A stretch of DNA of 33,363 bases. It comes from Candidatus Woesearchaeota archaeon. Lineage in GTDB: Archaea > Nanobdellota > Nanobdellia > Woesearchaeales > JABMPP01. The stretch is taken from contig JAGVYD010000021.1 in the NCBI GenBank assembly GCA_018303405.1, positions 1-33,363 of the forward strand, given 5' to 3'. This document shows positions 1-33,363 of the stretch, in pieces (positions within the stretch are counted from its first letter, which is position 1; each line of letters starts with the position of its first letter). The translations under genes and the position numbers were made by a program. The notes under the pieces were generated by a model. The model saw only the letters and a program-made list of their open reading frames with translations, was not told the DNA's origin and searched no databases.

Positions 1-72
1 AGGCCCCATATGAGCTTGAATTACAAAACGCCAAAAGAAGTTTGGGACGAATTATGTAAAGCAGTTTCGTGA
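1..72 (+). CDS. C-terminal end of an IS transposase (DDE integrase-core type), truncated by window edge
   Basis: Frame 1 is open from the first base to TGA at 70-72 and gives RPHMSLNYKTPKEVWDELC followed by a few residues. The pattern RPHxxLxxxTPxExW is the usual C-terminal end of the retroviral-integrase-like catalytic domain in IS481/IS3-type transposases, just after the last catalytic Glu helix. Only 23 codons are in the window; the rest of the insertion sequence lies to the left. The sequence just after the stop probably contains the right end of the element, because CAGTTTCG occurs twice there. Family assignment (IS481 versus IS3) is uncertain; transposase identity is fairly firm from the motif. 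Confidence 0.7.
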   Translation, partial: RPHMSLNYKTPKEVWDELCKAVS

Positions 73-87
73 TGTAAACCAGTTTCG
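62..87. repeat. Two direct CAGTTTCG repeats at the presumed IS right end
   Basis: CAGTTTCG occurs at 62-69 and again at 80-87, 18 bp apart, spanning the transposase stop codon. Short repeated motifs near an IS end often serve as transposase binding sites. The exact end of the element and its inverted-repeat partner cannot be set because the left end is outside the window. Confidence 0.35.
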
Positions 88-118
88 GGATAACAGACTG
101 GTCAATTTGAACAGAAAA

Positions 119-140
119 GTTTATATAGTATACTATGTAT
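119..140 (+). promoter_or_regulatory. TATA box overlapping an 18-bp palindrome, promoter/operator of the toxin-antitoxin pair
   Basis: TTTATATA at 120-127 is a good archaeal TATA box. It overlaps ATAGTATACTAT (125-136), a perfect 12-bp palindrome that extends to 122-139 with one mismatched pair. A dyad on the TATA box of a toxin-antitoxin operon is the expected place for autorepression by the antitoxin's DNA-binding domain, here AbrB-like. The predicted start of transcription, 27 bp from the third T, is about 149, which means codons upstream of 149 cannot belong to this gene. Confidence 0.55.
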
Positions 141-163
141 ATACTGTAGTTACAGGTGTTACA

Positions 164-364
164 TTGGCAATCTTTTACAGCAAGCATGCAAGAGAAAGGA
201 TGGTTTTGAGGGGAATAAGCACCAAAGAGATCGAAGACGCCATCAAAATGGGTTCAAAGCAAATACAAAAACCGGATAAACTCCTTTCAAATTACAGGTA
301 TTTTTGCGTCGTATACAAGAGAATTGGAGAAAATACATATATAATCACGGTAAAACCAAGGTGA
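164..364 (+). CDS. DUF4258-family protein, probable type II toxin
   Basis: About 66 residues. The segment FYSKHARERMVLRGISTKE, then an acidic/basic helix, and the ending YRYFCVVYKRIGENTYIITV match the DUF4258 pattern: conserved His-Ala-xx-Arg-Met at the start and a final V-x-x-VxP-type strand. DUF4258 proteins are small RelE/BrnT-like folds usually found as toxin partners. An ATG at 107 is in frame, but codons 107-163 lie on the TATA box and palindrome. The start is therefore taken as TTG at 164, preceded by AGGTG at 154-158. The antitoxin gene begins 5 bases after the stop, so the two are translated from one mRNA. Toxic activity is inferred from family and context only. Confidence 0.65.
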   Translation: MAIFYSKHARERMVLRGISTKEIEDAIKMGSKQIQKPDKLLSNYRYFCVVYKRIGENTYIITVKPR

Positions 365-369
365 GAAAA

Positions 370-699
370 ATGAAATGCCCAGTTTGTGAAAAAGGAACAT
401 TAAAGCAAGCTAAGGTAAAAGAATCTATGTTTGGTATTTATTTGGGTGAGTTTACTGCGCAAGTCTGCTCAAAATGCGGGGAATCGTTCACTGATGAAAA
501 AACCACAAAAGCCATAGAGTCTGCTGCAAAAGAAAAAGGCATATGGGGACTTGGGCAAAAGACTAAAATTACGAAGACCGGAAATTCACTTGCCATCAGA
601 ATACCGAAGGAAATAGCCAAATTTCTGAAGCTTGAAGAGGGCAGCGAGGCTTTTATGCATCCAGATAAAGACAAGCTTATTATTGAATCTTTAGGATAG
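370..699 (+). CDS. Antitoxin with YgiT/MqsA-type zinc finger and AbrB/MazE domain
   Basis: 109 residues. Residues 1-40 carry CPVC near the N-terminus and CSKCGE about 30 residues later, the two Cys pairs of a YgiT/MqsA-type zinc finger. Residues 60-109 carry TKITKTGNSLAIRIPKEIAK, a classic AbrB/SpoVT/MazE swapped-hairpin DNA-binding domain. Zinc finger plus DNA-binding domain is the usual build of MqsA-like antitoxins, though MqsA has an HTH rather than AbrB. It directly follows the DUF4258 gene and likely neutralises that toxin and represses the operon at the upstream palindrome. ATG at 370 is used because the residues before it are not family-like; GTG at 361, overlapping the toxin stop, is an alternative. 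Confidence 0.75.
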   Translation: MKCPVCEKGTLKQAKVKESMFGIYLGEFTAQVCSKCGESFTDEKTTKAIESAAKEKGIWGLGQKTKITKTGNSLAIRIPKEIAKFLKLEEGSEAFMHPDKDKLIIESLG

Positions 700-906
700 G
701 GCCATCTCACCTCACGTCCTGCACTTTCTTCACTAGTTTACCACATTCAAAACTGCGATAAGTCAGTTGGCTTTTAAGTTTTGGACTATTTCTGTTTTAG
801 AACTTAAACTGGGTTTCTTCCTCTATAATTATTTTGGTGGCCTTGTCTTAGCAGTAGAATGCGTAAAATGAGATGACAGAAAGAACACATAAATATGCCT
901 GCCTTT
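700..906. other. Intergenic spacer, nothing recognised
   Basis: About 200 bases between the convergent antitoxin and folC genes. It is AT-rich with several T-runs (for example TTTTAAGTTTT near 770) that could end transcription of the toxin-antitoxin operon. I see no reading frame with a credible start, no tRNA and no strong hairpin. Confidence 0.4.
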
Positions 907-2529
907 TCAATCCTGCCTCCCTTTCAGGTATTTTAGCGCATCGCCTACAACATAAATGCTTCCGGTAATGAGCACCAGGTCCCGCGGCCCGGCCTCGCTT
1001 CGCGCCAGCTCAACAGCATCTGCAACATTTGCCGTGAGGGCAAAATTCTTTGTGTACTGCTTCACTTCCTTTGCAAGCTCTTCAGGCTCTGCTGCCCTCT
1101 CCTCCTTCACCTTTGTCAGGAATACCTTGTCAGCCAGCGGGCAAAGCTCTTCTATCATGCCCTGGTAATCCTTGTCTTTCATGGCCCCGAAGACCAGCAC
1201 CATCCTGTCAAACACGCTCTGAAGCCTTTTCAGCTCAATGACGAGGACATTTATCGCAGCTGGATTGTGGGCGCAGTCAACAAGCACATTGTTCTCAATG
1301 AAATCAAGCCTGCCTGGCCATTCCGCCGATGCGAGGCCGATTTTTATGCTCCTGTCAGGAAGGTCGATGCCCATTGTTTGCATTGCCTTGGCAGCAGTCA
1401 CCGCGACTTTTGCATTCTGGTGCTGGAATTCCCCCTTGAGCGACAGGCTCACATTCTTGAGGTCTCCGATATTGAGAATTCTTCTCTGCACTTTGTGCGT
1501 GGCAAGCGGAACCAGCTTGCTCCGCTTGGCCTGGCATGTTTCCTTTATCACTGCCAAAGCATCGCCAGTGCAGCCTGTTACAACAGTTGCATTTTCCTTG
1601 ATGATGCCAGCTTTTTCTGTTGCTATTTCCGCGATTGTGCCTCCAAGGTGCTTTGTGTGGTCAAAGTCAATGTTGGTAATGATTGAAAGGATGGGCTGCG
1701 CTGTGTTTGTTGCATCCAGCCTGCCGCCCATGCCAACTTCCACAACAGCGAAATCGACTTTTTCATCCCTGAAATGGAGAAATGCCATTAGGGTCAGGAT
1801 TTCGAAATAGGTCAGGTCAACCTTCCTAAGGTATGGCCGGACGTAGTTCACAAGCTCGGCAAATTTTTCGTCTGATATTTCCCTGCCATTGATCATTATG
1901 CGCTCGTTTATTTTTACCAAATGGGGGGAAATATACCTTCCAACCTTATGCCCTGCAGAAGTCAATATTGCGTCAAGCATTGCGCACACACTGCCTTTCC
2001 CGTTTGTGCCGGTCACATGGATAACCTTGTATTGCAGCTGGGGATTGTCCGTGAGCTGGAGGGCCCTGGTCATGTTGGCCAGGCCGAGCTTCATGCCTTT
2101 CTGCATCTGGATCCTGTCGAGAAACTGGATGGAGCTTTCATAATCAAGGTATTCGTCATCAAGAAATTGCCTCGAGGCCAGGCTGTCATCATCAGGCTGC
2201 TGTTTTTTCAGCATGCCCTGGCTTTTCATCCTTGCCTGGAGCGCGCTGTATTCCTTCCTCTTTACAAGCATCTTTTTTTCCAATGCCTGCCTTATGTCAG
2301 CAGCCGCATCCCTGACCTGCGCCTGGATTGCAGCCGGAACTGGAAGCTCGCGTTTCGCATAAATCTCATCTATCTGCGAAAGGAGCTGCCCTGCCAGGGC
2401 AGGGTCGTCGTCAGCAAATTGCGCAAGAAATAGCTTGTACCTGGCCAGGCTCAATGCCTCTTTCTCCTCAGTGCTCAGATTTTCATCTGCCAGGCTCTGC
2501 ACTGTCTGCTCATCCTCTTTTTCATCCAT
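907..2529 (-). CDS. folC: Folylpolyglutamate/dihydrofolate synthase with an N-terminal extension
   Basis: 540 residues of the Mur-ligase superfamily. It adds glutamate to folate-type cofactors, or to dihydropteroate, using ATP. From about residue 125 the family pattern is clear: YLDYESSIQFLDRI, then the P-loop HVTGTNGKGSVCAML, GRYISPHLV, VEVGMGGRLDATN, TNIDFDHTKHLGGT with the metal-binding His, EKAGIIKE with the conserved Lys, and a C-terminal domain with DCAHNPAA and VFGAMKDKD. FolC proteins are usually 420-440 residues. The extra 120 N-terminal residues are acidic and helical and match nothing I know. TTTTATAT on the minus strand (2551-2558) lies 26 bp from the ATG, supporting this start and a leaderless mRNA. 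Whether the substrate is folate or another pterin cannot be told. Confidence 0.9.
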   Translation of the reverse strand: MDEKEDEQTVQSLADENLSTEEKEALSLARYKLFLAQFADDDPALAGQLLSQIDEIYAKRELPVPAAIQAQVRDAAADIRQALEKKMLVKRKEYSALQARMKSQGMLKKQQPDDDSLASRQFLDDEYLDYESSIQFLDRIQMQKGMKLGLANMTRALQLTDNPQLQYKVIHVTGTNGKGSVCAMLDAILTSAGHKVGRYISPHLVKINERIMINGREISDEKFAELVNYVRPYLRKVDLTYFEILTLMAFLHFRDEKVDFAVVEVGMGGRLDATNTAQPILSIITNIDFDHTKHLGGTIAEIATEKAGIIKENATVVTGCTGDALAVIKETCQAKRSKLVPLATHKVQRRILNIGDLKNVSLSLKGEFQHQNAKVAVTAAKAMQTMGIDLPDRSIKIGLASAEWPGRLDFIENNVLVDCAHNPAAINVLVIELKRLQSVFDRMVLVFGAMKDKDYQGMIEELCPLADKVFLTKVKEERAAEPEELAKEVKQYTKNFALTANVADAVELARSEAGPRDLVLITGSIYVVGDALKYLKGRQD

Positions 2530-2550
2530 GGCAAGAATTGGGGATATCTA

Positions 2551-2560
2551 ATATAAAAGG
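2551..2560. promoter_or_regulatory. TATA box between folC and a structured RNA element, possibly bidirectional
   Basis: ATATAAAAGG on the plus strand. Read on the minus strand it is TTTTATAT, 26 bp from the folC ATG. Read on the plus strand, TATAAAAGG begins at 2552, and 27 bp further is 2579, the first base of the outermost helix of the structured element. One box could therefore serve both directions. The minus-strand use is the better supported of the two. Confidence 0.6.
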
Positions 2561-2578
2561 TTTATTCTTGGGAATAGG

Positions 2579-2735
2579 TGTGTTGAAAATATTTGTTTGG
2601 CACCATTAATGCGAGCGCCCAATCTGAACTGGTTAACAAGCAAAGGGGATTGCAAGAGGAATTTGCTTCATCATTGCACACATAAACACGCGAGCCGGTG
2701 CCAAAACCGAGGCGAAAGCCGAGATTTTCAACACA
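2579..2735 (+). ncRNA. Structured RNA element, full-length copy D
   Basis: Nested helices visible by eye: P1 TGTGTTGAAAAT (2579-2590) with 2724-2735, 12 bp; P2 TTTGGCACC (2596-2604) with 2697-2705, 9 bp; P3 AAGCAAA (2638-2644) with 2662-2668, closing the loop GGGGATTGCAAGAGGAA; P5 GGC-GAAA-GCC (2711-2720), capped by a GNRA tetraloop and followed by GAGATTTTC. The same order of helices, the GGGG-TTGCA-GAGGA loop and the TGCGAG segments recur at 10417, 18784 (minus) and 21118 (minus) with different helix sequences. P5 is GCC/GGC there and GGC/GCC here, a compensatory change. The 5-prime end coincides with the start predicted from the TATA box. Function and RNA class are unknown. It could alternatively be a DNA-level repeat. 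Confidence 0.65.
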
Positions 2736-2747
2736 GCCTTTTAGAAA

Positions 2748-3587
2748 TCAGTCCTTGAAATGCTCCATAATGGTCTCGACCATCTTGTCAGCCATCTCCT
2801 GGTTTCTTGTTATTGTTGCCGTAATCTTGTATTTATCAGTGTAGCACAGCTTTGTATAATTTTCAATCCAGTCCAGGTCAAAGGTGTCTGTTGCGCTATT
2901 ATACACTTTCTCAGTGAGTTTCATAAGCTGCTTGGGAATAAAGGATTCAATTATTATGTCGCCGAAGACTATTATATTCCCAAACGGAGCTGATTTCACG
3001 CCCAGCTTTATCTTGGCATTTAGCAGCTTCTCATAGGATTCCTTGCATTTCCTGTCAACCAGGCTGTTTCCCTGCACAAGTATGAACCACTTGTTCAGCT
3101 TTGCAAGCATCTTTGCAACCTGGAGATACCTTACGCTCTTTACAGTCTGTATCAGCCAGAGATGCTGGAAGACAAGGTATGCTGTCTTGTTTTTTATTGC
3201 GCCAAAAATATTTGAATATGCCGCCTTGGACATGAAAATTGTGGCTTCATTGAGCGAATCAAAGGTGAGATGCTTTGTTGTATTGGGTGCAAGATTGAGG
3301 TTAACTGACTCGGAATAGTTTTCTTCGAGTATCCGTGTAAAATGATTAAGCTCATCAATGTAAACCTTGCTTATGGAGAAATCCATGGCCGTCTGCGTCA
3401 ACACTTTTTGTGACTTGAGCTCATGGACTGCCTGGTACACCGCATGGTATGTAACATTCTTATTATTGTTTTTCACGGCGTTCAGCAATTTGGAAATTGA
3501 CAGGCCCTTGCTCACACTCAGCTCCTTGATTATGATATCCTTTACAGACAAATTCTTCGGGTGCGGTATCACAAGGCTGAATGGCAT
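2748..3587 (-). CDS. Unrecognised protein with N-terminal winged-helix-like domain, possible archaeal regulator
   Basis: 279 residues. Residues 13-75 (DIIIKELSVSKGLSISKLLN, then VTYHAVYQAVHELKSQKVL) read as a winged HTH: a start helix, a recognition helix beginning TYHAVYQAV, and a wing. The remaining 200 residues are mixed alpha/beta without Cys or metal motifs. They include a stretch (about 130-215) that looks like an effector or sensor domain with alternating hydrophobic strands (KWFILVQGN, NIIVFGDIIIES). Similar architectures occur among archaeal TrmB-like or HTH-plus-sensor proteins, but I cannot name the family. A T-rich minus-strand stretch upstream (AGATTTAAATAGC, 3607-3619) can act as the TATA box. 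No partner gene is adjacent; a structured RNA element follows 13 bases after the stop. Confidence 0.55.
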   Translation of the reverse strand: MPFSLVIPHPKNLSVKDIIIKELSVSKGLSISKLLNAVKNNNKNVTYHAVYQAVHELKSQKVLTQTAMDFSISKVYIDELNHFTRILEENYSESVNLNLAPNTTKHLTFDSLNEATIFMSKAAYSNIFGAIKNKTAYLVFQHLWLIQTVKSVRYLQVAKMLAKLNKWFILVQGNSLVDRKCKESYEKLLNAKIKLGVKSAPFGNIIVFGDIIIESFIPKQLMKLTEKVYNSATDTFDLDWIENYTKLCYTDKYKITATITRNQEMADKMVETIMEHFKD

Positions 3588-3676
3588 TTTCTTAAGTTTT
3601 TGTTTCAGCTATTTAAATCTTTGCTTAAACAGGATTAAGAATAATTAGATAATATCTGAGCCCTTCCTACATTTAT

Positions 3677-3748
3677 CGACGAGAAAATACTGTCGTTGAT
3701 TTTGACCTGTGGCTTAAAGCCCAGGTTAAAAAACGCTTGAATTGCGTT
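3677..3748. repeat. Cluster of three short hairpins in the intergenic region
   Basis: Three consecutive inverted repeats: CGAC/GTCG (3677-3695), ACCTG-T-GGC with loop TTAAA and GCC-CAGGT (3705-3726), and AACGC with loop TTGAATT and GCGTT (3732-3748). They lie in the 335-base spacer between the divergent genes starting at 3587 and 3923. The middle one has the GGC-TTAAA-GCC core that resembles the palindromes at 10635 and 33257. The rest of the spacer (3749-3922) has a possible AGCTGA/TCAGCT pairing (3829-3859) and GCAGG/CCTGC near 3870-3885 but nothing I recognise. Confidence 0.35.
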
Positions 3749-3922
3749 GCGAGTCCTGTGGTGCATTTAATTTTGCAATTTTTGGGCTTGTTGAAAGGCT
3801 AAAATTTTGCTTTGACAATCTTGTTTTAGCTGAAGCCATGGACCGCATTTGAATCAGCTTCTGGCAGGGACGCCTGCTTGAAAATTTGGTTTGAATAGCG
3901 GAAGCTGCGCAGAAATAATCTT

Positions 3923-4486
3923 ATGATGCGAAGGGAAAAAATGAAGCAGAATGACAAAGAGCAAGATAAGCCGGGCTCATGGAAGAGTCTTTTTACAGTT
4001 TCGCCTGAAGAATATGCGAAAAGAAGCCAATTTGAGAAATACCTATGGGGCAATGCGCCTGAACCAGGCTCCGACCCTTTTATTGCTATAATCTATGGAG
4101 CAGGGGCAATAGCGGCGCTGGCATTGGCATTTTGGGCTGATTCATGCTCAATGAATAGAAACGAGGATATGGTCAGGGCTCATTTGTCGCCACGGGCCGT
4201 TGCCCTTAATTTAACGGATGCCGACGAGAATTCAATGCTTAACAGAAATACAGGGACCCTCAAAATAGGTGATTTGGAATTCACCCTTCGGCACAAGGAT
4301 GTTGATGCGGATGGAAAATATGAATCTATAATGTATCAAATGGATCCCAATAATGAGGGTAAAACAATTGACCAGTTCCTGATAGAAAAAGACAGTGCAG
4401 GAATACGATTCAGGAGATATGAGGTGAAGAAATATTTTACGCCCGGAAAAAAGTATGCCGACAGCACTAAAATTGTGTACAAGTAG
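3923..4486 (+). CDS. Unrecognised single-pass membrane protein with a DxDxDG motif
   Basis: 187 residues. The N-terminal 45 are charged and cytoplasmic-looking. One hydrophobic segment, FIAIIYGAGAIAALALAFWA, at about 52-72 is a membrane anchor followed by CS, and the rest is a soluble domain. That domain contains KDVDADGKYESIMY (about 129-142), which matches the DxDxDG calcium-binding loop seen in dockerin, FG-GAP and EF-hand-like repeats. A similar DVDANGNP loop occurs in the metallopeptidase at 29751-30494. Start choice is uncertain: ATG at 3923 has only a weak TTTGAATA box at 3890; ATG at 3941 follows GAAGGG. No function is assigned. Confidence 0.6.
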   Translation: MMRREKMKQNDKEQDKPGSWKSLFTVSPEEYAKRSQFEKYLWGNAPEPGSDPFIAIIYGAGAIAALALAFWADSCSMNRNEDMVRAHLSPRAVALNLTDADENSMLNRNTGTLKIGDLEFTLRHKDVDADGKYESIMYQMDPNNEGKTIDQFLIEKDSAGIRFRRYEVKKYFTPGKKYADSTKIVYK

Positions 4487-4621
4487 AGCGAAGCACGGGC
4501 AAAATGTTAACAATTTGTTTCATTTCATTTAACTGTCAGCTTAACCCGGCTTAAGATTCTTGTTGAACAAAGTTAAAGAGAATTTCATAACCTAGATGGA
4601 AGGCTGCAAGGCAGGGGAACA

Positions 4622-5377
4622 ATGCTTGAGGACAAATTAGACAGCGATGGGCAGGGACAATTTGAATCCCCTAATAATGCTCTTCCGCAACTCACAGGCC
4701 AAAATCTCGAGAACCGGGTCAAGGTGACTTTCAGGGACATCTGGAGGCAGATGAGCTGGAAGGACAAGTTCCTGATAGGCGCGTCAACAGCAGCGTCAGC
4801 GCTTATCTCAGGCCCGTTGATGACATTTTCCATTGGGGCCGTGAACATGATAGTCTACAAGCTTCTGCAAAAAAGGATAAAACAGCCAATGAACCGAAAA
4901 GGGGTTCTGGCCGAGGCAATCTATGGCAATATCTACACATCCTGGGGGGTTGCGCTTTACAGCGTATTCCACAAGCTTACCAGTGTTGCTTCGAGGCTTC
5001 TTTTTGGATTCGGATTCATGTTCCCCGTGTCACTTGCCCTATATTTTCCAATGAAGCACCTTCTTCATAATTACACCTTCAGGGAATTCACAAAAGGAGT
5101 TTTCACCGGCAGTGTCTGGAAGGATTCCTATGAGTCCCTGAAAGCCAATTACCCGGGGGCATTCAAGAAAATAATGCTGTACGGGAGCCTTCCCCTTTTC
5201 CTGTTCTGGGGATACACTCCTCCCAGCCTTCTTGAATCACAGCCATTGATACATGGAACGGTCGGTGCAGTTGGCAGGGTCGCACTGAAGTACACTGTTG
5301 ACAAGGATATCAAGACCAAGCTTGGAACTGCCGTGTACGGCAAACCCAAAGAAAGCCAAGCTTATGCGTTGGCATAG
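4622..5377 (+). CDS. Unrecognised multi-pass membrane protein
   Basis: 251 residues with about 35 hydrophilic N-terminal residues, then several hydrophobic stretches: FLIGASTAASALISGPLMTF, MIVYKLL, YTSWGVALYSVF, LLFGFGFMFPVSLALYFPM and IMLYGSLPLFLFWGY. The central part has Pro and Gly in the helices, as in small carriers or channel-like proteins, but no signature motif. It resembles in general style the 253-residue membrane protein at 16688-17449 (Gly/Ala-rich helices, soluble N-terminus), without clear sequence similarity. The upstream base run GCAGGGGAACA before the ATG could act as a ribosome site. It sits 135 bases after the previous gene, on the same strand. No function assigned. Confidence 0.55.
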   Translation: MLEDKLDSDGQGQFESPNNALPQLTGQNLENRVKVTFRDIWRQMSWKDKFLIGASTAASALISGPLMTFSIGAVNMIVYKLLQKRIKQPMNRKGVLAEAIYGNIYTSWGVALYSVFHKLTSVASRLLFGFGFMFPVSLALYFPMKHLLHNYTFREFTKGVFTGSVWKDSYESLKANYPGAFKKIMLYGSLPLFLFWGYTPPSLLESQPLIHGTVGAVGRVALKYTVDKDIKTKLGTAVYGKPKESQAYALA

Positions 5378-5497
5378 CCTAACAATGGAAAACAACAGAC
5401 AACAATGAAAGATTTCCTTGGAATTGAAAAAGGAATTTAAATTCCGCTGAGGAATACATTAATATATTGATGGCTTATTCTGCGCTTCCGGATAAGC

Positions 5498-5944
5498 ATG
5501 GCAAGTAACGGAATAGATATTTTAGTTGTCGATGATGAAGAGGCATGGCGGGATATCCTGTCATACTATGCCGAGCCCTATGGCCTGACAATAAGAACCT
5601 TTGAATCCGGCTGGGAGGCAATCCACTATTTACGGGGCTTGCCGTCATGGGACATGCCTAAAGCATACTTTGTGGATATGAGGACAGGGGATGACCATAA
5701 TGACAGAGCAAGCGAGGCAGAGCTTGAATCGCCGCTGGAGATTTTTTGGCGGGCCAAAGCCAAGGGCGCTGATAAATATTTCAGGTTTCTGACAGGGCAT
5801 TATTCTGACCATGACGCCCATGTTAAGGGGATTACCAATGCCCAGGTCATACTCAAGGGCGAAAAAGGTGCAAATGGAAAGATAAAACAAGTTCTGGAAG
5901 CAGTTTCAGCTGAAAAGCAATACAGTCACAATCCAGGCGCCTGA
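5498..5944 (+). CDS. Stand-alone response-regulator receiver (REC) domain protein
   Basis: 148 residues, all one REC domain. ILVVDDEEAWRDIL at 8-21 gives the acidic pocket Asp-Asp, YFVDMRTGDD supplies the phospho-acceptor Asp after a hydrophobic strand, FLTGHYS supplies the Thr/Ser of beta-4, and VILKGEKG the conserved Lys. Compared with CheY (about 120 residues) the region after the phospho-Asp is longer and acidic (about residues 65-85, rich in Asp and Glu). No output domain and no histidine kinase are in the window, so it may act by protein-protein contact. TTAATATATTG at 5459-5469 is a likely TATA box about 30 bp before the ATG. The family is secure; the partner is unknown. Confidence 0.8.
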   Translation: MASNGIDILVVDDEEAWRDILSYYAEPYGLTIRTFESGWEAIHYLRGLPSWDMPKAYFVDMRTGDDHNDRASEAELESPLEIFWRAKAKGADKYFRFLTGHYSDHDAHVKGITNAQVILKGEKGANGKIKQVLEAVSAEKQYSHNPGA

Positions 5945-5960
5945 GAAAAAATATCAGAAA

Positions 5961-5974
5961 CTCCCTCGCGGGAG
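5961..5974. terminator. Hairpin between convergent genes, terminator-like
   Basis: CTCCC-TCGC-GGGAG on the plus strand; on the minus strand the loop is GCGA, a GNRA tetraloop, and it is followed by TTTC and then TTTTTT. It sits 17 bases after the REC gene stop and 33 bases beyond the stop of the minus-strand repeat protein, so it can serve both, with the better T-run on the minus side. Confidence 0.5.
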
Positions 5975-6006
5975 CCTAAAATAAAAGAAAAAATAAAGGA
6001 TAAAAA

Positions 6007-6243
6007 TTACCTTCTTCCGGCCCTGGCCATTTTGGCTCTGGAGACGTCGCCCTTCTTGTCTACAAAATACAAGTAACCGGCAACTTTCTTGACTCCTGTC
6101 TTGGCAACAGTTTCCTGCTTCTGCCTGCCTTTCTTTCCGCCGCCTCTTGCCATCCTGGCCCTGGAGATGTTGCCCCTCTTGTCAACAAAATACAGATATC
6201 CCTTTTCCTTCTTTACGCCGGCTGATGCTACTTTCTCTGCCAT
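6007..6243 (-). CDS. Small very basic protein made of two tandem repeats
   Basis: 78 residues, rich in Lys, Arg and Gly. It consists of two copies of a roughly 27-residue unit (residues 9-35 and 50-76; period 41) with the pattern GVKKxxGYLYFVDKxGxxSRAxMARxG, separated by a Gly/Lys/Gln linker. Each unit reads as a beta-hairpin (GYLYFVDKxG) followed by a basic helix (SRAxMAR), the sort of module that could bind nucleic acid. That is inference; I do not recognise a named family. The minus-strand start has a strong Shine-Dalgarno, AAGGAGGT, 8 bases before the ATG, unlike the leaderless genes around it, suggesting high expression. Three direct repeats lie just upstream of its promoter. Confidence 0.75.
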   Translation of the reverse strand: MAEKVASAGVKKEKGYLYFVDKRGNISRARMARGGGKKGRQKQETVAKTGVKKVAGYLYFVDKKGDVSRAKMARAGRR

Positions 6244-6269
6244 ACAAATCTACCTCCTTGTTGTTTTAC

Positions 6270-6329
6270 AAACCTATAAGGTTACACCCTCTGAAAATAA
6301 GGCTTCACCCTAAGATAGGTTATCACCCT
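6270..6329 (-). promoter_or_regulatory. Promoter of the repeat protein with three direct CACCCT repeats
   Basis: GGTTACACCCT (6280-6290), GGCTTCACCCT (6301-6311) and GGTTATCACCCT (6318-6329) are three near-identical direct repeats. Their cores start 21 and 18 bp apart, about two helical turns. The first abuts the TATA-like AACCTTATAGGTT (minus strand, 6271-6283), so on the minus strand all three sit directly upstream of the core promoter, the usual location for activator sites in archaea. The regulator is not identified. Confidence 0.5.
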
Positions 6330-6350
6330 TATCCGAGGCTGATGCAAAGC

Positions 6351-6420
6351 ACCTATAAATATTTTTCGCTTTTGCCGACGGTAATTCCGAGGACAAAGTT
6401 GTCATTATACGAGGATAAAA
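6351..6420 (+). promoter_or_regulatory. Conserved upstream element R1 of the HTH gene at 6513
   Basis: About 70 bases that match 7536-7608 closely: TATTTTTCG, GCCGACGG (6374-6381), CCGAGGACAAAGTTGTCAT and a following ATAC. The core GACAAAGTTGTC (6392-6403) is an inverted repeat with GACAA/TTGTC half sites. Both copies lie about 100-110 bases before the start codons of paralogous multi-HTH genes, so it may be their own operator. An A/T-rich TATA-like start (CTATAAAT) leaves open that the element is transcribed as a small RNA. Confidence 0.55.
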
Positions 6421-6512
6421 ACAAGGCACACCTTCTTACCTCCCAATAATCAAGGTTAATCTGCTCGAATTCCCGGTAAATCTTTTTAAATAATCAATGC
6501 TGTCTTTTTCAA

Positions 6513-7484
6513 ATGACTCGAGAATTGCAACAGGAAACAAAGGACCTCCTTGACCGCCTCCATAGAGAGGGTGGCCACACCTTCAAGGAAATGGCACAAA
6601 GGGCAGAGATCTCAAGTACATCTGTCATGAATTATATACGTGCACGTGAAAGAGGATACAGCTCCACAACTGAATACCTTAAGGAAAAGAGAAAGAAATA
6701 CAGACGGAAACATTATCTAAGACATGAACGTTGGGAGGAAGCTATTGCAAATGCCCCGGAGGCAGGCAGAAAATTGGCAGAGATGATACACTCTTACATT
6801 ACCGAAACCGGAGAAACATTGAAAAAACTGTCATCCAACACCGGAATTCCTTATTCTTGGTTGCGCCGATACAATTATGCGCTGTCATGGCCCTCTGAAG
6901 AGCATTTAAATCTGTTAGCTTCGTATATTGAACCAGTTCGGATGTATCGGGACGGAGTGATGAGCAAAACAAATGAAAGGCCTGAGGCAGGGCAGGGAGG
7001 TGCAAGAAAGACAGAATATCTCGATGCCTCGCAGTATCGGCAATTACGTGATGCTAGGCAAGCATCAACTCTGGCAAGCAATGGTGGCAAGCCACGAATT
7101 GCGCCACTGGGCTTTGAAATTAAAAACATTGTGCAGGAAGATTCAACACTTGATTATATACTCAGTCCAGAGATTGACATGAATCGCAGCAACTCTAACA
7201 TGGACCCTGAGTTCGTGGCCGAAATCATCAAGAAGCATTTTATCATGAATTTGAGAACCCAGAAATGGCTTGTTGAGCACCTTGACCGCGAATTAACATT
7301 AGAGGATATTGTGATTGTCACGCCTTCAAGCAAGAACCCGTACAAGTATCACATCGAGGCAGCCCTGCCCCACGCTATGCAAAAGCAATTCCGCAGGTTT
7401 GTGAATGACTTGAAGCGGAAATTGGCGCCTAGCACTGTCAGTGGCCGGCCAAGGCTAGAAAGCCATAAGAATGACGCGCAATAA
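6513..7484 (+). CDS. Multi-HTH DNA-binding protein, copy 1 of a duplicated family
   Basis: 323 residues. Two helix-turn-helix-like regions are visible: GHTFKEMAQRAEISSTSVMN at about 21-40 and GETLKKLSSNTGIPYSWLRR at about 97-116. After a variable linker comes a C-terminal domain (about 195-315) with PRIAPLGFEIKNI, MDPEFVAEIIKKH, LTLEDIVIVT and a final helix FRRFVNDLKRKLA. The same C-terminal domain ends the protein at 7699-9036 (LDPELAAADLKEH, FSLEDIVTVT, FRGFYRVLKRALA), so the two are paralogs. TTTTTAAATAAT at 6483-6494 is the TATA box, about 25 bp before the ATG, so the mRNA is leaderless. It is probably a transcriptional regulator; the target is unknown but may include its own upstream element. 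I cannot name the C-terminal domain. Confidence 0.65.
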   Translation: MTRELQQETKDLLDRLHREGGHTFKEMAQRAEISSTSVMNYIRARERGYSSTTEYLKEKRKKYRRKHYLRHERWEEAIANAPEAGRKLAEMIHSYITETGETLKKLSSNTGIPYSWLRRYNYALSWPSEEHLNLLASYIEPVRMYRDGVMSKTNERPEAGQGGARKTEYLDASQYRQLRDARQASTLASNGGKPRIAPLGFEIKNIVQEDSTLDYILSPEIDMNRSNSNMDPEFVAEIIKKHFIMNLRTQKWLVEHLDRELTLEDIVIVTPSSKNPYKYHIEAALPHAMQKQFRRFVNDLKRKLAPSTVSGRPRLESHKNDAQ

Positions 7485-7490
7485 AGGAAG

Positions 7491-7512
7491 AAAAAGCCTT
7501 ATTTGGCTTTTT
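7491..7512 (+). terminator. Intrinsic-type terminator after the first HTH gene
   Basis: AAAAAGCC (7491-7498), loop TTATTT, GGCTTTTT (7505-7512): an 8-bp perfect stem ending in five T, four bases after the stop codon. The equivalent position after the second HTH gene (9043-9063) has the weaker GCCT-GTTT-AGGC version. Confidence 0.6.
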
Positions 7513-7537
7513 CCATGATTCTGCTGACAGTTGTGCC
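7499..7537 (-). pseudogene. 3-prime remnant of a DUF5679 zinc-ribbon gene
   Basis: Read on the minus strand this gives GTTVSRIMEKAK then a stop, matching the last residues GTKVSRIMGKA of the intact gene at 9054-9200. Nucleotide identity covers about 65 bases, from the HTH stop codon into this fragment. Upstream codons, including all four Cys, are missing: the sequence passes straight into element R2. This is the footprint of a tandem duplication whose junction lies near 7536. Confidence 0.65.
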
Positions 7538-7608
7538 CCTATACTTATTTTTCGTTTTAGCCGACGGACACACCGAGGACAAAGTTGTCATCATACAAAT
7601 ATAAAAAG
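7536..7608 (+). promoter_or_regulatory. Conserved upstream element R2 of the HTH gene at 7699
   Basis: Second copy of the element at 6351-6420, with GCCGACGG (7560-7567) and the inverted repeat GACAAAGTTGTC (7578-7589). The two copies agree at most positions over about 65 bases, clearly more than the proteins they precede. The actual TATA box of the downstream gene is separate (AATTTTAAAAAT, 7666-7677, about 27 bp from the ATG), so this element acts upstream of the core promoter or as an RNA. Confidence 0.55.
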
Positions 7609-7698
7609 TGGCATTATTTATGCAGCCTGGTTTTTTTTGTGAGTGCGAAGTGAAGACAATAGCTAAATTTTAAAAATGAAACCTGATGCAACAGCGAG

Positions 7699-9036
7699 AT
7701 GACACTGCGTCTGACACCACAACAACTTGCACAACTGGACAGGTATTACCTGCAGAGTTCGGGTTTTGAAAGCCTTTCCAGGGAAGCCATTATAGGTTAT
7801 GCACATAAAATGGCGATTACATCCTATGCTGTCAAGAAGCATTTCCAGAGCATTGAAAGCGGACAGCGCAAGATCCCGGATTATGTAAAGGAACAATTCC
7901 AAAAGGGAGAGCCGCTAAAATTTCCGAATAATCGCGAAACTAAACGGCTGGAGGAACTTGCGCAGGCGCCGCCGGATAATATAGCCGTTGCAAGAATCAT
8001 CGAAGGATATGCCAGGCAAAACAATATGTCACAGAGAGCTATTGCAGATTTGGCACATGTGAGTTACTCCGTGATAACACATTATACCCATGGCTCTTAT
8101 TTTCCGAGCAGTGAATCTTTGTCCAGGCTTGCAGGCCTTCCCAATTTGCCAGAGCCTGATAGGAAAGTTCTTTTGGCTTACATCAGCCAAATCCAGGCTA
8201 AAAAAGAGGCCGCGAAAAAGGGGCACCCCAAAAAAGAAAAGGAAGCATCAAAAAAAGATACTAAGAATATACCCGATGTACCTGGCCCACGAGAAGCTCA
8301 GCGCCTTGCACACATTGCCACGCTTCCAGGCGAAAACCAATGGATTGCGAATGCCATACATGGCTATATGGCCGACAATGACTTAGGCATCCATGAATTG
8401 TCCAAAAAGTCAGAGATTTCTGTTAAATACATATCCTCTATGCACTATGGCAATATGATTCCCAGCAAAAAAATAGCTTGGCGCCTGGCCAGGCTGCCAA
8501 ACTGGGATGATTCCGTCAGGGACAGGCTGCTGGATTACGCTGGTGAAATGCAAAACATAGATGCACAAGCACATCCTGAACCAGCCAATGCCAGGCAAAA
8601 GACCGGGGCACAGCAAACTTCCCTGGTTGAACGTATCTCCCGAATACCGATACTTGGTTATGATATTGAAGGCATAAAATTTGCGGGAAACACCATTGCC
8701 TATAAACTGAAGGAAGAGGCAAGTGGGGAGAATGAAGAAGGAAATCAGGGGCTTGACCCTGAGCTTGCAGCAGCAGACTTAAAGGAACACACTATCAAGG
8801 CATTGGTATCAAGCGGGTTTGCAAAGTACTATGACCCAAGCTTTTCCCTGGAGGACATTGTCACTGTAACCCTCATAGGAAAAAAGGGACACTTGTATTA
8901 TGTTGACACGGGCCTGCCGTCTAAGGCTTACAATGAATTCAGGGGATTTTACCGCGTGCTCAAGAGAGCCCTGGCAAGCCAGTCAAAAAAGGCTAATCAT
9001 GCCATTAGAAATGAAACGCGTGCCGATGCAAAATAA
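7699..9036 (+). CDS. Multi-HTH DNA-binding protein, copy 2, with three HTH regions
   Basis: 445 residues. HTH-like regions: about 27-55 (SREAIIGYAHKMAITSYAVK), about 95-150 (NNMSQRAIADLAHVSYSVIT, a good XRE-type helix pair) and about 215-275 (NDLGIHELSKKSEISVKYIS). Between the second and third lies a Lys/Glu-rich linker (about 167-190). The C-terminal domain (about 310-430) matches copy 1. Relative to copy 1 it has an extra HTH unit, so repeats have been gained or lost since duplication; each unit ends in a similar RLAxLPN/RLAGLPN phrase, showing internal duplication. The start has a TATA box 27 bp upstream and is leaderless. It is probably a regulator that recognises an extended or repeated site. 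A convergent DUF5679 gene follows 17 bases later. Confidence 0.7.
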   Translation: MTLRLTPQQLAQLDRYYLQSSGFESLSREAIIGYAHKMAITSYAVKKHFQSIESGQRKIPDYVKEQFQKGEPLKFPNNRETKRLEELAQAPPDNIAVARIIEGYARQNNMSQRAIADLAHVSYSVITHYTHGSYFPSSESLSRLAGLPNLPEPDRKVLLAYISQIQAKKEAAKKGHPKKEKEASKKDTKNIPDVPGPREAQRLAHIATLPGENQWIANAIHGYMADNDLGIHELSKKSEISVKYISSMHYGNMIPSKKIAWRLARLPNWDDSVRDRLLDYAGEMQNIDAQAHPEPANARQKTGAQQTSLVERISRIPILGYDIEGIKFAGNTIAYKLKEEASGENEEGNQGLDPELAAADLKEHTIKALVSSGFAKYYDPSFSLEDIVTVTLIGKKGHLYYVDTGLPSKAYNEFRGFYRVLKRALASQSKKANHAIRNETRADAK

Positions 9037-9053
9037 AGGAAGAAAAAGCCTGT

Positions 9054-9200
9054 TTAGGCCTTTCCCATGATTCTGCTGACCTTGGTGCCGCACTTCGGGC
9101 ACTTGCCTTGCATCATTTTCATGCCGTTCTTCGTAATTCTTTCAGTAGGGTTTTGCATCTCAACTTGTTGCTTGCACTTCATGCATCTTCCTGTTACCAT
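9054..9200 (-). CDS. DUF5679-like small zinc-ribbon protein
   Basis: 48 residues, too short for many gene finders. CMKCK near the N-terminus and CPKCG near the C-terminus make a four-Cys zinc ribbon, with the typical QNPTERITKNGMKMMQGKC between them and VSRIMGKA at the end. This matches DUF5679, a family of unknown function common in small archaeal and CPR genomes. The minus-strand GAGGTGGGACTAA before the ATG is a strong Shine-Dalgarno. CTATATATGATT (about 9265-9276, minus strand) is a likely TATA box with a leader of about 40 bases. A broken copy lies at 7499-7537. Confidence 0.8.
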   Translation of the reverse strand: MVTGRCMKCKQQVEMQNPTERITKNGMKMMQGKCPKCGTKVSRIMGKA

Positions 9201-9335
9201 TTAGTCCCACCTCGTAACTGGCTTAGGCTTACTAAACCATGATATACGCCAATTGACGTACTAATCATATATAGTTTCAGTTATCATATATATAATTTTC
9301 GCAGATTTGTATATGAAATGCCCAAAATTGGTCAT
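9201..9335. other. AT-rich divergent promoter region
   Basis: Contains two TATA-like stretches, ATCATATATAG (about 9265-9276) and ATCATATATATAATT (about 9284-9299). The first fits the DUF5679 gene. The second may be the terminator side of purM or an unused box. No reading frame is supported. Confidence 0.35.
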
Positions 9336-10367
9336 TTACCTTATCAGAACTTGCTGGCCGCCTTTTACTATTTTTCCTATTTTAGCGCATGAAAATTTGG
9401 CCTTTCTTATTGCTGCCATTGTCTTTGCTTCATCTTTCTGGTCGACTACCAGGACAAATCCAATGCCCATGTTAAATGTGCGATACATATCATCCTTTGG
9501 CACTTTTCCAAGCGTTTCAATCATATTGAACACCGGCAAAACCTTCCATGACCTTGTGTCGAGCTCTGCTGAGCATGATTTTGGCAGGACCCTTGGGATA
9601 TTTTCGACAAGGCCCCCTCCAGTGATATGCGCCATGCCTTTTATGCCAGTTCTTGCATTCATCACAGCCTGCACTGCCTTGAGGTAAGAGGGATGAATGG
9701 CCATCAGGGCTTCTTTTATGCTTTGGCCACCCAATCCAGCAGGCTTGTCGTTCAGCTGCATCTTTGCCATGTCAAAAAAAACCTTATTTGCAAGGGAATA
9801 GCCATTTGTCTGCAAGCCATTTGAAAATATGCCTATGACTGCATGGCCGGGCCTTATTTCCTTTCCAGTCACGGCATTTTTCCTGTCCAAAATGCCGACG
9901 ATAAACCCTGCAAGGTCAAAGTCGCCAGGAGAATACAATCCAGGCATTTGCGCTGTTTCTCCCCCTATAAGGCTTAAGCCGTTTGCTTTGCACGCAGCTG
10001 CAACACCTTTGACAATCTGTTCCACAACCATCGGCTCTGCCTTGCTGAATGCAAGATAATCCAAAAAGAATAATGGCTTTGCACCCATGACTAATATGTC
10101 ATTCACGCAGTGGTTTACAAGGTCCTGGCCAACTGTGTCATACATGCCGCTCATTGATGCAAGCTTAATCTTTGTGCCAACACCATCAGCACTTGAGACC
10201 AGGACAGGATCCTTCATGCCTGTCTTGCCAATAGAGTACATTGCACCAAAAGCGCCAAAATCAGCCAATACATTCTTTGAGAAAGTGCTTCGGACATGCT
10301 CGCCAATCCTCTTTTTTGCAAGGTTGTTCTTGCTTATGTCCACGCCACTGTCCTTGTAGGTGACCAT
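9336..10367 (-). CDS. purM: Phosphoribosylformylglycinamidine cyclo-ligase (AIR synthetase)
   Basis: 343 residues. It catalyses the ATP-dependent ring closure of FGAM to aminoimidazole ribotide in purine synthesis. Family features: MVTYKDSGVDISKNN at the start, FGAMYSIGK, the nucleotide/metal segment SSADGVGTKIKLA, NDILVMGAKPLFFLDY, GGETAQMPGLY, DLAGFIVGI, SNGLQTNGYSL and HITGGGLVENIPRVLP. The open frame continues upstream to 10592, but that part is antisense to a repeated element and not purM-like. The minus-strand TTTATATA box (third T at 10393) lies 26 bp before ATG 10367; ATG 10373 is two codons further. No other purine gene is nearby. Function is secure. Confidence 0.95.
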   Translation of the reverse strand: MVTYKDSGVDISKNNLAKKRIGEHVRSTFSKNVLADFGAFGAMYSIGKTGMKDPVLVSSADGVGTKIKLASMSGMYDTVGQDLVNHCVNDILVMGAKPLFFLDYLAFSKAEPMVVEQIVKGVAAACKANGLSLIGGETAQMPGLYSPGDFDLAGFIVGILDRKNAVTGKEIRPGHAVIGIFSNGLQTNGYSLANKVFFDMAKMQLNDKPAGLGGQSIKEALMAIHPSYLKAVQAVMNARTGIKGMAHITGGGLVENIPRVLPKSCSAELDTRSWKVLPVFNMIETLGKVPKDDMYRTFNMGIGFVLVVDQKDEAKTMAAIRKAKFSCAKIGKIVKGGQQVLIR

Positions 10368-10386
10368 GCTCATTTGAAACCGCCGC

Positions 10387-10399
10387 ATATATAAAAAGG
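10387..10399. promoter_or_regulatory. TATA box shared by purM and structured RNA element A
   Basis: ATATATAAAAAGG. On the minus strand it is TTTTTATATAT, 26 bp from the purM ATG. On the plus strand TATAAAAAGG starts at 10390, and 27 bp further is 10417, the first base of the outermost helix of element A. This is the same arrangement as folC and element D. Confidence 0.6.
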
Positions 10400-10403
10400 T
10401 TCT

Positions 10404-10581
10404 GACTCGGCTGGCCTTGCCCGAAAAGTGAGTTTGGGCATCAATTTTGCGAAGCCCATTCCCGGAGGGATTAAGCATTTTTCGGGGTTGCAGAGGAGAA
10501 AAATGCAATTCGAAGCTGCAAAGCTGAGCAGATGCCCAAACCGAGCCGGAAGGCGAGTTTTCGGGCAAAGCCGACTCGGCT
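10404..10581. repeat. 9-bp direct repeats GACTCGGCT bracketing element A
   Basis: GACTCGGCT occurs at 10404-10412 and at 10573-10581, enclosing 160 bases that contain element A. Element B is likewise bracketed by a different 9-bp direct repeat. Different repeats around copies of one sequence are what target-site duplication leaves. The left repeat lies between the TATA box and the RNA start, which argues for caution. Confidence 0.45.
10417..10568 (+). ncRNA. Structured RNA element, full-length copy A
   Basis: Helices: P1 TTGCCCGAAAA (10417-10427) with 10558-10568, 11 bp; P2 GTTTGGGCATC (10432-10442) with 10531-10541, 11 bp; P3 GCATTTTTC (10475-10483) with 10498-10506, closing the loop GGGGTTGCAGAGGA; P4 AGCT-GCAA-AGCT (10514-10525), a GNRA-capped hairpin; P5 GCC-GGAA-GGC (10545-10554), GNRA-capped, followed by GAGTTTTCGG. 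It is nearly identical to copy B (18638-18784, opposite strand) and shares the structure and loop with the more diverged copies C and D. The 5-prime end coincides with the start predicted from TATAAAAAGG. No open frame in it is plausible on either strand. No known RNA class recognised. Confidence 0.7.
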
Positions 10582-10602
10582 CCTATCAGCATATGTCAAG
10601 AA

Positions 10603-10890
10603 CCACCGGTCAGACGGAGTCACTTTGTTCGTCGGTTTGCTAAAGCAAACGACCGGTGGAATGTCATGTTTAGTTCCACAGACCTCGTGGTTAGTTTGGA
10701 ATGCTTCGCATTCCTAACTCCATAGAAACCTCGCGGTTTCTGGGGCACCGAAAATGCCGTGCATTTTCCAGTGTCCCAAAAATTGTTTCACAATTTTTGA
10801 GGACTTGAGCATGATCAGAATTTTCCAACCGAGTGAGAGAAAATGCAAGCAAAGCTTGCCACCAGTCACAGACTGGATGGAAAATTCTGA
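10603..10890. ncRNA. Dense array of perfect hairpins, candidate ornate RNA
   Basis: In 288 bases: CCACCGGTC (10603-10611) pairs with 10651-10659 and encloses GACGGA/TTCGTC and GTTTGC-TAAA-GCAAAC, a three-way junction; CCAC/GTGG (10676-10690); AGTT-T-GGAATGC-TTC-GCATTCC-T-AACT (10693-10719); AGAAACC-TCGC-GGTTTCT (10724-10741); GGGGCAC/GTGTCCC (10742-10777) around GAAAATGC-CGT-GCATTTTC; CAAAAATTG-TTTCA-CAATTTTTG (10777-10799); and TCAGAATTTTCCA (10815-10827) pairing over 13 bp with 10878-10890, enclosing GCAAGC-AAA-GCTTGC and CCAGTC-ACA-GACTGG, a second three-way junction. Nearly every base is in a helix or tight loop. It begins 35 bases after element A and ends 4 bases short of the rhomboid stop codon, so it could belong to a plus-strand transcript with A or to the rhomboid 3-prime UTR. 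Strand is undecided. Confidence 0.65.
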
Positions 10891-10894
10891 CATT

Positions 10895-11719
10895 CTATGG
10901 CAAGACAGCACTGATTTTGTCCTGCAGGAAGAAAAAGTAAATGCCGTAAATCACCGCAATTGATGCGATATTGATGAGCAATCCCTTTTTCAGCTTGGCC
11001 TTGTCCTGGAAATTCAGGAAGAACATGGTGGCCATGACTGAAAGAAAGCCACCAACATGCGCCAAATGGCCTATGCCATCTTCGGCCGGATTCAGGATTC
11101 CCGTTATATCTCCATAAATTGCTATCCAGCCCACAACCATGATTGGCAAAGGGACAATAAGCTCGTAAGTCAGGTAAAACGGGTCCATGAGGATGGCGAC
11201 TGAGACAAGGCCCATGAGCGCGCCTGATGCGCCCACTCCTCCCATGTTCTCGCCAAGCAGGTACAGGCTTATCAGGGAAGAAAATATATTGGAAACAACC
11301 AGGGCGCCAAAATAAACAGCGGCTGTCTTCCAGAATCCCAATGTCCTTTCCACGGCACGGCCGAATATGAAAATAGCTGCCATATTCCCGAGCAGATGGG
11401 CAAGGTTCAAGTGCAAAAAGCCAGAGGTGATAAGCGTGTGCCATTGGGAAATCTGCAATACGTCTGAAGGATAGTTGGCCAGGGATGACATCGTTGCCTC
11501 GCTGAATGTCGAGGAGTAAAAAAATGCTGCAATATTCAGCAAAATTATCATGACTGTGAATTTGGGCTCCCAGACAAACCGAAAGAAATCGGCGAATGGC
11601 TTGAACAAATCACCAACCTGCTTCTTTTTGAAAATGATCATGACCAGCGTTATGGGTGTCAGGAGGATATTCCAGATGAATTTCCAGACAAACTGGGATT
11701 CAGATTCAATTTCAGCCAT
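10895..11719 (-). CDS. Rhomboid-family intramembrane serine protease
   Basis: 274 residues. After an N-terminal amphipathic part and one extra hydrophobic segment (about 15-30) come about six membrane helices. Rhomboid hallmarks: HTLITSGFLHLNLAHLLGNM (the HxxxN of TM2), GVGASGALMGLV with the GxSG nucleophile Ser, and GIGHLAHVGGFLSVM with the catalytic His in TM6. It should cleave membrane-spanning substrates inside the bilayer. TTTATTTATT (11744-11753, minus strand) is a TATA box 24-28 bp from the ATG, so it is leaderless. A second rhomboid gene lies at 17446-18057; the two are distinct in length and N-terminus. The 3-prime end runs into the hairpin array. Activity is expected from intact catalytic residues; substrates are unknown. 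Confidence 0.9.
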   Translation of the reverse strand: MAEIESESQFVWKFIWNILLTPITLVMIIFKKKQVGDLFKPFADFFRFVWEPKFTVMIILLNIAAFFYSSTFSEATMSSLANYPSDVLQISQWHTLITSGFLHLNLAHLLGNMAAIFIFGRAVERTLGFWKTAAVYFGALVVSNIFSSLISLYLLGENMGGVGASGALMGLVSVAILMDPFYLTYELIVPLPIMVVGWIAIYGDITGILNPAEDGIGHLAHVGGFLSVMATMFFLNFQDKAKLKKGLLINIASIAVIYGIYFFFLQDKISAVLP

Positions 11720-11802
11720 TTTGGAGCACTACAGCACCATCTGAATAAATAAATTTCGATTGCCATTTAGCCAGAACGAATTTGTTACAGAAACGATATG
11801 CG

Positions 11803-12750
11803 CTAAATTGTGCTGACAAGCCGTGCAATGTGCTTGATCAGGCCGTTCATGCTCTTGACATAGCCAACTGCGTTTGCCGCTGCAAATGTTGCATTTTGGA
11901 TGAGGTACTTGTCGCATTTTGCATTTGCCTTTTTGCAGTCCTCTATAACCCTGAAAGCCAGGGCGCGGTCCTTGGTGTAGAAGCTTTTCATGACGCTGAT
12001 GTGCAGGTCATTGATCTCGCTGAAGAGCTTAACAAACTCCTTGTGGGACTTTTCATTCTTATCAGTCATCTGCCTTATGTACCTGGCTGCCCTTTTTGCC
12101 TGGTCGCCAATGCTCTCCATGTGCGAAAATGTTATCCAATAGTTCATGACATCCAGCATGCTCATGTTCATTTTTCTCGCGACCTGCGGGTCGGAGATTG
12201 CTTTGCGCAATACCCTGAATGCAAGGAACACCAGCCTGTTGACATCTGAATCCCTGGCATTGATGTTCTCGTAAAGGTCTGTCTCAATTGTTTTCACTGC
12301 ATCGCTTATCATGCTCCTGATTATCATGTCCACCCGCCTGAAGATGTTCTGGAGGTCTATCTCATCTTCATTCACGATGTCATGGGCGGTAATCCTCTTG
12401 GATGTCAAGTCCATTATCTCCAAGCCGCTCAAGTCCCGAAGAACGCTCTTGATGCTGCTGACATTTTCGCTGACATTTGAGCCAATAAGCTCAATGATAT
12501 TGAAATTCATCAGGTAGGCAGAAATTATCTCGCTCCTTATTGTGTCCAGATCCCTGTTGTCAGTCTCAATTATTGTCTTCTTGATCTCCACCCTCTTGAT
12601 TTTTTCGCTGGGCATTATCCGCAGCTCCTGCGAATCATCCTCAATAAAGACAGAATCCCCCTTCTCAAGCTTATTTTCAGTTATCCAACTCTTTGGAATG
12701 GAGATGACATAAGAATTTTTCCCGAACCTGATGATTCTTCTGGTTTCCAT
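11803..12750 (-). CDS. phoU: AbrB-PhoU phosphate-type regulator (archaeal PhoU)
   Basis: 315 residues. Residues 1-50 (RRIIRFGKNSYVISIPKSWI, KLEKGDSVFIED) form an AbrB/SpoVT DNA-binding domain. Residues 95-315 are helical with two PhoU-like three-helix repeats: IFRRVDMIIRSMISDAVKTI and later SHMESIGDQAKRAARYIRQM, with the acidic/ESIGDQA metal-type motif. This fusion is the usual archaeal PhoU, thought to regulate phosphate transport. No pst transporter genes are present here, so the phosphate link is by family only. Upstream, ATAAATATAG (minus strand, about 12804-12813) is a TATA box with a leader of some 30 bases, and the gene is divergent from a small acidic protein gene. Confidence 0.85.
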   Translation of the reverse strand: METRRIIRFGKNSYVISIPKSWITENKLEKGDSVFIEDDSQELRIMPSEKIKRVEIKKTIIETDNRDLDTIRSEIISAYLMNFNIIELIGSNVSENVSSIKSVLRDLSGLEIMDLTSKRITAHDIVNEDEIDLQNIFRRVDMIIRSMISDAVKTIETDLYENINARDSDVNRLVFLAFRVLRKAISDPQVARKMNMSMLDVMNYWITFSHMESIGDQAKRAARYIRQMTDKNEKSHKEFVKLFSEINDLHISVMKSFYTKDRALAFRVIEDCKKANAKCDKYLIQNATFAAANAVGYVKSMNGLIKHIARLVSTI

Positions 12751-12802
12751 TGCAGTGCGCCTTCCAATCCGGTTATGGAGGAGATTGAATTATTTTCGGA
12801 CA

Positions 12803-12880
12803 AATCTATATTTATCCCCCTCATCTATATAGTATATATGTTATATGGCATAGTTATATATTCATCTCTATTTAAAGTTA
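12803..12880. promoter_or_regulatory. AT-rich divergent promoter region between phoU and the acidic small protein
   Basis: Holds several TATA-like stretches: ATAAATATAG (minus strand, for phoU), TATATAGTATATATG (12826-12840), AGTTATATATTC and TCTATTTAAAG (about 12865-12876, a fit for the plus-strand gene at 12940 with a leader). TATATAGTATA is also present in the toxin-antitoxin operator at 123-133. AbrB-type proteins are encoded beside both, so this may be a regulator site. Confidence 0.45.
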
Positions 12881-12939
12881 TGCATTGGGATTGAGAAAGA
12901 CCCTGGGTTGAGAATGAATCGGCCATGGAGGTGGAACCA

Positions 12940-13089
12940 ATGAGAGGTGAGCTAATAGAAACCGGAGACGACTTTTACAAGGTCGACAACATAGAGGAAA
13001 TGGTAGAGGAAGACGAAATCTCAGCTGCCGAGGAAGGCTTTATGTTTGGCTGGCTTGAGGCCGAGAGCACGGCAGAGGAAGAAGAGTAG
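12940..13089 (+). CDS. Small acidic protein with an EISxxEEGFMxG motif
   Basis: 49 residues, 18 of them Asp or Glu. ATG at 12940 is preceded by GGAGGTGG (12927-12934), a strong Shine-Dalgarno at normal spacing, and the frame closes with TAG at 13087. The C-terminal half has DEISAAEEGFMFGWLEAE. From memory, similar EISxxEEGFMxGY endings recur in small uncharacterised archaeal proteins; this could not be checked here. It is divergent from phoU. It could be a protein-interaction or metal-binding peptide; no function is claimed. Confidence 0.7.
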   Translation: MRGELIETGDDFYKVDNIEEMVEEDEISAAEEGFMFGWLEAESTAEEEE

Positions 13090-13109
13090 CGATAAAGTGA
13101 TGCATAATT

Positions 13110-13214
13110 ATGGCAGCCCAAAATAAAAAAAAGGCAAAACTGGATTATGCTTTGGTAGCTATCCGGCTTGTATTTTTCCTAAGTATTTTATCCTATTTCT
13201 TTGGCCTATTCTGA
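13110..13214 (+). CDS. Possible 34-residue single-pass membrane protein
   Basis: ATG at 13110 opens a frame to TGA at 13212-13214. The N-terminus is basic (AAQNKKKAKL) and is followed by one hydrophobic stretch, LVFFLSILSYFFGLF, that reaches the C-terminus: a basic-in, helix-across layout typical of real tiny membrane proteins. It starts 20 bases after the acidic protein stop, so the two may share an mRNA. The ribosome site is weak (AAAGTGAT about 8 bases upstream). Confidence 0.4.
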   Translation: MAAQNKKKAKLDYALVAIRLVFFLSILSYFFGLF

Positions 13215-13281
13215 ACTTTGTCACAATCTTTTTTTCCGACGATAAAGAATGCGAAATTTGCCCCAAAAATATATGGTAAAC

Positions 13282-13362
13282 TTTATATACCTCAAGAAAT
13301 CCGATCTTATCGAGGAAATGCTTCTAACCAGGCTGGATTTTCGGGATAAATTGGCAAGTTAG
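13282..13362 (+). promoter_or_regulatory. gyrB promoter and leader with a 14-codon upstream ORF
   Basis: CTTTATATAC (13281-13290) is the TATA box; 27 bp from its third T gives a start near 13311. The leader to the gyrB ATG is then about 78 bases, long for this window. Within it ATG at 13318, 7 bases from the predicted 5-prime end, opens MLLTRLDFRDKLAS with TAG at 13360-13362. The gyrB ATG itself has no close ribosome site, so the leader ORF could affect its translation. Confidence 0.4.
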
Positions 13363-13385
13363 GGTGGTTGGGCAAGGCAATTTAA

Positions 13386-15383
<1,998 letters not shown>

Positions 15384-15769
15384 TTTCGTCTATTGTGCAA
15401 AGCGTGATTTCTATTAAACATTAAATTAATAAACTAGTAACGATAGTTATACTGCATTGCCGCGGTGAGCATGGGCATTTATACTCTTAAGGGCCAACGT
15501 TTAAGCGCAGTGGCTCAATACCTGCGCAGCAGCATAAGGACATCTAAACAACCCGCACTGACAAAGTGGGCCTATTCCCTTTGGGAATATATTTTGAATA
15601 TTTTGTTTTGAGTGTTTCAATTTTGGCATTATTGGATATATGGTATAGGGCATATTGATTTTATTGTGCAGATGAGCATCAATGTATGAACAGCGTGATG
15701 AATTAGCCGGTTTCAATTGTCACTACCAAATAATAGTAAACTTTATAAATAAGCACCTACAAGGCTTTT
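15384..15769. other. 386-base non-coding region with a hairpin cluster and a TATA box
   Basis: Between gyrB and the next gene. Hairpins: GTTTA (15499-15503) with TAAAC (15545-15549) enclosing GCGCAG/CTGCGC (15505-15527); CC-G-CAC/GTGGG (15553-15570); and ATTCCC-TTT-GGGAAT (15574-15588), followed by T-rich sequence ending in TTTTGTTTTG, a possible transcription end. The right end holds CTTTATAAAT (15741-15750), TATA box of the next gene. No tRNA and no credible reading frame seen. Confidence 0.45.
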
Positions 15770-16525
15770 ATGCGGCATCTTGTCAGAAAATGCCGCCAAA
15801 TCAAGGTGAAGATGGAAATGAGCGAAAACAATATTGCAACTGTTGCCGAGAAACTATTGGAATATCATAATCTTGCTTATGCGCCAAATGCTGTTTCTCC
15901 CCAACATCTGCAAAGCAGCCTGGGGTTTATTGAGAGGCAATTGATGTCACATCCTGAATATGGCCTTAACGAACTCACAGGGAGCGAGTTGGAGAGGATC
16001 ACAGCGACAACTTACAGGGCAAATGGCGAAGATGCCCAAACAAGGACAAAGCTCCGTTCTGCAAAAATTTGGGCAAATTATCTTGCTGATGCCATATATT
16101 TTTACCGGATCTTGAATGGTGAGCAGGAGATTGTATCAAGTGATGCAAATGGCGGAAAAAAGATGCTGGTGCAGACAACAGCAGATTTGGCCCACCTGAA
16201 AGATGCAGGAGCGGACCAGTATTTCTGGAGTGACCCGCTGTTGCACAGGGCAAGATCGCGCAGAATAAACTCAGCAAGCAGCAAGGATGCCAAGGAGTTA
16301 GGGATAAGATTGCCCACTTATTCCGGGATGATTGATGATGTGGCGCAGGACCCGGAAATCAAAAAAAAATATGGGGAAAGCATTGATTTTTACAAAACTT
16401 TTATTGGAAGGCGCAAGGGGATGAAGGCTCCAAAGCCAGGGAAGTCAGAGGTCAGAAGTTATAATGAGATGGATTTTGGTGTCATGGCACCAGTCAATAT
16501 GTCACGAAGAGGGGGCGCTTCATAA
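15770..16525 (+). CDS. Unrecognised soluble protein
   Basis: 251 residues, mostly helical by composition, no membrane segment, no Cys pairs, no known catalytic motif. Two parts are visible: a helical half (about 15-125) ending in RSAKIWANYLADAIYFYRIL, and a second half with YFWSDPLLHRARSRRI, a Pro/Lys/Arg-rich end and the tail MAPVNMSRRGGAS. ATG at 15770 is exactly 27 bp from the third T of TTTATAAAT, which supports a leaderless start there even though ATG at 15812 follows a fair AAGGTGAAG. The following gene on the same strand is a membrane protein. No function assigned. Confidence 0.55.
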   Translation: MRHLVRKCRQIKVKMEMSENNIATVAEKLLEYHNLAYAPNAVSPQHLQSSLGFIERQLMSHPEYGLNELTGSELERITATTYRANGEDAQTRTKLRSAKIWANYLADAIYFYRILNGEQEIVSSDANGGKKMLVQTTADLAHLKDAGADQYFWSDPLLHRARSRRINSASSKDAKELGIRLPTYSGMIDDVAQDPEIKKKYGESIDFYKTFIGRRKGMKAPKPGKSEVRSYNEMDFGVMAPVNMSRRGGAS

Positions 16526-16596
16526 TCTTATTTTAAATTTCTTTGAGGCAGTACAGCTTTGTCGATTCTGGCAGAATCCTCATTCTGAAGTGATAA

Positions 16597-16691
16597 CTTT
16601 ATAAATTACTTAGACTTGCTATGCCTCCATGACTTTATACTCAAGTATTGGCGCAATAATGCAGAATAATATGATATATCCGAGGCAGTGA
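16597..16691 (+). promoter_or_regulatory. Promoter and possible 20-codon leader ORF of the membrane protein gene
   Basis: CTTTATAAAT (16597-16606, TTTATAAAT from 16598) is a TATA box with a predicted start near 16626. ATG at 16629 opens a 20-residue frame (MTLYSSIGAIMQNNMIYPRQ) whose TGA overlaps the next start as GTGA (16688-16691). GTGA overlaps usually mean coupled translation, so this may be a genuine leader peptide. It may also be chance. Confidence 0.35.
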
Positions 16692-17449
16692 AGTATATGA
16701 GCGGGGATGCAGGGACAGGAGGGGAGGCAGGGAACGGCACCAGCCACGGCAATTCCAGCCACAGCAGTGCAGTCGATCTGCTTTATCCTAAACGTGATGA
16801 GGGCAAATATACCAGTTTTATGGTTGCCCCCTTTCGCGGATTAAAAGAGATGCTGTATGCAGACCCTTTGGCAGCAGGCAAGGCTGCAAGAAAAGAAGGC
16901 AGCAGCACACTTGATGATTTGGCGACTTATTATGCAGGGTCAGCAACTGGCTATGCAGCTGCACAGTTGCCAAAGGCATTTATCCAGGAATATACTGCAC
17001 CATACCTTGGGGCGTCTGTCTCTGATGTTACATGGAATCCTTATGTTATGCAATTCATAGGCCCACAATTGGAAGGTGGTTCAGGCCTGTCAATGCTTGG
17101 GACCTCCTTGCTGCCGTATGTGGCTACGGTGCCAGCCGGAGTGTATTTAATGTACAAGGGAATAGAGAATAAAAACATGTACCAGGTCGGAGCAGGAGTT
17201 GGCATTTCCACTTTGCCTCTTTGGAATATTCTTGGCGATATTGCAGTTTCCACAAGCAAAATACTGGGCTATTCCGGCACCTCAGTTGGTTTGGCAACTC
17301 CTGTGGCAGCAATTGTGCTCGGGGGCCTGGCCGCAGGGGCAATTTACAAGATTGGGAAAGGCCTGGTCAGGCCTTTGTTAAAAAAGGGCGAAGGGCAGCA
17401 TCAAGAGGCAGCTCATGGCCAGAATGAAACTGCAGCGGCATCTGCTTAA
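16688..17449 (+). CDS. Unrecognised Gly/Ala-rich membrane protein
   Basis: 253 residues from GTG at 16688; ATG at 16697 is an alternative. The first 30 residues are Gly/Ser/His-rich and disordered, and the next 60 are soluble (DLLYPKRDEGKYTSFMVAPF). Several weakly hydrophobic, Gly/Ala-rich helices follow: MLGTSLLPYVATVPAGVYLM, YQVGAGVGISTLPLWNILGD and VGLATPVAAIVLGGLAAGAI. The C-terminal tail is Lys, then His/Gln/Glu-rich. The pattern suggests a pore-like or packing membrane protein, but no family is recognised. Its stop overlaps by four bases the stop of the convergent rhomboid gene. Confidence 0.55.
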   Translation: MKYMSGDAGTGGEAGNGTSHGNSSHSSAVDLLYPKRDEGKYTSFMVAPFRGLKEMLYADPLAAGKAARKEGSSTLDDLATYYAGSATGYAAAQLPKAFIQEYTAPYLGASVSDVTWNPYVMQFIGPQLEGGSGLSMLGTSLLPYVATVPAGVYLMYKGIENKNMYQVGAGVGISTLPLWNILGDIAVSTSKILGYSGTSVGLATPVAAIVLGGLAAGAIYKIGKGLVRPLLKKGEGQHQEAAHGQNETAAASA

Positions 17450-18057
17450 TTAGGAACCTGCATTTCAGGGTAGGATTTTTTGTTGTTTCTTTTCCTGGTT
17501 TTTCTCTTTTGCCTCCAATAGAATCCTGCGATAATGCCGAAAGCCATGCCTGACAGGTGCGCAACTGCACCTATATTTGTCGGAGCGAGTGCAATAATCA
17601 GGTTTCCAATTGCCCAGGCAACTGCTGCAAGCCACATTCTCATCGGGATATAGGAGATCCAAATTACCATTTTGGGCCGCAAGACAGCAAGCATCCCCAG
17701 TATTGTGTAGACCGCGCCTGATGCTCCCAGGGATGAGCTGTAGAAAGGCAGGGTTGCAATATTTGCGAATACCCCTCCTATGAAAAAAAGCCAGAGAAAA
17801 TTCCTGGAGCCAACCTTTTTCTCAAGGATAAGGCCAAATAATGCAAGCGCAAACATGTTGTAGGCCAAATGCACAAAGCTTCCGTGCAGGAAAATGGAGG
17901 TTAACAGTATCCACGGCCTATAAAGCACCTCCGAGCTGTTCATCATGAATTCCGAGGTCACTGTTGCAGAAATCTTCTGCAGCATGAAAGCGCCTATACA
18001 AATAGCTGCAAGCTTAAGCGCCCACCAGCTGAACCTATTGTTTCTGGCCATATCCAT
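17446..18057 (-). CDS. Second rhomboid-family intramembrane protease
   Basis: About 203 residues with six hydrophobic helices. ILLTSIFLHGSFVHLAYNMF gives the HxxxN of TM2, SSLGASGAVYTILGM the GxSG nucleophile, and IGAVAHLSGMAFGIIAGF the catalytic His. The C-terminus is a short basic tail (RQKRKTRKRNNKKSY). It is a minimal six-helix rhomboid, smaller than the one at 10895-11719. ATG at 18057 and ATG at 18051 are both close to the spacing expected from the minus-strand T-rich TATA-like box (18079-18084); in-frame TTG at 18060 is less likely. Catalytic residues are intact; substrates are unknown. Confidence 0.88.
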   Translation of the reverse strand: MDMARNNRFSWWALKLAAICIGAFMLQKISATVTSEFMMNSSEVLYRPWILLTSIFLHGSFVHLAYNMFALALFGLILEKKVGSRNFLWLFFIGGVFANIATLPFYSSSLGASGAVYTILGMLAVLRPKMVIWISYIPMRMWLAAVAWAIGNLIIALAPTNIGAVAHLSGMAFGIIAGFYWRQKRKTRKRNNKKSYPEMQVPN

Positions 18058-18144
18058 CAATCAAACAAGCTTCGGATTAAAAAATTAATCATAATATAGA
18101 ATAATTAAACAATTATGTAACTGCTATGGCTATCTGGAAAACAC

Positions 18145-18591
18145 TTATTCCCTTCGCATGCCATGCATGCTTTGGCCTGTGCTTTTCTGGAGAGTCTTGT
18201 CATGCAGGAAATAAAGCATAATCACAAAGGAAAAGACAAAAATGAAGAATCCTGAAATAAGCTGGGTGGCATAATTGTCGAGCTCTTCCCCATTGGCTGA
18301 TGCAGCAAGGCTTCCCGTGTTCAATGCCTGGATTTGCTCGCTCCTTGAATCATACTGGCTTTTTGTAACCTGGGCAATGGCTCCGCACATGTCCTCGGAA
18401 CCGCATACGCCTGCACTTTCCTCTCCATAGAATGGGCAGCAGACTTCGGTTTCCTGGCAGGGGATATCCAAAGAGCAAAGCTCCTGCACCCCGGCACCCA
18501 GGGAAACAAATCCAGTTATTCCCTTTCCAACAAGGAACAATCCGGCCAGGCCAATTGCAAACAAAAATGCGATGAATGTTTTGGGCTGCAT
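18145..18591 (-). CDS. Unrecognised membrane protein with Cys-rich external loop
   Basis: 148 residues. A hydrophobic segment at about 8-33 (FIAFLFAIGLAGLFLVGKGI) and a second at about 108-128 (LISGFFIFVFSFVIMLYFL) flank a central 75-residue loop. The loop has seven Cys in the pattern C-x5-C, CC, C-x5-C (LCSLDIPCQ, VCCPFYGE, GVCGSEDMCGA), likely disulfides or a metal site outside the membrane. Many archaeal small-genome lineages encode such proteins but I cannot name this one. TTTTAAATAC (minus strand, 18616-18625) is its TATA box, so it is leaderless. Element B sits just upstream. Confidence 0.6.
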   Translation of the reverse strand: MQPKTFIAFLFAIGLAGLFLVGKGITGFVSLGAGVQELCSLDIPCQETEVCCPFYGEESAGVCGSEDMCGAIAQVTKSQYDSRSEQIQALNTGSLAASANGEELDNYATQLISGFFIFVFSFVIMLYFLHDKTLQKSTGQSMHGMRRE

Positions 18592-18628
18592 GGTTCCAGT
18601 ATGGCACTATTTAGTATTTAAAATTTGT

Positions 18629-18793
18629 GTGCGGAATGTCCTTGTCCGAAAACCCGCCTTCCGGCTCGGTTTGGGCATCCGCTCAGCATTGCAGCTTCCC
18701 ATGCATTGCATTTTTCTCCTCTGCAACCCCGAAAAATGCTTAACCCCTCCTGGAATGGGCTTCGCAAAATTGATGCCCAAACTCGTGCGGAAT
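18629..18793. repeat. 9-bp direct repeats GTGCGGAAT bracketing element B
   Basis: GTGCGGAAT at 18629-18637 and at 18785-18793 enclose exactly the 147 bases of element B. The repeat differs from the one around element A. Its right copy (left end in element orientation) abuts the point where B lacks the outer helix strand present in A. Confidence 0.5.
18638..18784 (-). ncRNA. Structured RNA element, copy B, lacking the 5-prime strand of P1
   Basis: Minus-strand copy almost identical to A. P2 is 18772-18782 with 18669-18679, P3 is 18731-18739 with 18708-18716 around the same 14-base loop (18717-18730), and P5 is GCC-GGAA-GGC (18656-18665), followed by GGGTTTTCGGACAAGG. The main difference inside is around P4 (AAGCTGCAATGCT instead of AGCT-GCAA-AGCT). 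In A the 3-prime TTTTCGGGCAA pairs with a 5-prime TTGCCCGAAAA; B keeps the 3-prime part but its 5-prime part is absent, so it is 5-prime shortened. It follows the stop of the 18807-19340 gene by 22 bases on the same strand and has no TATA box of its own. Confidence 0.65.
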
Positions 18794-18806
18794 TGTTGCC
18801 AGAAAT

Positions 18807-19340
18807 TCAATTGACCTTGAAATCCAGGGCTTCCATCACTTTGTCAAGCTGGTATTCCATTTTCAATTTTTCCCACTTTTCGCTCGAAATCCGCGGGTCA
18901 TTTGGGACCAAGCCTGTGACGCCGAGCAGGCCAGGCTGCCGTTTCGTGTATTTCTCAACCTGCACAACAATCCTGACATCATCTGCCGTGAGCCTGCTGC
19001 CATCCTGGTCATTGAAAAGAGAGGCTGATGTTGCGCTTGCCAGGTTTATTGAATCATACAAGTTGCGTGTCTTGGTCTGGCCGAGAAAGCCGAAAATCTC
19101 ATTGTAATCAACTTTGCTGCCCTCAAGGTAGATTGGGTTTGGGTCAGCGCCGTGCAGGAACCTGCTGTATGAAGTTGATATGTTCGAGTCTTCTGTTTCC
19201 TCGGCTTCCGCCGCGCCTGCCACATCATCATTCAGCTCTTCAATTGCCTGTTCAACTTCAGACATAGAAATAGCCCTGATTGCCCGCATTTCCTCCAATT
19301 CCCTCTCCACAGTTGACTCCAATTCCGGTGTTGTTGCCAT
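18807..19340 (-). CDS. Unrecognised soluble protein with N-terminal coiled coil
   Basis: About 177 residues. Residues 1-50 are strongly acidic and heptad-like (TVERELEEMRAIRAISMSEV, then EQAIEELNDDVAGAAEAEE), probably a coiled coil. The rest is a small alpha/beta region with YNEIFGFLGQTKTRNLYDSI, SRLTADDVRIVVQVEKYTKR and a C-terminal helix KWEKLKMEYQLDKVMEALDF. ATG at 19340 is chosen; a TTG at 19373 would add hydrophobic residues unlike the rest. It follows proS on the same strand after 86 bases. No function assigned. Confidence 0.6.
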   Translation of the reverse strand: MATTPELESTVERELEEMRAIRAISMSEVEQAIEELNDDVAGAAEAEETEDSNISTSYSRFLHGADPNPIYLEGSKVDYNEIFGFLGQTKTRNLYDSINLASATSASLFNDQDGSRLTADDVRIVVQVEKYTKRQPGLLGVTGLVPNDPRISSEKWEKLKMEYQLDKVMEALDFKVN

Positions 19341-19426
19341 AAAAACAGCTCCAAGGAATAGCCAATATCCCAAGAGTTTAAGTGCCCTTGAATTAATATG
19401 CTTGATAAATTTGCTTAATATCTTTT

Positions 19427-20929
19427 TTAATACGCCTTTGCGAAGTATACATTAAACTTGCCTTGCTTGCCGCAATGCACGCATGCCCCTGTTGATTTTT
19501 CATTTCCAAAGGGAATGCATCTCGCGGTTATGCCGCCTGTTTCCTCTTTCAGCGCTGTTTCACACTCAGCCTCGCCGCAGAACGGCGCAATTGCCCAATT
19601 CCTGCTTTCAATAGCCTTTGTGAGCTCATCCATGCTTTTGGCAGGCACAGTCCTGTCTGAAATCATTTTAGCCGCCTTTTCGAATAAGGCTTTTTGCATG
19701 TCTGCCAGAATTGAGCTGATTTTGCTTTCAAGCATGCTTAGTGCAACTGTCTCCTTGGCACCAGTGTCGCGCCTGACCAAAACTGCCTGCTTTGCCTCGA
19801 TATCCCTTGGTCCCATCTCGAGCCTGATAGGGACACCCTTTAATTCCCATTCATTGAATTTCCAGCCAGCTGAATACTCATCCCTGTCATCCAGCTTGAC
19901 GCTGAAGTTCTTCGACAATTTCTCAAAGACTGCCCTTGCCTCCTTCATCACATTTTCCTTGCTTTTATCAAAGAATATCGGGACAATCACAACATGGATA
20001 GGCGCAACCATTGGAGGCAGGACCAATCCCTTGTCATCGCCGTGCATCAGCACTATTGCGCCCACCATCCTGGTTGAAATGCCCCATGAATTTTGCCACG
20101 GCGCATGGTATTTTTCATCCTTGCCAAGGAATTTAATGTCAAATCCCTTTGCAAACCCCTGGCTAAGGGTATGGCTGGTTCCCATTTGCAATGCCTTTCC
20201 GTCCGGCATCAGGCTTTCAATTGTTGTCGTGAACATTGCGCCTGCAAATTTCTCATGCTCGGTTTTTTTGCCTTTAATGACAGGCACAGCCAAGAGCTCA
20301 TGCGACACTTTTTCATATTCATCAAGAATTTGGAAGGTTTCCTTGTCGCATTCTTCCCTTGTTTCATAAACGCAATGGCCTTCCTGCCAGAGAAATTCCC
20401 TGGAACGTATGAATAATTTGACATCCTTGACTTCCCAGCGAATGATGTTGCACCACTGGTTCAGCCTGAGGGGCAAGTCCCTCCATGACCTTATCCAGCG
20501 CGAATAGGCGTCGTAGATGATTGTCTCACTTGTGGGCCTGAGGGCATACCTGTCTTCTGACTCGCTCTTCCGCTCAACCCATGCAACCTCCGGGGCAAAG
20601 CCTTCAGCGTGTTCAGCCTCCTTCTTGAAAAATGATTCAGGGATGAACAATGGGAAGTAAGCATTCCTGACCCCCATTTTCTGGATTCGGCTGTCAAAGA
20701 ATTCCTGTATCTTCTGCCAAATGGAATAGCCGTATGGCCTTATTATCATGCATCCTTTAATCGGCGAATAATCAGCAAGCTCTGCCTTGAGGCAAACCTG
20801 GGTGTACCATTCAGGCATGTCGTCGGATTTTTTGACAGTTATGCCTGTTGACTTTGCCTCTTTGGCTGTGCCCTTTCCATTTTTCACGGCCTTGCCCGGC
20901 AGCATTGGCAGCTTGTTTTCCCTGTCCAT
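19427..20929 (-). CDS. proS: Prolyl-tRNA synthetase, archaeal/eukaryotic type
   Basis: 500 residues. It charges tRNA-Pro. Class II motifs: the dimer motif 1 region around PYGYSIWQKIQEFFDSRI, motif 2 with SREFLWQEGHCVYETRE, and RPTSETIIYDAYSRWIRSW in the Pro/ATP site; QMGTSHTLSQGFAKGFDIKF; motif 3 in the GISTRMVGAIVLMHGDDKG stretch. An anticodon-binding domain follows (PPMVAPIHVVIVPIF), and then the archaeal-type C-terminal zinc domain with FCGEAECE and GACVHCGKQGKFNVYFAKAY, ending in the characteristic Tyr. Lack of the bacterial editing insertion confirms the archaeal form. CTTTAAATAA (20951-20960, minus strand) lies 28 bp from the ATG, so it is leaderless. Confidence 0.96.
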   Translation of the reverse strand: MDRENKLPMLPGKAVKNGKGTAKEAKSTGITVKKSDDMPEWYTQVCLKAELADYSPIKGCMIIRPYGYSIWQKIQEFFDSRIQKMGVRNAYFPLFIPESFFKKEAEHAEGFAPEVAWVERKSESEDRYALRPTSETIIYDAYSRWIRSWRDLPLRLNQWCNIIRWEVKDVKLFIRSREFLWQEGHCVYETREECDKETFQILDEYEKVSHELLAVPVIKGKKTEHEKFAGAMFTTTIESLMPDGKALQMGTSHTLSQGFAKGFDIKFLGKDEKYHAPWQNSWGISTRMVGAIVLMHGDDKGLVLPPMVAPIHVVIVPIFFDKSKENVMKEARAVFEKLSKNFSVKLDDRDEYSAGWKFNEWELKGVPIRLEMGPRDIEAKQAVLVRRDTGAKETVALSMLESKISSILADMQKALFEKAAKMISDRTVPAKSMDELTKAIESRNWAIAPFCGEAECETALKEETGGITARCIPFGNEKSTGACVHCGKQGKFNVYFAKAY

Positions 20930-20983
20930 GCTTTTTTGGTTGGCTGTGTATTATTTAAAGGTTTTGAAGAAGGAGCTCAGTAG

Positions 20984-21118
20984 AAAACTTCGCCTGAAGG
21001 CTCAGGTTTTGCCATCGGCTCGCATGGGCATCTTATTCACGAGGGCAGTTTTCTCCCTGGAACTCCGAAAACTGCTGTCTGCCTTATTTCCAGATGCTCG
21101 CAGAATTGATGGCAAAAC
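20984..21118 (-). ncRNA. Structured RNA element, diverged copy C overlapping a gene end
   Basis: Minus-strand member. P2 GTTTTGCCATC pairs over 11 bp (21108-21118 with 21006-21016), P3 GCAGTTTTC pairs over 9 bp (21067-21075 with 21045-21053) around the loop GGAGTTCCAGGGA, and P5 is GCC-TTCA-GGC (20992-21001), followed by GAAGTTTTC. CATCAATTCTGCGAG and TGCGAGCCGATG match the corresponding segments in A and D. Compared with A, three adjacent P2 bases and two P3 bases are changed on both strands so that pairing is kept. The first half lies inside the coding sequence ending at 21037. P1 is absent. Confidence 0.6.
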
Positions 21119-22026
21119 GTAAACCGGTCTTTGTATATTATTGATGGCACCAGGCCAAAATTATGGAACGGCACTTTTGCTGAGGAGGTCACATCCGGAA
21201 AATCTGCGTGTACAAGGACCAAGGGCCTGCTCGTGTAATATTCGAATGTTACAGGGATTCCCTTGTATTCTGTCGTGAATGTGACTTTTTCCACCCTTCT
21301 GCCATCTGTTTTTCCCCAGTAGGCGAGGAACACCTCATCAGACAGTGGATAGGATCCGTCAGGGACCCCTTCATTGGAATTCCGGCCCGGCCTTTTGCGT
21401 TTTGGCGCAAGTATCGGGGTAAAGGCAGCCTTGCCGTTTTGCCTGACCAGCATGCCTTCCATAATGTTATCAATGCGTGCGCTTTCAACAATGTCAGCCA
21501 GTTCAACAGCATCATCCTTCAACAAATAGCCAATCCCTATTTTATTTCCTTTATCCAGCACCAAAACCTTTAATGCCCCGATGGAGCCGAATTGCTCTGC
21601 AAAGCGAACACCTGTATAATCCCCTTCTTCATCATATAACAAATATGTCCGCCTTCGCGGGCCTTCCTTTAAGTTATCCTCTAAGTTGTTAGCCCAAGTA
21701 ACTGAATTGATTTCTGGAGCAGAGAAGGAGAGCAGTTTGGGCCTTTCTATCCTGCCCGCATATTCCTTTTGAACAAGTGCAGCAAGTTCTTCTGTATCAT
21801 GTTCTTTGGGGACAAGGAGCATGATTGCTTCTTTCCTGGCCAGGCTGGACCACTTTTTATCATATCCATATTGCGTCTGCATCTCATCCGGAAACCCAAT
21901 TGGGGCAAATTTGCTGAAATCATTTTCAACTTTCTGTATGAATTCGGGTGTGTCAACCAAGGGCAACCTGACAATGACATAATCCTGGGCATGATCAGCT
22001 TTATTTGCCATGCACGGCAGGAACAT
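21037..22026 (-). CDS. Unrecognised protein whose C-terminus is encoded by element C
   Basis: 329 residues from ATG 22026; ATG at 22011 (MANKADHAQDYVIVRLPL) is an alternative start. Mixed alpha/beta, no membrane segment. Visible stretches: VIVRLPLVDTPEFIQKVEND, EAIMLLVPKEHDTEELAALV, IGALKVLVLDKGNKIGIGYL and a possible second domain from EVFLAYWGKTDGRRVEKVTF onwards. The last 25 or so residues (from about FTFCHQFCEHLE to the stop) are read from structured element C, and Cys/His there are probably fortuitous. The native end is likely near IIYKDR. No family recognised. Confidence 0.55.
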   Translation of the reverse strand: MFLPCMANKADHAQDYVIVRLPLVDTPEFIQKVENDFSKFAPIGFPDEMQTQYGYDKKWSSLARKEAIMLLVPKEHDTEELAALVQKEYAGRIERPKLLSFSAPEINSVTWANNLEDNLKEGPRRRTYLLYDEEGDYTGVRFAEQFGSIGALKVLVLDKGNKIGIGYLLKDDAVELADIVESARIDNIMEGMLVRQNGKAAFTPILAPKRKRPGRNSNEGVPDGSYPLSDEVFLAYWGKTDGRRVEKVTFTTEYKGIPVTFEYYTSRPLVLVHADFPDVTSSAKVPFHNFGLVPSIIYKDRFTFCHQFCEHLEIRQTAVFGVPGRKLPS

Positions 22027-22110
22027 CGAGGCATTTTTATCATTAACGGATATTGCTCATTGGTCCGTAGTTAAGAAAATACTATTAAGCCATCCTTTGA
22101 ATCATTATTC

Positions 22111-22314
22111 TCAATAAACCTTGGAAACAATCTCCTGTGCCTTCTTGCTGGCTTCAATCATCTTGAACATTTCCCTGCGTATTGAGTCTATCCCCTGCCT
22201 AAAATCGCTTCTTTCATCCTTTGGGATTTTTTCAACATACTTCTCGCTCAGGCTGTCCAGGTCGCTGGCCAGCATAAGGAGCGTGCTGTCCATTTTTTCA
22301 AGGCCTATTATCAT
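22111..22314 (-). CDS. Small helical protein
   Basis: 67 residues, predicted almost wholly helical with heptad-like hydrophobics (LLMLASDLDSLSEKYVEKI, GIDSIRREMFKMIEASKKAQ). The minus-strand start has AGGAG about 10 bases before the ATG and a T-rich TATA-like stretch (TTTTTTATTTTG, 22353-22366). The sequence suggests a small coiled-coil dimer. It precedes the unrecognised gene at 21037-22026 on the same strand by 84 bases. No function assigned. Confidence 0.6.
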   Translation of the reverse strand: MIIGLEKMDSTLLMLASDLDSLSEKYVEKIPKDERSDFRQGIDSIRREMFKMIEASKKAQEIVSKVY

Positions 22315-22719
22315 TGGGGCTTTCTCCTGCTCTTTGTGTTCAGCAAAGATTCAAAATAAAAAATTAAAAAAAATGTGTATGGGGGATTTGTTTTCTCAAA
22401 TCCTTGGTTCTCATACAGAGCTCTTGGGAAGTACGGTGTGTTTGCCTGAAGCCTGCCGAGGTTATTTACGTCCATTGGCCAATTGCCGACTTTTTGTTGA
22501 TCTTTGATTTGATCTTTTATAGGGGGGCAATTTGCTGTAGGGATCCAAGTTCGCTAATCCCTTTCCTTACCTGTCAAGCCAGATCTACCTCTTTTTCCCT
22601 CAACGAGTTAAGTTTTATTTTTTTATGTAATATACTTATTTGTATACTAGTATGGACTTCTATATAAATCTTTCGGTGGCGTATATGAAAATATAATAAA
22701 GAACATAGAAAAAACCCAA
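22315..22719. other. 405-base non-coding region, possible RNA gene
   Basis: Contains a two-part hairpin GTATG/CATAC (22377-22416) around GGATTTG/CAAATCC (22384-22403), AGGGAT/ATCCCT (22539-22562) with TTCG in the loop, and a plus-strand T-run TTTTATTTTTTTATG (about 22613-22627). On the minus strand GATTTATATAG (22660-22670) is a good TATA box with a predicted start near 22639, so a minus-strand transcript of about 325 bases would precede the 67-residue gene. ATACTAGTAT (22644-22653) is a perfect palindrome beside it. I could not match this to SRP RNA, RNase P RNA or a tRNA. Confidence 0.4.
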
Positions 22720-22854
22720 TTATTCGGCGTGCAATCCATCTTCGCAATCGCATGGCGTCAATGGCTCGTGGTACTTGGAACAGCCTTTAGCCTGGCATGT
22801 GCCTGGCTTGTCTGAAACTCCCTCGCAACCACCTGTACAGATATAATGTGTCAT
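22720..22854 (-). CDS. 44-residue Cys-rich, probably metal-binding protein
   Basis: Six Cys and two His in 44 residues: HYICTGGCEGV, GTCQAKGCSKYHEPL and PCDCEDGLHAE. The order C-x3-C, C-x4-C-x3-H, C-x-C looks like a zinc or iron binding mini-domain. I recall very similar small proteins in CPR and DPANN genomes but know no assigned function. The start is clear: minus-strand GAGGTGGTAAA directly before the ATG is a strong Shine-Dalgarno, and ATTATATAAAC (about 22880-22892) is the TATA box. Highly expressed small proteins in this window tend to use this kind of ribosome site. Confidence 0.75.
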   Translation of the reverse strand: MTHYICTGGCEGVSDKPGTCQAKGCSKYHEPLTPCDCEDGLHAE

Positions 22855-22913
22855 TTTACCACCTCTGTCAATTCCAGATTAACTATAGTTTATATAATTT
22901 ATGTGGATGCTGG

Positions 22914-25076
22914 CTAGTTTACCCTGAAATCAATCTCATCATGCGCACTCACAATAAGGCTCACATTGCATTTATCAGTGTATGCCTCAATAATCTGGTC
23001 TGACCCTTTGCTTGGATTCTTAAGAATTTCATTGGGCATGCCCAGCATAACCAGGTCGGAATGCTGGGAGTTCTGCCCTATAAGGTGCTTAACATGCGAT
23101 TCTGACCCGTGAAGGATTGTAATCTCAACGTTCTCAATGCGGGATTCCTCGAGCATTTTTTCAAGCTGCTCCCTTTCCTTGTCAACATCCTCCTTTTTCT
23201 CCACAACCTTGAATATCCGGATAACCGCATCGTTTTCCAGCCACGGATTTGAGTTTACGATAAAATAAGCCAGCAAGATCAGGAAATTGCCATTTTTTTC
23301 AGAACTCCACCATACATCCACAGTTTTGAAGCTTGTGAACCCGACCCGGTTGCGCAGGATTACAATGTTTTTGTTGAGGGCATGCATACTGTGTATCAAT
23401 TTTCCCAAATGAACGCGCTTATCATAGGTTGTCAGGACAGTGTTTAATGGCAGGTTGCCAACTGTCTCGGCCTGCATAAGCCCCATCATAGTCTCGACAA
23501 AATCTGAGCTGAGTATGACCCTTGGGAAAATTTCCAGCTTGTTGGCCTTGATGTACTGCGAGAGTGATTCCTCTATCCGTTTTCGCTCTTTAACATGGTT
23601 GTCCAGGTCGCCTTTAAGCAAATAATACATTTTGGTAAAACTGCGCCTGCTGCCAATCCAATGCACAACATGGGAAATTGTGCCTTCATATGCCTCTTCG
23701 CCATAAAAAGCCAGGATTGTCGGCCTCCAGTTCTTCTTGCTTTTCTCGGTCCTTTCCATATATCTCAACAATACCCTCAAGAGCTGAAAGCTCACTCCAT
23801 CCCACACTCCCTCGATTTTCATTGATTTTTTTGTTTTGTACAAGCCGTAAAATATGAGAAGCTGAAATAAGATGGCCACCGCCATAACAAGGGGGTTGAA
23901 GAGGTACATAATTGCGTAGGATGCCGCCATTCCATAAAAGGAGATGATTGCCGGAGTGGAAAAAGTGGGGCGATAGCTCGGGTTCTGCGATATTTTCTCG
24001 AGAAATGCCGTGCCATTGATCCAGCCATAAACACTTAGAAAAAACATTGAAACAACCTGGGATACGAACTCCAGGCTTCCTATCATGATCACACCGATGC
24101 CAATTGCAATGCACAGAATGATGGCTACCCTTGGCTCATTGCTTTTCCCAATGGTCTTGCCGAGCCAGCCGAGCCATCTCGGAATAACCCTGTCTTCCAC
24201 CATTGCAGTCATTGACCTTGGAGCAGTCATTAGGCTGCTCAGCGCAGATGAGGACGTTGCAAGCAGTATGCCTACCAGCACAAGCGGGCCAAAGAGGGCA
24301 ATCTTCTCCACAACAAAGGGATTGGACAAAAGCTCTGTTGGCGAAGCCGCGGCGGCATATTTGATGGCCAACCCCGCATAAATCAACATTGTCATGAAAA
24401 TTGCTGTAAAAGTGCCGATGACCAGGCTTTTCCTGGGGTCTTTCAACTCACCACTCATACCGACCCCTGCGTCCACACCTGTAACAGCAGGGAAAAACAT
24501 TGCAAATGCCACCCAGAATGGGAGGCCGGACACCACAAAAAGGCTATTTGCCACCGAGCCAGTATTGGATCCCAAAAACACAGATGCAAGGCTTATCAAA
24601 ATTGCAAACAGGATAAAATATTGGATCTTCACGACAAACTTGGCACCGACATAGACAATTGCGCCGAAAACCACCAGGCTGACAAGCGCAATATAAAATT
24701 CCTCAACAAAAAAACCCATAGATATGAAGATGCTGCTAACTGCCCTTGCAAATGCTATTGCATAGAAGCTGGATGCGATTGTCTGTGCAAGATAGAGCAT
24801 TACACCGAGGCTGCCTCCGAATTCTGAACCAAGGCTTCTCGATATTAGATAATAAAGGCCGCCACCTTTGACATTAATATTTGTTGCAATGGCTGAGATT
24901 GAAAAGGCAGTTGAGATTGTAACCGAATGCGCGATTAGAATGATAATTAGAGCCTTGACAAGTCCAACACCGCCGACAACCTGCGGCGCGATATAGAACA
25001 TGACTGCGCCAAGTATTGCCAAGACGGACGGCAGAAATACGCCTGAAAAAGTCCCAAATTTATTGCCTGTTCCCAC
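22914..25076 (-). CDS. SLC12-like cation-chloride cotransporter / APC-superfamily permease
   Basis: 720 residues. The first 430 form about 12 membrane helices of the APC superfamily; helix 1 is FLPSVLAILGAVMFYIAPQV with the broken G-x-M-x-Y region, followed by NVKGGGLYYLISRSLGSEFG (the consensus GG-x-YY-LISRSLG segment of SLC12 proteins), FFPAVTGVDAGVGMSGELKD and SALSSLMTAPRSMTAMVEDR. The C-terminal 250 residues are soluble, with NIVILRNRVGF and SDLVMLGMPNEIL strands similar to SLC12 C-terminal or universal-stress-like domains. Such proteins co-transport Na+, K+ and Cl-, or amino acids; the exact substrate is not determinable. The start is GTG at 25076, with TTTTATATAC (about 25100-25109, minus strand) about 27 bp upstream, so it is leaderless. 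Confidence 0.85.
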   Translation of the reverse strand: MGTGNKFGTFSGVFLPSVLAILGAVMFYIAPQVVGGVGLVKALIIILIAHSVTISTAFSISAIATNINVKGGGLYYLISRSLGSEFGGSLGVMLYLAQTIASSFYAIAFARAVSSIFISMGFFVEEFYIALVSLVVFGAIVYVGAKFVVKIQYFILFAILISLASVFLGSNTGSVANSLFVVSGLPFWVAFAMFFPAVTGVDAGVGMSGELKDPRKSLVIGTFTAIFMTMLIYAGLAIKYAAAASPTELLSNPFVVEKIALFGPLVLVGILLATSSSALSSLMTAPRSMTAMVEDRVIPRWLGWLGKTIGKSNEPRVAIILCIAIGIGVIMIGSLEFVSQVVSMFFLSVYGWINGTAFLEKISQNPSYRPTFSTPAIISFYGMAASYAIMYLFNPLVMAVAILFQLLIFYGLYKTKKSMKIEGVWDGVSFQLLRVLLRYMERTEKSKKNWRPTILAFYGEEAYEGTISHVVHWIGSRRSFTKMYYLLKGDLDNHVKERKRIEESLSQYIKANKLEIFPRVILSSDFVETMMGLMQAETVGNLPLNTVLTTYDKRVHLGKLIHSMHALNKNIVILRNRVGFTSFKTVDVWWSSEKNGNFLILLAYFIVNSNPWLENDAVIRIFKVVEKKEDVDKEREQLEKMLEESRIENVEITILHGSESHVKHLIGQNSQHSDLVMLGMPNEILKNPSKGSDQIIEAYTDKCNVSLIVSAHDEIDFRVN

Positions 25077-25184
25077 AAATCTGGTTCACTCATGCCCTGT
25101 ATATAAAAATTATTATTTTAACTTGCAAGTGAGTTATAGAAACATGCTCTGCCTGGCATCGACCAGCAATCCTGCAAAATGCAC

Positions 25185-26177
25185 TCATCTCTTTTTCTTG
25201 GCAGCAATCGCTTCCTTCGCTGCTTTGATGATATCGTGCCGCGTCAGGCCAAATTTCTTGAAAAGGTCGTCTGGCTTTCCGGACTCGCCAAACCTGTCCA
25301 TCACAGCAACATACCTCATGGGCACCGGATGCGTTGTTGACAAGGCTTCGGCAACTGCCCCTCCAAGGCCGCCATAAACCTGGTGCTCTTCAGCTGTAAC
25401 AATTGCGCCTGTTTTCCTAGCTGCATCAGCGAGAGTCTTTACATCAATCGGCTTGACCGTGTGGCAATTGATTACCATTGCATCAATCCCTTCCTTTTCC
25501 AGCTCTTCTGCTGCCATCAAGGCTTCATGCACCATTATGCCCATTGCAACAATCGCAACATCCTCACCCTCTTTGTAAATGTCCGCCTTTCCTATTTCGA
25601 ATGGTGTTTCCTTGGTAGTCAGCACAGGAACTTTTTCCCTGCCAAACCTGACATAAACAGGACCTATCCTATTCCCTGCCGCAATTGTGGCCTTTTCACC
25701 CTGCACAGCATCTGCAGGGACAAGAACAACCATATTGGGGAGGCATCGCAATGATGCAACATCTTCCAAAGCCTGGTGAGTTGCGCCGTCAGGGCCCACA
25801 GAAATTCCTGCATGTGCGCCCTGGATTTTCACATTGAGATTGGAATAGCAGACGCTTACCCTGACCTGGTCCCAGTTTCTCCCGGGGCTGAAAACTGCAT
25901 ACGAGCTGACAAAAGGAATTTTTCCCAGGGTGGCCAATCCCGCGCCTATGCCCATCATGTTCTGCTCAGCAACCCCTACCTGGAAATACCTGTCCGGGAA
26001 TTTGTCGCTGAACCAGGATGTCCTTGTTGAATCTGTAAGGTCGCAGCACAATGCAATGACATTCTCATTTGTCTTGCCGAGCTCGGCCAGGCCCAGGCCA
26101 TAGCCATCCCTGCTCGGGACCTTCTGCACATTATGGAGGTCTGGTACAAGATGCATTCTTGGGTTTATTCCTTTCAT
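25185..26177 (-). CDS. tktB: Transketolase C-terminal subunit
   Basis: 330 residues: the pyrimidine-binding (PYR) domain plus the C-terminal domain of a split transketolase. PSRDGYGLGLAELGKTNENV and CCDLTDSTRTSWFSDKFPDR start the PYR domain, FQVGVAEQNMMGIGAGLATL holds the catalytic Glu of the thiamine-diphosphate site, and SVGPDGATHQALEDVASLRC follows. The C-terminal domain has VVAEEHQVYGGLG-type sequence (IVTAEEHQVYGGLGGAVAE). With the N-terminal subunit it transfers C2 units between sugar phosphates and supplies pentoses for nucleotides. It begins 9 bases after the tktA stop, so they form one operon. ATG at 26177 has AGGTTATC upstream. Confidence 0.93.
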   Translation of the reverse strand: MKGINPRMHLVPDLHNVQKVPSRDGYGLGLAELGKTNENVIALCCDLTDSTRTSWFSDKFPDRYFQVGVAEQNMMGIGAGLATLGKIPFVSSYAVFSPGRNWDQVRVSVCYSNLNVKIQGAHAGISVGPDGATHQALEDVASLRCLPNMVVLVPADAVQGEKATIAAGNRIGPVYVRFGREKVPVLTTKETPFEIGKADIYKEGEDVAIVAMGIMVHEALMAAEELEKEGIDAMVINCHTVKPIDVKTLADAARKTGAIVTAEEHQVYGGLGGAVAEALSTTHPVPMRYVAVMDRFGESGKPDDLFKKFGLTRHDIIKAAKEAIAAKKKR

Positions 26178-26186
26178 CGTGATAAC

Positions 26187-27083
26187 CTAGCATTGGCAGC
26201 TTTCTGCTGCCTTTCCGCATTTTTCGCAGTTCATTTTCCTTAATCCAGCTTCAATGGCTGTTAATTCTGACAATGCCTTGACTGCCTCATCTTTCGACGG
26301 CGGCTTGCCGTGCCATTCGTATTTATGCTCCATGAATGAAACATCCTTGCCCGGCACAGTGTTGGCAATTATGCAGGTAGGCTTTCCCTTGTTTTTTTTG
26401 GCAACTTCGAATGCGGCCAAGACAGCCTTCATGTCATTGCCGTCAATTTCAATCACATTCCAGTTGAATGCCTTCATCTTGTCCGCCAATGGGTCCAGGG
26501 GCATAATATCCTCTGTGTTCCCATCAATCTGGATCCTGTTCCTGTCAATAATCGCAATAAGATTGTCAAGCTTGAATTTTGCCGCAAACATGAATGCCTC
26601 CCATGGTTGGCCCTCATTTATTTCACCGTCGCCCAGGCCGCAATAGACTCTAAATGGCTTATTGTCCATTTTGCCGCCAAGCGCAATGCCGCATGCCATG
26701 GAAATGCCCTGCCCTAAAGGCCCGGCTGTGTTTTCAACACCAGGCGCGCACTTGTAATGCGGGTGTCCCTGCAGCCTTGAATCAATTTTCCTGAGCGTCA
26801 TCAGCTCTTCGACTGGAAAATAGCCTGCATTGGCAAGGGTTGCATACCAGACCGGGCAGATATGCCCATTGGAAAGAATAAACCTGTCACGGCCCGCGAA
26901 TTCAGGATTCTTTGGGTCGTGATTCATGACATGGAAATACAATGCTGTGAAAATATCAGACATGCCCAACGGCCCTGCAGAATGGCCTGAACCGGCTTCA
27001 GCCAGCTCCTTAATGATATCCTGCCTTATCTTGTTGGCAATCAGATTGAGTTTTGCGACGCTGCTTGTCTGCTTGAAAGTCAC
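26187..27083 (-). CDS. tktA: Transketolase N-terminal subunit with a Cys-rich tail
   Basis: 298 residues carrying the pyrophosphate-binding domain. GSGHSAGPLGMSDIFTALYF, DRFILSNGHICPVWYATLAN, HPHYKCAPGVENTAGPLGQG and the ThDP motif GDGEINEGQPWEAFMFAAKF to NLIAIIDRN are all present. Unusually the C-terminus ends in MNCEKCGKAAESCQC, four Cys in a 13-residue stretch that could bind zinc or iron; this tail is not part of the normal family end. The start is GTG at 27083, with a G-rich Shine-Dalgarno (AGGGGG) about 10 bases upstream and TATA box AATTTATATAAC (about 27121-27132). Function is secure; the role of the tail is unknown. Confidence 0.93.
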   Translation of the reverse strand: MTFKQTSSVAKLNLIANKIRQDIIKELAEAGSGHSAGPLGMSDIFTALYFHVMNHDPKNPEFAGRDRFILSNGHICPVWYATLANAGYFPVEELMTLRKIDSRLQGHPHYKCAPGVENTAGPLGQGISMACGIALGGKMDNKPFRVYCGLGDGEINEGQPWEAFMFAAKFKLDNLIAIIDRNRIQIDGNTEDIMPLDPLADKMKAFNWNVIEIDGNDMKAVLAAFEVAKKNKGKPTCIIANTVPGKDVSFMEHKYEWHGKPPSKDEAVKALSELTAIEAGLRKMNCEKCGKAAESCQC

Positions 27084-27213
27084 TTGGACAAACCCCCTTA
27101 TTGCTTGGGATGCTGCAATGTTATATAAATTTATCTTATCTATAGTAATGCCATCCTAAAATTTAAAATTCGAAAGTAGTAACATTTATAAACAAAAAAT
27201 CAATTCCTGTCCC

Positions 27214-27948
27214 ATGGCAAAGCAAGTCAGTAAGCCCAAGCCGATTTCTTACGAAGAAGCATTGAAGCATGTGGTGTCCCTGGTATTTGATCAGTTCAGA
27301 TCAGTTGAAGAATTAATCGGTGAACCTGAACTTGAATATGATGGCAGAAAGGCAGATTACCAGTCAATACAGCAAGAGTATCGGGGTTTCATGCAAGTTT
27401 CAAGCACGGCCATCTTTGCAGACACCATTGAGGAAAGGAAAGCCACACTCGAACAATTGCAACAAAGAGCAAAAACCTTCCTCAAACAATCCCTTGATTC
27501 CAAGCTCAAGATGCAGAGAAAGCTCTATGAAATTGGTGCGGGATTAATAAGCGAACTTGGCTCAGCAGAAGAGGGTTTTTACGGGAAAATAGTGGAAAAT
27601 GGATTCAAACATCCGGAAGATATTTCCAAAATAAGAGAGGAAAGAGAGGGGGCAGGCGTCAAAATAAAAGGCACGCAAGATGATGATGGACTTGAAGGTG
27701 TCCTTGCGATGTTCGGAAGCATGCTCAGGAACACATCCAGAGAGGATTTGGAACCCTATTTGAAGCGACAATCCCGGGCCATTGCCAGAATTCAGGGCTT
27801 TATGGATAAATATAGGAACTCCGGATTTGATCTCACACCATTCCAAATGATACTAAATTATGTCAACCCAATTCTTGATCCTTTTGACGGCCCGCACGGC
27901 AAAATGGTTATGGCAAGCAATCTTGTCGGCCCGCAAAACCAGTTCTAA
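27214..27948 (+). CDS. Unrecognised helical protein
   Basis: 244 residues, strongly helical and charged, no membrane segment. It starts MAKQVSKPKPISYEEALKHV, has a coiled-coil-like middle (ERKATLEQLQQRAKTFLKQS, LDSKLKMQRKLYEIG) and a Pro-containing end (NYVNPILDPFDGPHGKMVMA). ATG at 27214 is exactly 27 bp from the third T of TTTATAAAC (27185-27193), so it is leaderless and the start is firm. AAAGTAGTAACA just before the TATA box recurs at about 31139-31150. No family recognised; the next two genes on the strand are also unrecognised. Confidence 0.6.
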   Translation: MAKQVSKPKPISYEEALKHVVSLVFDQFRSVEELIGEPELEYDGRKADYQSIQQEYRGFMQVSSTAIFADTIEERKATLEQLQQRAKTFLKQSLDSKLKMQRKLYEIGAGLISELGSAEEGFYGKIVENGFKHPEDISKIREEREGAGVKIKGTQDDDGLEGVLAMFGSMLRNTSREDLEPYLKRQSRAIARIQGFMDKYRNSGFDLTPFQMILNYVNPILDPFDGPHGKMVMASNLVGPQNQF

Positions 27949-28156
27949 TTTTTTCTAAGGAAAGGCGCTGCAGTGTTACATAAATTTTACTGAATGGGGC
28001 TAAAACCTTAACATTACTTTTTTGAACTTATGACAGCCGCCTGAAAACAACCGCACCAAACGAACAACAACCTTTGAAGGGATATTTCAAAATTTATTAA
28101 TTCAATAGTAGTTAAAAACCCTAAGATTCTTAAATTCACCAGATGTCTAGGCTGTT

Positions 28157-28408
28157 ATGCCCGGAAAGGCAGAAATTCCAAGACCAGAAGTGTGGACTCC
28201 CTACAGTGACTTGGCTACACACAACCTCATTCTACAGCTTCAAGACCCTGAAAAGTCGATTTATGATAATGATGATTTATATGACACAATTAAGGACAAT
28301 GTTGCTTTTGAACCGGAACCGCACAGCTCTTCGAAAAACTACGATGTAAAGCCCGGGAAGGAAGAAGAGGGGAAAAAGAAAGATTGCCCTTTAATCCAGG
28401 CGGAATGA
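28157..28408 (+). CDS. Small acidic Pro-rich protein, translationally coupled to the next gene
   Basis: 83 residues, rich in Asp, Glu, Pro and Lys, likely disordered: EIPRPEVWTPYSDLATHNLI, DPEKSIYDNDDLYDTIKDNV and a Lys/Glu tail ending CPLIQAE. ATG at 28157 has a TTAAATT-type box about 27 bp upstream (28127-28137). The TGA overlaps the ATG of the next gene as ATGA (28405-28408), the usual sign of an operon with coupled translation. It may be a partner or adaptor of the J-like protein that follows; this is inference from position. Confidence 0.6.
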   Translation: MPGKAEIPRPEVWTPYSDLATHNLILQLQDPEKSIYDNDDLYDTIKDNVAFEPEPHSSSKNYDVKPGKEEEGKKKDCPLIQAE

Positions 28409-29700
28409 CTGTTGATTTGGCCCGAACTTCTTTGGATAATCTCCTTAGGGAATTGCATGAACAGGCAGAGGAACTCAAGAAAAAAGGCAGCGCTTTCGAG
28501 CACACCCAGGAATATTATGACACTATCAGGGAGCAGGAAAAGCGAATGGAAGAGTATAAGTCTGTCACTGTATCATCTGCCATCCCTGATGGGCAGGAAG
28601 CTGAATTAAGGGAAAATCCGTTCAAATTCCTAAGCCTTCCCAATGAGCCGCGGCCAACTTACGGCCAGGCAAGGGCAGCCTGGATAAGGCTGAGCAAGGC
28701 ATGGTTTCCTGATCTGCAGTACCCCCAAAATAAGGAGCAAATGCACCGGATTTTCGGGTTGGAAGATTTTGTCCTCGACGGCCAAAACTTGGACAAATGG
28801 CTGGAAAACCTGGGCAAAGTGGCAAGGCCAACTGTATTGACAGTCCAGGAGCTGGAAAGATTGGACCCAAAAAAGCGTGAGGATTACAGGCAGCAGCATG
28901 AAACTTATCGCGCAAAAGAAATTGAATATGAGACAGTCAAGCAGGAAATGCGAACCAGGGCGCTGAAAAAAATGCAGACAATCAACAGGGCCTATAAGCT
29001 GGCCAAGGAAATTATTGGCGACAAGGAAGAGGATACTTTTGCAGGATTCGAATGGATTCCGGGTGCCAGGACTTCAGAGGCATTGTCAATGCTGGGATTA
29101 GATGATTTTCAGCATGATGCCCTGAAACTTGAGGGAAATGGTGAAATCAGGCGGGATACTGGAAAATGGGCAAGCTGGAAAACACCATACCTGACTTTTG
29201 ATTACAGGGAAGCTTTCATGATGGATGAAGATTACCAGCAGGCAATAAAGCTGAAGCCATTTTTTGCATGGATGGAGCTCAAGCAGGGAAAGGAGCTCAG
29301 CCCTGCATTGCTGGATGACTTGGCAGATGAATGCAAGCTCAATGAGAACAAGGCCGAACAATTGCGCCTGATGATAATGAACAGGGAAGAAATCGGATTC
29401 ATAACAAAAACCCTCGGTATAACCGAATCGCACGAGAAGTCGAACATCTTATGGTACCTTTTCACTGCATACAACGGGCCGATGTTTACGCACGATGCCG
29501 GGCCGCGCCGGTTGGTTCATTTCCCGCTGGGTGTGGAGTTAACTGAAAAAGGCGGAATGATTCTCAAGTACGTTGAACAGCATGGCTTGTTTGCAGACAT
29601 AGGGAAAAATGAGACAGCTCAATTTTCACCTGCAGATACAAAAATGATGGTGGCCATCGCTTACGGACCTTTGCTTGCACAGGCGGCCATGATTAAATAG
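28405..29700 (+). CDS. Protein with a degenerate J-like domain
   Basis: 431 residues from ATG 28405. After a coiled-coil N-terminus (LDNLLRELHEQAEELKKKGS) comes NPFKFLSLPNEPRPTYGQAR, then AAWIRLSKAWFPDLQYPQNK and, after a long insertion, MQTINRAYKLAKEIIGD. The order and phrasing resemble a DnaJ domain (AYRKLAKKYHPD ... INEAYE), but the His of HPD is Phe (FPD) and helices II-III are split by about 100 residues. Without HPD it should not stimulate Hsp70 ATPase, so it may be a scaffold. The C-terminal 200 residues are helical and unrecognised. It overlaps the stop of the preceding small gene. The J-like reading is tentative. Confidence 0.6.
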   Translation: MTVDLARTSLDNLLRELHEQAEELKKKGSAFEHTQEYYDTIREQEKRMEEYKSVTVSSAIPDGQEAELRENPFKFLSLPNEPRPTYGQARAAWIRLSKAWFPDLQYPQNKEQMHRIFGLEDFVLDGQNLDKWLENLGKVARPTVLTVQELERLDPKKREDYRQQHETYRAKEIEYETVKQEMRTRALKKMQTINRAYKLAKEIIGDKEEDTFAGFEWIPGARTSEALSMLGLDDFQHDALKLEGNGEIRRDTGKWASWKTPYLTFDYREAFMMDEDYQQAIKLKPFFAWMELKQGKELSPALLDDLADECKLNENKAEQLRLMIMNREEIGFITKTLGITESHEKSNILWYLFTAYNGPMFTHDAGPRRLVHFPLGVELTEKGGMILKYVEQHGLFADIGKNETAQFSPADTKMMVAIAYGPLLAQAAMIK

Positions 29701-29750
29701 GAGTTTTTTTTTCTTAGCCAACAAAACAAATTGCAATGTCAGAAATGAGC

Positions 29751-30494
29751 CTAGGTGGCAGGCAAAGGCCTTACAATTATTGGCTCAGGAGATGCTATGA
29801 GCAGTCTGGTTTCCAATACTGGGTTGCCGTTAGCGTCGACATCACCTGTGTACATGGTTATTGACTCATCCCTATCATAGGACATCACCAACGGAAGGCC
29901 GTAACCGGACCTGGTGAGCAATTCCTTAATGTCCTGCAGGGCAAGGCGCGGCAGTGTTTTGGCCATCTTGCCGCCAAAGCGGTGGAGCAGGAAAAAAGCA
30001 GCGCTGTACCCCCCGTCATGCGTCAGGGCATTCCACTTTTCCTCATCTATACCAAAACTTACCTCTTCACTTTGTCCCAGTCCCGAACTGCGATGTATGT
30101 CTCCCATAACCTTCTGTAAATTGTCCATGCGCCTGTTGGGCGATAGCGCCTGTTCGTAAGCAGCGAATATCTGGGCTAAATAATTCGCGACCAGCTCAAC
30201 TGCATTTTCTGTTTCCACATAAAACCGGTCATTGTTTCTGACCCTGAATATTTCGCGATTCACGAGATGGTGCAAGGAATGTCCAACTTCGTGCCCTACT
30301 GCTATGGAAGGGTCTTGTGCAAGCCGTTCCGGGGTGAAAACCACAAGCCGTTTCCTGGAATGGAAGTGATTGCCCTTGCCAAGCTTTGCCTTCGGCGCTG
30401 CAGCACTTCCTCCTATCCCCATCACATCAGACAGAATAACAGTGGCATGATTGACATAATCCTGCAGAAGTTTGGCAGCATAATGACTATTCAT
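29751..30494 (-). CDS. HEVGH zinc metallopeptidase-like protein
   Basis: 247 residues. Catalytic motif VGHEVGHSLHHLVNREIF gives HExxH (two zinc His and the catalytic Glu). ETENAVELVANYLAQIFAAY downstream supplies a likely third ligand Glu on a helix, the gluzincin layout. The last 60 residues include DRDESITMYTGDVDANGNPV, with a DxDxNG loop. There is no signal peptide, so it may act in the cytoplasm. ATG at 30494 overlaps the stop of the upstream gene by eight bases (ATGAATAG on the minus strand), which argues for this start rather than in-frame codons as far as 30593. It is encoded with the preceding gene as a two-gene operon. Substrate is unknown. Confidence 0.75.
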   Translation of the reverse strand: MNSHYAAKLLQDYVNHATVILSDVMGIGGSAAAPKAKLGKGNHFHSRKRLVVFTPERLAQDPSIAVGHEVGHSLHHLVNREIFRVRNNDRFYVETENAVELVANYLAQIFAAYEQALSPNRRMDNLQKVMGDIHRSSGLGQSEEVSFGIDEEKWNALTHDGGYSAAFFLLHRFGGKMAKTLPRLALQDIKELLTRSGYGLPLVMSYDRDESITMYTGDVDANGNPVLETRLLIASPEPIIVRPLPAT

Positions 30495-31089
30495 CTGAAC
30501 TAGCCTTTTTGCTTTTTTCCAGGGCTTTTTTATGCATCTCTTCTGCCTTTTTCCTGACATCTTCAGGAATCCTGGAATAGATGAGCAGGCCAAGCCTATT
30601 GATCAATTGCCCCTCTGGCCCGCTTATGACAACATCATAATTCAGGAATGCCTCCTCGAAGGCATTTAGCACATCGCCAAACTGCTCTGCCCTTCCATGA
30701 ATTCCGAAACTGCTTCTATCCCATGCAGTCGCCAGCCCGGAAGAATCAGTTATTTCAAGTTTTCCTTCAAGTGCCCTGCCAATAAGCATCTGCCTTAGGT
30801 TTTGTTCCGTCATATTATATGCCCGTGCCAGAATTTCATCAGGATTGATGGATTGGCCATAAATTGCGTAGACTCCAGAGCCTCTTTTTCCAAATTGCAG
30901 ATTGCTGGGCAACCTTGTTATTTTTCTGGAGGAATATCCATATCCAGTTGAATCCCCTATTCCGAAATCGTGCCTCAGGCCATCTATTCCCCATTCGTGT
31001 TCAGAACAAGGGCTCCATCCCAGGCTAATGCCTATATCATTTCCATCCTTTCCAATTATTCCAGCGCCATACATAGCCCGTTTCATCAT
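30487..31089 (-). CDS. Unrecognised protein, operon partner of the metallopeptidase
   Basis: 200 residues. The N-terminal half is Gly/Tyr-rich with GISLGWSPCSEHEWGIDGLR, DFGIGDSTGYGYSSRKITRL and LQFGKRGSGVYAIYGQSI; the C-terminal half has EQNLRQMLIGRALEGKLEIT, the acidic helix VLNAFEEAFLNYD, and a Lys/Glu tail. No known domain is recognised. ATG at 31089 lies 26 bp from the third T of minus-strand TTTATAA (31111-31117), so it is leaderless. The stop overlaps the metallopeptidase start. The protein may be a substrate, inhibitor or specificity partner of the peptidase; that is inference from gene order. Confidence 0.6.
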   Translation of the reverse strand: MMKRAMYGAGIIGKDGNDIGISLGWSPCSEHEWGIDGLRHDFGIGDSTGYGYSSRKITRLPSNLQFGKRGSGVYAIYGQSINPDEILARAYNMTEQNLRQMLIGRALEGKLEITDSSGLATAWDRSSFGIHGRAEQFGDVLNAFEEAFLNYDVVISGPEGQLINRLGLLIYSRIPEDVRKKAEEMHKKALEKSKKASSDE

Positions 31090-31265
31090 CGTGGAGGACT
31101 AGGCGGCGAATTATAAATGTTTGCAAAATATAAATTGCAAAGTAGTAACACAAAGACGTTTATTTGATGTGAATTTAGGCGGAGATGCAGCAATAATGCC
31201 AATCTTTTTATACCTGCAATTTTCGGATTCCAAGATAGCAATTCAATAATATGAGGGGGGATAAA

Positions 31266-31592
31266 ATGGCAAAAGATTCAAACAGCCAGTTGTGTGCAAT
31301 TCTGTCCTATCTTTTGATAGGGATAATCTGGTATTTTGCTGATGAGAAGATGAAAAAAGACAGTTATGCAAAATATCATGTAAAGCAGGCAGTGGTCCTG
31401 TTGATTTTCAGCATCATATGGGGTGTCGCGCTCTCGATTTTTTCAATGGCCCTTATCCTGCTATGGCCGTTATGGATGCTCCTTAACTATGTTCCATTGA
31501 TACTGGTTATCATCGGCATTTTAAATGCAGTGAATAGCAAGGAGAAGGAGCTGCCTGTCATCGGCGGGTATGCGAGCAAATTGACATTTTAA
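31266..31592 (+). CDS. Small membrane protein of the DUF4870/UPF0132 type
   Basis: About 108 residues, three hydrophobic helices: LCAILSYLLIGIIWYFADEK, AVVLLIFSIIWGVALSIFSM and LWMLLNYVPLILVIIGILNA. The loop KKDSYAKYHVKQAVVLL with the YAKYHVKQA phrase is the signature of this family of small membrane proteins of unknown function. The chosen start, ATG at 31266, follows the G-rich GAGGGGGGAT; an in-frame ATG lies at 31251. CTTTTTATACC at 31206-31216 is the TATA box. A T-rich terminator follows directly. Confidence 0.75.
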   Translation: MAKDSNSQLCAILSYLLIGIIWYFADEKMKKDSYAKYHVKQAVVLLIFSIIWGVALSIFSMALILLWPLWMLLNYVPLILVIIGILNAVNSKEKELPVIGGYASKLTF

Positions 31593-31623
31593 TTTTTAAT
31601 ATAATTTTTTTTATTTTTTTATA
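31591..31623 (+). terminator. T-rich transcription terminator
   Basis: TAATTTTTAATATAATTTTTTTTATTTTTTTAT-type run of T tracts (eight, then seven T) right after the stop of the preceding gene, without a hairpin. This is the common archaeal terminator form. Confidence 0.6.
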
Positions 31624-31666
31624 GTGTTCCTTTCGTTTTATTTAGTATTTTTCTTAAAGGCCAAAA

Positions 31667-32080
31667 TCATTGCAGAAGAAATCCTTTTGCTCTGGCAAAT
31701 TCCCTTATTATATCCTCATCATGCGGAAACAATTTTAATTTCAGGGCTTCCTGAACTGTGAATAGTTTTGCGGCTTTTCCTTCAAGGACCTTTATACTGC
31801 CCATTTTTGGCGATTTGGACATGAAAACATATTCTGTCCGACTATCATTGGCATCAATTTTAAATTCAAATCTTTTAAAGAATTTCAAATCATGCGGCAC
31901 ATAATCCAATTCTTCCTTCAATTCCCTCAAAATTGCCTGCCTCGGGCCTTCCCCTTCCTCGATTCCGCCGCCAAAGAAATCATAATCCTCGCCAAATTTT
32001 GCAATGCCTTTCCTGTCTTGCAGGAGCAGCTTGCCATCTCCTGTATAAAATATCACAATTGAAACATTCCTGTGGGGCAT
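31667..32080 (-). CDS. Nudix hydrolase
   Basis: 137 residues from ATG 32080. The Nudix box is complete: GGGIEEGEGPRQAILRELKE then ELDY fits Gx5Ex7REUxEExGU, with the last Gly position replaced by Asp. The fold is the usual single-domain size; FFGGGIEEGEG is preceded by LLLQDRKGIAKFGEDYDF. Nudix enzymes cleave nucleoside diphosphates linked to another group; the substrate cannot be read from the sequence. ATG 32080 lies 28 bp from the third T of minus-strand TTTATAAG (32103-32110), which favours it over the in-frame ATG at 32143. The next gene in the same direction, terC, ends 7 bases beyond 32143. Confidence 0.85.
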   Translation of the reverse strand: MPHRNVSIVIFYTGDGKLLLQDRKGIAKFGEDYDFFGGGIEEGEGPRQAILRELKEELDYVPHDLKFFKRFEFKIDANDSRTEYVFMSKSPKMGSIKVLEGKAAKLFTVQEALKLKLFPHDEDIIREFARAKGFLLQ

Positions 32081-32150
32081 GGCTCCAATATAGTACAGGG
32101 TTCTTATAAACATTTTGAAAAAGTCCCTGAAGTTTGCTTGCAAGATGATG

Positions 32151-33089
32151 CTAATGCTTCTTCGCCTTGGCGGGAAAGAGAAATGATGCGCCTATGGAAA
32201 CCAACAGCACGCCAAATACAACAGCCAGCGAGACTACTGTTGTCATGTGCACATAATCTATCAAAAGCATCTTAACGCCGATAAATGCCAGAATCGCAGC
32301 TATGCCATAAACAAGGAAATGAAACATATCGTGCACCTTTGCAATAACAAAATAGAGCGACCTCAGGCCGAGAATTGCAAAAATATTGGATGTGAAGACA
32401 ATGAACGGGTCTGTAGTGATGCCGAAGATGGCCGGGATGCTGTCAAAAGCAAAAACAACATCAGTGAATTCGACCATGACAAGGGCTACAAAAAGTATGG
32501 TGACAGAAATTTTTCCTCCTTTATGGACAATGAAGTTTCCTTTCTTATGCTCCCTTACTATTGTCACAAACCGATGTATAGTTTTGACTACCCAGCTGTC
32601 ATGAGGGTCGAAGTCCTCATCCTTATGCCTGACCATATGAATTGCGGAGTATATAAGGAATGCACCAAACACATAGAATATCCAGTGGAATTTTTCAATA
32701 AGCAAAGTGCCGAGCCATATCAACAATCCTCTTGACACAATTGCGCCGATTATGCCCCAAAAAAGGATGCGGTGCTGGTATTTCTTCTCAACCCTGAAGC
32801 TCATGAATATCAGGAAGATGACAAATATATTGTCGATGCTGAGCGACTTCTCAAGGAGGTAGCCGCCGAGAAAGTTCAGGCCGGCTTCTGCGCCGAATTC
32901 GTAATAGACAAAAAAATTGAAGAGCATGGCCAGGCCAAACCATACACCTGTCCAGACAAGCGCTTCCTTCACGCCAATCTCATGCTGCTTCCTGTTGAAA
33001 ACCCCAAGGTCAAGGAACAGGAAAAGCGCAACCAGCGCCAAAAAACCCGCCCACATGAAGATTGGGTCAACCCCTGGGATGGTTATCAT
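32151..33089 (-). CDS. terC: TerC-family integral membrane protein
   Basis: 312 residues, about nine membrane helices. Family signatures: EKSLSIDNIFVIFLIFMSF (acidic residues in TM3), VALVMVEFTDVVFAFDSIPA and TSNIFAILGLRSLYFVIAKV, the classic TerC motifs; also LFLDLGVFNRKQHEIGVKEA near the start. TerC proteins are linked to tellurite resistance and, in bacteria, to metal ion export such as manganese. The substrate here is not determinable. ATG 33089 lies 28 bp from the third T of minus-strand TTTATAA (33113-33119); the open frame continues to 33188 but those residues do not look like the family. Confidence 0.9.
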   Translation of the reverse strand: MITIPGVDPIFMWAGFLALVALFLFLDLGVFNRKQHEIGVKEALVWTGVWFGLAMLFNFFVYYEFGAEAGLNFLGGYLLEKSLSIDNIFVIFLIFMSFRVEKKYQHRILFWGIIGAIVSRGLLIWLGTLLIEKFHWIFYVFGAFLIYSAIHMVRHKDEDFDPHDSWVVKTIHRFVTIVREHKKGNFIVHKGGKISVTILFVALVMVEFTDVVFAFDSIPAIFGITTDPFIVFTSNIFAILGLRSLYFVIAKVHDMFHFLVYGIAAILAFIGVKMLLIDYVHMTTVVSLAVVFGVLLVSIGASFLFPAKAKKH

Positions 33090-33222
33090 GCGGGAAAGAG
33101 TTCTGGAGGGGATTATAAAGCTTAATGTTTTGAAGCTGCCAGGTGAAATAGAGTAATCCCAAATCATTTGTGAGAACAAGAATGCCAATAGCCCCGCCAG
33201 GATTTAGTGATAAAACTGTTTA

Positions 33223-33308
33223 GAATCAGATTTGGGTGAGACACTAGTAAACTACCGTGGGCTAAAGCCCACAGCGTTTAGTTGAAATCTGTAAGCCGAC
33301 TCTGATTC
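33223..33308. repeat. REP-like palindrome GTGGGC-TAAA-GCCCAC within larger dyads
   Basis: GTGGGC-TAAA-GCCCAC (33257-33272) is enclosed by AACTA/TAGTT (33250-33283), then by CAGATTT/AAATCTG (33227-33291), with GAATCAGA/TCTGATTC (33223-33308) as an alternative outer pairing. Palindromes with a GGGCTAAAGCCC core are typical of bacterial REP elements mobilised by RAYT (IS200-like) transposases. The rest of 33189-33363 has only the possible partial frame noted below. Confidence 0.45.
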
Positions 33309-33309
33309 C

Positions 33310-33363
33310 TTACACTTTGGTATTCTTCAAAAGTGTATTTTTGCCAGTGCTTTTTCTGCCCTT
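33310..33363 (-). CDS. Possible C-terminal end of a gene entering from the right edge
   Basis: On the minus strand the frame from the last base reads KGRKSTGKNTLLKNTKV then TAA. It is open for all 17 visible codons and basic, but too short to identify. A REP-like palindrome lies just after its stop, so a transposase gene is one possibility. It may also be non-coding. Confidence 0.25.
   Translation of the reverse strand, partial: KGRKSTGKNTLLKNTKV

Follow-up and report, generated by a model that had tools for sequence, protein, structure and literature searches.

A hairpin array in a woesearchaeal genome belongs to a previously undescribed and very probably mobile DNA family across Woesearchaeales

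The dense hairpin array at 10603-10890 of the window (the whole 33,363-nucleotide stretch of a Candidatus Woesearchaeota contig that was analysed) belongs, as a single copy, to a family of very likely mobile DNA that occurs across the Woesearchaeales and had not been described before; a literature search in open-licence papers returned no description of this family. Its canonical form is about 150 nt long (~152 nt) and reads ATGTCA, three-way hairpin I, TGAGCATGCTCA, three-way hairpin II and TGACAT, with two related units placed head to head. The window copy is a family element that gained two extra hairpin blocks. The element is very likely mobile, and the likely explanation of the evidence as a whole is a non-autonomous mobile DNA element of paired three-way-junction units, probably moved as folded single-stranded DNA with an enzyme acting in trans.

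The initial annotation had described inverted repeats with small loops, almost no spacers and two three-way-junction-like folds, all of which were found at 10603-10890, and had judged their density to be far above chance. Folding bears this out: as RNA, the + strand reaches a minimum free energy of -124 kcal/mol versus -75.8 +/- 4.9 for dinucleotide shuffles (z -9.8; 0 of 200), the - strand also falls outside the shuffled range (z -8.05), and folding as single-stranded DNA gives z of -9.3 and -9.1. The place was right and the limits slightly short, as the conserved unit runs from TGTCA at 10594 to TGACA at 10892, edges that are based on the flank profile of 101 copies, two empty sites and homologous copies. 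It ends two bases, rather than four, before the rhomboid stop codon (10895-10897). Likewise, the hairpins of the 288 nt array are real but are not a single design: they make up a ~152 nt element with nested blocks of 36 and 111 nt. The parts and neighbours of the window copy are as follows:

10594-10892, + strand: complete copy of the element from TGTCA to TGACA, made up of the canonical ~152 nt and the two nested hairpin blocks
10594-10692, + strand: half unit I, 5' part, starting TGTCAAGAACCACC (alignments A1 and A4; covariation; near-identical copies L003-L005)
10596-10607 and 10687-10692, + strand: closing stem P1 of half unit I, 5' strand and first 3'-strand segment (GTGGTT)
10603-10659, + strand: 9 bp hairpin of unit I, arms CCACCGGTC (10603-10611) and GACCGGTGG (10651-10659), bearing the 36 nt block at its tip (sequence, fold)
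10615-10650, + strand: 36 nt hairpin block nested within the unit I hairpin, at its tip (comparison of copies)
10693-10803, + strand: nested 111 nt block of four hairpins, splitting the 3' strand of stem P1 between GTGGTT and CTTGA (comparison of copies)
10804-10816, + strand: junction of the two halves, comprising CTTGA at the end of P1 and the near-palindromic centre GAGCATGATC (GAGCATGCTC in the canonical form); A1 and A4 show almost no variation here
10815-10892, + strand: half unit II, stem TCAGAATTTTCC/GGAAAATTCTGA (10815-10826/10879-10890; fold, compensatory changes)
10845-10859 and 10862-10876, + strand: inner hairpins GCAAGC-AAA-GCTTGC and CCAGTC-ACA-GACTGG of half unit II, enclosed by that stem
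10893-10898, + strand: right flank TTCTAT, a variant form of T(T/A)TTA(A/T), the side of the target that is conserved; it takes in the end of the - strand rhomboid stop codon (flank profile, list of right flanks)
10895-11719, - strand: gene of the rhomboid family whose end abuts the right edge of the element (PF01694, E 5.2e-23)
10413-10572, + strand: element A, an adjacent unrelated dispersed repeat, separate from the hairpin element (genome copies; inverted copy at 18642-18784)

The window copy is placed between purM (with element A) and the rhomboid gene. Its 36 nt block is present in copies L003, L004 and L005 and missing from L002, L006, L008, L009, L013 and L014; in copies without it, query positions 5-25 run into 62-103, and in L006, L008, L013 and L014 the 9 bp hairpin has a simple ANA-triloop form. 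The 111 nt block is also present in L002, the L006 copy passes straight from query 103 to 215, and the same junction takes other insertions in L022 and L032. An extra hairpin block of ~53 nt was seen in these last two and in three copies of another genome (G232:C9:73496-73698, C10:123422-123624 and C6:51329-51531) between GGTGGTT and TTTGAGC, which is the same junction as that of the 111 nt block and a recurrent insertion point. At 1501-1696 of L027 (G045), a paired hairpin of ~53 nt, TGTCAAAAA...TTTTTGAGCATGCTCAGAAATGC...GCATTTCTGACA, is nested at the centre of a larger element, which suggests that it is a minimal mobile unit. In addition, two paralogous genes 3.7 kb apart (L006 and L014; G000:C14:70295 and 74027) each end at an element, and the left halves of the two elements match while their right halves are of two different types, a sequence pattern that suggests recombination between element copies.

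The neighbouring element A, ~160 nt long, is likewise a dispersed repeat and occurs about 25-30 times in the genome. Upstream of purM it is open in frame (ORF 9336-10592, - strand; AIRS domain from about residue 130), as it is once more in ORF 18625-19107, the common peptide being LHFSPLQPRKMLNPSxNGLRKIDAQT, and it may be a coding palindromic element too. Elsewhere in the window, 7473-7607, 9025-9091 and 6349-6421 are paralogous stretches in which downstream sequence recurs (83% over 65 nt and 82% over 73 nt) after two helix-turn-helix-like genes (6513-7484 and 7699-9036).

The hairpin element is dispersed within and among genomes. A DNA search of the genome that the window comes from (1.6 Mb in 23 contigs) gave ~10 further copies or parts at unrelated places, up to 99% identical. 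Copies at non-homologous loci reach 99-100% identity over ~147 nt, and in G232 some copies at separate loci are 99-100% identical. Copies are also present in other families of the order, and every named GenBank record that matches the core exactly is from Candidatus Woesearchaeota. A covariance model, R1, built from 16 canonical copies (alignment A1), matches 191 of the 353 genomes of the order, which comprises DPANN archaea of Woesearchaeales type, and a further 14 genomes from sister orders in the same class, both counts being lower bounds because of strict filters; among high-quality genomes, 99 of 180 are matched. Genomes with the family often carry tens of copies each, and G232 and G070 give about 50 matches each at E <= 1e-5, a number that includes reverse-strand hits on the same copy, so that distinct copies are fewer. 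Rfam yielded no match at the gathering score and only sub-threshold chance hits at a permissive threshold, and no element match was found in viral contigs (two patterns) or in phage and plasmid collections (distant blastn).

In the first half of the element, TGTCA is followed by the stem CAARAACCACC, which surrounds a CC-RRTC-ANA-GAYY-GG hairpin and a variable hairpin, and then by TGAGCATGCTCA; in the second half, the stem CAGAAWTTTCC surrounds a variable hairpin and a CCAGTC-ANA-GACTGG hairpin and is followed by TGACA. The triloops are short and A-rich, and the hairpin foot is TGTCA/TGAGCATG in alignments A1 and A4. Since the second half reads ATGTCA-hairpin-TGAGCAT on the other strand, as the first half does on its own, the element amounts to one unit present twice in opposite orientations, and the covariance model also matches its own copies on the reverse strand.

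In the flank profiles of 101 copies, the edges at TGTCA and TGACA are abrupt. The target is conserved on one side only: in the flanks of about 100 copies the right side is T(T/A)TTA(A/T) and the left side is almost free, with the element directly preceding T(T/A)TTA(A/T) on the + strand or directly following TTAAAA on the - strand. Inspection of the 101 flanks by eye revealed no consistent target duplication. About five of the 101 sampled copies lie inside genes, in frame: in a thioredoxin reductase (TrxR) and an archaeal GlmU-like enzyme of G051, in YgiQ and a TIGR01906 membrane protein of G049, and in a signal-anchored protein of G018. Solved homologues align on either side of the extra segment of ~50 residues (48 in TrxR). 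In G232, a sister species of the same genus, both the TrxR orthologue (86-88% identity) and the GlmU-like orthologue are without the insert. The empty TrxR site joins GGATAAAA to AAATAAAA, and the filled site holds 144 nt, TGTCGG...TTGACA, between them; the empty GlmU-like site joins TTGAAA to AACGAAAA, and the filled site holds 147 nt, TGTCGG...TGACA, with no duplication or loss in either case. The comparison is between two MAGs, and frame continuity together with the homologue alignments makes misassembly at the two sites unlikely. The element inserts cleanly without target duplication, sometimes in genes whose frame it keeps. A further in-gene insertion is possibly present at G254:C56:26940-27032, where an element-like peptide lies within a 524-codon open frame. 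At ~900-981 of L045 (G018), a tRNA-like sequence with apparent interruptions directly adjoins an element; ARAGORN calls no tRNA there.

Base pairing is kept through compensatory changes. In alignment A4, made independently from 25 copies of which nearly all belong to different genera, the four helices reappear under RNAalifold, 97% of cells are paired, and 17 of 38 pairs show two-sided changes (94 cells). None of 500 shuffles reaches the observed covariation; kinship among sequences inflates such tests, but sliding the partners by 1-3 columns drops pairing to 35-52%. In half unit II, compensatory changes affect 9 of 16 stem pairs and 5 of 6 inner-hairpin pairs. The initial annotation had let its observation hang on conserved pairing in homologues, and the observation survives.

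A strong fold with compensatory changes, and many copies directly after stop codons, would also suit a structured RNA or a 3' UTR structure or terminator serving the expression of adjacent genes, and the initial annotation had listed an ornate RNA and a 3' UTR structure beside a mobile DNA. However, G-U pairs are even between the strands (153 in the + fold vs 145 in the - fold; in A4, 19 G-T vs 16 A-C mismatches), which argues against an RNA strand because RNA would favour one strand, and the four combinations of neighbouring-gene orientation are found 12, 12, 12 and 11 times, with no preference. These two facts make an RNA or terminator role unlikely, and with the copies inside coding frames they led us to reject it; Rfam holds no such family, and the variable hairpins vary among copies. 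Overall, we consider such a role very improbable. The mobile-DNA option, by which a mobile element folds as a single strand, gains support from dispersed copies at unrelated sites and from precise empty sites without target duplication, as well as from pairing kept without G-U strand bias and from orientation domains along contigs. In nine genomes, 49 of 75 pairs of adjacent copies share orientation (p 0.004); a switch of orientation lies near 400 kb on G232:C6 (p 0.003). Such domains are expected if insertion follows the lagging strand, a coupling that these patterns would be consistent with; against it, GC skew at the switch is noisy without a clear inflection, and orc1/cdc6 was not found among ten proteins scanned near it.

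The mobile unit consists of two homologous three-way-junction hairpins that face each other across the palindrome TGAGCATGCTCA and are bounded by TGTCA and TGACA, and it is inserted beside an A/T target without target duplication. We propose that it probably moves as folded single-stranded DNA, which would be recognised by an enzyme in trans. Transposition as a single strand seems somewhat favoured. The leading guess for the enzyme is a Y1/HUH TnpA-like transposase, since hairpin recognition, lack of target duplication and a one-sided short target are properties of IS200/IS605 Y1 systems; as the identity of the mobilising enzyme, Y1 falls just short of an even call. Against it, none of 31 Y1 loci has a confident element match: the window genome's own Y1 gene (L046) and 30 others are without element ends, and no parent insertion sequence sharing those ends was found among them. 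Y1 co-occurrence is weak, with 83 of 191 element-bearing genomes vs 42 of 162 others (odds ratio 2.2, p 0.0008, uncorrected for phylogeny and genome quality), and is contradicted by 34 of 70 element-rich genomes without a PF01797 (Y1) match. Moreover, the ends of IS200/IS605 elements are not inverted repeats, whereas those of the woesearchaeal element are. With about half of the rich genomes lacking PF01797, a folded substrate and no duplication, a different single-strand recombinase, such as another HUH enzyme or one akin to the integron integrase with its folded attC sites, is the most serious rival, though still doubtful; by eye, no attC-type core sites stood out at the ends. A classical MITE whose short inverted ends are acted on by a DDE transposase would account for the TG...CA termini and for a multicopy, mostly intergenic family, but the target-site duplication expected of DDE-type MITEs is absent at two exact empty sites and not visible in ~100 flanks, the conserved part is the internal hairpins and the target is one-sided, so that we hold it improbable. 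Least probable of all is passive spread without a transposase, by replication slippage or template switching with gene conversion: hairpin tips do gain and exchange blocks, as is typical of slippage, but the ends are exact and so are the 144 and 147 nt insertions at unrelated sites.

On the favoured reading, that of a folded, enzyme-mobilised DNA element, the closest likeness by analogy would be REPIN/IS200-like movement with gene insertions like those of Rickettsia palindromic elements. REPINs are inverted doublets of hairpin units that act as the mobile unit, with an expected single-stranded DNA intermediate (PMC3116915), and the woesearchaeal element likewise has an inverted hairpin doublet as its conserved replicating entity; like REPIN/BIME systems with RAYT, it is intergenic, multicopy and non-autonomous. 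In contrast, its units are three-way junctions of ~75 nt, whereas REPs are 20-40 nt, its foot is TGTCA rather than GTAG/GTGG (or CGTC), and a RAYT gene flanked by its own REPs has no counterpart among the 31 Y1 loci. In a published survey archaeal Y1 proteins belong only to IS200-type subclass 1.1 (PMC6006769), so a REPIN-like family there would be unusual. IS200/IS605 elements insert without target duplication through a hairpin-bound transposase (PMC7290912; PMC6006769), and they and PATEs share with the element subterminal hairpins, a short A/T target on one side and simple insertion; yet the element lacks tnpA/tnpB, has inverted repeats as ends and shares no ends with a resident tnpA-bearing element. 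Given the foot motif and the lack of a flanking transposase, the family is not filed as a REP or IS605 derivative. Rickettsia palindromic elements are hairpins of ~100-150 bp that lie in frame in conserved genes and add ~50 residues (PMC2229807; PMC10969869), and a review cites one archaeal case of palindromic elements in genes, Suyama et al. 2005 (PMC2229807). The woesearchaeal element also inserts in frame in conserved protein genes, but only about 5 of 101 sampled copies are genic as against nearly half of the Rickettsia elements, and it differs in sequence, in its two-unit architecture and in being archaeal and spread across much of an order. The archaeal precedent is reportedly the palindromic coding repeats of Methanocaldococcus jannaschii, which, by description only, are alike in being archaeal and fused into protein genes.

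DPANN archaea thereby gain a widely distributed family of very small mobile elements whose ends and empty sites are exact and whose structure is backed by many compensatory changes, which allows the mobilising enzyme to be sought by co-occurrence and tested in vitro. For annotation the family is a hazard, as copies yield spurious ORFs, false structured-RNA calls and insertions of ~50 residues in predicted proteins. Palindromic elements here lengthen conserved archaeal enzymes in frame, a kind of protein change best known from Rickettsia. More tentatively, and with the balance tilting against it, the family may represent a large unrecognised archaeal class of paired-hairpin mobile DNA in Woesearchaeales and sister orders, mobilised by some single-strand enzyme other than a RAYT or a resident IS200 transposase, and capable of lengthening proteins in frame. 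If so, a symbiotic archaeal lineage would have evolved its own system resembling REPINs and Rickettsia palindromic elements combined.
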